Shown one piece after another: positions 1 through 64,000 of a stretch of 64,000 bases of DNA. Positions within the stretch are counted from its first letter, which is position 1; every line of letters begins with the position of its first letter. The DNA lies in NCBI RefSeq assembly GCF_022807975.1, contig NZ_CP094358.1:2728001-2792000 (forward strand). Direction: 5' to 3'. The DNA comes from Abyssalbus ytuae. Its GTDB lineage: Bacteria > Bacteroidota > Bacteroidia > Flavobacteriales > Flavobacteriaceae. A model generated the notes under the pieces. It saw only the letters and a list, made by a program, of their open reading frames with translations, was not told the DNA's origin and did no database searches. The position numbers and the translations under genes were made by a program.

Positions 1-1173
1 GAAATTGATGCTGTAATTTTAGGGATGCATGCAAAAAAGGATAACCCCGAACTGGCAAAGGCTCACGAATTAGGATTAAAAATATATTCCTATCCCGAAT
101 TTTTATACGAACAATCCAAATATAAAACCAGGGTTGTAATTGGAGGCAGCCATGGAAAAACCACAATTACCTCTATGATACTTCATGTTTTAAAGTACCA
201 TAATATTGAGGTCGATTATATGGTAGGCGCTCAACTTGAGGGTTTTGACACGATGGTACATCTTACCGAAGAAAATGATTTTATTGTTCTTGAAGGAGAT
301 GAATACTTATCTTCTCCCATAGATATGCGTCCAAAATTTCATTTATATAAACCCAATATAGCTTTGTTAAGTGGAATTGCATGGGATCATATAAACGTTT
401 TTCCCACATACGATAATTATGTGGAACAATTTAAAATTTTTGTTGATAGTATTGTAAACGGGGGTATTATTGTCTATAATGAAGAAGATGAGGGAGTTAA
501 AAAAGTAGTTTTATCTTCTGAAAACCCTATACGAAAGCATCCTTATAACACTCCTGAATATAGAGTTGAAAACGGAACTACCTTGTTATATACCCCCGAG
601 GGTGATATGCCAATAGAAGTTTTTGGCAAACATAATTTGAATAACCTAGAAGGTGCGAAATGGATTTGTCAGCATATGGGGGTTGATGAAGCAGATTTCT
701 ATGAAGGCATTGCTACTTTTAAAGGGGCTTCAAAAAGGCTTGAAAAAATAAAGGAGAATAATGATTCCGTTATCTATAAAGATTTTGCCCATTCTCCAAG
801 TAAAGTATTGGCTACTACACAGGCTGTTAAGGAACAATTTCCCCATAGAAAATTAGTGGCCTGTTTAGAACTTCATACATATAGTAGTTTAAATGCCGAA
901 TTTTTAAAAGAATACGAAGGCACTTTAATCAATGCGGATGTAGCCATAGTGTTTTACTCTCCCGAAGCACTAAAAATTAAAAAACTAACTCAGATAGATA
1001 AAGAACAAATATCTGCATCCTTTAATAAGGAAGGTTTAATAATTTATACAGACCCTAAAGAATTCAAAGATTTTTTATTTGACCTGAACCTGAAAAATGT
1101 TTCTTTATTACTTATGAGTAGTGGTAATTACGGAGGGTTAGACTTTAATGAGGTTAGAAACTTAATAAACTAA
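1..1173 (+). CDS. mpl: Mpl-type UDP-N-acetylmuramate peptide ligase (5' end missing)
   Basis: A Mur-ligase family enzyme whose reading frame is already open at base 1, so the N-terminal nucleotide-fold domain is lost. Mpl reattaches the recovered L-Ala-D-Glu-mDAP tripeptide to UDP-MurNAc in cytoplasmic murein recycling, using ATP. Visible motifs are the Mur P-loop GGSHGKTT (about base 145), the acidic motif EGDEY, WDHINVF at the place of the Mur DH motif, and DFAHSPSKV at the start of the C-terminal domain, which is the MurC/Mpl form. It ends at TAA 1171-1173 and overlaps the convergent gene by four bases. MurC itself is the main alternative, but the EGDEY and DFAHSP forms favour Mpl. Confidence 0.8.
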   Translation, partial: EIDAVILGMHAKKDNPELAKAHELGLKIYSYPEFLYEQSKYKTRVVIGGSHGKTTITSMILHVLKYHNIEVDYMVGAQLEGFDTMVHLTEENDFIVLEGDEYLSSPIDMRPKFHLYKPNIALLSGIAWDHINVFPTYDNYVEQFKIFVDSIVNGGIIVYNEEDEGVKKVVLSSENPIRKHPYNTPEYRVENGTTLLYTPEGDMPIEVFGKHNLNNLEGAKWICQHMGVDEADFYEGIATFKGASKRLEKIKENNDSVIYKDFAHSPSKVLATTQAVKEQFPHRKLVACLELHTYSSLNAEFLKEYEGTLINADVAIVFYSPEALKIKKLTQIDKEQISASFNKEGLIIYTDPKEFKDFLFDLNLKNVSLLLMSSGNYGGLDFNEVRNLIN

Positions 1174-1613
1174 ACGCCAAATTGCCTGAGGTGATGATCT
1201 AAATGTTTGTATTGAACTTTCCCCCATTGTTCACTTGAAAAATAACCAAACATAGGATGGGCATTCCATTCTTTTCTGTTTTTTAATGATCTGAATTCTG
1301 ATATCAACTGTTTTAAAATCTTAAATTCATTTTCAAAACTCTTGGGTTCGGTTGCTTTTAGAGCCGGAGCGGTAGGTAAATTTTTTCTCCAGGGTTTATC
1401 GTTATACATGGCTTTTTTAAAAAATAATTTTGCCAGTAAATTAGGCTTTTTTACCGGTTTCTTATTTTCTATAGCAATTTTAAGAGGAAACTGGCAGTGC
1501 CATAACATCTGACCCACTGTCATTTTACCCCATAAAGGAGTAGAGTTTTCATTTAAATTATTTAATCTGTCCAGTATATTTTTATTGGAATCTTCATCAA
1601 AAAGTGATCTCAT
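1170..1613 (-). CDS. DUF1569 (DinB-like) protein
   Basis: A 147-residue protein of the DUF1569 family, which has the DinB/YfiT four-helix fold. Recognition rests on the N-terminal GKMTVGQMLWHC block (His39), the central HPMFGYFSSEQW block, and the C-terminal KHLDHHLRQFGV with His137 and His140/141. These histidines match the usual metal-binding triad of DinB-like proteins. The biochemical function is unknown; relatives are thiol- or metal-dependent hydrolases and transferases. It runs convergently to the mpl gene and divergently from radC, with which it shares a 71-base AT-rich promoter region. Confidence 0.8.
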   Translation of the reverse strand: MRSLFDEDSNKNILDRLNNLNENSTPLWGKMTVGQMLWHCQFPLKIAIENKKPVKKPNLLAKLFFKKAMYNDKPWRKNLPTAPALKATEPKSFENEFKILKQLISEFRSLKNRKEWNAHPMFGYFSSEQWGKVQYKHLDHHLRQFGV

Positions 1614-1684
1614 TGCAATATATTATTTAAATTGAATGTATATTAAATTTACAATTATATTTTCAACTTTACTATATTTAATGC

Positions 1685-2383
1685 ATGCAAGAAAAACCAA
1701 TATCATTCTCCATAAAAAACTGGAGTGAAGATGACCGCCCAAGAGAAAAATTACGTCAAAAAGGTAAAGATATATTATCTGATGCCGAATTGATAGCGAT
1801 CTTAATTGGTAGTGGGAACAAAGATGAATCGGCCGTAGATTTGTCAAAACGTATCCTTGCTTCCGTACAAAATAATCTTAATTCACTGGGGAAATTGTCA
1901 ATAAAACAATTTATGAAGTTTAAAGGAATAGGAGAAGCTAAGGCAATTACCATAGCCGCAGCATTAGAATTGGGTAGAAGAAGAAGGGCTGAGGAAGCGA
2001 TTGAAAAGAAAAAAATCACAAGCAGTCTATCGGTTTTTGAATTAATGCAGCCTGTATTGGGGGAATTACCCCATGAAGAATTTTGGATTATATATTTAAA
2101 TAATTCAAACAAGATCATACAAATGTCTCAATTAAGTAAAGGTGGTATAACAGGAACACTGGTTGATGTGCGATTGGCTTTAAAAACAGCAATAGAGGTA
2201 GGGGCTACATCAATAATTCTGACTCATAATCATCCTTCAGGGACATTAAAACCGAGTGATGCCGACAAACAAATTACCAAAAAACTTTGTACGGCATCCG
2301 GAAGTTTAGATATTAAAGTGCTAGACCATTTAATTATTACTGAAAAAACGTATTTTAGCTTTGCAGACGAAGGCTTACTATAA
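1685..2383 (+). CDS. radC: RadC family protein (JAMM/MPN domain)
   Basis: A full-length 232-residue RadC. An N-terminal helix-hairpin-helix part (FKGIGEAKA, residues 79-87) precedes a C-terminal JAMM metalloprotease-like domain with HNHPSG at 181-186 plus Ser191 and Asp194, the complete zinc-binding signature. RadC was named for DNA repair, but its real role is uncertain; the domain suggests a metal-dependent hydrolase. The ATG at 1685 gives the usual MQEKPISFSIKNWSEDDRPREKL-type start. Its TAA overlaps the ATG of the next gene (TAATG), which suggests translational coupling. Confidence 0.95.
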   Translation: MQEKPISFSIKNWSEDDRPREKLRQKGKDILSDAELIAILIGSGNKDESAVDLSKRILASVQNNLNSLGKLSIKQFMKFKGIGEAKAITIAAALELGRRRRAEEAIEKKKITSSLSVFELMQPVLGELPHEEFWIIYLNNSNKIIQMSQLSKGGITGTLVDVRLALKTAIEVGATSIILTHNHPSGTLKPSDADKQITKKLCTASGSLDIKVLDHLIITEKTYFSFADEGLL

Positions 2384-3666
2384 TGTTTCTTATTTTTACT
2401 CATAAAATAACTCCGCGGTTTTCATATATAATGAAGCATATTTTTAATAGAATGCTTCTTGTAGATGTTGAATTTACTACTAAGTTAGAAGATTTTATAG
2501 CTCATGCCGGACCTAAAATAACTTACACTAAAAAGCCATTACAAAATGAGTTTCATGTAATGTGTTACGATTTGTTGTTTGAACAGGGAATCTCTGATTT
2601 TAGTGTAATGGTTGAAAAATGGGATAATATTCCCTGCTTTTTCCCTACCAATGAAAGAAGTAATCTGCCTTACGATATTTTTGCTGCATCATTTTACCTT
2701 TTAAGTAGGTATGAAGAGTATTTGCCCCATGTTAAAGATCGCCATGGAAGATACCCGCATACGGAAAGCCTGGCTTATAAGAATGATTTTTTAAGGTTGC
2801 CGGTGGTTGATTTATGGATAAATAATTTTAAAAATATACTTGCAGAAAGATTTCCGGAAATTCAATTTCCTGCCCAGCAGTTCAAACATATAAATGTTAT
2901 AGATGTTCCCAGTGCCTATTGCTTTAAAGAAAAAGGTATTGCAAGAACAATAGGAGGTATAATTTCGGATTTAACATCTTTAAAATTTAAAAGGATAATT
3001 TACCGGTTTTCCGTATTAATGGGATTGTTAAAAGATCCTTATGATAATTTTGATGATCTTATAAAGCTTTTTAAGCAGTATGATGCCGAGACATTTTTCT
3101 TTTTTTTAATGGCCGATTATTCGGCATATGACCACAACATTTCGGTAAATAACCCTCGCTTCAGGAAGTTGGTCAAATCAGTAGCAGATTATTGTATTGT
3201 ATCACTTATGTCATCTTATGAAGGTTGCGACAATATGGATGAGATGAAAAGGGAAAGAGCAAGGCTAATAGAACTTATTAATCGTCCTGTTAAAAGAATA
3301 AGGCTACGATATTACAGGCTTAATATTCCTTATTCTTACAGAGTTTTAACCGATGCCGAGTTTGATGAAGATTACTCAATGGGATATAGTGACATAATAG
3401 GCTTTAGGGCAGGTACTTGTACTCAATTTTATTTTTACGATATAAGTTTTGAAGAAAGGCTTCCTCTGAAAGTGAACCCCTTTTGTTTTTGTAGCGTAGC
3501 ACTTAAAAAAAATGTTGAAGCCGATATACCTCTCAAAATTTTTGAGATGAAAAAGATAGTAAAACAGCTAAAAGGCAACTTTATAGCAATTTTTTCTAAT
3601 AAATATTTAAACTTTGAGGAAGAAAATAATATGACCATACTATATAAAGAACTATTAAAAGATTAA
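2383..3666 (+). CDS. Polysaccharide deacetylase-like protein (DUF7033 type)
   Basis: A 427-residue protein of the flavobacterial family annotated as polysaccharide deacetylase family, which commonly follows radC. The N-terminal part is the DUF7033-like domain (THKITPRFSYIMKHIF to about residue 160). The C-terminal part is NodB-like, with GFRAGTCTQFYFYD near residues 342-355. In active NodB enzymes the first metal motif is an Asp-Asp pair at a strand end; here the matching strand reads HINVIDVPSAYCF and keeps one Asp, so activity is doubtful. The ATG overlaps the radC stop. No signal peptide is seen. A role in surface glycan processing is inferred from family only. Confidence 0.7.
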   Translation: MFLIFTHKITPRFSYIMKHIFNRMLLVDVEFTTKLEDFIAHAGPKITYTKKPLQNEFHVMCYDLLFEQGISDFSVMVEKWDNIPCFFPTNERSNLPYDIFAASFYLLSRYEEYLPHVKDRHGRYPHTESLAYKNDFLRLPVVDLWINNFKNILAERFPEIQFPAQQFKHINVIDVPSAYCFKEKGIARTIGGIISDLTSLKFKRIIYRFSVLMGLLKDPYDNFDDLIKLFKQYDAETFFFFLMADYSAYDHNISVNNPRFRKLVKSVADYCIVSLMSSYEGCDNMDEMKRERARLIELINRPVKRIRLRYYRLNIPYSYRVLTDAEFDEDYSMGYSDIIGFRAGTCTQFYFYDISFEERLPLKVNPFCFCSVALKKNVEADIPLKIFEMKKIVKQLKGNFIAIFSNKYLNFEEENNMTILYKELLKD

Positions 3667-3669
3667 ATT

Positions 3670-4356
3670 TTGAAATCATTTATAACCGATGTTTTTTTTG
3701 ATCTGGATCATACTCTTTGGGATTTTGAAAAAAACTCAGCACTTACGTTTAGAAAAATATTCTTAGATAATAGTATAAATATAGAATTGGCTGGTTTTTT
3801 GGAGGTATATATTCCCAAAAACCTTGAATACTGGAAATTATACAGAGAAGAAAAAATAACTAAAGAAAAATTACGTTTCTTTAGATTAAAAGATACTTTT
3901 GATATACTTGGATGTGTTGTAAATGATGAGACAATTTATAAATTAGCAGACGAGTATATTGAAAATTTGCCCCAAAATAATTTTCTATTAAATGGAACAT
4001 TAGAGATACTTAATTATCTTAAACCAAACTACCACCTGCATATCATTACAAATGGATTTGAAGAGGTTCAAAAAAGCAAATTAAATAACTCTCAAATAGA
4101 TCATTATTTTACGCATGTTATAAATTCTGAAATGGCCGGAGTAAAAAAACCCAATCCTGTCATTTTTGAACTAGCCTTAAACAAGGCATGTGTGCCGGCC
4201 CAGCAAACAGTTATGATTGGCGATAGCTTTGAAGAAGATATAATTGGTGCTAAAAATATGGGAATGAACGCGATTCATTTTAATACTAAAAATGAAGCCC
4301 CCCATAATCAAAGTATTGTAATAAACAGCCTGCTTGAAATAAAACATTATTTGTAG
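3670..4356 (+). CDS. yjjG: YjjG-type HAD noncanonical pyrimidine nucleotidase
   Basis: A 228-residue HAD hydrolase starting at TTG, three bases after the previous stop. Motif I is FFDLDHTLWDF (nucleophile and acid Asp), motif II lies in IITNGFE, motif III uses the Lys of KKPNP, and motif IV is IGDSFEEDIIGAKN. The long helical cap and this arrangement fit the YjjG family, house-cleaning 5'-nucleotidases that dephosphorylate noncanonical pyrimidine nucleotides in the cytoplasm. Other HAD-IA phosphatases remain possible. It is the first gene of a same-strand run with three envelope proteins, which have no evident connection to it. Confidence 0.82.
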   Translation: MKSFITDVFFDLDHTLWDFEKNSALTFRKIFLDNSINIELAGFLEVYIPKNLEYWKLYREEKITKEKLRFFRLKDTFDILGCVVNDETIYKLADEYIENLPQNNFLLNGTLEILNYLKPNYHLHIITNGFEEVQKSKLNNSQIDHYFTHVINSEMAGVKKPNPVIFELALNKACVPAQQTVMIGDSFEEDIIGAKNMGMNAIHFNTKNEAPHNQSIVINSLLEIKHYL

Positions 4357-4376
4357 AGAAAGTTGCAAAATTTTCA

Positions 4377-4994
4377 ATGAAAAAATTTATAAAATATTTC
4401 GTTTTATTTTTTTTCTTATTTCTGTGCATAAGCTGTACAAAAGAATTAGACTTTGAGCAAGCAGATTCTCTTGAGTTAACCCCTGTTTTAGAAGCAAGTT
4501 TAATTTATTTTGAACTGAATTCAGAAGAAATAATTGAAAAAGTTTTGTTGGAATTTGGCTTGACCGAAGTGCCTCCTACAGAAATATTAGAAGAAATTTT
4601 TCCGGATGATTTGATCATTCAACTAAGCGATACAGTAGAAACAGCTGCCTTTAACGATACTTTTTTTGTAAAAAACCTTACCAGGGCCGATATTTTCTAT
4701 CAAATATCGAATTCTACCAATATACCTTATACAGCACAGGTTGAGTTTTTAAATGAAAATAACGTTTTATTACATCAGTCCGATTTTGTAATAACACCGG
4801 CTACAACAGAAAATCCCTCTATAACGGAACAAACGGATAGTTTTGTTGATGAAAATTTGAATAGAATTATTCAAACTACTAAAATGGTAGTTAATATGGA
4901 TGTTGGGGTTGATTTAAATTTTGTAACAGGTCCGGAAGGTTCATTAATATTTAATTCAGCAGGAACTTTTTATTTTTTAATTGATGCAGAATGA
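4377..4994 (+). CDS. Lipoprotein of unknown function
   Basis: A 205-residue protein with a clear lipoprotein signal: Lys-rich start, hydrophobic core and CISC lipobox (Cys20) followed by TKEL. The mature part is acidic and beta-rich with no recognised domain. It overlaps the next gene by up to 14 bases and probably forms a unit with the outer-membrane-type protein that follows. A surface or periplasmic partner of that protein is a reasonable inference. Function unknown. Confidence 0.75.
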   Translation: MKKFIKYFVLFFFLFLCISCTKELDFEQADSLELTPVLEASLIYFELNSEEIIEKVLLEFGLTEVPPTEILEEIFPDDLIIQLSDTVETAAFNDTFFVKNLTRADIFYQISNSTNIPYTAQVEFLNENNVLLHQSDFVITPATTENPSITEQTDSFVDENLNRIIQTTKMVVNMDVGVDLNFVTGPEGSLIFNSAGTFYFLIDAE

Positions 4995-6384
4995 GAAGTT
5001 GTCCATATTATTTTTATTTCTGGGTTTAATAAGCTGCTTTTCCCAAAATAAACAGATATTATATAATTTTAGCGAGATTCCTCAATCGTTGTTGTTAAAC
5101 CCTGCTACAGAAGTAAAAAGTAAGTTGTTTATAGGGGTGCCGTTGTTATCAGGAGTTCATGCCCATGGTGGGTTAAGTGGTTTTACAGTTGCCGATCTTT
5201 TTGCTGATGACGGAGTAGATTTTAATGAAAAATTAAGAAGTTTAATATATTCTACAGCATCCAATGATGTTGTAGCTTCAAACGTTCAGGTAGATATACT
5301 TAGTGGAGGTTTTAAAGCCAAAAATCCTTTTAAAAGAATTTTTTATTCATTTGGGATATATCAGGAGGCCGATTTCTATATGAACTGGCCCAGAGATTTG
5401 GCTATTCTGGCTTATGACGGAAATGTAACAGATAAACTATATGCTTTGTCCGATTTAGTTTTAGAAGCAGAGGTTTTAACAGTATATCATTTTGGTTTTA
5501 CTGAAGAAATCAGTAATAAATTAACAGTGGGAGCCAGGGCCAAAATTTATTCCAGTGCCTATAATATTAATTCAACAAGAAACCAAGGAACATTTCTCAC
5601 CACTGAGGGGACAAATAATATATATTCCCATAAAATTAATGCAACCCTTAGCTTACAATCTTCCGGGTTTCCTTTAGTTGGCAGGATAGATGATGATGAC
5701 CTTGAATATGATCCTTTAAAACAAATAAAAAAAAGTATATTTTTAGGGGGAAATTTAGGTGTTGGGTTTGATGTAGGCTTTACTTACCATTCATCTGACA
5801 GGTTAACTTATACAGGCAGTATTCTGGATGTGGGGATTATAACTCAAAGCAAAGAAATTCAAAATTTTAATTTTGAAGGATTCTATACTTTTGAAGGTTT
5901 TGAGTTTTTATTTCCCGAATTGGTTACCGATGGAGAATTAAATGATTACTGGGAGGATTTGAAAAATGAACTGGAGGATATGTATAGTGAAGATAATAAG
6001 TCATATCTTACGTGGAGGCCTATAAAAATTAACGGAGGTATGGAATACAGTTTTGGTAAGAAAAAATCTGAGGTATGTGATTGTCTTCTGGATGAAGATA
6101 CTTATATGAATTTAATGGGAGCACATTTATATACGGTACTCAGGCCTAAAGCACCCCAAATGGCTTTAACTGCTTTTTATTCCAGGAAAATATCTGATTT
6201 TCTTACCACAAAAGTAACGTACACCATAGACAAATACTCTTTTAACAACATAGGTTTGGGAGTGTCGTTTAATTACGCTAATTTTAATTTTTATATGTTA
6301 GCTGATAACTTACTTGAATATCAAAATTTATCCGGAGCCAATAGTCTGACAGTTCAGTTTGGCTTTAATTTCATGATGCAATAA
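4984..6384 (+). CDS. DUF5723-type outer-membrane beta-barrel protein
   Basis: About 466 residues. A TTG at 4981 is in frame one codon before the ATG at 4984; the ATG is preferred. A signal peptide ends near SCFSQ, then comes the pattern NFSEIPQSLLLNPAT, typical of flavobacterial DUF5723 proteins and reminiscent of PorV/FadL-like barrels in which an early NPA motif is common. Alternating aromatic strands continue to a C-terminal FNFMMQ. It sits between a lipoprotein and another exported protein, so the three may form an envelope module. Transport or assembly roles are inferred, not shown. Confidence 0.72.
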   Translation: MQNEKLSILFLFLGLISCFSQNKQILYNFSEIPQSLLLNPATEVKSKLFIGVPLLSGVHAHGGLSGFTVADLFADDGVDFNEKLRSLIYSTASNDVVASNVQVDILSGGFKAKNPFKRIFYSFGIYQEADFYMNWPRDLAILAYDGNVTDKLYALSDLVLEAEVLTVYHFGFTEEISNKLTVGARAKIYSSAYNINSTRNQGTFLTTEGTNNIYSHKINATLSLQSSGFPLVGRIDDDDLEYDPLKQIKKSIFLGGNLGVGFDVGFTYHSSDRLTYTGSILDVGIITQSKEIQNFNFEGFYTFEGFEFLFPELVTDGELNDYWEDLKNELEDMYSEDNKSYLTWRPIKINGGMEYSFGKKKSEVCDCLLDEDTYMNLMGAHLYTVLRPKAPQMALTAFYSRKISDFLTTKVTYTIDKYSFNNIGLGVSFNYANFNFYMLADNLLEYQNLSGANSLTVQFGFNFMMQ

Positions 6385-6396
6385 CCCCCTTTAAAA

Positions 6397-7170
6397 ATGA
6401 AAAAAACATTTATTCTTATTCTTTCAGTATTTGCCCTTCATTCAGTTCAATCGCAATCTGTTTTAGATGAGTATAAGTATATTGAAGTACCTGAAAAGTT
6501 TGACTTTTTTAAAGAAGCCGATAAATATCAGCTCAATTCTTTAACACGTTTTTTATTTAAAAAAGAAGGATTTGTTATTTTACCGGAAGCAGCTAATCTA
6601 CCTGAGGATTTTAAACAAAACAGATGTTTAGCACTTCATACAAGGGTGAATAATAATTCGAATATGTTTACCTCTAAGTTAGTTATAGAGTTAGTTGACT
6701 GTAATAATAAAGTAGTTTTTACTTCTAAAGAAGGCAAGAGTAAACAAAAAGAATATAAAGCAGGTTTTCATGAGGCTTTAAGAGAAGCTTTTGAATCGGT
6801 TAAAGCTTTAAATTACTCTTATAAACCAGCTAAGCAACTGGCAAGTATACCCTCTATAGTAGTTTCTGCAATGCCAAAACAGGAAGGCAATAATTCTGCT
6901 CCTCTTATAAAATCAACTCCGATTGATAATGTAAGTGAGGTAGTTACCCGGGTTAATGAAAACACATTATATGCCCAGCCGGTAAAAAACGGGTTTCAGC
7001 TAGTTGACACTACTCCTAAAGTAGTTTATGTATTACAAAAGACCAGTGTGGAAAATGTTTATCTTATAAAAGATAAGCAAGGGACTGTATTTTTTTCTGA
7101 TGGCAAATGGATTGCTGAGTATTATGAAGGAGAAGAATTGAAGAGGGAAGAACTTAACATTAAATTTTAA
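6397..7170 (+). CDS. Exported protein of unknown function
   Basis: A 257-residue protein with a Sec signal peptide (MKKTFILILSVFALHS, cleavage near VQSQS). The middle part (LVIELVDCNNKVVFTSKEG, then FHEALREAFESVKAL) looks like a compact alpha/beta domain. It is followed by a Ser/Pro/Asn-rich linker and a C-terminal beta region with YVLQKTSVENVYLIKDKQG and WIAEYYEGEEL. No catalytic motif was recognised. It begins 12 bases after the DUF5723 gene and ends convergently with rarA (four-base overlap), so it closes the operon. Confidence 0.68.
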   Translation: MKKTFILILSVFALHSVQSQSVLDEYKYIEVPEKFDFFKEADKYQLNSLTRFLFKKEGFVILPEAANLPEDFKQNRCLALHTRVNNNSNMFTSKLVIELVDCNNKVVFTSKEGKSKQKEYKAGFHEALREAFESVKALNYSYKPAKQLASIPSIVVSAMPKQEGNNSAPLIKSTPIDNVSEVVTRVNENTLYAQPVKNGFQLVDTTPKVVYVLQKTSVENVYLIKDKQGTVFFSDGKWIAEYYEGEELKREELNIKF

Positions 7171-8444
7171 TAATCGTATTTATTTTTCCACCGTTGTTTT
7201 AAAAACTCACGTAAAGAGTTTTCCCTTTGATTATTTCCGGGATAATAAAAAGTTGTGTTTTTTATTTCGTCTGGTAAAAATTCCTGTTCAATAAAATTTT
7301 GTTCATAGCTATGAGCATATTTATAATCTTTGCCATAACCTAAATCTTTCATCAGTTTTGTGGGAGCATTTCTTAAATGTAAAGGGATTGATAAATCGCC
7401 GGTAATTTTAACTGTATTTACCGCTTTATTAATAGCTTCATATGAGGCATTACTTTTTGGTGATGTTGCCAGATAAATGGCGCATTGGCTCAATGTTATT
7501 CTTGCCTCGGGGTATCCAATTGTAGAAACTGCCTGAAATGTATTATTAGCTATTACCAGGGCTGTCGGATTGGCATTTCCAATATCTTCAGAAGCCAGAA
7601 TGATCATTCTTCTGGCAATAAATTTTAAATCTTCTCCTCCTTCAATCATCCTTGCCAGCCAGTAAACAGCACCATTTGGATCACTACCCCGCATAGATTT
7701 TATAAAGGCTGAAATTATATCATAGTGCTGTTCTCCTGTTTTATCATATAAAACGGTGTTTTTTTGTACCTTTTTTAAAACCGTTTCGTTGGTTATAACA
7801 ATATTCTCACTTTCTTCAGAATTTATGAGCAGTTCAAAAATGTTGAGCAGTTTCCTGCCGTCACCACCCGATAATCTGAGTAGGGCTTCGGTTTCTTTTA
7901 AATCAACCTTCTTTTGTGAGATTATATCATCTTTTTCTATGGCCCTGTATAAAAGGGCTTCCAAATCTTCTTTTTCAAAGGAATTTAAAATATATACCTG
8001 ACACCGGGATAATAATGCCGGGATAACTTCAAAACTTGGATTTTCGGTTGTAGCACCAATTAATGTTACCCATCCTTTTTCTACAGCACCCAACAACGAA
8101 TCCTGTTGAGATTTACTAAACCTGTGAATTTCATCAATAAACAGAATCGGATTCTGGGTAGTAAACAATCCTCCGCTTTGTTTAGCCTTTTCAATTACCT
8201 CCCTAACATCTTTAACCCCACTACTTATAGCACTCAAGGTGTAAAAAGGCCTTTTACTTTCATTTGCTATAATATTTGCCAGGGTAGTTTTGCCTGTACC
8301 GGGTGGACCCCAAAATATTATTGAAGGGATTATACCTTTTTTTATTTGTGAAGTAAGCGCCCCGGCCTTACCAACCAGATGTTTCTGACTAATATACTCT
8401 TCGAGGGTTTTAGGACGTATTCTTTCTGCCAATGGTTCGTTCAT
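7167..8444 (-). CDS. rarA: Replication-associated recombination protein RarA/MgsA
   Basis: A 425-residue AAA+ ATPase that acts at stalled replication forks. Visible motifs are the N-terminal [20 protein letters not shown], Walker [13 protein letters not shown], Walker [11 protein letters not shown], sensor 1 [13 protein letters not shown] and the arginine-finger segment ALLSRCQVY. The C-terminal half contains [24 protein letters not shown] and [10 protein letters not shown], the tetramerisation/clamp-loader-like part specific to RarA. Length is normal for the family. It is convergent with the exported protein gene and divergent from the rhomboid gene. Confidence 0.96.
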
Positions 8445-8548
8445 AATGTAAAAATAAATTATTCTGAATGTTTTTTTAATTTAGAATGACAATTTATCAG
8501 TGTTAAAAAAATGGAGCTGTATTTGCTTTAGAATTTATAAAGGATAGG

Positions 8549-9244
8549 ATGGAAGACAAACATTTAAAATTTTCTTTTGATATTTTAATTTTCCCTTTAC
8601 TATTTGTTGTAGTGATGTGGTTTGTTTATTTTATTGAAATAACTTTTGGGTATGATTTTTCAGGTTTCGGGATATATCCCAGAAGTTTAAAAGGATTAAG
8701 AGGAATTTTTTTTAGTCCTTTTATACATAGTTCATTAAAACATTTGTATAATAATACTTTACCTTTTTTGATTTTATCAATAGCCTTGTTTTATTTCTAC
8801 AGAAAAATCAATATCAAAGTTTTTTTATTGGGATGGTTTTTAAGTGGTATTTTAACCTGGCTAATAGGAAGGACCTCTTACCATATTGGGGCTAGTGGAA
8901 TTATTTATTTTCTGGTAAGTTTTATTCTTTTTAAAGGATTAATAGCTAAAAATTTCCGTTTGATCGCTTTATCTTTAGTGGTGGTTTTTATTTACGGAAG
9001 TATGTTTTGGTATATTTTCCCCATTGCTGAAGAAAGAATTTCGTGGGAAGGGCATTTAAGTGGTTTTATAACGGGAGTTATCCTTGCTTTTTCTTTTAAG
9101 AAAAATGTTTTAAAAGCTAAAAAATATATTTGGGAAAAAGATGATTACAATGAAGATAATGATCCTTTTCTTAAACATTTTGATGAAAACGGAAATTTTA
9201 TTTCTACAAGTGAGATGGAAGAAAAAGAGACAAAAAAGGATTAA
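8549..9244 (+). CDS. Rhomboid family intramembrane serine protease
   Basis: A 231-residue membrane protein with about six hydrophobic segments. The catalytic dyad is visible as Ser116 in GASG and His169 in EGHLSGFITG, and the second segment carries HSSLKHLYNN, like the conserved His/Asn region of rhomboids. It should cleave membrane proteins within or near their transmembrane segments in the inner membrane. The C-terminus is a charged cytoplasmic tail. It ends one base before the convergent rlmB gene. The substrate is unknown. Confidence 0.92.
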   Translation: MEDKHLKFSFDILIFPLLFVVVMWFVYFIEITFGYDFSGFGIYPRSLKGLRGIFFSPFIHSSLKHLYNNTLPFLILSIALFYFYRKINIKVFLLGWFLSGILTWLIGRTSYHIGASGIIYFLVSFILFKGLIAKNFRLIALSLVVVFIYGSMFWYIFPIAEERISWEGHLSGFITGVILAFSFKKNVLKAKKYIWEKDDYNEDNDPFLKHFDENGNFISTSEMEEKETKKD

Positions 9245-9245
9245 A

Positions 9246-9983
9246 CTATTTCATCCTTTGCCTTACAACTTCGTATAAAAAAGCACCACAGGCTACAGAA
9301 ACATTTAATGACCCTATTTCACCTAATAAAGGTAGTTTAGCTTTCTCATCTACAATTTTTAAAACGGAAGGGGAGATACCTGTATCTTCAGCTCCCATAA
9401 TTATGGCACAAGGTTCAGTGAGCGAAACATTATAAATTGTATTCTCAGTTTTTTCGGACGCGGCAATTGTTTTTATTCCGGAGGCCTGCATATAATAAAT
9501 TGCATCTTTAATATGGTCTACTTTGCAAATGGGAACTTTAAAGACTGCACCTGCTGAGGTTTTAACTGTGTCAGCAGTTACTGGTGCTGAACCTTTTTTT
9601 TGAATAATAATACCGTCTACACCGGTGCATTCGGCTGTTCTTATAATGGCACCAAAGTTTCTAACGTCAGAAAGCTGGTCTAAAATAAGGAATAAAGGTG
9701 TTTTGCCAGATTCTATAACATCCATGGCAAGATTTTCCAAATCATAAAATTCTATGGGAGAAATATTAGCCACTACTCCCTGGTGGTTCTTTTTGGTAAA
9801 TTTATTTAATTTTTCAACCGGCACATAAGAAGTATTGACCCCCTCTTTTTTTAAAAGAGATTCCAGTTCGCCGAAAAGTTCTCCCCTTAGCCCTTTTTGT
9901 ATAAAAACCTTATCAATGGTTTTGCCGGCATTTATAGCTTCAATTACAGCCCTGATTCCAAATATTTGGTAGTCTTTTTGCAT
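9246..9983 (-). CDS. rlmB: 23S rRNA 2'-O-ribose methyltransferase, TrmH/RlmB type
   Basis: A 245-residue SpoU-family methyltransferase. The N-terminal part (YQIFGIRAVIEAINAGKTIDK) is the small L30-like substrate-binding domain. The C-terminal knot carries SVRNF-type motif 1 (DVRNFGAIIRTAECTGVDGI), motif 2 IIMGAEDTGIS and motif 3 GSLNVSVACGAFLYEV, which form the trefoil-knot SAM site. RlmB methylates G2251 of 23S rRNA; the exact target nucleotide here is inferred by family. Confidence 0.92.
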   Translation of the reverse strand: MQKDYQIFGIRAVIEAINAGKTIDKVFIQKGLRGELFGELESLLKKEGVNTSYVPVEKLNKFTKKNHQGVVANISPIEFYDLENLAMDVIESGKTPLFLILDQLSDVRNFGAIIRTAECTGVDGIIIQKKGSAPVTADTVKTSAGAVFKVPICKVDHIKDAIYYMQASGIKTIAASEKTENTIYNVSLTEPCAIIMGAEDTGISPSVLKIVDEKAKLPLLGEIGSLNVSVACGAFLYEVVRQRMK

Positions 9984-9999
9984 TGGGTAAAGGTAAATA

Positions 10000-10030
10000 A
10001 AAAACCACCTTACTTCAGCAAGGTGGCAAA
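10000..10030 (-). terminator. Intrinsic terminator of the third SusCD operon
   Basis: Read on the minus strand, a 7-bp stem CCACCTT/AAGGTGG (10005-10011 with 10020-10026) with an 8-base loop is followed by a run of T. It lies 29 bases downstream of the lipoprotein gene stop and before rlmB. Confidence 0.85.
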
Positions 10031-10055
10031 TAATTAATGGATAATTATTTTATTT

Positions 10056-10889
10056 TTATAACTTAATTAGATCAAAATCATGTGGATTCCCTGATACTGA
10101 ACCACCAAAATCTAAATTTAATTCCACTATTCCAACACAGGTAAGGACTCTTCCTCCTGGTTTAAACGCATATGTATTAGGTCCAAAACTTACTTGAGAT
10201 GATATTTTGGTTTCATCTACTGAAGTAATTTCGCCTGTTTCAGGATCAACAGTAAAAATAAGATTCTCGGCGTTTTCTGTAATATAAGTTCCTCCTACAA
10301 TTGTAAATTGATTTGTACCAGGCCCGGCTATTATTTCTCTGTTAAAGTCAGTTTCACCAAAGAAATCAGCGAATGAAGAGTTGGTAACTTCATAACTTCC
10401 GGGGATATTTGATAAATCTACGGAAGGACATTGTACATCTAATCCGATAGATAATTCATCAACACTATTATCAAGTATTTCAGAATCTTCAACAGAGTCT
10501 AATTTTAATATTAAAACATCTGAAGCACTTGGTAATTCAGTGCCAGGTATTGTTGTGATTACAATATCAGTTGTGAATTCACCAGCTGCTATTGTAGGAT
10601 TAAGTGTGCTAATTGAATAAAAAGAAGGGTCCAAAGTTGATTTGTCATTATCTATAGATAGCTGTACTGATCTGTTATTGTCTGAAAGTGTAGAAACCCC
10701 GATTGAAATAAGACTCTCGGTTTCAGAAGCCGGATTAAATACAATCCTGGGAGTTTCATTTCCGCCTCCGAATCCAGCTATTGATCTTCCATTTTCTGTA
10801 TCAAAAATGGGTATTTCATTTTCTTCACATGAGGAAAGTGAAATAGATACAATTGTAAGAATAAATATTTTATATATTAATTTTTTCAT
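10056..10889 (-). CDS. SusE-position surface lipoprotein
   Basis: A 277-residue lipoprotein (lipobox LSSC, Cys21). The first half (SLISIGVSTLSDNNRSVQLSI and GEFTTDIVITTIPG) resembles the Calx-beta/DUF1735-like beta-sandwich of surface lipoproteins encoded after SusCD pairs. The second half is a separate beta-rich domain starting at LSNIPGSYEVTN. It is the last gene of the susC-susD-lipoprotein operon, 19 bases after susD, and probably helps capture ligand at the cell surface. Ligand unknown. Confidence 0.75.
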   Translation of the reverse strand: MKKLIYKIFILTIVSISLSSCEENEIPIFDTENGRSIAGFGGGNETPRIVFNPASETESLISIGVSTLSDNNRSVQLSIDNDKSTLDPSFYSISTLNPTIAAGEFTTDIVITTIPGTELPSASDVLILKLDSVEDSEILDNSVDELSIGLDVQCPSVDLSNIPGSYEVTNSSFADFFGETDFNREIIAGPGTNQFTIVGGTYITENAENLIFTVDPETGEITSVDETKISSQVSFGPNTYAFKPGGRVLTCVGIVELNLDFGGSVSGNPHDFDLIKL

Positions 10890-10908
10890 GATTTAGTAAT
10901 TTTAATTT

Positions 10909-12375
10909 TTAATATCCACCATTTTGATCTAAATTAGGATTTGCAGTTCTTTCTGCTGATGGTATGGGGAACTGAAATCTATGATCATCTGCAGATAATG
11001 TAAGGACTTCAGCAGGAGTACCTGATCCATCTATAATGTCCCCATTATTCGATCTTGAAATAGGTTCACCCCTTCTCTTTAAATCAAAAAATCTATGTCC
11101 TTCAAATGCAAGTTCAACTCTTCTGTTAAATTGTATGGCATCTTCTAGATTCTGACCTGTTTCACCACCTGTATAACTTGTAAAACGTTGATCACGCAAC
11201 ATATCTAAAGTTGCTAAAGCCTCTGTTTCCATATCCAGTTCAAATTGAGCTTCTGCTTTATTAAGTATTACTTCAGCTGCCCTAATCACTTTTATGTCTA
11301 CTCGACCATTTACCTGTCCTTCTTCTCCCAAGAATTTTTTAATAGCATTGTAATCATTTCCTTGATTTGTTCCAACAAATTGAATAATATCCCTTCTAAT
11401 ATCGTTTGAATTTATACTATTAAAGAATTCAAAATCAATTGCATATTCAGAAATTGTTGCACTACTGTTAGATTGACTATATAGCACTCCTACATTATTA
11501 AAGTTACTTTCTGAAGATGTATTTACCCCTAACTTAAATACTATACCAGCTTCGTTAGAGTCTGTATATACACCGGCCAACTGGTCAGGAGTTGCTATAG
11601 GTGTAGTAACCTCATTTGCTGCATCAATAGCTTTTTGATAATCCCCATTGTATAAATAGATTCTGGATAAAATCCCAAAAACAGCATTTCTATCTAACCT
11701 GCCTTCTCCATTTTCATCTGCAATTAATTGACTGGCGAGCTCTAAGTCTTCAATTATCTCGGTATAATTTTCTGCAACCGTTTCTCTTGATGGTTGAGCA
11801 AAAGGGTTTCCTGTATCTCCATCTTCAACTTTAAGATAAACTATACCTGGTGAAGAATTAGCATCGGAGCTTTGAGTAGGTATTTTTGCATATACTCTTG
11901 CTAAATCAAAATGGGCATATGCCCTAATTGCTAAGGCTTGACCTAAGATATTATTTTTCTCTGGGCTATCTGCCAAATTATCTATTTGTCCAATCACTAA
12001 ATTTGCAACATTTACAGCTTCATAGGCCTCACTCCAGTATAGTGTAACTGCGCTAACATCTGGACTGGAAGCTCCTGTGCTTGCTACATATCTATAATCA
12101 AAATAATCCTCATTAGATTTTCTTCCTGTCTGAACTAAAATGGCATTATCAGACATGATATCTGGAATGCCTTGCAGTCCAGCACTTGGACTTGAGTAAT
12201 AGTTCCAAAATTGTCTATAAGCACCGTCTACACCATATTGAAATGTTTGAACTGAATTAAAAAAAGTTTCTGGATTTCCTTCTATAAAGGGTTGCAAATC
12301 GTTTATTTCATCATCACATGCAAAAAAGCCAAGTGATAGAAATAAAAAGGTTATAATTTTTATTCTATTTTTCAT
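10909..12375 (-). CDS. RagB/SusD family nutrient-binding lipoprotein
   Basis: A 488-residue SusD homologue. The frame is open to 12471 inside susC, but the start at 12375 gives a proper lipoprotein signal (MKNRIKIITFLFLSLGFFAC) and a 10-base gap after susC. The body has TPR-like helices (AIRAYAHFDLARVYAKIP, AVFGILSRIYLYNGDYQKAI) and the C-terminal block RRVELAFEGHRFFDLKRRGE typical of SusD. It forms the lid of the SusC transporter and delivers ligand to it at the outer membrane. Confidence 0.95.
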   Translation of the reverse strand: MKNRIKIITFLFLSLGFFACDDEINDLQPFIEGNPETFFNSVQTFQYGVDGAYRQFWNYYSSPSAGLQGIPDIMSDNAILVQTGRKSNEDYFDYRYVASTGASSPDVSAVTLYWSEAYEAVNVANLVIGQIDNLADSPEKNNILGQALAIRAYAHFDLARVYAKIPTQSSDANSSPGIVYLKVEDGDTGNPFAQPSRETVAENYTEIIEDLELASQLIADENGEGRLDRNAVFGILSRIYLYNGDYQKAIDAANEVTTPIATPDQLAGVYTDSNEAGIVFKLGVNTSSESNFNNVGVLYSQSNSSATISEYAIDFEFFNSINSNDIRRDIIQFVGTNQGNDYNAIKKFLGEEGQVNGRVDIKVIRAAEVILNKAEAQFELDMETEALATLDMLRDQRFTSYTGGETGQNLEDAIQFNRRVELAFEGHRFFDLKRRGEPISRSNNGDIIDGSGTPAEVLTLSADDHRFQFPIPSAERTANPNLDQNGGY

Positions 12376-12385
12376 ATTTTTTTTT

Positions 12386-15300
12386 TTAAAATCCGATTTC
12401 AATTCCAAATGTATATGATCTTGTTTGTGGATAACTGAATAAAGAAAATTCTCCAGGAACAAATCCTTCATCTCCTTCTTCCGCTGTTTCAGCAGAACCT
12501 AAACCAATTTCAGGATCTCCTTCATATTCACTAAATGTGAGCAAATTTTGACCCGATGCAAAAAATCTAACAGAATCAAGACCAATGTTTTGAGTAAACC
12601 TGTGTGGTAAAATATAGTCTAAAGTAAGTGTTCTTAACCTGATATAATCCCCCTTTTCAAGAAATCTGGTAGAAGTTTGATCTGCTGTATCTTGAAACAA
12701 TGGACTTGGATGTACATTTTGATCACCCGGCTGCTTCCAATAATTAAAGGCCTCAACTCTTAAGTTAGAATCAATATTTCCGATAGATATTCCTGCTGAA
12801 CGTTGGAAGTTAATGATATAGTTCCCTGATTTATAAACAAAGTCACCGCGTAAACCGAAGCCTTTGTATTTTAGTGAGGTATAAAATCCACCTTCTAATT
12901 TAGCCGCTGGAGATTTACCTTTCAATAGAGTCTGGAAATTATCACTATAACTATTTGTTATATTACCATCTTCATCATAATACAAAGGTTCACCATTTGC
13001 GGGGTTTACTCCGGCATATCTCACTAAGTAAAAAGAATTTATTTCTTCACCTTCTCTGAGTATAGTATTGCCGTTTATAATATCTTCTCCATTAACCAGT
13101 TCTTTCACTTCATTATCAAGAAAGGCAATGTTTCCCCCAATTGTCCAAATAAGATCTTCTTTTCTTATTATATCTGCATTTAAAGAGATTTCAAGCCCTC
13201 GGTTTTCAACTTCACCAATATTTGCAAGAATCGAATTATCTTCATCTCCCACGGTTTGAGAAATAGGTCTTTTTAAAAGAAGGTCTTTAGAGTTTCTTTT
13301 GAAATAATCAAACACCCCATTTATTCTGTTGTTGAATATACCAAATTCTAAACCTATATCTAAGATTGCTTGTGATTCCCATTGAATTTCCGGATTTCCG
13401 GCTCCTACGGGAAGAGCAGTAGTGTTACCATTGTATGTGTTTGAAAAGTCTAATAAATCCAAATATTCAAAATCATCAATATCTTGATTACCGGAAGTAC
13501 CGTATGAAGCTCTTAATTTTAAATTATTAAAAAATGAATCTTCCATAAAACTTTCCTTGGCAATATTCCATGCAACACTCCCGCTGTAGAAATAGCCATA
13601 TTTATTATCTGGTCCAAAACGAGTTGATCCATCCCGTCTTATAGATGCGGATGCAATATATTTACCATCATAATCATAATCTACAAATAGACCCTGGGAG
13701 AAAAGTCTATTTCTCCTTTCCTCACTTCCTGCAGAGGTAGGTTCAGCAGCAATATCTTGATAAGCAATATCAGGGGTTGGGAAACCTCTACTTGTAGCAA
13801 ACAAATCAGTGTATATGTTTTCGTTGTACTCTAATAAAAAACTTGCACTTAAGTTATGAACATCATTGAATGTGTCAGAATAAGTAAATACATTGTTCAC
13901 ATTATATTGAAAATTTAATTCAAAATTATCGGTTTGTGTTCCGGGGAAATTAGCATCTCCGATGAAGCCTTGAAGTACACCACCGGCAATAGAACGGTTA
14001 GTTCGGTTATAACGGTTACTGGTAGCTCCGATTGTGAAACGGTTTGATAATTTTTCTGAGAATTGTACATCAGCATATAAGCTACCAAGAATAAGAAAAT
14101 TTCTGTTATTTTCCGGTTCTGTTTGTAGAGCTAAAGCGATTGGGAAGCCAGTAGAAGTAGGGTTGTAAACAGGAGATCCATCTGCCTCAGTAACAATGTT
14201 TCCTTGGTTATCTCTTAAATATAGTGGTTCATAGGGCAAATAATCATACATTGCCCGAAAAGGGTTTTGCACATTATTCCTATCTCTAGGTAAATCAGTA
14301 GTGTTTCTAGCAACTGAAATATTAGCTCCTATCCCTAACCAGTCTTTTGCCTGGTATGTAGTATTTAATCGGGCGGAAACACGTTCAAATCCATCTATTC
14401 TATCAATGATCCCAGTGTTTTTGTCATAACCTAGCGAAAGAAAGTATGTTAATTTTTCATCTCCACCAGAAATACTTAGTGAATTGGACTGAATAAAGGA
14501 TTTTCTTAAAAGTTCTTCTTCCCAATTTGTGTCAAGTGAACGTAATAGGGCTAGTTGCTCCGGACTAGCGGTTGCCCCTGGCAAACTTTGAGCTGCATTT
14601 ACTCCAAGTTCAGCATATTGTCTCTCGATTTCAAGTTTTTGTTCAGCATTCATCAGATCAAAAGGATCAGGTATTCTTTCTCCAAAACCTACTGATGATC
14701 TGAATGAGATTCTTGCATCTCCGGCAGAACCTCTTTTAGTAGTAATTACTACAACACCATTCGCTCCTCTTGATCCATAAAGAGATGCTGTTGCTGCGTC
14801 TTTTAAAATAGAGAAAGAAGCTATGTCATTAGGGTTAATATTATTTATGAAGTCATCATTAACCGGAGTTCCATCAACTATATATAGTGGAGTTGTTCCA
14901 GCATTAATAGATCCTATCCCCCTAATTTGAACAAAAGCAGTTTGACCAGGCCTACCATTTGCAGCTGTTACTTGTACACCTGCGGCTTGTCCTTGAAGTA
15001 TATTGTCAAGACTGGTTGAAGGTACAAAAGCTTCGATTTTTTCAGTGCTTACAGTTGAAACAGAAGATGTTGAAAGATCACGAGATCTATTTCCATAACC
15101 AGTTACTACTACTTCCTCTAAGGCTTCAGCATCTTCCACAAGTTGTATATTTATAATACTTGAAGATCCAACAACTTTTTCTGCTGTTTGTTGTCCAATA
15201 AAAGAAAAGATAAGTGTTTGACCCACACTGGCTTCTATTGAATAGTTCCCGTCAAAATCTGTTTGAGTTCCTACTGTGGAACCTTTTACTACAACGTTAG

Positions 15301-15424
15301 CTCCGGGTAATGGTAAACCATCCTGATCGGTCACATTACCAGAGATCGTTTTATCTTGTGCAAAAGATATATGCACAATAAACGCCAATAGCAGCGTTAA
15401 AAATCTACTAGACTTTGTTCTCAT
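12386..15424 (-). CDS. SusC/RagA family TonB-dependent transporter (operon 3)
   Basis: A 1012-residue outer-membrane transporter. In order: signal peptide ending SFAQ, carboxypeptidase-D regulatory-like domain (about 23-100, SGNVTDQDGLPLPGANVVV), TonB-box-like EEVVVTGYG, plug domain with the SusC signature LKDAATASLYGSRGANGVV, then a long barrel ending in an aromatic strand (TFGIEIGF). It imports a ligand delivered by its SusD partner, driven by TonB-ExbBD. The short barrel and the SusE-like lipoprotein set this operon apart from the two upstream. Its first 100 residues are nearly the same as in the other two SusC proteins here. Confidence 0.96.
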   Translation of the reverse strand: MRTKSSRFLTLLLAFIVHISFAQDKTISGNVTDQDGLPLPGANVVVKGSTVGTQTDFDGNYSIEASVGQTLIFSFIGQQTAEKVVGSSSIINIQLVEDAEALEEVVVTGYGNRSRDLSTSSVSTVSTEKIEAFVPSTSLDNILQGQAAGVQVTAANGRPGQTAFVQIRGIGSINAGTTPLYIVDGTPVNDDFINNINPNDIASFSILKDAATASLYGSRGANGVVVITTKRGSAGDARISFRSSVGFGERIPDPFDLMNAEQKLEIERQYAELGVNAAQSLPGATASPEQLALLRSLDTNWEEELLRKSFIQSNSLSISGGDEKLTYFLSLGYDKNTGIIDRIDGFERVSARLNTTYQAKDWLGIGANISVARNTTDLPRDRNNVQNPFRAMYDYLPYEPLYLRDNQGNIVTEADGSPVYNPTSTGFPIALALQTEPENNRNFLILGSLYADVQFSEKLSNRFTIGATSNRYNRTNRSIAGGVLQGFIGDANFPGTQTDNFELNFQYNVNNVFTYSDTFNDVHNLSASFLLEYNENIYTDLFATSRGFPTPDIAYQDIAAEPTSAGSEERRNRLFSQGLFVDYDYDGKYIASASIRRDGSTRFGPDNKYGYFYSGSVAWNIAKESFMEDSFFNNLKLRASYGTSGNQDIDDFEYLDLLDFSNTYNGNTTALPVGAGNPEIQWESQAILDIGLEFGIFNNRINGVFDYFKRNSKDLLLKRPISQTVGDEDNSILANIGEVENRGLEISLNADIIRKEDLIWTIGGNIAFLDNEVKELVNGEDIINGNTILREGEEINSFYLVRYAGVNPANGEPLYYDEDGNITNSYSDNFQTLLKGKSPAAKLEGGFYTSLKYKGFGLRGDFVYKSGNYIINFQRSAGISIGNIDSNLRVEAFNYWKQPGDQNVHPSPLFQDTADQTSTRFLEKGDYIRLRTLTLDYILPHRFTQNIGLDSVRFFASGQNLLTFSEYEGDPEIGLGSAETAEEGDEGFVPGEFSLFSYPQTRSYTFGIEIGF

Positions 15425-15495
15425 TTTATAATTTTATTTGAATTAGCTGAAAGCAAAACTCTTAAATTGATGTTAATTATCCAACTTTTTTTTCA
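15425..15495 (-). promoter_or_regulatory. Conserved susC promoter-leader module, copy 3
   Basis: Read towards susC: a run of A, then GTTGG with TTG at 15484-15482, a 20-base spacer and GAGTTTTG at 15461-15454, then a 29-base leader ending at ATG. The arrangement fits the Bacteroidota -33/-7 promoter (TTG, 19-21 bases, TAnnTTTG) with one mismatch in the -7 box. The whole segment of about 69 bases is almost identical at the other two susC genes (22133-22203 and 27272-27341). There is no Shine-Dalgarno sequence. Confidence 0.7.
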
Positions 15496-15749
15496 TAAAT
15501 TCTGTAATGCTGGTTGTATTTTTTATAATAAATTAATAATTAAGATAAAAAAATTGAAGGGAAATTAATTAAAAGTGATTTTTTGAAGAATTGTGTATCA
15601 GCAAAACATAGTATAGAATTGAAATGAAGGAAATAAAGGAGTCAGAAAGTGGTGTTTGATAAACTTTTTGTCTAAATAAATGAGGTTTCACCGGAGTTTT
15701 TTTAATGTCACTATTTTTTTGATTCTCTATTATATTTGAATGATACCTC

Positions 15750-16140
15750 TCCTTTTTTCTTATCTTTAGTCTCCTTCTTTGCCAATTGGATTTTTATCAG
15801 GTTTTTAGGGTTATCAAATTTTCTGCAGAGTAGGCGAGTTCTCATTTTCCATAGCTGTCTTTATCAATAACATGCAGTTAGCCTTTTAAAATAGATAAGT
15901 GTCATTTCTAGGTCTCTTGTGTAAGGTTCCATACATCAACAATCTGGGAATTTTTGTCCATAATATAGGCACTGGTATGAAAAGCATCATTAATGAGTAT
16001 ATAATTGTTGTCTGTCAAGGAACGATTCGAAAATTTTACGGTACCTTCTGTTTAATTCCTTTCATTCTTGTTATCTTTAGGATTTAAGATGGGTGGTTAT
16101 CTTCATCATCATTAGATTATGAAACCGTAAAAAAGTAACA
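15750..16140 (-). pseudogene. Decayed gene, probably aryl-sulfate sulfotransferase-like
   Basis: No intact ORF, but the minus strand keeps protein-like remnants. 16117-16088 reads SNDDEDNHPS, like a lipoprotein N-terminus after the lipid-modified Cys. In another frame 16048-15911 gives 46 uninterrupted codons including TDNNYILINDAFHTSAYIMD and SQIVDVWNL. In that same frame, after several stops, 15874-15812 gives HVIDKDSYGK-stop-ELAYSAEN. This order (display strand, Trp, then DKDG-WE strand) is how I remember the propeller start of bacterial arylsulfotransferases. Only the N-terminal fifth of such a protein would remain. The family assignment is from memory; decay is clear from four or more in-frame stops and a frameshift. 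Confidence 0.45.
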
Positions 16141-16224
16141 GTTCAGATGATTAAAAATATCCGTTTAGTATTTTGTGTTTTATTATTCAGGTAAAAAAGT
16201 TCTTTTTAAATAATACTTTTCCAT

Positions 16225-16268
16225 AGAAAAAGCCATTCTGGTAAGTGAGAACAGAATGGCTTTTGGTA
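16225..16268 (-). terminator. Terminator of the second SusCD operon
   Basis: A 13-bp inverted repeat (16228-16240 with 16252-16264, core GCCATTCTG/CAGAATGGC) with an 11-base loop. On the minus strand it is followed by T residues. It lies just downstream of the lipoprotein gene that ends at 16287. Confidence 0.88.
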
Positions 16269-16286
16269 TTTTGATATATGAGAAAA

Positions 16287-17213
16287 TTATTCGTTACATA
16301 AATTTAATGCTATTGGGCCAGCTGGAGTTCCTGCCGAATAGGAGGCGACGACATTTCCACTTGGTGCAGTTATAGTAAAAGAAATTTCTCCGTAAAAATC
16401 TCCTGGAAAATACCATTCAGCACTTTCAATTCCACTTGGGATAGTTATTGTAGTACTTCCACTGTTATAATTATCTACGCAGTCATAGTCAACAGCTACA
16501 TTGGGGTTGCATAGACCAACTTCAAATACAGTTCCGTTACTTAATGTAATGGTCATTCCAGAGCCACCATTGCTATCATCTGTTTGCCATCCGTCTCCAT
16601 AAGAATCTTGCATATCAATAATCCAATCCCCGGCAGGGACAATATCTAAAAGGCAAACTACTAAGGCGCTATAAACCATAGGAGAACTGAAAAACAATTC
16701 TCCTTTTATACTATCGCCAGAGTTAGCCTCTGTAAAGATTCTTCCATCTGCCATGTTAATTACTACTTGAAATAAAAATTGATCCCCTCCTTCAACAAGA
16801 TCCACATTTAATCCCAAAGCAGTGAGGGCATCGGGCATATTAATGGTAAATGTGTTTTCAGGGAATCCGTTGCTATTAGTGGTAAATGTTGAGGGGGATA
16901 CAGATAACAATTGTGTAGATTCAATTGACTCGTCATCATCTCCCTCAAATGTTCTATCTATAAATTCTACCCAGATTTCAACAGCGGAAACATCTGCGCC
17001 ATTTTCTGGAGATACTAATTCTCCGGTAATTGTATATGTTGAACCCTCAATATCTGTTCTGTTTATGGTTCCACCAGCATCTACAGTTCTGAAAAAAGCT
17101 CCGGTTTCTTCATTGTTATATTCTACGAGAGGATTTTTGTCTTTGTCTTCACATGAGATCAACCCAAATAAGACAATGCTGGGAATTATTAAAAATTTGA
17201 TTATATATTTCAT
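16287..17213 (-). CDS. Surface lipoprotein with DSYGDGW domain
   Basis: A 308-residue lipoprotein (lipobox GLIS before Cys21) encoded 10 bases after susD. Residues about 35-190 form a beta-rich domain (EETGAFFRTVDAGGT and VEIWVEFIDRTFEG). Residues about 190-308 contain WIIDMQDSYGDGWQ (DSYGDGW at 203-209), a motif I know from beta-sandwich domains in secreted Bacteroidota proteins. By position it is the SusE-like accessory ligand-binding protein of this operon. The ligand is unknown, and the DSYGDGW loop might bind calcium or sugar (inference). Confidence 0.72.
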   Translation of the reverse strand: MKYIIKFLIIPSIVLFGLISCEDKDKNPLVEYNNEETGAFFRTVDAGGTINRTDIEGSTYTITGELVSPENGADVSAVEIWVEFIDRTFEGDDDESIESTQLLSVSPSTFTTNSNGFPENTFTINMPDALTALGLNVDLVEGGDQFLFQVVINMADGRIFTEANSGDSIKGELFFSSPMVYSALVVCLLDIVPAGDWIIDMQDSYGDGWQTDDSNGGSGMTITLSNGTVFEVGLCNPNVAVDYDCVDNYNSGSTTITIPSGIESAEWYFPGDFYGEISFTITAPSGNVVASYSAGTPAGPIALNLCNE

Positions 17214-17223
17214 AACTTTTTTA

Positions 17224-18900
17224 TTAAAAATCTAAATTAGTTGTGTTAAGATCCCAAAATACCCTAATTCCTTGATTTTCTTTTGGATTAATATTAGGGT
17301 TGTTGTCAATGGCAACTGAAGGGTATTTGAACGAATGAATAAATACACCAGGATTTGCTGATTGTGTTGGTTGTATCTCTAATGGCATGCCTGTACGTCT
17401 GTAATTATTATATGGTTCTACAGGATTTCCCCAAGCAGCTATATAAGCCTGAGTCATTATGATATTTAATTTTTCTTCTTCTGAAGCGGCTCCAAAATCA
17501 GCTAAAATATCCGCAATATAATCATCTACATCACCGGAAGTTGCAGCAAAGGGATCTCCAATTGTAGTGGGATCAAAGTTAATAACTTTATCGAATGATG
17601 CCCTCATACCAGCTTCAAGCATTGTAGCGGCATCGTCATTGGTGCCTAACTCTAAAGCTGCTTCTGCTCTTATGAAATATACATAAGAGGAGAGTATGAC
17701 AGGTTGAATTCCAGCTCCTCCCATTCCTGATGTTCTAGTAACTGCTGAAAATGAATTATTGTCAAAAGTTCCGCCAATAGGATAAGTACCCCAGGTGGAA
17801 ATTTTGTCGGAATCTGAAGGTAATCCTTGAGCATCTCCGTGAATTCTTCCCCAATATCCACTGCCAATAGAGGTGCAGAAGGGATCAACACCAGGAGTAT
17901 AATGTGTAGGGTAGCTTTCAGCTAAACACGGAAAATCAAATATACCTTGAGCGTCAGCTTCAGGAAATTCCTCTACCTGTCTGTAGATATAATATCTTAA
18001 CCTTGGATCGGGTCCTGAATCAAAACCATTTACTAATAAATTCATAAAGTACATGGACATATATTCGCCACTTGGTGTATTCTCATAATTGTTTATGAAT
18101 TGAGGATGCCTGATGTCTGGTGCGGAAGATTGGGATCCGAAAAATACACTGAAGTCTTCCGAAGCTTCATCTATTATATCTCCATCGGCAAGTAAAGCAT
18201 TAATTCCAGCTTGAGAAGCAGCGGGATCTACTAATCTTGTGTTATTGTAAATTCTTAATTTCAAGGTTTTAGCTAAAGTGATCCATTTTGAAATATTTCC
18301 AAAGAAGAAAACATCTCCTGTAGAAGCAATTGAAGTGGGAGGTTCACTTTCAAGATTTGCAATGGCATTGTCTAGTAGAGTAAGTGCTATTGCATAAACT
18401 TCTGCATCATCATCCACAATCGGGTTAAATTCTGCTGCTCCTTGAAGAGCTTGAGTATAAGGAATGTCACCAAAATAATCTACAAGTGTAGTTAATGTAT
18501 AAGATTCTAAAACTTGTGCCACCCCTACATGGTGAAGTAATCCTGTCTCTGTTCCAATTTCTTTAATAGTTTTGATATCAACAAGGTGTCCTGCATAAGC
18601 TTGTCGCCATATGTCATCAAAATCACCTGGCTCATAAGCGTTATCATATAAAGGGCCGTACATGTGCAACATTCTTACCACTTCCATGCCAGCTTCAAAA
18701 CCAGCCCGATTATCTTCATCTTCTTCTGAAATCCACTTTGAAAAATTTAACATAGCCCCATTTGTTAAAAGGGTAATGTCAGAAGCCTCAGGTGTAGCAT
18801 TATTAGGGTCATCATTTACATCTAAATCTACCGTCTCGCAGGCACTGAATATTATTAGTACTGCTAGTACAAATAAAGATATTTTATATTTTGTATTCAT
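17224..18900 (-). CDS. SusD-like (SusD-like_2 type) lipoprotein, operon 2
   Basis: A 558-residue SusD/RagB family lipoprotein; the lipobox is IFSAC (Cys21). The segment TTLVDYFGDIPYTQALQG is the hallmark of the SusD-like_2 group, and WITLAKTLKLRIYNNTRLVD and YFIRAEAALELG follow in the expected order. The C-terminus NPKENQGIRVFWDLNT is typical of the group. It starts 19 bases after susC and should cap that transporter at the cell surface. The substrate is not deducible. Confidence 0.92.
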   Translation of the reverse strand: MNTKYKISLFVLAVLIIFSACETVDLDVNDDPNNATPEASDITLLTNGAMLNFSKWISEEDEDNRAGFEAGMEVVRMLHMYGPLYDNAYEPGDFDDIWRQAYAGHLVDIKTIKEIGTETGLLHHVGVAQVLESYTLTTLVDYFGDIPYTQALQGAAEFNPIVDDDAEVYAIALTLLDNAIANLESEPPTSIASTGDVFFFGNISKWITLAKTLKLRIYNNTRLVDPAASQAGINALLADGDIIDEASEDFSVFFGSQSSAPDIRHPQFINNYENTPSGEYMSMYFMNLLVNGFDSGPDPRLRYYIYRQVEEFPEADAQGIFDFPCLAESYPTHYTPGVDPFCTSIGSGYWGRIHGDAQGLPSDSDKISTWGTYPIGGTFDNNSFSAVTRTSGMGGAGIQPVILSSYVYFIRAEAALELGTNDDAATMLEAGMRASFDKVINFDPTTIGDPFAATSGDVDDYIADILADFGAASEEEKLNIIMTQAYIAAWGNPVEPYNNYRRTGMPLEIQPTQSANPGVFIHSFKYPSVAIDNNPNINPKENQGIRVFWDLNTTNLDF

Positions 18901-18919
18901 AATTATTTTTTTTGTTTAA

Positions 18920-21900
18920 TTAAAATGAAGCTCTAAGAGATATGCCGTATCGTTTGGCTGTTGGTCCTGTCAGCAATTCAAACCCTCTAGAGTTCCCAAC
19001 CCCTTCACTACTTACGGAAGGATCAAAATTTATAGAGTCTGGGAAATTAAATGCTTTGAACCACAGATTATTTCCAATGGCAGAAATTGTTAATTCTCCA
19101 AAAGGGGTGTTTTCAAGTATTTTTTGGGGAAGTTTGTAAGACAATGAAACTTCTCTTAATCTCAAATTTGTTGCGTCGTACACTTTAAATTCAGTATTTC
19201 CATAATTTTCCCAATATTGATCATTAGCAGAAATTTGAATATTGTTTGGTGTTCCATCTTGTAAAACTCCTTGAGCAATAAGTGGTATAGATCGGTCAAA
19301 ACCGGTTTCTCCAGCTAAACCACGAATTGTTAATGTGTTAGCTGTGGCAGAATACATGTCTCCTCCATGAGTATAATCCCATTGCACAGAAAAGGTGAAC
19401 CCTTTATAAGATAATCGGTTAATGAAAGTAGAATGCCAATCTGGATTTGGATCTCCAATAATTCCTATTTCGTCTTCCGTTAAGTAAAGACCATCAGAGC
19501 CAACAATTGGGTTTCCGTTCTCATCTCTTTGTAGAACTGTTCCTTGCATTATATTATAGGGCTGACCTTGAATGGCAAAGTTACCTAAATTTGAATATGG
19601 GCCAGATAAAAATAGAGCAGCATCTTCTCCTCCGGGTAATTCGGTTACGGTACTTTCATAAGCATCATAATTTAATGTAAAATCCCAACGAAAGTTATCA
19701 TTTTCATAAGGAGTTGCATTAATACCGATTTCTATACCTTTTGTTTCCAACGTACCTGCATTAACTGCTGTCACACTATAACCACTTGCAGGATCTAAAC
19801 GTTGATCTAAAATTTGATCGGTAGCTTCTTTTTTATAGATACTCCCTTCAAATCCTAACTTATTGTTTAATGCTCTCAATTCAATTCCAAATTCTAACTC
19901 AGATACTAATTCTGGTTTTAAGTTTGGATTTCCAAGACGATTAATACCGCTGTCATCAATATTAACAGGGCTGCCATTAATATTAACAGGATTTCCATTG
20001 GCATCTAGCCATGCTTTAGCAGCTACTCCTAAACGATCTCTTGTTACATAAGGGTTAGCAAAGTTTGCTGAACTACCATAGCCAAATCTAAGTTTTAAAT
20101 AACTAAGTGCACTTCCTTGGAGATTTGGAAAAGCGGAAGTTGGAATAAACGAAACACTGGCACTAGGATAAAATAAAGAATTATTACCAGATTCATGAGT
20201 AGAGGCCCAGTCATTTCTCCCTGCTAAGTTCAAGTATAAGTAGTCGTTATACCCTAATGTGGCTGAACCATATATTCCAAAAACGTTTTCTTGTGATTTT
20301 GCCAAACCTGTTGCATTTTTGTCTTCAAAGTTGTTTGCGAAAAATTTTCCATATATAAGTTGCTTGTCATATCTTACACTTGTAGATGTTGAAGTATTTC
20401 TTCTTGCATTAAAACCTGAATCAAAACTTAAATTAAAATTATCATTTAAATCTTTATTTATATTGAATAGTAAAGAATGATCCCAATTTTTTTCTGTAAA
20501 TCTAGTTTCGTAATATAGCCCGTTAGGTAGATAGATTCCTCCTTTATTTACTCTAAAGGAAGCAGTTTCGTTATAACTATCTAAACCTGTTCTCCATGTA
20601 GCAGAAATCCATTCGTTGAAATTGTAGGTTGCTGCCATAGATAAGAAAGTTCTATCTGTAACTTCTTGATCAATCTCATTTTGAGCGGTCCATCTGGGAT
20701 TTTGAATACTGTTTTCAGTTCGATAATATACGCTCCTGTGTTGTTCATCTTCCCAGGGAAGACCCATTAAATCAACCGAGCGGGGGGTGTATAAAACATT
20801 CGCAAAGATTCCTGACCCCCCAGCACTTAAATTACTAGCTCCTGTACTAGCTGCGTTAGGAGGACTTTTCTTATTAGTACTACTATATGTAACGGTTCCT
20901 CTAAAAGAAAAGTTGTTAGTTAATTGAGCAAAACCACCAATATTGAAATTATCTCTTCTCAATGTATTATTGGGCGTAAATCCTTTTTGATCACTATTAG
21001 TATAACTTAAACTAATATTTGTAGATTCACTGGATTTTGAAACATTAATATTGTTTATAGCTGTATAACCAGTTTCAAAAAAGTTATCAACACTATTATA
21101 TGGTTTATATTGATATGTAGTATTTCCTGCAAACTCTGGAAAAGATGCATCAAAAGACCCTCCTCCTTGTTGTACTGAACTATATGAATTCCCCGAGTAT
21201 ATGTGCTCAATTTGTTCGTAAGGTGTGGTGAATTCTGAGCCCCAGTTACTAAATGCTTTACCTCTACTATTTTGCCATCCCCCACCATATCGATCTTGGT
21301 AATCAGGAGTTGAAGAAATTTTTTCCACATAATAAGAAGAATTTACTGTAATTTCTAATTTGTTGGACGATGCTTTCCCTGATCCACTTTTAGTAGTAAT
21401 TAGAATCACACCATTTCTTCCTTGCTCACCATATAAAGTAGTGGCACTAAGACCCTTAAGGACACTTAAGTCTGCAATATTGTTTGGGTCTAAATCCAAT
21501 AATCTGCTTGCTGAATTGTTTCCTGATTCACTTGTGGAAAATGTACTTGTTTCATTCGTTGAGTTAGAGAATGGAACTCCATCAACAATGATTAAGGGTT
21601 GATTATCTCCAGTCATCGTAGAAAACCCCCTGATGGTGATGTTTGTTCCACTACCAACCATTCCACTGCCTCCTAAAATATTCACTCCAGCTACTTGGCC
21701 TGATAAAGCCCGTGCTACATCAGTTTCGGGACGTTCTGAAATGTCTTCTCCTTGAAGAGTAGATACGGCATACCCTAGGGCTTTTTTCTCTCTTCTTATC
21801 CCTTGTGCGGTGACAACTACTTCTTCAAGAGCTTGTGCATCTTCTAGAAGTTGAATATTGATTACATTTGATGAGCCTACTGTTCTTTCTTCTGTCACTT

Positions 21901-22132
21901 GTCCAACATAGGAAAAGATCAGTGTTTGACCTACACTCGCAGTGATAGAGTAGTTCCCGTCAAAATCTGTCTGGGTACCTGTGGTAGTACCTTTTACAAC
22001 AATATTGGCTCCAGGTAATGGTAAGCCATCTTGGTCGGTAATATTACCCGAAATTGTTTTTTCCTGTGCAAAAACAATTTGCGCAAAAAACACTAATAGC
22101 AGCGTTAAAAATCTACTAAATTTTGTTCTCAT
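18920..22132 (-). CDS. SusC/RagA family TonB-dependent transporter (operon 2)
   Basis: A 1070-residue SusC homologue: signal peptide ending VFAQ, carboxypeptidase-D-like domain (SGNITDQDGLPLPGANIVV), TonB-box region EEVVVTAQGIRREKKALGY, plug with DLSVLKGLSATTLYGEQGRN and GVILITTKSG, then the barrel ending YGISLRASF. The GIRREKKALGYA form after the TonB box is shared with the operon 1 protein and differs from operon 3. The plug signature has GEQGRN instead of the usual GSRAAN, which is a little unusual. It works with the SusD-like and DSYGDGW lipoproteins that follow. Confidence 0.96.
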   Translation of the reverse strand: MRTKFSRFLTLLLVFFAQIVFAQEKTISGNITDQDGLPLPGANIVVKGTTTGTQTDFDGNYSITASVGQTLIFSYVGQVTEERTVGSSNVINIQLLEDAQALEEVVVTAQGIRREKKALGYAVSTLQGEDISERPETDVARALSGQVAGVNILGGSGMVGSGTNITIRGFSTMTGDNQPLIIVDGVPFSNSTNETSTFSTSESGNNSASRLLDLDPNNIADLSVLKGLSATTLYGEQGRNGVILITTKSGSGKASSNKLEITVNSSYYVEKISSTPDYQDRYGGGWQNSRGKAFSNWGSEFTTPYEQIEHIYSGNSYSSVQQGGGSFDASFPEFAGNTTYQYKPYNSVDNFFETGYTAINNINVSKSSESTNISLSYTNSDQKGFTPNNTLRRDNFNIGGFAQLTNNFSFRGTVTYSSTNKKSPPNAASTGASNLSAGGSGIFANVLYTPRSVDLMGLPWEDEQHRSVYYRTENSIQNPRWTAQNEIDQEVTDRTFLSMAATYNFNEWISATWRTGLDSYNETASFRVNKGGIYLPNGLYYETRFTEKNWDHSLLFNINKDLNDNFNLSFDSGFNARRNTSTSTSVRYDKQLIYGKFFANNFEDKNATGLAKSQENVFGIYGSATLGYNDYLYLNLAGRNDWASTHESGNNSLFYPSASVSFIPTSAFPNLQGSALSYLKLRFGYGSSANFANPYVTRDRLGVAAKAWLDANGNPVNINGSPVNIDDSGINRLGNPNLKPELVSELEFGIELRALNNKLGFEGSIYKKEATDQILDQRLDPASGYSVTAVNAGTLETKGIEIGINATPYENDNFRWDFTLNYDAYESTVTELPGGEDAALFLSGPYSNLGNFAIQGQPYNIMQGTVLQRDENGNPIVGSDGLYLTEDEIGIIGDPNPDWHSTFINRLSYKGFTFSVQWDYTHGGDMYSATANTLTIRGLAGETGFDRSIPLIAQGVLQDGTPNNIQISANDQYWENYGNTEFKVYDATNLRLREVSLSYKLPQKILENTPFGELTISAIGNNLWFKAFNFPDSINFDPSVSSEGVGNSRGFELLTGPTAKRYGISLRASF

Positions 22133-22203
22133 TTTATAATTTTATTTGAATTAGCTACAAACAAAACTCTTAAATGAATGTTAATTTTCCAACTTTTTTT
22201 TTC
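22133..22203 (-). promoter_or_regulatory. Conserved susC promoter-leader module, copy 2
   Basis: The same module as upstream of the other susC genes: TTG at 22192-22190, a 20-base spacer, GAGTTTTG at 22169-22162, then a leader of 29 bases to the ATG. The rest of the gap to 22437 is AT-rich (homopolymer runs at 22196-22260) and holds only the terminator palindrome at 22371-22414. Confidence 0.7.
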
Positions 22204-22370
22204 TAAATTAACTCTAAACCTCTTTTTTTTTTATTAAAATCATTTAAAGCCCTAAAAAAATGATAAAAAATAAATAAAAATTGTTTGTAATGAATATTCA
22301 GCAGTTTTGTTGAGGGATAATTATTTAATTTTTACGGTTTTAACTTTCCGGTTTTTAAGGGAAGAAATAT

Positions 22371-22414
22371 ATAAGAAAAAACCGCTTTAAAATTTTAAAG
22401 CGGTTTTTTCTTAT
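22371..22414. terminator. 44-base perfect palindrome, terminator of operon 1
   Basis: Bases 22371-22392 are the exact reverse complement of 22393-22414, with core ACCGCTTTAAAA/TTTTAAAGCGGT flanked by A and T runs. It follows the susD gene ending at 22438 on the minus strand and can act as a terminator in either direction. It separates operon 1 from the promoter of operon 2. Confidence 0.9.
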
Positions 22415-22437
22415 ATAGTGTGTTTGTATTGTTTATT

Positions 22438-23997
22438 CTAGAAAATATCAAAGAATAATTTAGTTTCAGCTAAATCACCACCAATAGCATCGGATGCTGC
22501 TTCCCAATTAGATGAATTTAAAGTTTGCTCCACAATAGGGTAGGTGTATCTTGTGGGAAAACCACTCACTGCATCAGCCGGTGTGGCCAACAGGGGGTAG
22601 TCAAGAAGCCTTATAGAAGTCCAGGCTTCAAAACCTCTATTGTATAAAGCTATATATTTTTGAGTCCCTATTACTTCTTTCCATGGGGTAGCTGCAGAGC
22701 TTGATGCAATAGCTGTATCATAATCAACATGGGGTTGGGTTAAATAATCAGCAGCTTCTCCCTCTGGGACTTCCCAGTATTCACAAGATGCCATAATTCC
22801 TGCATCATAATGTTCTTTAGGAGTTCCGCCTACATTAAATGATCTTGCTGAGGCTTCGGCTAATAAGAATTCAACTTCTGCATAATCAAAAATTACTCCT
22901 GGGTTTGTTGCAGATTCAACTCTTTCAGAAACGTGTGAATGAGAATTATAGCTAGCCGTTTGTCCTATTTCACCACCAAAATATACTATTTCAGAAACGG
23001 AAGGGTCGGCATCAACATTTGAATCAAAATAATAAGCCAGCCTGGGGTCAGTACTTGTTACTGAACCGGGAACAACAGTCCGGGCGTCATCAGAATCAAT
23101 TTCTCCGTTTTCATTAGTATCTTCCAAATATTCATATTCTCTTGGTTGCATGATATCTAATATAGTAGTAGCTGCTACAAAGTCTTGTCTTCCGCTTAAT
23201 ACCAAATTTGCATGGATGGGATTAGTATTAGGATCTGCTGATAAATATGCATATTCTGCATTGTCATTATTGCTGGTAAAAACTCCTGCAGCAACCGCTT
23301 CTTCTACTGCTTCTTGCGCAAAAGTATTATCTACATCGGATAATAAGATTCCCATTCTTAATTTTAGTGAAGCAGCAAATTTTTTCCATTTGGTTACGTT
23401 CCCATTGTATATTCTGTCAGCTGTACCAAAACTTCCTAAACCGGTGTCCAGATTATCTATAGCTATAGTTAGTCTTTCAATAAGGTCTTCATATATAGTT
23501 AAGCCGTCATCATATTGTGGAGATAAATTATCAATATCTAAAGCTTCTTCGTAAGGAATGTCTCCAAAGGTTTCAACCAAAATACTATAGGTATAAATGT
23601 TTAGAATTTCTATAATTGTCAGCTTGTTAGGTTTTAAAGCCTCATCTTCTGGCAGATTATAGGTAGTGGCTGAAATAACTTTTGCAGCTTCATCCAAGTC
23701 TTTTAATACATCTTTGTATAATATGCTCCAATGTCTCCCTGGAATGGTCCTGGTTGTTTGGTCATAATTACTTTCATCTGTATAAGTTGTTTCCTGTAAG
23801 TATTGTACCCAAAGCTTAGTATTGTTGTTGTTTACATTTAAGTCGACCATTTGATCTACTAAGCTTTTTTGAGCACTAGTAAACAAACTTTCACCCAATA
23901 CAGTAGATGGGTCTTTAATGTTTTGATTCAGGTCCTCCAGATTGTCGGAGCATGAAGCAAAAATTATTACTATTGCTAATATTATTAATTTTTTCAT
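22438..23997 (-). CDS. SusD-like (SusD-like_2 type) lipoprotein, operon 1
   Basis: A 519-residue SusD family lipoprotein. The start at 23997 is chosen over the open frame to 24027 because it gives MKKLIILAIVIIFASC, a lipoprotein signal with lipobox FASC, and a 10-base gap to susC. Visible family blocks are SILVETFGDIPYEEALD, KWKKFAASLKLRMGILLSD and FDYAEVEFLLAEASAR, with YNRGFEAWTSIRLLDYP near the end. It should bind ligand and cap the SusC barrel encoded just upstream. Confidence 0.93.
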   Translation of the reverse strand: MKKLIILAIVIIFASCSDNLEDLNQNIKDPSTVLGESLFTSAQKSLVDQMVDLNVNNNNTKLWVQYLQETTYTDESNYDQTTRTIPGRHWSILYKDVLKDLDEAAKVISATTYNLPEDEALKPNKLTIIEILNIYTYSILVETFGDIPYEEALDIDNLSPQYDDGLTIYEDLIERLTIAIDNLDTGLGSFGTADRIYNGNVTKWKKFAASLKLRMGILLSDVDNTFAQEAVEEAVAAGVFTSNNDNAEYAYLSADPNTNPIHANLVLSGRQDFVAATTILDIMQPREYEYLEDTNENGEIDSDDARTVVPGSVTSTDPRLAYYFDSNVDADPSVSEIVYFGGEIGQTASYNSHSHVSERVESATNPGVIFDYAEVEFLLAEASARSFNVGGTPKEHYDAGIMASCEYWEVPEGEAADYLTQPHVDYDTAIASSSAATPWKEVIGTQKYIALYNRGFEAWTSIRLLDYPLLATPADAVSGFPTRYTYPIVEQTLNSSNWEAASDAIGGDLAETKLFFDIF

Positions 23998-24007
23998 AGT
24001 TGTTTTT

Positions 24008-27000
24008 TTAAAATTGTAGTTTAACATTTAAACCTAAATCTCGTGTAGTAGGGAGTGATCCTGTGGAATAACCTTGTAAATTTCCTGATGATAATCCTGA
24101 TTCCGGATCAGCATGAGGAAGGTTTTTGTGTATAATCCATAAGTTAGAACCTACAAAACTAAGAGAGGCACTTGTTAAAAAGGTCTTATTAATTAAATTT
24201 TCCGGGAAATTATAAGTTATTGCAAGTTCACGAAGTTTCACGTAGCTTGCATCATAAACAAATGCAGCATTAGGTAAGCCTCTTCGGTATCCAAGAGCTC
24301 CAAATCTGTCAGCTCTGATACGGGTAGTATTTACAGAGCCATCAGGATTCACTCCTTCATTTATAAAGCCACCTCCGTCAGCTAAAGAATTTCTTACAGG
24401 GTTTCCTAAATCATTGGTAAATGCAGTTTCAGCATATAATCCGGTTGCCAAACCATAATATTGATCTAAGGAAAAAATGCTTCCACCTTTTTGTATGTCA
24501 ATTAAGAAGCTTAAAGAAACATTTTTATAATTAAAGCTATTGGAAATACCCATTAACCAAGCAGGATTCGTGTCTCCGATAACATAATTTGAAGCAGTAG
24601 TACTAATATATTCTCCACTATCAGGATCTACAATTTTTTGTCCGTTTAAATAGGTGAAATCGGTACCTTGAATCACCCCGTAAGGTTCTCCAACGCGTGC
24701 ATTAATTGTAACACCTCCCTGGAAGTCCCCTAGCTGAAGGTTTGTTATGCCTTCTGCAAGTGAAAGAACTTTATTTTCGTTTTTGGACCAGTTAATATTA
24801 ACATTCCAGCTAAAATCATTGTATTTAAGAGGTGTTCCGTATAATGATACTTCAAAACCTTTGTTTTCAATTTCACCGGCATTAAGAATTTTTGCAGAAT
24901 AACCAGTAGCCCTTGAAACAGGAGCAGCTACTATTTGATCTATGGAGTTTGTTTTGTAATAAGCAAAATCAAATCCTAATCTGTTTTGAATAAATTTCAT
25001 TTCCAATCCTGCTTCAAAACTTTTTGTTTTCTCTGGTTTTAAGTTAGGATTCTTTTTAATGTCTCCAACTGATGTACTTGGTGTTCCCGGAGGAATATTT
25101 ACATTGTAAGTATCGTATAAAAAGTCAAAAGGAGCACTATTTCCAACTTCTGCATAGTTTAGCCTTACTTTACCAAAGCTAAGCCAGTCTTGTTCTAAAA
25201 GTCTGTCAAACACAAAACTACCTGCAACTGATGGGTAATAAAAGGTACTGTTATCCTCTGGTAGAGTAGAGGAATGATCTCTTCGGATAGTGGCATCTAA
25301 GTAAAGCATGTCGTTATATCCAAGTGAAGCACTTGCATAGACACCATCAACACCAACCTTTTCTGCTACTTCTACGGGTAGGGGAAGCGGATTATTGCTG
25401 TTTTGTAAAGAATATAATTTAGGAACACTTAAACCACCAGCGGTTGCTGAATATATTGAATTGAATTCGTTTCTTCGTATGTTAACTCCAATAATACCTT
25501 TTAAGTTAAATTTATCACTTAAATCTTTATTAAAGTTAAGCATCAAGTCATAATTAGTTTCTGTGTTCTCTATATTTTTTCTTCCATAACCTGAATCTAC
25601 ATTTCCTCTGTTTCCTGCACTGTCAGGAATTCCGAAATTGCTTGGTACACTTCCGTTTGCTCTTCTCTCTTCCTGTAATTCCGAATAAGTGTCTGTAGCT
25701 ATTCTTCCTGTAACATTTAACCAATCGGTTAATTCATATGTTAAAGAAATATTTCCTACGAATCTGTTTCTAGCATCAGTTTGATAATTTTCATATCTTG
25801 TCCAGTATGGGTTGTCCCAAAAAATGGGAGTAGATAAAGGGTCGGAGGAAGCAGGGTTCCATGTCACATTTCTTCCGGTACTGAAATAGAGATCTCTTAA
25901 CTGTTTAATGTCGACATTGGTTTGCCACCATTGCTTAAACATCCCTACAATATTATCACCATATCCGGTAGAGTTACGTCCTTTTCCATCTGTTTTAATA
26001 TAATTGGCATAACCGGTTGCAGTTAATTTTTCGTTTATTTTGGCTACCCCGCTCATTGAAAAATTATGCTTTTTAATTGAGCTATTGGGCATTAAACCTG
26101 TTTGATCAAAATTTGTATAGTTTAATCTGAATGAAGAACCGTCGTCGTACCCTTTGCTTAAAGAAACTGAATTAGTTATAGTAACCGGAGTTTCAAAAAA
26201 TGTTATAGGGCCATTTTTTGCATTTACCCATGGAGTGGCTGTTTGGTAGTTAGGTGAATCCGGATCTAGTGCGTCCCATTGATAAACCAGTAAGTTAGGG
26301 TCAAATGCAGCACCATAAGATGCATCTTCTGTATAAAGAGCCACTTGGTCGTCTATGCCATCTCCATTAATGTCTTCCATGTACCACTGGCTTCCAGGGC
26401 CATCATAGTAAGGACCATATCCTGCGCCATATTGATCTTGATAATCGGCGAATGTAGTCTTGTCTATTACTCCAAAAGTTACACCGGAGTTAATAGTCAC
26501 GCCAAATCCTTCAGATTTTTTTCCTTTTTTAGTAGTGATCATAATAACACCATTTGCAGCTCTGGAACCATATAAAGCTGAAGCGGCAGCACCTTTTAGG
26601 ACATTTATTGATTCAATATCTTCAGGATTTATATCTGAGGCGGTATTTCCATAATCATAGTAACCTCCAGAAGCCTGTGATTGATATTCAGAATTTGTAT
26701 TGGTATTATTAATAGGAACTCCGTCAATAACAAATAATGCTTGATTGCTCCCGGTAAGGGAGGCATTACCTCTTATTACTACGTTAGTTGATCCTCCAAG
26801 GTTATTATTTTTTCTAATTTGAACTCCGGAAGCTTTTCCTGATAAAGCATTTACAAAGTTTCCGCTTTTTACTGTGTTCAAATCTTCTCCTTTGACTTCT
26901 TGAGTGGCATAACCTAAAGATTTTTTATCTCTTGATATCCCCAAAGCAGTTACTACTACTTCCTGAAGAGACTGGGCATCTTCAATAAGTTGAACATCAA

Positions 27001-27271
27001 TGGTGGTAGAGGTGCCAACAATCCGTTCTACTGTTTGTTGCCCTACATATGAAAAGACAAGTGTCTGTCCTTCACTTGCCGTAATGGAATAATTCCCGTC
27101 AAAATCTGTTTGAGTTCCTGTTGAAGAACCTTTTACAATAATATTAGCCCCCGGTAAAGGCAGACCATCCTGATCTGTTACATTACCTGAGATTGTTTTT
27201 TCTTGTGCAAAAGAGACATGCACAATAAACGCTAGTAGTAGCGTTAAAAATCTACTAGATTTTGTTTTCAT
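24008..27271 (-). CDS. SusC/RagA family TonB-dependent transporter (operon 1)
   Basis: A 1087-residue SusC homologue with signal peptide ending SFAQ, carboxypeptidase-D-like domain (SGNVTDQDGLPLPGANIIV), TonB-box region QEVVVTALGISRDKKSLGY, plug signature NVLKGAAASALYGSRAANGV and a barrel ending RDLGLNVKLQF. A stretch at about residues 300-340 (DINGDGIDDQ) looks like a calcium-type acidic loop on the extracellular side. Paired with the SusD-like protein only; no accessory lipoprotein follows before the terminator. Confidence 0.96.
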   Translation of the reverse strand: MKTKSSRFLTLLLAFIVHVSFAQEKTISGNVTDQDGLPLPGANIIVKGSSTGTQTDFDGNYSITASEGQTLVFSYVGQQTVERIVGTSTTIDVQLIEDAQSLQEVVVTALGISRDKKSLGYATQEVKGEDLNTVKSGNFVNALSGKASGVQIRKNNNLGGSTNVVIRGNASLTGSNQALFVIDGVPINNTNTNSEYQSQASGGYYDYGNTASDINPEDIESINVLKGAAASALYGSRAANGVIMITTKKGKKSEGFGVTINSGVTFGVIDKTTFADYQDQYGAGYGPYYDGPGSQWYMEDINGDGIDDQVALYTEDASYGAAFDPNLLVYQWDALDPDSPNYQTATPWVNAKNGPITFFETPVTITNSVSLSKGYDDGSSFRLNYTNFDQTGLMPNSSIKKHNFSMSGVAKINEKLTATGYANYIKTDGKGRNSTGYGDNIVGMFKQWWQTNVDIKQLRDLYFSTGRNVTWNPASSDPLSTPIFWDNPYWTRYENYQTDARNRFVGNISLTYELTDWLNVTGRIATDTYSELQEERRANGSVPSNFGIPDSAGNRGNVDSGYGRKNIENTETNYDLMLNFNKDLSDKFNLKGIIGVNIRRNEFNSIYSATAGGLSVPKLYSLQNSNNPLPLPVEVAEKVGVDGVYASASLGYNDMLYLDATIRRDHSSTLPEDNSTFYYPSVAGSFVFDRLLEQDWLSFGKVRLNYAEVGNSAPFDFLYDTYNVNIPPGTPSTSVGDIKKNPNLKPEKTKSFEAGLEMKFIQNRLGFDFAYYKTNSIDQIVAAPVSRATGYSAKILNAGEIENKGFEVSLYGTPLKYNDFSWNVNINWSKNENKVLSLAEGITNLQLGDFQGGVTINARVGEPYGVIQGTDFTYLNGQKIVDPDSGEYISTTASNYVIGDTNPAWLMGISNSFNYKNVSLSFLIDIQKGGSIFSLDQYYGLATGLYAETAFTNDLGNPVRNSLADGGGFINEGVNPDGSVNTTRIRADRFGALGYRRGLPNAAFVYDASYVKLRELAITYNFPENLINKTFLTSASLSFVGSNLWIIHKNLPHADPESGLSSGNLQGYSTGSLPTTRDLGLNVKLQF

Positions 27272-27341
27272 TTTATAATTTTATTTTAATTAGCTGCCGA
27301 CAAAACTCTTAATTCAATGTTAATTATCCAACTTTTTTTTA
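27272..27341 (-). promoter_or_regulatory. Conserved susC promoter-leader module, copy 1
   Basis: TTG at 27331-27329, 20-base spacer, GAGTTTTG at 27308-27301, then 29 bases to the ATG. Upstream of it (27359-27382) is an AT-only-flanked dyad, GTTATTTTTTT/AAAAAAATAAC with a two-base centre, which could be a regulator site or a simple sequence accident. Confidence 0.7.
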
Positions 27342-27490
27342 CAAAATTGAGCCTTCATGTTATTTTTTTGTAAAAAAATAACTTTAGAGTTAAAAAAATA
27401 TCAAAAGTATAAAATGGTTGAATCATACTGATAATGTGATATTTTTTTGTCGTTAAATCTTATGATGTGGGGATTTTCTTTTTCTTTTTG

Positions 27491-27510
27491 TTAAGTTAAA
27501 TTCAACTTAA
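27491..27510. promoter_or_regulatory. Dyad upstream of the rpsL promoter
   Basis: A 7-bp inverted repeat TTAAGTT/AACTTAA with a 6-base spacer, ending 21 bases before the -33 box of the rpsL promoter. The rest of the 27272-27617 gap is AT-rich; this dyad, the susC module and the rpsL promoter and hairpin are all I see in it. An operator role is speculative. Confidence 0.3.
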
Positions 27511-27531
27511 TTGAAAATTAATTCTTTACCA

Positions 27532-27562
27532 TTTGAATTATTCAAAAATATTTCTACCTTTG
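27532..27562 (+). promoter_or_regulatory. Promoter of the ribosomal supercluster
   Basis: TTTG (27532-27535), 19-base spacer, TACCTTTG (27555-27562). This is a perfect match to the Bacteroidota vegetative consensus TTTG-N19-TAnnTTTG, the best in the window. Transcription should start near 27568-27570, inside the following hairpin. Confidence 0.85.
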
Positions 27563-27565
27563 CCA

Positions 27566-27589
27566 CCCTCAAAAACGAGGGATTTTTTT
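27566..27589 (+). promoter_or_regulatory. Terminator-like hairpin at the 5' end of the rpsL transcript
   Basis: CCCTC (27566-27570) pairs with GAGGG (27577-27581) around an AAAAAC loop and is followed by ATTTTTTT. It starts four bases after the -7 box, so it would sit at the extreme 5' end of the messenger, in front of a 28-base spacer to rpsL. It could protect the 5' end or act as an attenuator. Confidence 0.5.
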
Positions 27590-27617
27590 AATTAATTACA
27601 ATAGTGTTAAGTAAATT

Positions 27618-27998
27618 ATGCCAACAATTTCACAATTAGTACGAAAAGGAAGGGCCCAGATTACTAAGAAGAGTAAATCGGCTGCTTTGGATTCGTGTCC
27701 GCAAAGACGTGGGGTTTGTACGCGTGTTTATACCACAACACCTAAGAAGCCGAATTCAGCTATGAGGAAAGTAGCAAGGGTTCGTCTTACTAATGGTAAT
27801 GAGGTAAACGCCTACATCCCTGGTGAAGGTCACAACCTCCAGGAGCACTCGATAGTATTGGTAAGAGGCGGAAGGGTAAAAGATTTGCCGGGAGTTAGAT
27901 ATCATATTGTTCGTGGTGCTTTGGATACAGCAGGTGTTCAGGGTAGAACGCAACGTAGATCTAAGTACGGTGCAAAACGCCCTAAAGACAAAAAGTAA
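27618..27998 (+). CDS. rpsL: 30S ribosomal protein S12
   Basis: 126 residues covering the decoding-site protein S12. [19 protein letters not shown] contains the conserved loop with two lysines, the streptomycin-sensitive wild-type form, and [10 protein letters not shown] and [12 protein letters not shown] follow. It is the first gene of the supercluster, followed by rpsG after 22 bases. Confidence 0.99.
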
Positions 27999-28020
27999 TT
28001 AAAACTTTTAAAGAACAGAG

Positions 28021-28497
28021 ATGAGAAAAAGACAGGCGAAAAAAAGACCTCTTTTACCAGATCCAAGATTTAATGACCAATTGGTTACCCGTTTTGTTAA
28101 TAATCTTATGTGGGATGGTAAAAAGTCTGTAGCGTTTAAAGTGTTCTATGATGCAATAGATATTGTAGATCAGAAAAAACAAGACGAAGAAAAAACTGCT
28201 TTGGAATTATGGAAAGATGCATTGTCTAATGTAATGCCTCACGTAGAAGTGCGTTCGCGACGAGTGGGGGGTGCTACATTTCAGATTCCTATGCAAATCA
28301 GGCCGGATAGAAAAGTGTCAATGGCAATGAAGTGGTTAATTGGTTATGCTCGTAAAAGAAACGAGAAGTCAATGGCTCAAAAATTAGCTGCCGAAATATT
28401 AGCTGCTGCGAAAGAAGAAGGTGCTGCGGTTAAGAAAAGAGTTGATACTCATAAAATGGCTGAGGCTAACAAAGCATTCTCACATTTTAGATTTTAA
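28021..28497 (+). CDS. rpsG: 30S ribosomal protein S7
   Basis: 158 residues. S7 nucleates assembly of the 30S head by binding the 3' domain of 16S r[38 protein letters not shown] and the C-terminal [14 protein letters not shown] are all present. In other bacteria S7 represses its own operon; no corresponding binding site was identified in the short 22-base gap to rpsL. Confidence 0.99.
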
Positions 28498-28516
28498 TTA
28501 TTGAAATAGAAATAAA

Positions 28517-30646
28517 ATGTCACAAAGAGATTTAAAATATACAAGAAATATAGGTATTGCTGCTCATATTGATGCTGGTAAAACAACAACTACTGAGCGT
28601 ATACTTTTTTATACAGGGGTTAGCCATAAAATAGGTGAGGTGCATGACGGAGCTGCTACTATGGACTGGATGGAGCAGGAGCAAGAGCGTGGTATTACCA
28701 TTACTTCTGCGGCAACAACATGTACCTGGCAGTTTCCAACGGAGCAGGGTAAACCTACAGCTGATGCTAAAGGTTATCACTTCAATATTATTGATACTCC
28801 CGGACACGTAGATTTTACAGTGGAGGTGAACCGATCCTTAAGAGTTCTTGATGGATTGGTTTTTTTATTCAGTGCTGTTGATGGTGTTGAGCCTCAATCC
28901 GAAACCAACTGGAGGTTGGCTGATAATTACAAAGTTCCTCGTATGGGGTTTGTAAATAAAATGGACCGTCAGGGAGCTAACTTCTTGAATGTGTGTAAGC
29001 AGGTTAAAGAAATGTTAGGGTCTAATGCGGTTCCTATTGTTTTGCCTATTGGGGATGAAGTAGATTTTAAAGGTATAGTAGACTTGGTTAAAAACAGGGC
29101 TATTGTGTGGCATGAAGATAACTTCGGTTCTACTTTTGATGTGATAGATATCCCTGCTGAAATGGAAGAAGAAGTTCATGAATATAGAGCTGCTCTTATT
29201 GAGGCTGTGGCAGAATATGATGAAGCATTGATGGAGAAATTCTTTGAAGATGAAAACTCTATTACTGAAGATGAAATCCATGCGGCACTTAGAGCTGCTG
29301 TGATGGATATGAGTATCATTCCTATGATATGTGGTTCTGCTTTTAAAAATAAAGGGGTTCAGTTTTTATTGGATGCGGTGTGTAGATATTTGCCATCACC
29401 GGTAGATAAAGATGCTATCGTTGGAACTAATCCTGATACTGAGCAAGAAGTGGCTAGAAAACCACGGGTAGACGAACCTTTTGCAGCTTTGGCTTTTAAA
29501 ATTGCTACCGATCCTTTTGTAGGGCGTTTAGCGTTCTTCCGTGCATATTCAGGTAGGTTAGATGCAGGTTCATATGTGTTGAACACCCGTTCTGGAAAAA
29601 GAGAACGTATTTCCCGTATCTATCAAATGCATTCAAACAAGCAAAATGCAATAGAATATATAGAAGCTGGTGATATAGGTGCTGCAGTTGGTTTTAAGGA
29701 GATTAAAACAGGTGATACTTTGTCAGACGAAAAACACCCGATCGTATTAGAAAGTATGGTGTTCCCTGATCCTGTAATTGGTATTGCTGTTGAGCCTAAA
29801 ACCAAGGCTGATGTAGATAAATTAGGAATGGCTTTAGCTAAATTAGCTGAAGAAGATCCGACTTTCCAGGTTAAAACTGATGAGGCTTCGGGTCAGACAA
29901 TTATATCAGGAATGGGTGAGCTTCACCTGGATATTATTGTAGACCGTCTTAAAAGGGAATTTAAGGTTGATGTTAACCAGGGTCAACCTCAGGTAGAGTA
30001 TAAAGAAGCTTTAACTGCTACTGCTAGTCACAGAGAGGTTTATAAGAAGCAGTCAGGTGGTCGTGGTAAATTTGCAGATATTGTGTTTACTATGTCTCCT
30101 GCCGATGAAGAAAAAACCGGTCTTGAGTTTATTAACGAGATAAAAGGAGGAAATATTCCTAAAGAATATATACCATCTGTAGAAAAAGGTTTCAGAGAGG
30201 CTATGAAAAATGGTCCTTTAGCCGGATTTGAAATGGATAGTATGAAGATTACGCTTACTGATGGTTCATTCCATGCGGTTGACTCCGATTCGTTATCTTT
30301 CGAATTGGCTGCTAAATTAGGTTATAAAGCTGCAGCAAAAGCCGCTAAAGCTGTATTAATGGAACCAATCATGAAGCTGGAAGTGCTTACTCCTGAAGAA
30401 AATATGGGAGATATAGTAGGAGACCTTAACCGTCGTCGCGGACAAGTAAACAGTATGGACGACAGGGCTGGATCTAAGGTAATTAAAGCAGTGGTGCCTT
30501 TATCTGAGATGTTTGGATATGTTACTGCATTGAGGACCTTGTCTTCTGGTAGAGCAACTTCTACAATGGAATTTTCACATTATGCTGAAACTCCTTCAAA
30601 TATTGCTGAAGAGGTGATTAAAGCAGCAAAAGGGGTAACCGCTTAA
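28517..30646 (+). CDS. fusA: Elongation factor G
   Basis: A 709-residue translocation GTPase. G1 is [14 protein letters not shown], the switch II region is [17 protein letters not shown] and G4 is NKMD. Domain IV/V markers are [10 protein letters not shown] and [12 protein letters not shown]. It catalyses GTP-driven translocation and, with RRF, ribosome recycling. tuf, which follows fusA in many phyla, is absent here and rpsJ follows directly, as is usual in Bacteroidota. Confidence 0.98.
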
Positions 30647-30657
30647 ATTTTATCGAA

Positions 30658-30963
30658 ATGAGTCAGAAAATAAGAATAAAACTAAAATCATACGATCACA
30701 ATCTTGTGGATAAATCGGCTGAGAAGATCGTAAAAACAGTAAAAACTACAGGAGCGGTTGTTACAGGGCCTATACCTTTACCAACCCACAAAAAATTATT
30801 TACTGTGTTACGTTCGCCTCACGTAAATAAGAAGTCCAGAGAGCAGTTTCAATTAAGTTCCTATAAAAGATTGCTTGATATTTACAGCTCTTCATCAAAA
30901 ACTATTGATGCTTTAATGAAGCTTGAATTGCCAAGTGGTGTTGAAGTAGAGATTAAGGTGTGA
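30658..30963 (+). CDS. rpsJ: 30S ribosomal protein S10
   Basis: 101 residues with [39 protein letters not shown] and KKSREQFQ, the S10 core and its loop reaching into the 30S head. S10 also pairs with NusB in antitermination. It is separated from rplC by 197 non-coding bases with two hairpins, so the S10 operon is split after its first gene. Confidence 0.99.
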
Positions 30964-30970
30964 TAGGGGG

Positions 30971-30997
30971 ATTCAGAATTCATAATTCTGAATTTTT
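30971..30997 (+). terminator. Hairpin 1 between rpsJ and rplC
   Basis: A perfect 10-bp stem ATTCAGAATT/AATTCTGAAT (30971-30980 with 30984-30993), 3-base loop, then TTTT. It begins eight bases after the rpsJ stop. AT-rich and with a short T run, so a moderate terminator at best; may be an RNA processing or regulatory element. Confidence 0.55.
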
Positions 30998-31046
30998 AAA
31001 ACATGTCTCTGGTGATGGCCGGGGAAAAACGGAAAAAAATACTTTC

Positions 31047-31079
31047 AGCAGGGTTGAGGTGTTTTGACCCTGCTTTTTT
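31047..31079 (+). terminator. Hairpin 2 between rpsJ and rplC (terminator or attenuator)
   Basis: AGCAGGGT (31047-31054) pairs with ACCCTGCT (31067-31074), 12-base loop, followed by six T. This is a standard intrinsic terminator shape, 82 bases before rplC. It would stop str-operon transcripts or attenuate reading into the S10 genes. Downstream, a short tandem ATCGTAA repeat (31143-31156) precedes the rplC start. Confidence 0.75.
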
Positions 31080-31160
31080 AAGTATATAAAGTGAATTATT
31101 AATAATGAAGATTTGATGGCTTGCTAAACTGTAAGTCTAGAATCGTAAATCGTAAATTAA

Positions 31161-31778
31161 ATGTCTGGGTTAATTGGAAAAAAAGTAGGCATGACCAGCA
31201 TCTTTGACGAGAATGGAAAAAATATTCCATGTACTGTTATAGAAGCTGGGCCATGTGTGGTTACCCAAGTCAGAACCAAAGAGGTTGACGGGTATGAAGC
31301 TCTTCAGCTTGGTTTCGATGACAAGGCAGAAAAACGTGCTAATAAAGCTGAGTTAGGTCATGCTAAAAAGGCAGGTACTTCTGCTAAGAAGAAGGTTGTT
31401 GAATTCCAGGAATTTGAAGGAGAATACAAATTAGGTGATACTGTGACAGTAGAGCAATTTGTAGAAGGAGAATTTGTTGATGTGACAGGTACATCAAAAG
31501 GAAAAGGTTTTCAGGGTGTTGTAAAAAGACATGGTTTTGGTGGTGTTGGTCAGTCTACACACGGTCAGCATAACCGTTTAAGAGCCCCTGGTTCTATTGG
31601 AGCTGCATCATATCCTGCGCGCGTGTTTAAAGGTATGCGTATGGCCGGAAGAATGGGTGCAGAAAAAGTAACAGTACAAAACTTAAGAGTGTTAAAAGTT
31701 GTTCCTGAGAAAAATCTTTTAGTTGTTAAAGGATGTGTTCCCGGGCACAAAAACGCTTATGTAATCATTCAGAAGTAA
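31161..31778 (+). CDS. rplC: 50S ribosomal protein L3
   Basis: 205 residues with [17 protein letters not shown] at the start and the conserved loop [13 protein letters not shown] near the peptidyl-transferase centre, which carries the Gln methylated in some bacteria. [13 protein letters not shown] ends the protein. Its TAA overlaps the rplD ATG (TAATG), indicating translational coupling. Confidence 0.99.
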
Positions 31779-32407
31779 TGGAAGTAGCAGTTTTAGATAT
31801 TAATGGAAAAGAAACAGGTAGAAAGGTGAAGCTTTCTAAAGATGTTTTTGGTATAGAACCTAATAATCATGCTGTTTATTTAGATGTGAAGCAATATCTG
31901 GCAAATCGACGTCAGGGAACTCATAAGTCTAAAGAAAGAGCAGAGATAGCAGGTAGTACACGTAAAATTAAAAAACAAAAGGGTACCGGTACAGCAAGGG
32001 CAGGAAGTATAAAATCTCCTGTATTTGTAGGTGGAGGTAGAATTTTTGGTCCAAGACCTAAAGATTATACACAGAAACTAAACAAAACCCTTAAACGTTT
32101 AGCGCGTAAATCAGCATTGAGTATTAAAGCAAAAGAAAACTCTATCGTAGTTTTAGAAGACTTTAATTTTGATGCTCCCAAAACAAAAGATTTTATTAAT
32201 GTTTTGAAAGCCTTAGGGTTAGAGAATAAAAAATCTTTATTTGTGTTGGGTGATACAAATAAAAATGTATATTTGTCGTCGCGTAATTTAAAAGCTTCTG
32301 AAGTTATAACTTCTTCAGAATTAAACACTTACAAAATAATTAACGCGAATAATGTAGTGTTTTTAGAGGGTTCTCTAGAAGGAATTGAGTCAAACTTAAG
32401 TAAATAA
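31778..32407 (+). CDS. rplD: 50S ribosomal protein L4
   Basis: 209 residues starting at the ATG that overlaps the rplC stop; a longer frame from 31733 lies inside rplC and is not used. [20 protein letters not shown] and [20 protein letters not shown] are the extended loop lining the exit tunnel. In Proteobacteria L4 represses the S10 operon; whether it acts on the hairpins upstream of rplC here is unknown. Confidence 0.98.
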
Positions 32408-32415
32408 AAGAAACC

Positions 32416-32706
32416 ATGAGTGTGTTAATAAAGCCAATTATTACGGAAAAAGTGACCGCTGATAGCGAATTAAATAACCGCTATGGTTTCATTGTTGATT
32501 CAAGAGCTAATAAAATAGAAATAAAAAATGCAGTGGAAGCTGCTTATGGAGTTTCTGTTGAAAAGGTGCGTACAATGAATTATGGTCCTAAAAGAAGAAC
32601 ACGTTACACAAAAACTGGTATTCAGCACGGTAAAACTAATGCAGTGAAGAAAGCTATTGTTCAGGTAACGGAAGGAGATACTATTGATTTTTATAGTAAT
32701 ATATAA
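32416..32706 (+). CDS. rplW: 50S ribosomal protein L23
   Basis: 96 residues beginning VLIKPIITEKVT, with YGFIVDSRANKIEIKNAVE, a short L23 at the tunnel exit where SRP and trigger factor dock. Lies eight bases after rplD. Confidence 0.98.
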   Translation: MSVLIKPIITEKVTADSELNNRYGFIVDSRANKIEIKNAVEAAYGVSVEKVRTMNYGPKRRTRYTKTGIQHGKTNAVKKAIVQVTEGDTIDFYSNI

Positions 32707-32722
32707 GTAACGACGAAAAAAG

Positions 32723-33547
32723 ATGTCAGTTAGAAAATTAAAACCGATAACTCCTGCACAGCGTTTTAGAGTAGTAAATGGGTTTGACGCCATTACTACT
32801 GATAAGCCGGAGAAAAGCTTGCTTGCTCCGTTAAAAAAGTCAGGAGGTAGAAACAGTCAAGGGAAAATGACTATGCGCTATATTGGCGGTGGTCATAAGA
32901 GAAAATATCGTTTGATTGACTTTAAAAGAAATAAAACTGGAGCTGAAGCTACAGTTGAGTCGATTCAGTACGATCCAAACAGAACTGCATTCATTGCATT
33001 GATCAAATATTCTGATGGCGAAAAGAGCTATATAATAGCTCAAAATGGTCTTAAGGTTGGTCAAACTGTAGTTTCTGGTGCTAGTGTGGCCCCGGAAATT
33101 GGAAATGCAATGCCTTTAAGTGATATACCGTTAGGTACGATTATTTCGTGTATCGAATTACATCCTGGTCAGGGTGCTGTAATGGCTCGTTCTGCGGGTG
33201 CTTTTGCGCAGTTAATGGCAAGGGATGGTAAGTTTGCTACTGTAAAGCTTCCTTCGGGTGAAACAAGGTTGATACTTGTTACATGTATGGCAACTATTGG
33301 AGCTGTATCTAACTCGGATCATCAGTTAATAGTATCTGGTAAAGCAGGTAGAAGCAGATGGTTAGGTAGAAGACCAAGGACAAGACCGGTGGTTATGAAC
33401 CCTGTAGATCATCCTATGGGTGGTGGTGAAGGTAGGGCTTCCGGAGGTCATCCAAGATCAAGAAAAGGAATACCTGCTAAAGGTTATAGAACACGTTCTA
33501 AAACCAAAGCGAGTAACAAGTATATAATAGAACGTAGAAAGAAATAA
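32723..33547 (+). CDS. rplB: 50S ribosomal protein L2
   Basis: 274 residues. [18 protein letters not shown] starts the protein; [16 protein letters not shown], the SH3-like core, and [20 protein letters not shown], holding the conserved His near the peptidyl-transferase centre, are present. Needed for subunit joining and peptide bond formation. Confidence 0.99.
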
Positions 33548-33559
33548 AAGGATTAAAAA

Positions 33560-33838
33560 ATGGCACGTTCACTTAAAAAAGGACCTTACGTTCACTATAG
33601 TTTAGAGAAAAAAGTTCAGCAAAATGTTGAATCTGGAAAGAAAACAGTTATCAAAACATGGTCCAGGGCATCAATGATTACTCCGGATTTTGTTGGTCAA
33701 ACTATAGCTGTTCATAATGGTCGTCAGTTTGTTCCTGTGTATGTTACGGAAAACATGGTAGGGCATAAATTAGGAGAGTTTTCACCTACAAGATCTTTTA
33801 GAGGTCATGCGGGTGCTAAAAATAAAGGAAAAAAATAA
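33560..33838 (+). CDS. rpsS: 30S ribosomal protein S19
   Basis: 92 residues, starting [18 protein letters not shown], with [14 protein letters not shown] and [17 protein letters not shown], the universally conserved S19 blocks of the 30S head next to the A-site finger bridge. Confidence 0.99.
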
Positions 33839-33847
33839 TAGTAAGCT

Positions 33848-34255
33848 ATGGGAGTTCGTAAAAGAGAAAGAGCAGAGCAAATAAAAGAAGCTAAGAAGAG
33901 TTTAGCGTTTGCAAAGTTGAATAACTGCCCTACTTCACCTAGAAAAATGCGTCTTGTAGCGGATTTGGTAAGAGGTCAAAAAGTAGAGAAAGCGCTTGCT
34001 ATATTAAAATTTAACCAAAAAGAAGCATCTCGTCGTTTGGAAAAGTTATTGCTTTCTGCCATTGCAAACTGGCAGGCAAAAAACGAGGATGCAAGCTTAG
34101 AGGATGCTGATTTATTTGTTAAAGAGATCAGGGTTGACGGAGGGAGTATGTTAAAGAGACTTCGTCCTGCGCCCCAGGGTCGTGCACACAGAATTAGAAA
34201 ACGTTCCAATCACGTAACCATAGTGCTTGGTTCAATTAATAACACACAAAGCTAA
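33848..34255 (+). CDS. rplV: 50S ribosomal protein L22
   Basis: 135 residues. [17 protein letters not shown] and the extended hairpin [19 protein letters not shown], which lines the exit tunnel and carries macrolide-resistance sites in other species, are intact. A 15-20 residue charged N-terminal extension precedes the core. Confidence 0.98.
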
Positions 34256-34267
34256 GAGAGAAGAAGT

Positions 34268-34987
34268 ATGGGACAAAAAACAAATCCAATCGGAAATCGC
34301 CTTGGTATTATCAGAGGATGGGAATCTAACTGGTACGGAGGTAACGACTACGGCGATAAACTTGCCGAAGACGATAAGATTAGAAAGTATGTTCACGCGC
34401 GTCTTTCTAAAGCTAGTGTGTCAAGGGTAATTATCGAAAGAACTTTAAAGCTTGTAACCGTTACTATCACTACGGCTCGTCCCGGTATCATTATAGGTAA
34501 AGGCGGCCAGGAGGTAGACAAGCTGAAAGAGGAGCTTAAGAAAATTACCGATAAAGAGGTTCAGATTAATATTTTTGAAATTAAAAGACCTGAGCTTGAT
34601 GCAAATTTAGTAGCAGCAAGTATAGCCCGTCAGATTGAAAGCAGAATATCTTATAGACGTGCTATAAAAATGGCTATTGCTGCAGCTATGAGAATGAATG
34701 CCGAAGGTATTAAGGTTCAAATTTCAGGAAGGTTGAATGGTGCTGAAATGGCACGTTCTGAATCTTACAAAGAAGGTAGAATACCTCTATCAACTTTTAG
34801 AGCTGATATTGATTATGCACTTCATGAAGCTCATACTACATACGGTAGATTGGGTATTAAAGTGTGGATCATGAAAGGTGAGGTTTATGGTAAGAGAGAG
34901 CTTTCTCCGCTTGTTGGAATGTCCAAAAAGCAAGGAAAAAGTGGTGGAGCCGGTGGTGCAAAAGGTAAATCTCGTCGCAGAAAGTAA
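34268..34987 (+). CDS. rpsC: 30S ribosomal protein S3
   Basis: 239 residues: [20 protein letters not shown] at the start, a KH domain with [15 protein letters not shown], and the C-terminal domain with [13 protein letters not shown]. The end is a Gly/Lys/Arg-rich tail. S3 lines the mRNA entry channel. Confidence 0.99.
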
Positions 34988-35007
34988 TTTTTTAAAGTAA
35001 AGAAAAA

Positions 35008-35427
35008 ATGTTACAGCCAAAAAGAACAAAATTCCGTAAGCAGCAAAAGGGGCGTATGAAAGGGGTGTCTCAAAGAGGACATCAGCTTTCTAACGGTATG
35101 TTTGGTATAAAGTCATTGGATTCATCATTTATTACTTCCCGTCAAATAGAGTCGGCTCGTATTGCAGCTACTCGTTACATGAAAAGGGAAGGTCAGTTAT
35201 GGATAAAGATTTTTCCAGATAAACCAATAACCAAAAAGCCTCTTGAAGTGCGTATGGGTAAAGGTAAAGGTGCCCCTGAATATTGGGTAGCTGTTGTAAA
35301 ACCAGGTAGGATTATGTTTGAAATTGCAGGAGTTTCTATGGAAATTGCTAAAGAAGCATTGCGTTTAGCTGCTCAAAAGCTTCCTGTAAAAACAAAATTC
35401 GTTGTAGCCAGAGATTATTCAGCTTAA
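35008..35427 (+). CDS. rplP: 50S ribosomal protein L16
   Basis: 139 residues: [37 protein letters not shown] and the conserved [14 protein letters not shown] end. L16 positions the A-site tRNA elbow and organises the 50S central protuberance. Confidence 0.99.
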
Positions 35428-35448
35428 TTTTTAAAATTGTAAGAATTT

Positions 35449-35640
35449 ATGAAACAGTCTGAAATTAGAGAATTGTCTACTACTGAGCTGCAACAAAAGC
35501 TTGGAGAAGTAAAAAAACAATATGCAGATTTAAAAATAGCTCATGCTGTTACTCCGCTGGAAAATCCGTTACAGCTTAGAACTGTAAGAAGAACGGTTGC
35601 AAGGTTGGCAACAGAGCTTACTAAAAGAGAATTACAATAA
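35449..35640 (+). CDS. rpmC: 50S ribosomal protein L29
   Basis: 63 residues forming two helices: [20 protein letters not shown] and the conserved [15 protein letters not shown]. Sits by L23 at the exit tunnel. Confidence 0.97.
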
Positions 35641-35657
35641 TTCGACTCTGCTTAAAA

Positions 35658-35915
35658 ATGGAAAATAGAAATTTAAGAAAAGAAAGAATAGGGGTAGTTA
35701 CCAGTAACAAAATGCAGAAATCAATCGTGGTTTCTGAAGTTAAAAGAGTTAAACACCCTATGTACGGTAAGTTCGTGTTAAAAACAAAAAAATATGTTGC
35801 ACACGACGAAAAGAACGATTGCAATATTGGTGATACTGTAAGAATCATGGAAACAAGACCTTTAAGTAAAACCAAGTGTTGGAGATTAGTTGAAATCATT
35901 GAAAGAGCTAAATAA
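35658..35915 (+). CDS. rpsQ: 30S ribosomal protein S17
   Basis: 85 residues; OB-fold protein with [34 protein letters not shown] as family blocks. Binds 16S rRNA helix 11 early in assembly. Confidence 0.98.
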
Positions 35916-35917
35916 TT

Positions 35918-36286
35918 ATGGTACAACAGGAAACTAGATTAAAAGTAGCAGATAACACGGGGGCTAAAGAAGTTTTAACTATCCGTGTTTTAGGAGGTAC
36001 TAAAAGAAGATATGCTTCTGTGGGTGACAAAATTGTTGTTACGGTAAAAGATGCAACTCCTAACGGTAACGTTAAAAAAGGACAAGTATCTACTGCAGTT
36101 GTTGTTCGTACCAAAAAAGAAGTAAGAAGGCCTGATGGCTCTTACATACGTTTTGATGATAATGCTTGTGTACTTCTTAACCAGACAGGAGAAATGCGGG
36201 GAACCCGTGTTTTTGGTCCGGTAGCAAGAGAATTACGTGACAAGCAGTTTATGAAAATTGTATCATTAGCACCTGAAGTGCTTTAA
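35918..36286 (+). CDS. rplN: 50S ribosomal protein L14
   Basis: 122 residues, [20 protein letters not shown] at the start and [20 protein letters not shown] near the end. L14 forms bridges to 16S rRNA and is the docking site of the silencing factor RsfS. Two bases after rpsQ. Confidence 0.99.
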
Positions 36287-36299
36287 TACATTTAAGATA

Positions 36300-36614
36300 A
36301 TGATAAAACTAAAGATAAAATCAGGAGATACTGTAAGAGTAATTGCCGGTGAGCATAAAGGCGAAGAAGGTAAGGTTCTTAAAGTTGATCGTGAAAAGAA
36401 TAAAGCGATAGTTGAGGGAGTAAATATGGTTTCAAAGCATGAAAAGCCAAGTGCCAAAAACCCTCAGGGAGGTATCGTTCAGAAAGAAGCTTTTATTCAT
36501 ATTTCCAATCTATCGCTAATAGACCCTAAGTCAGGTGAAGCTACAAGGGTAGGTTATGAAATAAAAGATGGTAAGAAAGTAAGGGTTTCTAAAAAATCTA
36601 ATGAAGTAATTTAG
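36300..36614 (+). CDS. rplX: 50S ribosomal protein L24
   Basis: 104 residues with the KOW motif [20 protein letters not shown] and the block [10 protein letters not shown]. An assembly initiator protein of the 50S subunit near the tunnel exit. Confidence 0.98.
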
Positions 36615-36616
36615 TT

Positions 36617-37168
36617 ATGGCTTACATTCCAAGATTAAAGCAAGAATATAGAGAGAGAATTATTTCAGCTCTTAGAGATGAATTTGGGTACAAAAATGTA
36701 ATGCAGGTGCCTAAATTAGAGAAAATAGTATTAAGCCGTGGTGTAGGTGCCGCAGTAGCCGATAAAAAGTTAATTGATTACGCAGTTGATGAATTAACAA
36801 ATATCACTGGTCAAAAAGCCGTTGCTACCATGTCTAAAAAAGACGTGGCTACATTTAAACTTCGTAAAGGGATGCCAATTGGGGCTAAAGTAACCTTGAG
36901 AGGCGATAAAATGTATGAGTTTTTAGATAGGCTAATTACTACAGCTTTACCACGTGTAAGAGATTTTAACGGTATCAAAGCTACTGGCTTTGATGGCAGA
37001 GGTAATTATAATTTAGGTGTTACAGAACAAATTATATTTCCTGAAATTGATATTGATAAAGTAAATAAAATTTCAGGTATGGATATTACATTTGTAACTT
37101 CTGCAGATACTGATAAAGAAGCAAAATCATTATTAAGCGAATTAGGATTACCCTTTAAAAAGAATTAA
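36617..37168 (+). CDS. rplE: 50S ribosomal protein L5
   Basis: 183 residues with [37 protein letters not shown] and [16 protein letters not shown]. Binds 5S rRNA and contacts P-site tRNA. Two bases after rplX. Confidence 0.99.
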
Positions 37169-37170
37169 GT

Positions 37171-37440
37171 ATGGCTAAAGAATCAATGAAAGCCCGTGAG
37201 GTTAAAAGACAAAAATTGGTTGCTAAGTATGCTGAAAAAAGAAAGGCTTTAAAAGAAGCCGGAGATTATGAAGCATTGCAAAAGCTCCCAAAAAATTCGT
37301 CACCCGTACGTTTACACAACCGTTGTAAATTAACAGGAAGGCCAAAAGGGTATATGCGTACATTCGGTATTTCTCGTGTATTATTCAGGGAAATGGCTAA
37401 TAAAGGATTAATTCCGGGTGTTAAAAAAGCAAGTTGGTAA
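37171..37440 (+). CDS. rpsN: 30S ribosomal protein S14 (zinc-free type)
   Basis: 89 residues with [20 protein letters not shown] and [17 protein letters not shown]. Only one cysteine is present instead of two CxxC pairs, so this is the longer zinc-independent form of S14. No zinc-type paralogue appears in the window. Confidence 0.98.
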
Positions 37441-37451
37441 AATCATTAATT

Positions 37452-37486
37452 GGTATTAAGTTCAGTTAATTTTGAAAACTGATACC
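37452..37486 (+). promoter_or_regulatory. Hairpin between rpsN and rpsH
   Basis: GGTAT (37452-37456) pairs with ATACC (37482-37486), and CAGTT (37463-37467) pairs with AACTG (37477-37481), leaving a six-base bulge on the 5' side and a 9-base loop. It fills most of the 60-base gap in a cluster where gaps are usually 2-20 bases. A protein-binding site, for example for S8, is possible. Confidence 0.45.
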
Positions 37487-37500
37487 GTAAATATATACAC

Positions 37501-37899
37501 ATGTATACAGATCCTATAGCAGATTATTTAACAAGAATTAGAAACGCAAACAGCGCTGGCCACAGAGTGGTGGAAATACCGGCTTCTAATTTGAAAAAAG
37601 AGATAACTAAAATTTTGTTCGATCAGGGATATATTTTAAGTTACAAGTTTGAAGACGAAGGACCACAAGGCAAAATAAAAATAGCTTTAAAGTATGATAA
37701 GCTAAGTAAAGAGCCTGTGATAAAAAGTATCCAGCGTGTTAGTAAACCCGGTTTACGTAAATACGCAGGTCATGGAAATCTACCTAGAGTTTTAAATGGT
37801 CTTGGTATAGCTATTATGTCAACTTCGCATGGAGTAATGACAAGTAAGCAGGCTAAGAAAGAAAACGTAGGTGGTGAAGTTTTATGTTACGTTTACTAA
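37501..37899 (+). CDS. rpsH: 30S ribosomal protein S8
   Basis: 132 residues: [19 protein letters not shown] at the start, [20 protein letters not shown] and [18 protein letters not shown] at the end. S8 binds 16S helix 21 and is a known autorepressor of the spc operon in E. coli. Confidence 0.99.
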
Positions 37900-37918
37900 A
37901 TCAATAAAGACAAAAAAA

Positions 37919-38461
37919 ATGTCAAGAATAGGTAATAGTCCAATAGCAATTCCTGAAGGAGTTACTGCTGATATTAAAGAAGGCGAAGTTACCATCAAAG
38001 GTAAGTTAGGAGTACTTACTCAGGAAATTTCGGGTGTTTCAGTAAAAGTTGAAGATGGAAATATATTAGTAGAAAGACCATCGGATTCAAAAGAGCACAA
38101 AGCAAAGCATGGCCTTTACAGAGCATTACTCAACAATATGGTTGAAGGTGTTTCTAAAGGTTTTACAAAAGAGTTGGAATTGGTAGGTGTTGGTTACAGG
38201 GCGAGCAACCAGGGTCAAAAATTAGATTTGGCTATTGGTTTTTCTCACAACATTGTTTTTGAATTGCCTTCAGAAGTAAAAGTGGAGACAGTTTCAGAAA
38301 AAGGTAAAAACCCTATCGTAAAATTAACATCTCACGATAAGCAATTAGTTGGTCAGGTAGCAGCTAAAATACGTTCGTTCCGTAAACCTGAACCTTATAA
38401 AGGAAAAGGGATTAAGTTTGTTGGTGAGCAAATAAGAAGAAAAGCAGGTAAATCAGCTTAA
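37919..38461 (+). CDS. rplF: 50S ribosomal protein L6
   Basis: 180 residues from ATG 37919 ([15 protein letters not shown]); an upstream in-frame ATG at 37871 lies inside rpsH and is rejected. Signature [19 protein letters not shown] is at the end. Sits near the factor-binding site of the 50S. Confidence 0.98.
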
Positions 38462-38472
38462 TAATTAGTATT

Positions 38473-38826
38473 ATGGCATTATCAAAGACTGAAAGAAGAC
38501 AAAGAATTAAAAACAGAATTAGAAAAATAGTGTCTGGTACAGAAAACCGGCCTAGACTTGCTGTTTTTAGAAGTAATAAAGAAATCTATGCTCAATTAAT
38601 AGATGATAATACAGGTGCTACCATAGCAGCAGCGTCATCAAGAGATAAAGATATTTCTGCCAAAGGTAATAAAACAGAGATTGCAGCTCATGTGGGCAAA
38701 GCAATTGCAGAAAAAGCCCTTAAAGCCGGGATTGAAAAAATTACTTTTGACAGGGGAGGGTATTTATACCATGGGAGAGTAAAATCGTTAGCAGAAGGTG
38801 CCAGAGAAGGAGGCCTTAAATTCTAA
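38473..38826 (+). CDS. rplR: 50S ribosomal protein L18
   Basis: 117 residues: [20 protein letters not shown], then [17 protein letters not shown] and [20 protein letters not shown]. Binds 5S rRNA together with L5. Confidence 0.99.
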
Positions 38827-38832
38827 GAAATT

Positions 38833-39357
38833 ATGTATCAGAATTATAAAAATGTAGAAACAGTAAAACCCGGAGGTCTTGAATTAAAAGATCGTTTAGT
38901 GGGTGTTCAAAGAGTTACTAAAGTTACTAAAGGAGGTAGAGCTTTTGGTTTTTCTGCTATAGTGGTTGTAGGCGATGAAAATGGCGTAGTTGGACATGGT
39001 TTGGGAAAATCTAAAGAAGTTGCCGATGCTATTTCAAAAGCCGTTGAAGATGCTAAGAAAAACTTAGTTAGGATACCTCTTAACAAAGGTACACTCCCTC
39101 ATGAGCAAAAAGGTAAATACGGTGGAGCCAGAGTTTACATACAACCGGCGTCTCACGGTACCGGAGTTATAGCAGGTGGAGCTGTACGTGCGGTGTTAGA
39201 AGCCGTAGGTGTTCATGATGTACTTTCTAAATCTCAGGGGTCATCTAACCCCCACAATGTAGTAAAAGCAACTTTTGATGCATTATTACAGCTTAGAGAT
39301 GCAAGAACTGTAGCTTCTCAAAGAGGAGTTTCTTTAGAAAAAGTTTTTAAAGGATAA
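38833..39357 (+). CDS. rpsE: 30S ribosomal protein S5
   Basis: 174 residues: the double-stranded RNA-binding type N-terminal domain ([39 protein letters not shown]) and the C-terminal [20 protein letters not shown]. Involved in decoding accuracy. Confidence 0.99.
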
Positions 39358-39370
39358 ATCAAGGATCAAA

Positions 39371-39550
39371 ATGGGAAAGATAAAAGTTACACAAGTTAAA
39401 AGCCAAATTAAACGTCCTCAGAATCAAAAGAGAACGTTGGAAGCACTTGGACTTAAAAGAATCGGACAAGTTGTGGAGCACGATGCTACACCAAACATCC
39501 TTGGTATGGTAAACAAAGTTAAACACTTAGTTTCTGTAGAAGAAGCTTAA
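39371..39550 (+). CDS. rpmD: 50S ribosomal protein L30
   Basis: A 59-residue ORF beginning MGKIKVTQVKSQIKRPQNQ and containing LEALGLKRIGQVVEHDATP, the L30 core, then GMVNKVKHLVSVEEA. It lies between rpsE and rplO with 13-base gaps on both sides, exactly where L30 is expected in the spc operon. Confidence 0.97.
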   Translation: MGKIKVTQVKSQIKRPQNQKRTLEALGLKRIGQVVEHDATPNILGMVNKVKHLVSVEEA

Positions 39551-39563
39551 TAACATTATAGTT

Positions 39564-40016
39564 ATGAATTTAAGTAACTTAAAACCAGCTGAAGGTTCAG
39601 TACATAAAGATGGTAAAAGAGTAGGTAGAGGACAAGGTTCCGGCAAAGGTGGTACCGCTACAAGAGGCCACAAAGGAGCTAAATCCCGTTCAGGTTACTC
39701 TAAAAAGATTGGTTTTGAAGGAGGTCAAATGCCACTTCAAAGACGTGTTCCCAAGTTTGGATTTAACAATATAAACAGAAAAGAATACGTTGGTATCAAC
39801 CTTGGTAGATTACAGGAGTTGGTAGATAATGGTACAATAAAAGATACAGTTGATTTAGAAATTCTTGTTTCTAACAGATTAGCCAAAAAAACAGATTTGG
39901 TTAAAATATTAGGAGGAGGAGAATTAAAAGCTAAATTAAAAGTATCAGTCCATAAATTTACTGCCAGTGCCAAAGCTGCAATAGAAGCAGTTGGCGGAGA
40001 AGCAGTATCTTTATAA
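39564..40016 (+). CDS. rplO: 50S ribosomal protein L15
   Basis: 150 residues: NLSNLKPAEGSVHKDGKRVG, GRGQGSGKGGTATRGHKGAK and GFEGGQMPLQRRVPKFGF, the glycine-rich rRNA-penetrating arm. A late-assembly 50S protein. Confidence 0.99.
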   Translation: MNLSNLKPAEGSVHKDGKRVGRGQGSGKGGTATRGHKGAKSRSGYSKKIGFEGGQMPLQRRVPKFGFNNINRKEYVGINLGRLQELVDNGTIKDTVDLEILVSNRLAKKTDLVKILGGGELKAKLKVSVHKFTASAKAAIEAVGGEAVSL

Positions 40017-40029
40017 TCTTTAAATCACC

Positions 40030-41391
40030 ATGAAGAAATTTTTTGAGACATTAAACAATATCTGGAAAATAGACGAACTAAAGGGTAGAATTATAGTTAC
40101 CCTCGGTTTGTTGCTTGTATACCGTTTTGGGGCACAGGTAGTACTTCCTGGTATTGACACACAAGAACTGGCTAACCTTAGAACTTCGGCAGGAGGAGGA
40201 GGTTTATTGGGTATTCTTAATGCATTTACAGGAGGAGCTTTTGCTAATGCTTCGGTATTTGCCTTAGGTATCATGCCTTATATTTCTGCTTCAATTGTTG
40301 TACAGCTTATGGGATTGGCTATTCCTTATTTGCAAAAACTTCAAAAAGAAGGTGAGAGTGGTAGAAAAACTCTTAACCAGATTACCAGATGGTTAACCAT
40401 AGGTATATGTTTGCTGCAGGCACCCACTTATTTATATAGTTTGGGTCAGCTTGGAGTTCCTGATACAGCATTTATTGTTGGTAAAGGATTAAATTTCATG
40501 ATACCTGCCGTATTAATCTTGGTTACCGGAACCGTATTTGCCATGTGGTTAGGTGAAAAAATTACCGATAAAGGTATTGGTAATGGTATTTCCCTTCTTA
40601 TTATGGTAGGTATTATTGCAAGATTGCCCCAGTCATTTGCTCAGGAATTTGTATCAAGAGTTTCTGAAAACAATGGTGGTTTCATGCTGATACTTATAGA
40701 AGTTATTATTTGGTTTGTAGTTATACTTGCAAGTATTATGCTCGTGATGGCAACAAGACAAATACCTGTACAATACGCCAGAAGAACAGCATCAGGGGGT
40801 TATGAAAAAAATATATTTGGATCACGACAATATATACCACTTAAGCTAAACGCTTCAGGAGTGATGCCAATCATATTTGCCCAGGCAATTATGTTTGCCC
40901 CCGGATATATAGGAACTTTAGGTTCATTAAAAGATACAGCCGTAGGGCAGTGGTTACAGGTTAATTTTGGGAATGGTTCTATGTTTGGTTTTTGGTACAA
41001 CCTGTTATTTGCTTTATTAATTATAGTTTTCACCTATTTTTATACTGCAATAACAGTACCTACCAATAAAATGGCAGATGATTTGAAAAGAAGCGGAGGA
41101 TTTATACCAGGCATAAGACCAGGAAAAGAAACATCAGATTACTTAGATAAAATAATGTCATTAATAACATTCCCTGGATCGTTGTTTTTAGCACTAATAG
41201 CAGTTTTACCTGCCATAGTGTACAACTTGTTGGGAATGCAACAAGGATGGGCATTGTTTTACGGAGGCACATCACTGTTAATTATGGTAGGAGTTGCAAT
41301 AGATACCATGCAGCAAGTAAATTCATATTTGCTGAACAGACACTATGATGGTTTGATGAAAACCGGTAAAAACAGAAAAGTAGTAGCTTAA
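40030..41391 (+). CDS. secY: Protein translocase subunit SecY
   Basis: A 453-residue inner-membrane protein with ten hydrophobic segments, the channel of the Sec translocon. Family blocks are [34 protein letters not shown] (part of the pore/plug region), [24 protein letters not shown] and [13 protein letters not shown]. Usual length. Next come infA and rpmJ; adk and map are absent. Confidence 0.98.
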
Positions 41392-41393
41392 TT

Positions 41394-41609
41394 ATGGCAA
41401 AACAGGCAGCTATAGAACAAGATGGGACAATAATAGAGGCGTTATCTAATGCAATGTTTAGAGTTGAATTGGAAAACGGTCATGTTGTTACAGCACATAT
41501 TTCAGGTAAAATGCGTATGCATTATATCAAACTATTACCTGGCGATAAGGTGAAGCTCGAAATGAGCCCGTATGACCTTACCAAAGCCAGAATTACTTAT
41601 AGATATTAA
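41394..41609 (+). CDS. infA: Translation initiation factor IF-1
   Basis: A 71-residue S1/OB-fold protein: [39 protein letters not shown] and [13 protein letters not shown]. Occupies the A-site during initiation. Two bases after secY. Confidence 0.98.
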
Positions 41610-41627
41610 GAGATAAACATTAGTTAG

Positions 41628-41744
41628 ATGAAAGTAAGAGCATCACTAAAAAAAAGAAGTCCCGAGTGCAAAATTGTGCGTCGTAAGGGGAGATTGTACG
41701 TAATTAACAAAAAGAATCCTAGATTCAAACAAAGACAAGGATAA
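41628..41744 (+). CDS. rpmJ: 50S ribosomal protein L36 (zinc-free type)
   Basis: A 38-residue [23 protein letters not shown] followed by [18 protein letters not shown]. It matches L36 throughout, but of the Cys3His zinc site only Cys14 remains, so it is the C-minus form. It is located between infA and rpsM, as expected. Confidence 0.97.
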
Positions 41745-41747
41745 ATT

Positions 41748-42122
41748 ATGGCAAGAATCGCAGGTGTAGACTTACCAAAGCATAAAAGAGGAGTTATCGG
41801 ATTAACTTACATCTTTGGTATTGGCAAAAGCAGAGCAAAAGAAATCTTAGAAAAAGCTAAGGTTAATGAAGATACTAAAGTATCTGACTGGAACGATGAA
41901 AATATCGCCAACATTCGTGAAGCAGTAGCTTCATACAAGATTGAAGGTGAATTACGTTCTGAAGTTCAGTTAAACATTAAGCGTTTAATGGACATAGGAT
42001 GTTACAGGGGTATTCGTCACAGATCTGGTCTTCCATTGAGAGGTCAGAAAACCAAGAATAACTCCAGAACTAGAAAAGGTAAAAGAAAAACAGTTGCTAA
42101 CAAGAAAAAAGCAACTAAATAA
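41748..42122 (+). CDS. rpsM: 30S ribosomal protein S13
   Basis: 124 residues: [20 protein letters not shown], the HhH-like [11 protein letters not shown], and [20 protein letters not shown] with the basic tail. S13 forms bridges to the 50S and contacts P-site tRNA. Three bases after rpmJ. Confidence 0.99.
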
Positions 42123-42133
42123 TAAGTAGTTAT

Positions 42134-42526
42134 ATGGCAAAGTCAAATACAAAAACAGCTAAAAAACGTAAAGTTGTTGTAGATTCTGTAGGAGAAGCAC
42201 ATATTTCTGCATCTTTCAATAACATCATTATTTCGCTTACAAACAAGAAAGGTGATGTAGTAGCGTGGTCGTCTGCTGGTAAAATGGGTTTTAAAGGTTC
42301 TAAAAAGAATACTCCATATGCAGCACAGGTTGCAGCTGAAGATGCATCTAAAATTGCACATGAAGCAGGATTGAGAAAAGTGAAAGTTTTTGTTAAAGGT
42401 CCTGGTGCAGGTAGAGAATCTGCAATCCGTTCCATCCATAATGCAGGTATAGAAGTAATTGAGATAGTTGATGTTACACCACTACCACATAATGGATGTC
42501 GTCCACCAAAAAGAAGAAGAGTTTAA
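42134..42526 (+). CDS. rpsK: 30S ribosomal protein S11
   Basis: 130 residues: [40 protein letters not shown] and [17 protein letters not shown] at the end. Part of the 30S platform next to the Shine-Dalgarno/anti-SD region. Confidence 0.99.
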
Positions 42527-42544
42527 TATTATTTTTTGTTTAAA

Positions 42545-42607
42545 AGGAAGGTTGAATGGTTATCGAAGGAATGCCTTAATTCATAATCGCCTTCACAATT
42601 TTTTTAA
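42545..42607 (+). ncRNA. Candidate S4 leader RNA between rpsK and rpsD
   Basis: An 86-base gap that folds well: outer stem GAAGG/CCTTC (42547-42551 with 42590-42594), GGTTAT/ATAATC (42558-42563 with 42583-42588), and apical AAGG/CCTT (42566-42569 with 42574-42577) with loop AATG. GAAT (42554-42557) can also pair with ATTC (42579-42582) as a pseudoknot. A T run follows at 42599-42605, then rpsD. Structured S4 leaders have been described before rpsD in Flavobacteria, and this is probably one, judged from memory and position. Confidence 0.6.
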
Positions 42608-42612
42608 TAAAC

Positions 42613-43218
42613 ATGGCAAGATATAGAGGTCCGAAAACTAAAATTGCCCGAAAATTTGGAGAAGCAATTTTTGGAGATGATAAATCTTTTGAAAAAAGAA
42701 ATTATCCTCCGGGTCAGCACGGTAACAACCGTAGAAGAGGAAAAAAATCCGAATATGCAATCCAGTTAATGGAGAAGCAAAAAGCTAAATATACTTACGG
42801 TATTTTAGAAAGACAATTTAGAAACTTATTTGATAAGGCAAACCGTAGCAAAGGTGTTACTGGTGAAGTTTTATTACAACTTTGTGAGTCTCGTTTAGAT
42901 AATGTGGTTTACAGAATGGGGATAGCTCCATCAAGAAGAGGATCACGCCAGTTAGTTTCTCACCGTCATATTACTGTTAATGGTGATATAGTGAACATAC
43001 CATCATACCAGTTAAAAGCCGGAGATGTTGTGGGTGTAAGAGAAAAATCAAAATCTCTTGAGGTTATTGAAAATTCATTGGCAAACAACAGCTTGGTTTA
43101 TGAGTGGATTACATGGAACAATGAGAAAAAAGAAGGTACCTTTGTAGCAGTTCCTGAAAGAATTCAAATACCGGAAAACCTTAAGGAACAATTAATCGTC
43201 GAGTTATACTCTAAATAA
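42613..43218 (+). CDS. rpsD: 30S ribosomal protein S4
   Basis: 201 residues: [39 protein letters not shown], and the S4 RNA-binding domain with [20 protein letters not shown] and [20 protein letters not shown]. Primary 16S binder and, in other bacteria, translational repressor of its operon. Normal length, without zinc cysteines at the N-terminus. Confidence 0.99.
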
Positions 43219-43243
43219 TAACCAAACAGACAGCAGTCGTATT

Positions 43244-44236
43244 ATGGCAATATTAAATTTTCAGAAGCCCGATAAAGTTATAATGATCGATTCAACTGAT
43301 TTTGAAGGTAAGTTTGAATTCAGACCTTTAGAACCAGGATATGGATTGACCGTTGGTAACGCATTACGAAGAGTACTCTTATCTTCATTGGAAGGTTTTG
43401 CTATTACATCAATAAGAATAGATAAAGTAGATCACGAATTTTCTACTATTGAAGGTGTGGTAGAAGACGTTGTAGATATTACTCTTAATCTAAAACAAGT
43501 ACGTTTTAAAAGACAAATAGACGATATTGACAACGAAACAGTATCTATTTCAATAAGCGGAAAGGAACAGTTGACTGCGGGAGATTTCCAGAAATTTATA
43601 TCAGGATTCCAGGTTTTAAATCCGGATTTGGTGATTTGTAATATGGATCCCAAGGTAAATATAAATATGGAAATTACAATTGAAAAAGGAAGAGGTTATG
43701 TGCCGGCAGAGGAAAACAAAAAACCTAATGCGCCACTTGGTACTATCTTCACCGATTCAATTTATACCCCTATTAAAAATGTAAATTATAGTATAGAAAA
43801 CTATCGTGTAGAGCAAAAAACCGATTATGAAAAATTAGTTTTTGAAATTGTAACAGATGGTTCTATACACCCGAAAGATGCGTTAACCGAAGCTGCTAAA
43901 ATTTTAATACATCACTTTATGTTATTCTCCGATGAGAGAATTACCCTTGAAGCTGATGAGATAGCACAAACTGAAACATACGATGAAGAATCGTTACATA
44001 TGCGTCAGTTATTAAAAACCAAACTGATAGATATGGATCTTTCAGTTCGTGCACTAAACTGTTTAAAAGCAGCCGAAGTAGATACGTTAGGTGATTTAGT
44101 ATCATTCAATAAGAATGATTTAATGAAATTCAGAAATTTTGGTAAAAAATCTTTAACCGAACTTGAGGAGCTTGTAAGTAACAAAGGTTTGAGTTTTGGA
44201 ATGGATTTATCAAAATATAAATTAGATAAAGACTAA
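43244..44236 (+). CDS. rpoA: DNA-directed RNA polymerase alpha subunit
   Basis: 330 residues: N-terminal dimerisation domain ([35 protein letters not shown]) and C-terminal domain with two HhH motifs ([19 protein letters not shown] and [15 protein letters not shown]) that binds UP elements and activators. Located between rpsD and rplQ as in most bacteria. Confidence 0.98.
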
Positions 44237-44240
44237 ATTT

Positions 44241-44274
44241 TTTCTGACTCATTTCAGGATCAGAAATGAGAAAA
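44241..44274 (+). promoter_or_regulatory. Hairpin between rpoA and rplQ
   Basis: An 8-bp perfect stem CTCATTTC/GAAATGAG (44248-44255 with 44263-44270), 7-base loop, flanked by T and A runs that can extend it. It occupies most of the 58-base gap. It lacks a T run after the stem, so it is not a terminator and may be a processing or regulatory site. Confidence 0.4.
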
Positions 44275-44294
44275 GGGATTAATTACAGAATAAA

Positions 44295-44819
44295 ATGAGA
44301 CACGGAAAAAAAGTTAACCATTTAGGTAGAAAAGCAGCTCACAGAAAGGCAATGTTAGCTAACATGGCTTGTTCTTTAATTGAGCATAAGCGTATAAATA
44401 CCACAGTAGCAAAAGCAAAAGCTCTTAAACAGTTTGTTGAGCCTTTAGTGACCAAGTCAAAAAGTGATACAACTCACAACAGACGAATTGTTTTTGCTTC
44501 ACTTAGAAATAAATATGCAGTTGCAGAATTATTCAGGGATGTTGCTGCTAAAGTAGGTGACAGACCAGGAGGTTATACCCGTATTATTAAGCTGGGTAAT
44601 CGTTTGGGAGATAATGCTGAAATGGCAATGATTGAGCTTGTTGATTATAACGAAACTTATAATACTGAAAAAGCTAAAAAGAAAACTACCAGACGTAGTC
44701 GAAGTAAAAAAGCTGAAACTGATAAAGTAGAAGAAACAGCTGTGGCCGAGGAAACTCCAAAAGCTGAAGAAGAAGTAAAAGATGTAGAATCAAAATCTGA
44801 AGAAACATCACAAGAATAA
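44295..44819 (+). CDS. rplQ: 50S ribosomal protein L17 with acidic C-terminal extension
   Basis: 174 residues. Residues 1-115 are a normal L17: [35 protein letters not shown] and [20 protein letters not shown]. The remaining 55-60 residues are a low-complexity Lys/Arg then Glu-rich tail ([20 protein letters not shown]). Such tails are known from Bacteroidota L17; role unknown. Last gene of the supercluster. Confidence 0.97.
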
Positions 44820-44845
44820 TGAATGATTAATGTTATCATAACATA

Positions 44846-44884
44846 TCAAAAAGGATGAACGCTTTAGTTTATCCTTTTTTTTAT
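44846..44884 (+). terminator. Terminator of the ribosomal supercluster
   Basis: Stem AAAAAGGATgAAC/GTTtATCCTTTTT around 44848-44860 and 44867-44879 with a 6-base loop and a following T run. A small palindrome ATGTTAT/ATAACAT (44829-44844) precedes it. Confidence 0.88.
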
Positions 44885-44905
44885 GTTATTTTGTAAAAAA
44901 AAATT

Positions 44906-45592
44906 ATGAAAAATTATCTTATACTCATTTTTTTATTTATAACGAATATATCTCTTTCACAAGAAATTAATTCTGTTAATTTAGGGAAACAAGAATTTAC
45001 AAACACAACTTCAGGAAGAATTTTAAATATTGATAATAAAGCTGATAATGAAATTAAGGGATCCGTTTTTCTTTTTGAAAACTGGAATACTAGTGCATTT
45101 ATTTCTTTAAATGATGGAAAAAAATATAAATTAAATGGTCTAAATTATAATGTTATAAAAGGCCAAATGGGGTATAAAATATCTGAAGATTCGATTTATA
45201 TGATTAACCCTAAGATTTTAGAAAGCGTTTCTATAAATAATAAACTTTTTAAAAGATTTTTAGATCCTGAGGTTTTAAAAAAAAGTTTTTTTGAAGTTCT
45301 ATTGATCAATGATAAATTTGAATTTTTGAAAAAGTATCATATAAGAGTTAAAAAAGGTGTTTACAATAAATTAACTCAACAGAAGATAACCCCAGATAGC
45401 TATGTTTTGAAATCAACATATTTTATAAAAGAAGAAGATGAAATAAAAAAAATATTTTTAAAAAAGAGAGCCTTCTTAAATTTTTTTGAGGATAAATCAG
45501 AAAAAATAAAAAAGTATGTTTCTCAGAATAAGCTTTCGTATAAAAAAGAAAAGGATTTAAAAAGTATTTTTAACTATTATTATACTTTGTAA
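44906..45592 (+). CDS. Orphan exported protein of unknown function
   Basis: 228 residues with a Sec signal (NYLILIFLFITNISLSQ, cleavage after LSQ). The mature part has GSVFLFENWNTSAFISLNDG and YKLNGLNYNVIKGQMGYKIS, a layout I associate with small Bacteroidota secreted proteins that contain one short beta domain, then a Lys-rich helical end. It is more AT- and Lys/Asn/Ile-rich than its neighbours and stands alone between the ribosomal terminator and carA, so it may be an insertion. No function can be assigned. Confidence 0.65.
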   Translation: MKNYLILIFLFITNISLSQEINSVNLGKQEFTNTTSGRILNIDNKADNEIKGSVFLFENWNTSAFISLNDGKKYKLNGLNYNVIKGQMGYKISEDSIYMINPKILESVSINNKLFKRFLDPEVLKKSFFEVLLINDKFEFLKKYHIRVKKGVYNKLTQQKITPDSYVLKSTYFIKEEDEIKKIFLKKRAFLNFFEDKSEKIKKYVSQNKLSYKKEKDLKSIFNYYYTL

Positions 45593-45632
45593 AATATTTT
45601 TTAACAATTTTTAAACTTAATTTTATTAGTTA

Positions 45633-48040
<2,408 letters not shown>

Positions 48041-48084
48041 AACTTTATCTTCACAGGAAAAGTGAAGTTAAGATAGTTGCAGAG

Positions 48085-48123
48085 AAATCCCGTTCCGATA
48101 TCATCGGAACGGGATTTTTTTTG
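48085..48123 (+). terminator. Terminator of carA-eno
   Basis: A 13-bp GC-rich stem ATCCCGTTCCGAT/ATCGGAACGGGAT (48087-48099 with 48103-48115), 3-base loop and eight T. A very strong intrinsic terminator. The remaining 170 bases to glgA are AT-rich with no recognisable gene. Confidence 0.95.
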
Positions 48124-48291
48124 TAAAACCTGTGCCAGAAAAAGCACCTTATTGTGTAAGAGAAAAATCACCTCAAAAAATTCTGATAATTAATTTTCAG
48201 CAAGTTATTTTTATCAATTTTTTAACTCAAAAATGCTGTAAATTAACTTTTTATGCTTTAATTTTAATAAGGACATTAAACAACAACTATT

Positions 48292-49908
48292 TTGAAAACA
48301 CATTTCCTCTTCATTTCAGCAGAAAATGATGCAATATATAATTGCAAAGCCGGTGGTATGGCCGATGTAGTAAGAGATGTGCCACGGGAAATATCAAAAA
48401 GGGGAGATATGGTTTCCGTAGTTACTCCTTCTTATAACCGTTTGCATCTCAACCAAAAGCTTATTAGTGAAATAGGCTTTAATTTCAGGGGCCGGACTCA
48501 AATAGCCCAATTATATGAAGTGATCCCCAAACGTCCGGATTTGAATATTTCTCATTATGTTATTCATCATCCGGAAATAACATCCGGGGATATCGCTCAA
48601 ATTTATCATCATGATGTGGCAGAACCCTTTTTTGCCGATGCCAATATTTTTGTTTTATTTAATACGGCTTTGGCATCAGCTATAGTAAAAGGGGTTTTTG
48701 GAAAAATTGATATAGTTCATTTACATGATTGGCACACCAGCCCTATTCTTATTCTTAAAGAGTATCATAATGAATACAAACCTTTAAAAAATATTTTTTT
48801 CACTTATACCATTCATAATTTAGCTATACAGGGAATTCGTCCTTTTGAAAATAACTATTCTTCTTTAAAGGCTTGGTATCCTGATATAAATATAGATTAT
48901 GATACACTGGCTGACCCTGTTTATTCCGATTGTATAAATTTGATGGCAATAGGAATCAGGTTAGCCGATACTATTCATACCGTTTCACCTTCATATAAAG
49001 AAGACATCCTTAAACCTAGTAAGCGCCCATTATTTATTGGAGGGGAAGGTTTGGAAAAAGATCTGGCCAATGCAGATAAAGAAGGCAGGTTATTTGGTAT
49101 TCTTAACGGCTGTAATTATACCAATATAAGAGAAGCTGAAAAAGGACATCTGTATATACGCACTATAAAAGCACTTTTTGAGTGGCTTCAACAACCTCAT
49201 AAAAAGTATAAATCAGACTTTTTAATTCATACAGGGGCAAAAGTAAGCCGGTATTTGGATATTTCACCACCTGATTTTGTTTGTGGTAGTGTGTCCAGGC
49301 TCACAGAGCAAAAGTTTTTGTTTTTTAAAAAATCTCCTGAAATACTTATAAATATTTTACAAAAACTACAACCGGTAAACGGAGTATTTATCTTGCTGGG
49401 CAGTGGTGTGCCTGATTATGAAGAACTATTCAGGGAAATAAGTTATACCCATGAAAATTTCTTTTTTATAAACGGACAATCTGAAGATGTTATTGATTCT
49501 CTATATGTAGAATCAGACTTGTTTATAATGCCAAGTCTTTTTGAACCCTGTGGTATAAGTCAGATGCTTGCTATGAGAAACGGACAGCCATGCCTGGTAC
49601 ATTCTACTGGTGGATTAAAAGATACGGTAGATCATTTAAAAACAGGTTTTTGTTTTAACGGAAAAACCTATAAAGAAAAAACTTCAAACTTTATAAAAGT
49701 TTTTGATCTCGCTTTAGATATGTTTTTTAATGATAAACCTAAGTGGAATAATATTAGCAGCAAAGCAAAAGAACAACGCTTTACCTGGGGAAAATCTGTT
49801 GATCTGTATTATGCTAACCTTTATAAAATAATAAGAGAAAATACTGTGGAAAAAAGTTATAGAAAGCAAAGAATTAAGAATAAGACCCAAAGCGAAATTC
49901 TTTCGTAA
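48292..49908 (+). CDS. glgA: Glycogen/starch synthase, GT5 family
   Basis: 538 residues from a TTG start that gives LKTHFLFISAENDAIYNCKAGG. GT5 marks are the KxGG ADP-glucose motif (KAGGMADVVRDVPREI), HLHDWHTSPILI, VSRLTEQK and the C-terminal acid motif PSLFEPCGISQMLAMRNGQP with STGGLKDTV. The enzyme adds glucose from ADP-glucose to alpha-1,4-glucan. It is about 60 residues longer than typical GlgA, mainly in the middle and in a basic C-terminal tail. No glgB, glgC or glgP lies nearby, so the link to glycogen rests on family only. Confidence 0.85.
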   Translation: MKTHFLFISAENDAIYNCKAGGMADVVRDVPREISKRGDMVSVVTPSYNRLHLNQKLISEIGFNFRGRTQIAQLYEVIPKRPDLNISHYVIHHPEITSGDIAQIYHHDVAEPFFADANIFVLFNTALASAIVKGVFGKIDIVHLHDWHTSPILILKEYHNEYKPLKNIFFTYTIHNLAIQGIRPFENNYSSLKAWYPDINIDYDTLADPVYSDCINLMAIGIRLADTIHTVSPSYKEDILKPSKRPLFIGGEGLEKDLANADKEGRLFGILNGCNYTNIREAEKGHLYIRTIKALFEWLQQPHKKYKSDFLIHTGAKVSRYLDISPPDFVCGSVSRLTEQKFLFFKKSPEILINILQKLQPVNGVFILLGSGVPDYEELFREISYTHENFFFINGQSEDVIDSLYVESDLFIMPSLFEPCGISQMLAMRNGQPCLVHSTGGLKDTVDHLKTGFCFNGKTYKEKTSNFIKVFDLALDMFFNDKPKWNNISSKAKEQRFTWGKSVDLYYANLYKIIRENTVEKSYRKQRIKNKTQSEILS

Positions 49909-49951
49909 AATTGTAAAAAAGATAATATTTTGAACTAGAAATATTATATTA

Positions 49952-49983
49952 ACAAAATAACCTGTAAAAGGTTATTTTTTTTG
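49952..49983 (+). terminator. Terminator after glgA
   Basis: An 8-bp stem AATAACCT/AGGTTATT (49956-49963 with 49969-49976), 5-base loop, followed by eight T. Confidence 0.85.
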
Positions 49984-50084
49984 CATGTAATTTACCGAAA
50001 AGTAGTTGTGTTAACTCTTTTTTTTATGTATTATTTCGTAATTTCGCTTTACTACAATTTATAAAATTCAAATTATTTAATATT

Positions 50085-51368
50085 ATGTCAGATAAGGCTA
50101 CTCTAGAGTATAAAGGAAAGAAGTATGAATTTCCGGTAGTAATAGGCACAGAAAATGAAGTTGGTATAGATATTAAAACCCTTAGGGGCGATTCGGGTTT
50201 AATTACCTTGGACCCGGGTTATAAAAATACCGGTTCGTGTGAAAGTGCAATTACTTACCTGGATGGTGAACAGGGAATTCTTCGTTACAGAGGTTATTCA
50301 ATAGAAGAACTTGCCGAAAAAGCTGATTTCCTGGAAGTAGCTTACTTGTTGATATTTGGAGAATTACCCACTAAACAGGAATTAGACAAGTTTCATTATG
50401 ATATAAAGGAACGTTCGGAAGTAGATGAAGATATGAAAAGAATTTTGGATAGTTTTCCAAGAAATGCACACCCAATGGGTATTCTTTCATCCCTTACCAG
50501 TGCGTTAACTGCTTTTGACCCAAAGTCAGTAAACGTAAATTCCAGGGAAGATATGTATAATGCCATTGTTGGATTAATGGGTAAGTTTCCTGTTCTTGCA
50601 GCATGGACCCTAAGAAAAATGCGGTCTAAACCATACGATTATGGAGACAGTTCATTAGGATATGTGGAAAACATAACCAAAATGATGTTTAAAAAGCCCA
50701 ATGAAGAGTATAAAATGAACCCGGTTATTGTTAATTCATTAGACAAGTTGCTAATTTTACATGCCGATCATGAACAAAACTGCTCAACATCTACGGTAAG
50801 AATAGTGGGATCATCACATGCCGGATTGTTTGCATCAATTTCGGGAGGGGTATCTGCCCTATGGGGGCCGCTACATGGTGGAGCGAACCAGGCAGTAATT
50901 GAAATGCTTGAAGCAATAAAAGCTGATGGTGGCGATACAAAAAGATACATGGCGAAAGCCAAAGACAAAGACGATCCTTTCCGTTTGATGGGATTTGGGC
51001 ACAGGGTTTATAAAAATTTTGACCCACGCGCCAGAATTATAAAAAAGGCAGCTGATGAAGTGTTGGCAGATTTAGGAGTGGTAGACCCCGTGTTAGATAT
51101 TGCCAAAGGACTTGAAAGAGAGGCTTTGGAAGATGAATATTTTGTACAAAGAAAATTATACCCTAATGTAGATTTCTATTCCGGTATTATTTACAGAGCC
51201 CTTGGTATACCCACCGAAATGTTTACCGTTATGTTTGCCTTAGGCAGGCTTCCGGGTTGGATAGCTCAATGGAGAGAAATGCGTTTGCGTAAAGAGCCTA
51301 TTGGCAGGCCAAGACAAATTTATGTAGGAGAAAATGCCAGGTCTTTTGTTGATATAGATAAAAGATAA
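50085..51368 (+). CDS. gltA: Citrate synthase
   Basis: 427 residues of type I (hexameric-type) citrate synthase. Family blocks are ITYLDGEQGILRYRGYSIEE, ADHEQNCSTSTVRIVGSSHA with the first catalytic His, ALWGPLHGGANQAVIEML with the second, and FGHRVYKNFDPRARII with the binding His/Arg. RREMRLR-type C-terminal residues (WREMRLRKEPIGRPRQIY) bind the product. Condenses acetyl-CoA and oxaloacetate at the entry to the TCA cycle. Monocistronic, with a terminator right after. Confidence 0.98.
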   Translation: MSDKATLEYKGKKYEFPVVIGTENEVGIDIKTLRGDSGLITLDPGYKNTGSCESAITYLDGEQGILRYRGYSIEELAEKADFLEVAYLLIFGELPTKQELDKFHYDIKERSEVDEDMKRILDSFPRNAHPMGILSSLTSALTAFDPKSVNVNSREDMYNAIVGLMGKFPVLAAWTLRKMRSKPYDYGDSSLGYVENITKMMFKKPNEEYKMNPVIVNSLDKLLILHADHEQNCSTSTVRIVGSSHAGLFASISGGVSALWGPLHGGANQAVIEMLEAIKADGGDTKRYMAKAKDKDDPFRLMGFGHRVYKNFDPRARIIKKAADEVLADLGVVDPVLDIAKGLEREALEDEYFVQRKLYPNVDFYSGIIYRALGIPTEMFTVMFALGRLPGWIAQWREMRLRKEPIGRPRQIYVGENARSFVDIDKR

Positions 51369-51396
51369 ATATCTTTAAAATATATAATATTTATCA

Positions 51397-51426
51397 AGCC
51401 TTGCTGTTTTAGCAGGGTTTTTTTTA
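51397..51426 (+). terminator. Terminator after gltA
   Basis: CCTTGCT/AGCAGGG stem (51399-51405 with 51411-51417, one G-T pair), 5-base loop, then a run of T to 51426. Confidence 0.85.
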
Positions 51427-51485
51427 TGAATTGTTTACAGATATTTCATGAAACCCATCACTTATAACAAGACCCTAAAAAATCG

Positions 51486-51517
51486 TTTCCAAATTATATA
51501 ACCTATTTGTACTTTTG
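51486..51517 (+). promoter_or_regulatory. Promoter of the dimethylargininase-like gene
   Basis: TACTTTTG (51510-51517) is a perfect Bacteroidota -7 box; TTTC at 51486-51489 stands 20 bases upstream at the -33 place (one mismatch from TTTG). The predicted start point gives a short leader of about 20-25 bases before ATG 51546. Confidence 0.6.
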
Positions 51518-51545
51518 CTCGAACAAAAAAATACGTAGTATTTAT

Positions 51546-52460
51546 ATGTTAAAATTAAATATTAAGAACGAAACATCTCGCCTGCAAGCAGTTTTATTAG
51601 GTATCGCAAAAAGTAATGGACCTGTTCCTACACCGGAGGAGGCATATGACCCTAAATCTAGAGAGCATATTTTGTCAGGAACTTACCCCCATGAAGAGAA
51701 TATGATAAAGGAAATGGAGGCAGTAGTTAAGGTTTTTGAAAAACATAATGTTAAAGTATACAGGCCGGAACTTATTGGAAATTGTAACCAGATTTTTGCC
51801 AGGGACATTGCCTTTGTAATAGATGATATATTTATTAAATCGAACATACTCCCTGACAGGGATAAGGAAATACACGCAATTGATTATTTAATTGAACAAA
51901 TTCCCCCTGATAAGGTAATTACTTTACCGGAAAAAGCACATGTAGAAGGAGGAGATATCATACTCTATAATGATTACATATTTGCAGGAACATACACACG
52001 GGCAGATTATCCGGGATATATAACCGCCAGAACCAATATTCATGCAGTAAAAGAATTAACAAAACTTTTCCCTAATAAAACCGTAAAAGCTTTTGATCTT
52101 AGAAAATCCAATACCAATGCCAGGGAAAATGTACTTCATTTAGACTGTTGTTTTCAGCCTGTAGCACATAACAAGGCTATTATTTATAAAGATGGTTTTT
52201 TAAATAAAACAGATTATTTATGGTTGGTAAACTTTTTTGGAAAAGAAAATGTTTTTGAAATAAATAAAGAAGAAATGTATAATATGTTTAGCAATATATT
52301 TTCCATTTCACCGGAAGTCGTGATTTCAGATAAAAGTTTTGTCCGGCTTAACAATTGGCTAAAAGATCAGGGTATGACCGTAGAAGAAGTATCCTATGCT
52401 GAAATAGGCAAACAGGGAGGTCTTTTAAGATGTAGCACTATGCCTTTGATAAGAGAATGA
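51546..52460 (+). CDS. Dimethylarginine dimethylaminohydrolase / arginine deiminase-type hydrolase
   Basis: 304 residues from ATG 51546; the longer frame from 51507 overlaps the promoter. It belongs to the guanidino-group modifying superfamily: EGGD at 134-137, His198 in LHLDC and catalytic Cys296 in LLRCSTMP. NCNQIFARDIAFV (79-91) is the typical substrate-side loop. Such enzymes hydrolyse methylarginines, arginine or related guanidino compounds to citrulline products. The exact substrate is open; citrulline- or agmatine-related activities are alternatives. Its neighbour putA suggests arginine/proline breakdown. Confidence 0.8.
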   Translation: MLKLNIKNETSRLQAVLLGIAKSNGPVPTPEEAYDPKSREHILSGTYPHEENMIKEMEAVVKVFEKHNVKVYRPELIGNCNQIFARDIAFVIDDIFIKSNILPDRDKEIHAIDYLIEQIPPDKVITLPEKAHVEGGDIILYNDYIFAGTYTRADYPGYITARTNIHAVKELTKLFPNKTVKAFDLRKSNTNARENVLHLDCCFQPVAHNKAIIYKDGFLNKTDYLWLVNFFGKENVFEINKEEMYNMFSNIFSISPEVVISDKSFVRLNNWLKDQGMTVEEVSYAEIGKQGGLLRCSTMPLIRE

Positions 52461-52640
52461 CAATTACATTTTTATTACAAAAAATATTAATAAAGACATA
52501 TTAAAATTATCAATATTATTATTTTATTGAAAAATTTGTCTGATAAAAGTTAATATTTTAAAAGTAATTGTTCTTTGTCCAAGTTTAAAATAAATTTAGT
52601 TCCGCTTTAAAATTAAACATAAATTCAGGTTTATAAAAAG

Positions 52641-52721
52641 TACGTTTATACCAACGTATAAAGGGTGGTTTATAAAAATAAAGCTATATAAACCTCCCTT
52701 AATCACCGTAGTATTTGGTGA
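52641..52721 (+). ncRNA. Structured 5' leader of putA
   Basis: Three consecutive hairpins end 20 bases before the putA ATG. P1: TTTATAC/GTATAAA (52645-52651 with 52656-52662), loop CCAAC-type. P2: AAGGG-t-GGTTTATA (52661-52674) with TATAAACC-t-CCCTT (52687-52700), 12-base loop, 13 pairs around one T-T mismatch. P3: TCACC/GGTGA (52703-52707 with 52717-52721). An upstream GGTTTATA copy (52628-52635) could replace the 5' arm of P2, which would allow two alternative folds. No T run follows, so control of translation or stability is more likely than termination. Confidence 0.55.
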
Positions 52722-52740
52722 GATAAATAGATAATAGCAT

Positions 52741-55700
52741 ATGAATAAAAAAATTACTAAAGAGCAATTGGACAACACAATTGCTTTGGCTCAGGAGCTC
52801 CAAAGTGAAGTTGCTAATGCAAAGGAAAATATTTTTGAAGAAAGAATAGGACCGATTGCAGAACATCCAAAATCTAAAACCTTTCTTATTAAATTGATGG
52901 ACACTGCGTTTCGTTCATCAGATTATAACAGAATAGCGCGATATCTTAATCAGTTGTTTAAAAATCCCGTAGCCTATAAAGGGCTGTTTAAGTGGTATGA
53001 AGGGTTGTTAGTTAGTTTGTATAAACTAGTAGGCAATAAAATGCCTAAAATTAGTATACCTGTTTTTTTATCCCAGATAAAAAAGGTTACTAATTCTATA
53101 GTATTTTATGTGGGGGATGAAAAATTTAATAAACATTCTGACCATCGAAGACAGGAAGGGGTCAAGCTGAATGTAAATTTAATTGGAGAAACTCTTGTGG
53201 GTGAAGGCGAAGCAGAAGAAAGAATAGAAGCGTACAAGAAACTAATAAACGATAAGAATGTTGACTATATCTCAATTAAGATATCTACCATCTATTCCCA
53301 CATTAGTGCAATAGCATATGACCATACCGTAAATAAATTAGTAGAAAGGTTAACAGTTTTATATGATGAAGTTCTAAAAGTTGAAAAGGAATCCGGTACC
53401 ACAAAGTTTATTAATCTGGATATGGAAGAATACCGGGATATGTCCTTAACAGTTGATGCTTTTATACAAACCCTGTCAATTCCCCGGTTTAAAAACCTTC
53501 GGGCAGGTATAGTATTACAAGCCTATATTCCGGATTCGTATAATTATTTACTCAGGTTACAGGAGTGGGCTATAGAAAGAGTTAAAGCAGGAGGAGCTCC
53601 CATAAAGATAAGAATAGTAAAAGGAGCCAATATGGAAATGGAGATGACCGAATCTTCATTGGAAGACTGGCCTCTTGTAACTTTTGAAGAAAAAACACAT
53701 TCTGATGCCAACTATAAAAAAATGCTTCTGCAATTACTCACTGAAGAGTCTTGTAAAGCAGTAAATTTGGGGATAGCATCTCATAATGTATTCGATTTAT
53801 CATTTGCCATTACCCTGGTAAAAGAAAAAAACCTTTCTCAATATGTCGATTTTGAAATGCTGGAAGGTATGGCCAATGCAATGGTTACACAACTTCTTAA
53901 ACATAATATGAATGTATTGCTGTATACCCCCATTGTACATCCTGAAAACTATATAAATGCAATAGCATACCTTGTTAGAAGATTGGATGAAGGAACAGCC
54001 GAAGGGAATTTTCTAAAAGAAAGCCTGGGTTTAAATGTAAATACCAAAAAGTGGGAGGAACTTAAACAGCAGTTTATAACATCGGTGGAATTAATAGAAA
54101 AAATGCCCTCCGCACCTAAAAGACACCAGGATAGAAGTACCGACAAGTACAGTAAACAAATAAATACCTTTCACAACGTACCCAATACCGACTGGATTTT
54201 AAAAGCAAACCAGAATTGGATTCAGGAAGTTAAGAACAGATGGAGTAAACCCACTTCTATTTTTGGTGAAGTGGTTAAAGTTGTGGGTGTAGCCGAAAAA
54301 AACAGAGAGACTATTAGCCAGATAGGATGGAACGGAGAGCAACCCTGGAAATACGAATTGGCAGATGCCGAAGATTATAAAAAAGCCCTGGAAGGCACTT
54401 CCACCTGGTATACATTAACAAACGAACAAAGAATTAATATTTTACGTCAGGCAGCTGTTGAGATAGAAAACTGCAGGGGAGACCTTATTGGGGTAGCCGT
54501 AACAGAACTGGGTAAAATGGTAACAGAAGTAGATGTGGAAGTTTCCGAAGCTATTGACTTTGCCAACTATTACGCATATTCTGTAGAGCAAATGATTAAT
54601 GAGGGTATAGAACCTGTTCCGGGTGGAATAAGCTTAGTGCTATCCCCGTGGAATTTTCCTGTTGCCATACCATGTGGAGGTGTGTTAGCTTCACTTGCCG
54701 CAGGTAAACGGGTTATTTTAAAACCATCACAAAATGCTGCAGCCACAGCCTATTTAATGTGTAACTGTTTATGGAAAGCTGGAATTCCTAAAGATGCATT
54801 ATTGTTTTTACCCGCGCAGGAATCTAATCTGGATGAGTTTTTAACCAACGGGAATGTATTTGATGCAGTTATTTTAACAGGAGGTACCGATACAGCTAAA
54901 TTTTTATTAAACCGAAATCCAAGATTAAATCTGTATGCTGAAACCGGTGGAAAAAATTCAACCATTGTAACTAGTTTATCAGACAAGGAACAAGCTATAA
55001 AAAATGTAGTTAACTCTGCTTTTGGCAATACCGGGCAAAAATGTTCAGCAACATCTTTACTTATACTCGAAAAAGAAGTGTTTGAAAACAAATCCTTCAA
55101 AAAGCTTTTAAAAGATGCAGTTGAAAGTAGGATTGTTGGCAATCCGTGGAATTTTGAAACGCAGGTAGGTCCTTTAGCGGTGCCTGTTTCTGATAAATTA
55201 AAAAAATCTATAGAAACTACTCCAAAAGAACAATGGATGGTAGAACCAAAACTTGAAGGAGATTTTATGCTAAGCCCCGGAGTAAAATGGGGAGTTACCC
55301 CTTCGGATTTTGAATATCAGAATGAGCTTTTCGGCCCTGTTTTATCTGTAATGAAAGCAAATAACCTTGAAGAAGCTGTTAAAACAGCCAATGGAGTTGA
55401 GTATGGCCTTACCAGCGGTTTAGAATCTTTAGACCAAAAAGAAATAGAATACTGGTTAAATAACCTGATGGCAGGTAACTTGTATGTTAATAGGGGCACT
55501 ACAGGAGCTATAGTACAGAGGCAGCCTTTTGGTGGTATGAAAGCCTCATGTTTTGGATTTGGAATGAAAGCAGGAGGGCCAAACTATGTGCTTCAGTTTG
55601 TAAAAGTAAATGAAGATGTTATAATGAAGGAAAATTACCAGCACTGGTATGAAACACACTTCAATAAGGACATAGATTATGTACAGCTCAGGGGTCAGCA

Positions 55701-56106
55701 CAATATTAATGTTTATTTAAAACCAAAGCAAGTAATATTGCTTGTAGATGAAAGTACCTCAAAACAAGATATAAACCTTGTTTTAAAGGCTGCTAAAATA
55801 ATGGGAGTACCGGTAGAAGCATATTCTTTACATGAAGTTCAGCATGCTTCCTTGAAGATAAATAAAATAGATAATTACAATGAACTAGAGTCTAAATTAA
55901 ACCATGATACCGTTATCAGGGCTTTAAATTATGATACACTTCCTGACGATTTCTTAAAAGTTTGTCATTCTAAAGCAATTCATGTATACGGAAACAAACC
56001 CACAGAGAATGGAAGAATTGAGTTTTTAAATTATTTAAACGAACAAAACCGTTCCATAAATTATCACAGATATGGTAATTTAATGGGTATTGGTCCCCAC
56101 CAATAA
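52741..56106 (+). CDS. putA: Bifunctional proline dehydrogenase / pyrroline-5-carboxylate dehydrogenase
   Basis: 1121 residues. The PRODH barrel spans about 90-440 (LNVNLIGETLVGEGEAEER, IRIVKGANMEMEMT, YTPIVHPENYINAIAYLVRR with the two substrate arginines). The P5CDH domain follows (about 500-1000), with SPWNFPVAIPCGGVLASLAA, Glu734 in ETGGKNS and catalytic Cys768 in GQKCSA. A C-terminal ALDH-like domain (about 1005-1121) is typical of trifold PutA. No ribbon-helix-helix repressor domain is present at the N-terminus. Oxidises proline to glutamate with FAD and NAD, channelling the intermediate. Confidence 0.96.
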   Translation: MNKKITKEQLDNTIALAQELQSEVANAKENIFEERIGPIAEHPKSKTFLIKLMDTAFRSSDYNRIARYLNQLFKNPVAYKGLFKWYEGLLVSLYKLVGNKMPKISIPVFLSQIKKVTNSIVFYVGDEKFNKHSDHRRQEGVKLNVNLIGETLVGEGEAEERIEAYKKLINDKNVDYISIKISTIYSHISAIAYDHTVNKLVERLTVLYDEVLKVEKESGTTKFINLDMEEYRDMSLTVDAFIQTLSIPRFKNLRAGIVLQAYIPDSYNYLLRLQEWAIERVKAGGAPIKIRIVKGANMEMEMTESSLEDWPLVTFEEKTHSDANYKKMLLQLLTEESCKAVNLGIASHNVFDLSFAITLVKEKNLSQYVDFEMLEGMANAMVTQLLKHNMNVLLYTPIVHPENYINAIAYLVRRLDEGTAEGNFLKESLGLNVNTKKWEELKQQFITSVELIEKMPSAPKRHQDRSTDKYSKQINTFHNVPNTDWILKANQNWIQEVKNRWSKPTSIFGEVVKVVGVAEKNRETISQIGWNGEQPWKYELADAEDYKKALEGTSTWYTLTNEQRINILRQAAVEIENCRGDLIGVAVTELGKMVTEVDVEVSEAIDFANYYAYSVEQMINEGIEPVPGGISLVLSPWNFPVAIPCGGVLASLAAGKRVILKPSQNAAATAYLMCNCLWKAGIPKDALLFLPAQESNLDEFLTNGNVFDAVILTGGTDTAKFLLNRNPRLNLYAETGGKNSTIVTSLSDKEQAIKNVVNSAFGNTGQKCSATSLLILEKEVFENKSFKKLLKDAVESRIVGNPWNFETQVGPLAVPVSDKLKKSIETTPKEQWMVEPKLEGDFMLSPGVKWGVTPSDFEYQNELFGPVLSVMKANNLEEAVKTANGVEYGLTSGLESLDQKEIEYWLNNLMAGNLYVNRGTTGAIVQRQPFGGMKASCFGFGMKAGGPNYVLQFVKVNEDVIMKENYQHWYETHFNKDIDYVQLRGQHNINVYLKPKQVILLVDESTSKQDINLVLKAAKIMGVPVEAYSLHEVQHASLKINKIDNYNELESKLNHDTVIRALNYDTLPDDFLKVCHSKAIHVYGNKPTENGRIEFLNYLNEQNRSINYHRYGNLMGIGPHQ

Positions 56107-56170
56107 GAAATAAGTTGAGGTAATAAAAAGTAAGCGTTCAGGCTGTTTGCCAAAGGACGAAGGAAATTTT

Positions 56171-56222
56171 TAAAAGGGCACATTCCCGGAAAATCCGGAT
56201 ATAAAGTGTGCTCTTTTTTTAT
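56171..56222 (+). terminator. Terminator after putA
   Basis: AGGGCACA/TGTGCTCT (56175-56182 with 56207-56214, one G-T pair) encloses a second small stem CCGGA/TCCGG (56186-56198) and is followed by seven T. Y-shaped but with normal terminator features. Confidence 0.8.
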
Positions 56223-56550
56223 AGAGTATCTTCAATATCCTTCATGTTTTTAATCATTTCATGGCAACTTCTTCATAAATCATATATCAGGGGTTTATTC
56301 CATATAAAAAACACTCCCTGCTTTACAGAGTATATTCTCAAAGATTAGTATATCCGCTCCATAAAATCAAATATTACAATCATTAATTACTGAAAAAATG
56401 TTGTCCATATTCCTTAAAAAAGCTCCCTAAAAAAGAGTGGATACTTCGTGAAATTTCAAAAAATAAGCAACTAAAATATTTTCGTGGTTATCTATTTAAC
56501 AGAATATGGTTAGAAATTTAACACTTTATACTTATTATTCTTATAAAATG
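56223..56550. other. AT-rich non-coding stretch after putA
   Basis: No ORF, repeat or structured element is seen here. Together with the repeat cluster that follows it makes a 785-base gene-free gap between putA and the HU-like gene. Confidence 0.6.
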
Positions 56551-56755
56551 TAGTTACGAAATAAATATTTCGTAAGCCGAAAATAACAAAAACCTAAGCA
56601 CAAAAGGAAAGATTCCTGCCTAACGCTTAATAAAAACATAGTTACGAAACAAAAAACTTCTAGTTACAAAAATAAAATTCCCTAAGCAGGGAATGAACAT
56701 TTTCTAGTTACAAAAAAAATTTTTGTAAGCACGAAAAAAAATTTCGTAAGCACAA
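56551..56755. repeat. Cluster of palindromic TAGTTAC...GTAAGC repeats
   Basis: TAGTTAC occurs at 56551, 56639, 56661 and 56705; TAAGC follows at 56573, 56595, 56684, 56726 and 56747. Unit 1 (56551-56577) folds with TTACGAAAT/ATTTCGTAA (9 bp, 4-base loop). The unit at 56705-56730 folds with TTACAAAAA/TTTTTGTAA (9 bp, 3-base loop); here the G-C pair of unit 1 is replaced by A-T in both arms. The unit at 56731-56750 has ACGAAA/TTTCGT. A different insert, ATTCCCT/AGGGAAT, lies at 56677-56694. One more TAGTTACGAA is found at 57397. The repeats are downstream of the HU-like gene. Confidence 0.65.
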
Positions 56756-56891
56756 AATTGAAAAATATATGGGTAAAAGCTTTATGGAATGTAAGGGAAA
56801 ACCTTAATAAATTAAGGTGCAGATTTTGAAGATTTTATTGTGAGATTTTTAAAAAGAAGGAAATAAGGGGCAAACGGGAGGGCGTGGCAAG

Positions 56892-57284
56892 CTATGGGGT
56901 GGGAGCTTTATAAAAGCCAAGGGTTTTGAGCATATTTTTTATTTTGCTACCGGGAGTAAACAATACCTTTTGGTTTTTAACCGAATGGGCCGTTACTTCC
57001 TCTGGGGTATCATGGCCATGGCTGCTTATGCTTACCCGCATGGAACCCAGGTCCCCCAGGCGCACTATACGGCCTTCGGCCAGTTCATCGGTGGCTACAT
57101 CTACCAGGGCATAGAGCACGGCACGTACATCGGCACCGCTTACGGTGCTTATTTTCTCAATACGGGTGGTAAGGGCCTCTATATTAGTTTCGCCTGTAGT
57201 AATGCCGGTTGCATAATATTTTTTGGTGCCCCCGCCGGCTACCCCGGGTTGGCCTCTTTCTATTACTTTAAATGGTATACTCAT
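56892..57284 (-). CDS. HU-like (HU_rel) DNA-binding protein
   Basis: 130 residues of the Bacteroidota histone-like HU_rel family (TIGR01201 type): KYYATGITTGETNIEALTTR, SGADVRAVLYALVDVATDEL, EGRIVRLGDLGSMRVSISSH and the C-terminal LFTPGSKIKNMLKTLGFYK. This is the HU fold with an extended C-terminus; expected to bind DNA as a dimer. GC is near 60% over 57001-57120 by hand count, far above the window average, which suggests transfer or strong codon bias. It stands alone with the repeat cluster at its 3' side. Confidence 0.85.
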   Translation of the reverse strand: MSIPFKVIERGQPGVAGGGTKKYYATGITTGETNIEALTTRIEKISTVSGADVRAVLYALVDVATDELAEGRIVRLGDLGSMRVSISSHGHDTPEEVTAHSVKNQKVLFTPGSKIKNMLKTLGFYKAPTP

Positions 57285-57639
57285 AATGGTAAGGTTTTTT
57301 GTTTAACTTGGCCATGAAGATAGTTTTTACTTAAAAAAGGCCAAAAGAACAGGGGTATACAAAAGGTTACAGGATGTGGGAAAATTTACGAATAACTAGT
57401 TACGAAGGACAATTTTTCGATTGAAGATTTATTGATAATCAGGAGAAGAAGAGAGAAAGCAGGAAAAAACCGGGAAAGGAGATGGCAAAAAGTATTTTTC
57501 CTGTTGTTTGGGAGGTCCCTTCCATACTTAGTGAAGAGAAACAGCAGGTAAATTTTGAATATTGGGTTGCAGTACTATTTGGTAATGTTCCCGGTATAAT
57601 AACTAAACTGGCTATATGTTTTTAGCCTTCTTTTTATTT
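57285..57639. other. Gene-free gap between the HU-like gene and the duplicated-domain gene
   Basis: 355 bases without a supportable ORF. It holds one isolated TAGTTACGAA repeat copy at 57397-57406, related to the cluster at 56551. The presumed promoter of the HU-like gene is in the 57285-57400 part, but no clear -7 box was found. Confidence 0.5.
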
Positions 57640-58386
57640 TCAGATTTTATACCGTTTAAATTCCAATCCTGATATCTGACGGTATTGAGGACTTGATGCT
57701 CCATAGAGAGATTTTACATAGGCTTTTACTTTTAATGCTCTGTCAATAAGTCCTTCTTCACTGGTGTAAAGGAGGTTGTTACGTTTTAGGCGGGCATTGC
57801 TCAAGGGTATTTCGGTAGCAGTTGCATTGCTGTTTTTTGCCCTCAGGTCTTCAAACAGTTTTGTGAGTGACATTACCTGCAATTCTGTTTCATTGGGATT
57901 ATATTGTGGTATAGAACTGAGAATATTGATTAATTTTTCAAAATTATCTATGCGGTTGTCAAAGCTTAACCGTGAGGAAGAGCTCTTTTTCGCATCTTTA
58001 CCCTGTTCACTCATTTTTTGTTTTTTTTCTTCGGTTGGTTTGATGGAGGTTTTCCTGCCCTGGATTTTGCGTGCAATTGTAATGGCTTTATCTTTTACTT
58101 CGGGGCTTGCTCCGGTTGCTTTAAGCCCGTTTATTACCCGTGTAATTAATTTGCTTAAAGGTTTGAAGGCAATTTCCCGGGCGGCTATGGCATTATTGTA
58201 AGCGGGTAGTGCGGTGTTTAAGTCATTTACGGTATTCTGCGCATCGGCATATAAAATGGTTAATGCTTTAAGTGTGATACTTATATTTGATGGATTGTAA
58301 TCGGCTCCATACCCAGTGCAAAAGGAAACTAGTTTTGCAAAGTTGGCTACGTTTTTTGCATGGCCTGTTTCAGTTTTTTTACTCAT
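57640..58386 (-). CDS. Lineage-specific helical protein made of two related halves
   Basis: 248 residues, no signal peptide. The N-terminal half (about 10-105: NVANFAKLVSFCTGYGADYN...) and C-terminal half (about 147-245: RIDNFEKLINILSSIPQYNP...) share one pattern: N-F-x-K-L, then Y-N-P, a helix with L-T-x-L, then A-x-x-x-R-x, and a last helix with K-A-x-G-A-S-x-P/Y-G-A-S-S-P. A Lys/Ser/Glu-rich linker (108-140) joins them. The end KSLYGASSPQYRQISGLEFK is a block I recognise from hypothetical flavobacterial proteins. Start context TTACCATTATGAGTA is shared with the HU-like gene. Function unknown. Confidence 0.72.
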   Translation of the reverse strand: MSKKTETGHAKNVANFAKLVSFCTGYGADYNPSNISITLKALTILYADAQNTVNDLNTALPAYNNAIAAREIAFKPLSKLITRVINGLKATGASPEVKDKAITIARKIQGRKTSIKPTEEKKQKMSEQGKDAKKSSSSRLSFDNRIDNFEKLINILSSIPQYNPNETELQVMSLTKLFEDLRAKNSNATATEIPLSNARLKRNNLLYTSEEGLIDRALKVKAYVKSLYGASSPQYRQISGLEFKRYKI

Positions 58387-58769
58387 AATGGTAAAATTTA
58401 AAAGGGTTCTTTTATAAAATATTTATTCGTTTTAAAACACTTGTGTCCGGGTATATATTTATTGAGACAAGCTTTTCCAAACCTTACGTCCAGCTTATTG
58501 TATACCTGGTTTTATTGTTTTACGGGTTAAAACCAATAAAAACATTTTATGTTTATAATAGGAGTTTTGAAATTGGGGTAAGATGGATTTTAGTATTCTT
58601 CCGGTGGTAAATATAGGTATTTTCTTCTTTTTTAAAAAAAGTTAGTGATATTTGAGAATAACACGCCGGATGCAGGCAAATACTTCCAAAGTCATAACTC
58701 TTTAATGACTACCTCGTTATCCAATTTTTATGTCTTGTCAATTCTGCCTTAGGAGTTATATCATAAACA
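58387..58769. other. Gene-free gap upstream of the duplicated-domain gene
   Basis: 383 bases with no supportable ORF, repeat or RNA gene. It must hold the promoter of the minus-strand gene ending at 57640 and the 3' end region of queE; no consensus box or convincing terminator was identified. Confidence 0.5.
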
Positions 58770-59402
58770 TTAAGGAATATTAAGATATTTATGTGTTTGA
58801 AGAGATACTTTCCATTTCGGGTTTTTCATAACATACTCTACAATTTCAGGAATCATTTTTTCGCGTTTGCTCCATTCCGGTTGTAAATACAATATACAAT
58901 CTTTATTTACTTTGGTTGCCTGTTCTTCGGCAAAATCAAAATCACTTCGATTGTATATAATTATTTTCAGTTCATGTGCCTTTTTATAGATTTCCGGGGT
59001 TGGTTTTTTTAATTTTTTTGGGGACAGGCATATCCAGTCCCACTCCCCGGTTAATTTATAGGCTCCGGATGTTTCAATATGTGTTTTAAGTCCTTTTGCC
59101 TTTAATCCGGAAGTAAGAGGCTGCATGTTCCAGCTAAGGGGTTCGCCCCCGGTAACTACTATAGTATCAGAATATTTTGCTGCATTTTCTACAATGTTGT
59201 TTACGTGAGTAGGGGGGTGCAAACCGGCATTCCAACTTTCTTTTACATCGCACCAGTGGCAACCAACATCACAACCGCCTACTCTTATAAAATAAGCTGC
59301 GGTTCCTTTATAATATCCTTCGCCCTGAATGGTATAAAATTCTTCCATTAAAGGAAGCATTTCCCCTTTTTTAACCAACACTGAAACATCTTCTTTAAGC
59401 AT
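58770..59402 (-). CDS. queE: 7-carboxy-7-deazaguanine synthase
   Basis: 210 residues of a radical SAM enzyme. LPLMEEFYTIQGEGYYKG leads to GGCDVGCHWCDVKESW with the CxxxCxxC cluster, then VVTGGEPLSWN and the LSPKKLKKPTPE segment. It converts 6-carboxy-tetrahydropterin to CDG in queuosine (and other 7-deazaguanine) synthesis. The start at 59402 is kept because the sequence MLKEDVSVLVKKGEMLPLMEE follows the usual Flavobacteria pattern; Met15 is an alternative. queC, queD and queF are not nearby. Confidence 0.95.
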   Translation of the reverse strand: MLKEDVSVLVKKGEMLPLMEEFYTIQGEGYYKGTAAYFIRVGGCDVGCHWCDVKESWNAGLHPPTHVNNIVENAAKYSDTIVVTGGEPLSWNMQPLTSGLKAKGLKTHIETSGAYKLTGEWDWICLSPKKLKKPTPEIYKKAHELKIIIYNRSDFDFAEEQATKVNKDCILYLQPEWSKREKMIPEIVEYVMKNPKWKVSLQTHKYLNIP

Positions 59403-59406
59403 GGGC

Positions 59407-59414
59407 CAAAGATA
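59407..59414 (-). promoter_or_regulatory. Candidate -7 box of queE
   Basis: On the minus strand TATCTTTG matches TAnnTTTG perfectly and ends four bases before the queE ATG. If used, the transcript would begin at or next to the start codon and be leaderless. No good -33 TTTG is found at the expected distance. Confidence 0.4.
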
Positions 59415-59500
59415 AACATTGTTTGGGGGTATAACAGATAGTTGGGGGATTTTTTGTGTTGTTTAAAATTACCTTATTTTTATAAAAATTTTAATTGGCA

Positions 59501-61027
59501 ATGAGCAACAAAGAGGCTTTTTTTAATCATATTACAGAAGGGTATAAAACCAAGGGTGATTTTATAACCATGGGTTCAGCCATGCTGGATGGTGAAACAA
59601 TAACGGATGCGTTTGTAAAAGTTCCGCTAAAAACTTTAAACAGGCATGGCCTGATTGCAGGAGCCACGGGTACAGGTAAGACCAAAACGTTACAGGTTAT
59701 TGCCGAGAACTTATCGGATAAGGGTATTCCTGTATTACTAATGGATTTAAAAGGCGATTTGAGTGGTATTGCCCAGGCAAGTGCAGGACATGCTAAAATT
59801 GATGAAAGGCATGCTAAAATAGGCCTCCCCTTTGAACCTAAAAGTTTTCCGGTAGAAATTTTAACTCTTTCTGAACAAAATGGGGTAAGGCTGCGTGCTA
59901 CTGTGTCGGAATTCGGACCGGTATTGTTATCGCGTATCCTCGATCTTTCCGAAGCACAGGAAGGGGTGATGGCTGTAATTTTTAAATACTGTGATGATAA
60001 TAAGCTGCCGCTTCTTGATTTAAAGGATTTTAAAAAAGTACTTCAGTATGCAACAGAAGAGGGTAAAGAAGAGTTTAAACAGCAGTACGGAAGGATTTCC
60101 ACTTCGTCTACAGGAGCAATACTTCGAAAAATAATAGAACTTGAACAGCAGGGAGCCGATTTGTTTTTTGGAGAAAAATCTTTTGAAGTTGATGACCTGG
60201 TTAGAGTAGATGAAAACGGAAGAGGATATATTAATATTATCCGGTTAACAGATATTCAGGATAAACCAAAGTTGTTCTCTACTTTTATGCTTAGCCTGCT
60301 TGCAGAGATCTATTCTACTTTTCCGGAACAGGGAGATGCTGACAGGCCTGAACTGGTACTTTTTATTGACGAAGCTCATCTTATTTTCAGTGAAGCCTCA
60401 AAAGCATTACTCAATCAAATAGAGAATATTGTTAAACTTATACGTTCAAAAGGAATAGGATTGTACTTTGTTACTCAAAATCCTACTGATGTACCTGATG
60501 ATGTCCTTGCTCAATTAGGACTTAAAGTACAGCATGCATTACGAGCCTTTACTGCCAAAGACCGGAAAGCTATAAAACTTACTGCTGAAAATTATCCTTT
60601 ATCTGACTATTATAATACGGCTGAGGTATTAACATCTTTGGGTATTGGCGAAGCCCTGGTATCTGCACTTGATGAAAAAGGTAGGCCTACCCCGCTTGCC
60701 GCCACTATGTTAAGAGCACCCATGAGCCGTATGGATGTTTTAACTGATGAGGAACTTAACACGGTTATAGGGAAATCTAAACTGGTAAAAAAATATAATG
60801 AAGTAATTGACCGGGAAAGTGCCTACGAAATTTTAAACAAAAAGATTGAAATTGCACAATCGGAAGAAGCCAAAGAAAAAGCAAAAGAAGAACGGGAAAA
60901 AACCTCTAAAAGATCCGGAAGTTCTTCCCGAAGGAGTACCCGCCAAAATCCTGTTATTAAGGTTTTAACAAGTGCTACCTTTATTCGCGGGGTATTGGGT
61001 ATACTCACCAAAGCAATGAAGAAGTAA
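59501..61027 (+). CDS. HerA-like / DUF853 (YjgR-type) P-loop ATPase
   Basis: 508 residues from ATG 59501 (a TTG at 59495 is two codons upstream). Counting from that TTG, Walker A is GATGTGKT (56-63) and Walker B is LVLFIDEAHLIF. Other family blocks are LLMDLKGDLSGIAQ, RSKGIGLYFVTQNPTDVPDD and LGIGEALVSALDEKGRPTP. It is a VirB4/FtsK-HerA-type ATPase of the DUF853 group, widespread but of unsettled role, presumably a cytosolic hexamer acting on DNA. The C-terminal 70 residues are a charged coiled-coil then a Ser/Arg-rich tail. Confidence 0.9.
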   Translation: MSNKEAFFNHITEGYKTKGDFITMGSAMLDGETITDAFVKVPLKTLNRHGLIAGATGTGKTKTLQVIAENLSDKGIPVLLMDLKGDLSGIAQASAGHAKIDERHAKIGLPFEPKSFPVEILTLSEQNGVRLRATVSEFGPVLLSRILDLSEAQEGVMAVIFKYCDDNKLPLLDLKDFKKVLQYATEEGKEEFKQQYGRISTSSTGAILRKIIELEQQGADLFFGEKSFEVDDLVRVDENGRGYINIIRLTDIQDKPKLFSTFMLSLLAEIYSTFPEQGDADRPELVLFIDEAHLIFSEASKALLNQIENIVKLIRSKGIGLYFVTQNPTDVPDDVLAQLGLKVQHALRAFTAKDRKAIKLTAENYPLSDYYNTAEVLTSLGIGEALVSALDEKGRPTPLAATMLRAPMSRMDVLTDEELNTVIGKSKLVKKYNEVIDRESAYEILNKKIEIAQSEEAKEKAKEEREKTSKRSGSSSRRSTRQNPVIKVLTSATFIRGVLGILTKAMKK

Positions 61028-61037
61028 ATAAAAAAAG

Positions 61038-61610
61038 ATGGGTAAATGGTATGTTGCTTGCCTGTTGGTATGTTTTTTATTTTTTTGTTGTAAAAAAAAG
61101 GAAACGATAGAAAAAAGATATCCTTTTTTAATTGAAGCACACCAGATCGGTAAATTAAAAAAAGGTGCCAAAGTATGCGATCTTGATTCTGTTTTTGCCC
61201 ATGATTCTATTATTATGCGGGTAGGAGAGGGAGATTATATGTTTACCATTAAAGATGAATATTTAATATACGATTCTGTCGGGAGGCATATGTTAACTCT
61301 TACCCCTTCCCAACAACATGATATTTACGCTGAGATTGAAAGCATCCGGATTTTTGATGATCGTTATAAAACAGAAAAAGAAATAAACATTCACAGTTCC
61401 TTTCTGGAGGTGAAAAGTTGTTATCATATAGAGGAAATAGAGAATAGATTTGATGAGATTGATGTATTGATTGATGAATTAAGTGCCCGGCTTACTCTTG
61501 ATAAAAAGCAGTTGCCGGCAGATTTGCTTTATAATTTAAACATACAGGTGGATACTACCCAAATACCTGATTCTACCAAAATAAGGCAGTTTGTGATTGA
61601 ATGGAATTAA
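61038..61610 (+). CDS. Putative lipoprotein of unknown function
   Basis: 190 residues; hydrophobic N-terminus VACLLVCFLFFCCKKKE with a weak lipobox (Cys17/18), so lipidation is likely but not certain. The mature part has MRVGEGDYMFTIKDEYLIYD, DIYAEIESIRIFDD and a C-terminal helix. No known domain was recognised. It lies 10 bases after the HerA-like gene and 10 bases before the cupin gene, suggesting a small operon. Confidence 0.6.
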   Translation: MGKWYVACLLVCFLFFCCKKKETIEKRYPFLIEAHQIGKLKKGAKVCDLDSVFAHDSIIMRVGEGDYMFTIKDEYLIYDSVGRHMLTLTPSQQHDIYAEIESIRIFDDRYKTEKEINIHSSFLEVKSCYHIEEIENRFDEIDVLIDELSARLTLDKKQLPADLLYNLNIQVDTTQIPDSTKIRQFVIEWN

Positions 61611-61620
61611 TTTATTTACT

Positions 61621-61989
61621 ATGAGTAAAAAGTATGTAGTACAAAAAACACCTTTTCGAGTTCCTGCTCCGGAAGGAAAACTGATTGAAGAGCATTTTGG
61701 AAATGTCTCCGATGGAAATACACATATTAGTATTGCCAGGATGATTGCCCCACCCGGATGGAGTGAACCGTTTCAAACCCCTACTTTTGACGAATACACA
61801 TATATTATTAAAGGCAGAAAACAGTTTAATATAGAAGGTGAGATTATCATCCTTGGAGCCGGAGAGTCCATCAAGATAGAAAAGAATACAAGAATTCAGT
61901 ACTCCAATCCTTTTAAAGAAGAATGTGAGTACCTCTCGGTATGTCTTCCTGCTTTTTCCCCCGAGAGTGTAAACAGGGAGAAATTTTAA
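61621..61989 (+). CDS. Cupin-fold protein
   Basis: 122 residues from ATG 61621; the longer frame starts inside the previous gene. APPGWSEPFQTPTFDEYTYI and GRKQFNIEGEIIILGAGESI are the two cupin motifs. The usual HxH pair in motif 1 is replaced by Q-T-P-T-F-D-E, so metal binding in the standard way looks absent except for the Glu at 58. A sugar- or small-molecule-binding role is possible; function unknown. Confidence 0.8.
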   Translation: MSKKYVVQKTPFRVPAPEGKLIEEHFGNVSDGNTHISIARMIAPPGWSEPFQTPTFDEYTYIIKGRKQFNIEGEIIILGAGESIKIEKNTRIQYSNPFKEECEYLSVCLPAFSPESVNREKF

Positions 61990-62067
61990 TTCTGTTTTAA
62001 TAGAAGATTCACATGAATTATAACTTAAAATTGGTTAATTTCTGCATAGAACCAAAACAGAGAATAT

Positions 62068-62313
62068 ATGTCAAAAAACAGGCCACGCATAAAAAATGAT
62101 AAACAATATGAAGCCCTGAGAGAAAAGGGCATGAGTAAACAAAAAGCTGCCAGAATTGCCAATACGGAGAACAGTGGTAAAAAAGGTGGAGAAGCTGCCA
62201 GATATGAAGAACGAACGAAAGAAGAACTTTATAGACAGGCACAAAAAGTAGGTATTAAAGGTCGCTCCAAAATGTCTAAAAAAGAACTTATTTATTCTCT
62301 CCGAAATAATTGA
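62068..62313 (+). CDS. Small basic Rho_N-type protein (DUF7218-like)
   Basis: 81 residues. The first half, RIKNDKQYEALREKGMSKQK plus AARIANTENS, is the helix seen in DUF7218 proteins; the second half, TKEELYRQAQKVGIKGRSKM and SKKELIYSLRNN, is a Rho N-terminal SAP-like helix pair. Very basic and small; such proteins are often annotated as Rho termination factor N-terminal domain and are thought to bind nucleic acid. Monocistronic. Confidence 0.8.
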   Translation: MSKNRPRIKNDKQYEALREKGMSKQKAARIANTENSGKKGGEAARYEERTKEELYRQAQKVGIKGRSKMSKKELIYSLRNN

Positions 62314-62402
62314 GAATTTGAATTCTAATCGCGTTTATATTTATTGTGTTTGCATCAAACCGGGTTAAAATTACTTACTAATATTATACTCTAAAATTTT
62401 AT

Positions 62403-62597
62403 ATGATGATTAGAATATTAGCTTTAATTTTAACAATAGCAGGCATGATAGGCCTTATAATGGGAGTTCTTGGTATTTTCGGAAGTACGGAAACAGGGGT
62501 TAATCCGTGGCCGGTAGCAATTTTAGGCGGGGTTTTCTTTTTATCCGGGGTTTCCATGTTAAAATACAGAAAAGATTCTACGGATGTGAAAGAGTAG
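62403..62597 (+). CDS. Small two-segment membrane protein
   Basis: 64 residues with two hydrophobic stretches (IRILALILTIAGMIGLIMGV and PWPVAILGGVFFLSGVSMLK) separated by a short STETGVN loop and a charged tail. The ATG at 62406 is an alternative start. Probably an inner-membrane protein; no family assigned. Confidence 0.55.
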   Translation: MMIRILALILTIAGMIGLIMGVLGIFGSTETGVNPWPVAILGGVFFLSGVSMLKYRKDSTDVKE

Positions 62598-62635
62598 AAT
62601 TTATTTTTAAATATTTGCATTTTTTCTCCTTAACA

Positions 62636-62656
62636 CTGTTAAAGAAAACTTAACAG
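62636..62656. promoter_or_regulatory. Dyad upstream of the TolB-like gene
   Basis: CTGTTAA/TTAACAG (62636-62642 with 62650-62656), 7-base spacer. It precedes a possible promoter: TATATTTA at 62682-62689 resembles TAnnTTTG with one mismatch, with TTG at 62658-62660. An operator or the terminator of the small membrane protein gene are both possible. Confidence 0.35.
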
Positions 62657-62742
62657 GTTGTTGCTAACGATTCATTTTTAATATATTTAAAACACTGATT
62701 TACAGTCAGTCTTTTAAGTGTTACTAACCAAAACCATTAAAA

Positions 62743-64000
62743 ATGATCTTCAAATACGGCAAAACAGTCCATGCTGTTTTTGTATCAGTTTTGTTTTTAA
62801 ATATGCTAACAGCTCAAAAAACAGGCATCTTCGACAATAGTCAGGATGTAGGAAACGTAAAACATCCGGGTACTTCAGTTTTTAATCAGGAAAATCAATT
62901 TTACACCCTTACCGGCTCGGGTACCAATATGTGGTTTGGGGAAGATGAGTTTCATTATTTATGGAAATCTGTTCAGGGGGATTTTATTTTACGGGCACAG
63001 ATAGAATTTGTAGGTGAAGGGGCTGACCCTCACCGAAAAACAGGGTGGATAATAAGAAATAATTTCCACGGTAATTCCCCTCATGTAAATGCAAGTATTC
63101 ATGGAGATGGCTTAACATCACTTCAATTCAGAAGAACTTCCGGGGGAGAAACCGAACAGGTTATTCAATCACCGGACAAAATGCCTGATGTGGTTCAACT
63201 GGAAAGGAAGGGTAATAAATACATCATGTCTACGGCAAGATACGGAGAGCCATTGGAAAGCGTTGAAGTTGAAATGTCCCTTAGAAATGAAGTGTTTGTG
63301 GGGTTATATGTTTGTTCTCATAACCCTGATGTAGTTGAAAAAGCGATTTTTAAAAATGTAAGGATTATAAAACCCGTAAATCCTGATTTTCAACCTTATA
63401 GTGATTATATAGGAAGCCACTTGGAAATTATGAATGTGACCACGGGTGACCGGAAAATTCTGATGAGTTCCGATCACAGTATACAGGCTCCGAACTGGAC
63501 ACCCGACGGAAAGACACTGATTTATAATTCTAATGGGTTGCTCTATCAATATAATCTTGAAACAGGTAAAGTAAAAATGTTAAATACAGGCTTTGCTACT
63601 AACAATAACAACGACCATGTACTTAATGCGGATGGCAGTAAAATAGCCATAAGCCATCATAACGACGATGATAATAATATCTCATCAATTTATTATTTGC
63701 CAATTGAAGGGAGTAACAACCCTATAAAAGTAACCAAAGATGGAGTAGGCGCTTCTTATTTGCACGGGTGGTCTGCCAATGAAAAGAAAATGATTTTTAC
63801 GGCAAACCGAAATAATAAGTATGATATTTATGAAGTAGATGTGCAAACCGGAAAAGAGAAGCAGCTTACTGATACTCAAACTTTGGACGATGGATCGGAA
63901 TATTCTCCTGATAACAAGTACATATATTTTAATTCGGACAGGACAGGCACCATGCAGTTATGGCGAATGAAAGCCAATGGTAAAGAACAAACACAGCTTA
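62743..64000 (+). CDS. TolB/PD40-repeat exported protein (3' end outside)
   Basis: Open for about 419 codons from ATG 62743 to the window end. Signal peptide ends near LTAQ. Residues about 25-205 form a beta-sandwich (WKSVQGDFILRAQIEFVGEG, RKTGWIIRNN) like DUF1349/concanavalin-type domains. From about residue 235 come TolB-like propeller blades: QAPNWTPDGKTLIYNSNG, HGWSANEKKMIFTANRNN and YSPDNKYIYFNSDRTG, with Asp/Pro-Asp-Gly turns. Flavobacterial relatives are annotated as biopolymer transporter TolB or PD40 proteins; likely periplasmic or secreted sugar-binding. The promoter region contains TATATTTA at 62682. Confidence 0.85.
   Translation, partial: MIFKYGKTVHAVFVSVLFLNMLTAQKTGIFDNSQDVGNVKHPGTSVFNQENQFYTLTGSGTNMWFGEDEFHYLWKSVQGDFILRAQIEFVGEGADPHRKTGWIIRNNFHGNSPHVNASIHGDGLTSLQFRRTSGGETEQVIQSPDKMPDVVQLERKGNKYIMSTARYGEPLESVEVEMSLRNEVFVGLYVCSHNPDVVEKAIFKNVRIIKPVNPDFQPYSDYIGSHLEIMNVTTGDRKILMSSDHSIQAPNWTPDGKTLIYNSNGLLYQYNLETGKVKMLNTGFATNNNNDHVLNADGSKIAISHHNDDDNNISSIYYLPIEGSNNPIKVTKDGVGASYLHGWSANEKKMIFTANRNNKYDIYEVDVQTGKEKQLTDTQTLDDGSEYSPDNKYIYFNSDRTGTMQLWRMKANGKEQTQL

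What the first reader, a model, noticed from the sequence alone, without database searches (positions are those of the whole stretch)
56551..57406. Palindromic repeat cluster with compensatory change beside the HU-like gene
Units of TAGTTAC(G/A)AA-n-TT(C/T)GTAAGC(AC) form 6-9 bp stems. In one unit the G-C pair is swapped to A-T in both arms, which shows that the dyad itself is maintained. One more half unit lies on the other side of the HU-like gene. Possible mobile REP/MITE-like units, binding sites of the HU-like protein, or recombination sites.
Basis: partly seen in the sequence, partly recalled or inferred. Interest (0 to 1): 0.6.

Follow-up and report, generated by a model that had tools for sequence, protein, structure and literature searches.

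The report
22-bp palindrome array beside HU-like gene
Next to a gene for an unusual HU-like DNA-binding protein sits a row of small mirror-symmetric DNA sites spaced exactly two turns of the helix apart, and relatives of this gene across the Bacteroidota phylum carry such a row at the same place with different letters but the same symmetry and spacing, which points to an undescribed DNA-organising element.

Summary
The palindromes are real but are pieces of something larger. Window 56451-56769 is an array of 14 units at 21-22 bp steps, each a short dyad around a 6-bp core. It belongs to a ~960-bp cassette (56451-57412) with the HU-HIG gene (PF18291). The genome has four more full-length cassettes (each with a strongly diverged ORF), two array-only copies and at least six partial or short arrays. 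Between cassettes the array is ~90% identical; the gene is 45-75%.

The main result is general. In Bacteroidota, HU-HIG genes are often followed, 0-300 bp after the stop codon, by an array with 22-bp period (54 of 82 downstream segments; none after 19 more distant HU-type genes; almost nowhere else within 4 kb). Arms change in a compensated way, so symmetry and spacing are kept while sequence drifts. Mismatches show no strand bias, and some arrays lie beyond a terminator, so this looks like a DNA site, not RNA.

Mechanism is inferred: most likely a phased platform recognised by shape, by the linked HU-HIG protein or another architectural protein. Array sequence does not track HU-HIG similarity, which weighs against sequence-specific recognition. 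No insertion signature was found. I found no description of this in the papers I could search.

The parts
56451..56769 (+). 22-bp-period palindrome array, 14 six-base cores (TAAGCA, TGGTTA, TGGTTA, TACTTA, TAGTTA, TAAGCC, TAAGCA, TGCCTA, TAGTTA, TAGTTA, TAAGCA, TAGTTA, TAAGCA, TAAGCA)
   Evidence: core positions; 89-92% identical to four other cassettes; genome copies
56770..56891 (.). spacer between array and HU-HIG stop codon; conserved to about 56820, then divergent
56892..57284 (-). HU-HIG family DNA-binding protein, 130 aa, intact; its stop codon faces the array
   Evidence: PF18291 E 2.2e-34 and TIGR01201 E 5.4e-25; HU-like fold of the AlphaFold2 model
57285..57412 (.). upstream end of the cassette, conserved in the other four cassettes (54-78%), after which similarity stops
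57397..57406 (+). lone half unit TAGTTACGAA near the far edge of the cassette (GAGTTACGA or similar in the other copies); outside the 22-bp array

Best explanation
The array is a double-stranded DNA site: a run of ~18-bp palindromes spaced 22 bp, that is about two helical turns, so every dyad faces the same side of the helix. It belongs to HU-HIG cassettes, where it lies beyond the 3' end of the gene. What is maintained is symmetry and phasing, not sequence, so I infer recognition by shape (bendable or cruciform-prone dyads in phase), most likely by the linked HU-HIG protein, since HU-family proteins are known to bind bent, branched and hairpin DNA, giving a local nucleoprotein patch or boundary between neighbouring, often convergent, transcription units. 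Shown: anatomy, conservation, location, DNA-level symmetry, dispersal. Inferred: the protein that binds, the shape recognition and the boundary role.
For: Strict 22-bp lag confined to the first ~300 bp after HU-HIG stop codons in 47 loci. Arrays also in independent samples and none after 19 weaker, HU-type hits. Three to four Watson-Crick pair types at each main arm position across 40 arrays. Arm mismatches balanced between strands, GT/TG 62 vs AC/CA 57, so no RNA wobble signal. Terminator-like hairpin between gene and array in 6 of 40 loci. Array ~90% identical between cassettes while the ORF is 45-75% and flanks are near random. In 397 family genomes the only two with many diverged-unit TA-type arrays are the only two with a close HU-HIG. 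Array-only loci: 11 convergent, 9 tandem, 1 divergent. HU-like fold.
Against: No binding data. HU-HIG identity does not predict array motif across genera (Spearman 0.04; 254 of 1000 permutations at least as high). Many arrays lie away from any HU-HIG gene. Some more distant HU-HIG genes have no array. The model lacks obvious long DNA-bending arms (inspection). Convergent placement would also suit a terminator, REP-like or gyrase-type element.
Confidence: 0.42

Rival explanations
1. REP/BIME-like repetitive element: the array is a selfish or tolerated extragenic palindrome mobilised by an unlinked enzyme, and the HU-HIG gene is a frequent passenger or accessory.
For: Dispersed full, array-only and partial copies in the own genome; intergenic, often convergent placement; motif independent of HU-HIG similarity; arrays without HU-HIG in several genomes.
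Against: No target duplication or terminal inverted repeat seen at the copies (by inspection); units vary freely in sequence within one array, unlike REP families; tight link to the gene's 3' end across many lineages.
Confidence: 0.25
2. Transcriptional element: tandem bidirectional terminators or RNA hairpins at gene ends.
For: Placement at 3' ends and between convergent genes; strong single-strand folding of the window array (z -5.2); some units have A-run, stem, T-run layout.
Against: No G-U bias on either strand; a separate terminator precedes the array in at least 6 loci; many arrays have T-run first and A-run last, the wrong order for a terminator; fixed 22-bp spacing is not needed for RNA hairpins; no Rfam match to the array.
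Confidence: 0.17
3. Recombination sites: arrays serve cassette exchange, for example of the mosaic surface-protein genes behind HU-HIG and array in Riemerella and Bergeyella.
For: Palindromic arms around a 6-bp core resemble tyrosine-recombinase site layout; repeated cassettes with conserved ends and variable middle lie just beyond the arrays; several contigs end close behind HU-HIG.
Against: No linked recombinase seen in the window cassette; cores differ between neighbouring units of one array; most arrays have no such cassette downstream.
Confidence: 0.1
4. Sequence-specific cognate operator of each HU-HIG protein (autoregulation).
For: Different HU-HIG paralogues of one genome carry different arrays.
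Against: No correlation between protein and motif: 82-90%-identical Riemerella HU-HIGs have different motifs, 50%-identical ones share one; the array is downstream, not at the promoter.
Confidence: 0.06

Closest known systems
REP/BIME elements with their RAYT (Y1 transposase) genes
   Same: Short extragenic palindromes, often at gene 3' ends, dispersed, with one gene type flanked by the same repeats (general knowledge).
   Different: Linked gene is a non-catalytic HU-fold protein; strict 22-bp phase; sequence free between lineages.
BrickBuilt minisatellite MITE of Porphyromonas gingivalis (PMC4596501)
   Same: Bacteroidota, intergenic tandem array of similar period, many copies; one copy lies beside a gene annotated as PF00216 DNA-binding protein.
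   Different: 23-nt unit AGAYCATARTATCCTCTCRTRTG is not palindromic by inspection; element has terminal inverted repeats like those of IS5-family elements; species-specific sequence.
P. gingivalis HU PG0121 and the 77-bp inverted repeat of the capsule locus (PMC3969353)
   Same: HU protein of Bacteroidota discussed together with an inverted repeat; shape rather than sequence at issue.
   Different: One large inverted repeat, not a 22-bp array; reported binding was non-discriminatory.
Plasmid iterons and other phased binding-site arrays
   Same: Repeats spaced about two helical turns, linked to a DNA-binding protein gene (general knowledge).
   Different: Iterons are sequence-specific direct repeats with a Rep initiator; no Rep here.
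HU-HIG / HU_rel family (PF18291, TIGR01201)
   Same: The linked protein is a clear member.
   Different: The 3' array was not found described in the papers I could search; the 2017 paper that I recall as defining the HIG group is not held and could not be read.

Membership tests
HU-HIG (PF18291) / HU_rel (TIGR01201) | profile match above curated cut-off | tested here: met
   118.6 vs 26.2 bits and 88.2 vs 68.6 bits
HU-HIG (PF18291) / HU_rel (TIGR01201) | HU fold | tested here: met
   AlphaFold2 pLDDT 88.6; Foldseek top hits are HU proteins, prob 0.99, though E 0.05 and only partial overlap
REP/BIME with RAYT | linked Y1/REP-associated tyrosine transposase gene | tested here: not met
   gene inside the cassette is HU-HIG, not a transposase; presence of a Y1 gene elsewhere in the genome was not searched
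REP/BIME with RAYT | extragenic palindromes at gene 3' ends, many copies | tested here: met
MITE (BrickBuilt-like) | terminal inverted repeats and target duplications | tested here: inconclusive
   none seen at the edges of five cassettes (by inspection); no empty site available because the genus has one genome
Iteron array | linked replication initiator and direct repeats of one sequence | tested here: not met
   the linked gene is HU-HIG; units differ within arrays
RNA family in Rfam | match to a described RNA | tested here: not met
   nothing over the window array; only weak sub-threshold hits next to it
Integron attC / recombinase site | recombination by a cognate recombinase | not testable with these tools
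   function needs experiment; no recombinase in the cassette

The most novel reading that the evidence does not exclude
A widespread, undescribed DNA-architecture system of Bacteroidota: HU-HIG proteins paired with phased palindrome arrays that are recognised by symmetry and helical phase rather than sequence, forming defined nucleoprotein boundaries and spreading as cassettes.
Probability: 0.33. Interest if true: 0.88.

Novelty: new variant of a known kind. Interest (0 to 1): 0.72.

Why it matters
HU-type proteins are textbook non-specific DNA binders with few defined sites. A gene family that carries its own row of phased palindromes, conserved in symmetry and spacing across a phylum while the sequence changes freely, would give defined natural sites for a nucleoid protein, a clear test of shape recognition, and a handle on why some Bacteroidota keep many HU-HIG copies. 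In Riemerella and Bergeyella the arrays sit directly before mosaic secreted-type protein genes, so surface variation may be involved.

Tried and rejected
Chance or A/T slippage: rejected by reversed-pattern controls and by the exact lag. Sequence-specific co-evolution with HU-HIG: Mantel-type test negative. RNA structure: no G-U bias, no Rfam family; the partial Bacteroidales-2 hit at 57293-57343 is 25 of 204 bits and treated as chance. Transposon ends: no terminal repeats or duplications seen. ORF 57640-58386 as part of the cassette: rejected, absent from the other copies and from all fetched HU-HIG loci of other genomes. First dyad scan with perfect 5-bp arms was too strict (22 paired dyads in total, about half from one locus) but already showed the 22-bp spacing. 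Automatic terminator scan found only 6 of 40; more were seen by eye (L073, L094/L174, L114, L115, L181) but are not counted. Literature: BrickBuilt and PG0121 papers checked; literal array sequences found in no held paper.

Full report
WHAT IS THERE. They are members of a continuous array of 14 units: six-base cores start at 56464, 56485, 56507, 56529, 56551, 56573, 56595, 56617, 56639, 56661, 56683, 56705, 56726 and 56747, steps of 22 bp with three of 21 (the 56617 core, TGCCTA, is the reverse complement of TAGGCA and was read by hand).

ONE CASSETTE AMONG SEVERAL. A DNA search of the own genome (4.37 Mb, one contig) gave seven near-full array copies at 84-100% and smaller pieces. Four other copies (C1 1.091, 1.910, 2.165 and 4.089 Mb) are full-length cassettes of about 960 bp: array, a 146-aa ORF on the opposite strand in the place of the HU-HIG gene, and the end with a GAGTTACGA-like half unit. 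That ORF resembles HU-HIG only in its C-terminal half and is strongly diverged; dN/dS between the more distant copies is 0.48-0.68, which suggests weak constraint. Region by region, window against the others: array 89-92% identical, ORF 45-48%, flanks at random level; among the others array 89-93%, ORF 70-75%. The array is the best-kept part. Two copies (2.259, 0.385 Mb) are array only, and at least six further places carry partial or short arrays with similar arms.

A GENERAL RULE. Relatives of the HU-HIG protein were fetched from named genomes. Downstream of their stop codons lie arrays of other sequence but the same build. With a fixed test (68% identity over 44 bp at a given lag), lag 22 scored in 18 of 47 loci in the first 100 bp and 8 in the next, with a spill-over of 6 in the bin before and almost none in all other bins within 4 kb; lag 21 scored in 6 and lags 17-20 and 23-27 in none in these bins. 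Independent genomes of the phylum agree: arrays behind L114, L115, L118 and L119, not behind L116, L117, L120-L123, and none behind the 19 weaker hits L124-L142, which I take as ordinary HU-type genes from their low scores. More distant HU-HIGs of the family show further motifs such as AACGTT, TACGTA, TGCGCA and GACGTC. A chain search for phased dyads scored above all of 30 shuffles, with at least 3 units, in 54 of 82 segments; some of the weakest of these, and near-duplicates, were left out of the later statistics.

SYMMETRY, NOT SEQUENCE. In 169 units of 40 arrays the arms are complementary in 65-86% at offsets 3-9 from the centre, against 27-48% when arms of different units are paired; all four Watson-Crick pair types occur at offsets 3, 4, 5 and 7 and three at offset 6 (units were pre-selected for at least 5 of 9 matches, which inflates the first figure but not the variety of pair types). 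Mismatches are GT/TG 62 and AC/CA 57: no strand is favoured, as expected for DNA and not for an RNA helix. In six loci a strict terminator-like hairpin lies between gene and array.

LINK TO THE PROTEIN. In 397 genomes of the family the four-core pattern was frequent with diverged units only in the own genome and G218 (39 and 14 matches); these are also the only two with an HU-HIG match better than 1e-40. G374 and G229 also gave hits, but from near-identical tandem repeats, and the remaining eight are single, chance-like hits. Against a simple lock-and-key model, HU-HIG identity and array motif are uncorrelated across genera (rho 0.04). Arrays also occur away from HU-HIG; 11 of 21 such loci are between convergent genes and 1 between divergent genes (in the window 5 of 56 neighbouring ORF pairs are convergent).

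MECHANISM. HU-family proteins are known to prefer bent, branched and hairpin DNA (general knowledge; for the P. gingivalis HU PG0121 see PMC3969353, which reports non-discriminatory binding). A phased row of dyads whose sequence drifts but whose symmetry and spacing stay is what shape recognition would leave behind. I therefore favour a nucleoprotein platform or boundary, with HU-HIG the most likely partner, at 0.42. The model has an HU-like fold but, by inspection, no obvious long bending arms, so the binding mode may differ from ordinary HU.

COMPARISON. BrickBuilt (PMC4596501) is a 23-nt minisatellite in a MITE of P. gingivalis with IS5-like ends; its consensus is not palindromic. REP/RAYT systems share dispersal and a linked gene, but here the gene is not a transposase. 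I found no earlier description in the searchable open library; a subscription paper that I recall as defining the HIG group could not be read.

LIMITS. No binding or expression data; no close relative of the own genome for empty-site analysis; the sample of arrays is biased to HU-HIGs similar to the window's; coordinates of array ends are good to a few bases.

Noticed in passing
L068, L071, L077, L102, L108 (Riemerella anatipestifer), L083, L085 (Bergeyella zoohelcum), L076; downstream of HU-HIG and array: Multi-copy secreted-type proteins (MKTKTTKLSVLAFLGLG..VGIN..ATLEVQ) with conserved first ~125 residues, conserved last part and variable middle follow the arrays: a mosaic gene family that looks like surface variation.
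   Followed up: partly
L049, L050, L051, L052 (own genome, 2.165, 1.091, 4.089, 1.910 Mb): Four copies of a 146-aa ORF, open in all copies, that resembles HU-HIG in its C-terminal half but has lost most invariant residues; dN/dS 0.48-0.68 between the more distant copies. New protein or slow decay is open.
   Followed up: partly
window 57640-58386 (-): 248-aa ORF upstream of the HU-HIG gene without Pfam or NCBIfam family, single copy in the genome.
   Followed up: no
L057, L058, L059 and downstream of HU-HIG in L063, L073, L094: A CCCCTGTAAATACAGGGG-like hairpin recurs beside several arrays; it has the same build (palindromic arms, 6-base centre TAAATA) and may be another unit or a terminator.
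   Followed up: no
half-cores of 40 arrays: Half-cores are far from even: TGC, TAG, TAA and ACG dominate in unrelated lineages, a hint of a weak common core code.
   Followed up: no
L203, L204 (Parabacteroides and Bacteroides plasmid records): A more distant HU-HIG type sits in a different setting: small protein plus carboxypeptidase-type hydrolase or N-acetylmuramoyl-L-alanine amidase, DUF4248 nearby.
   Followed up: no
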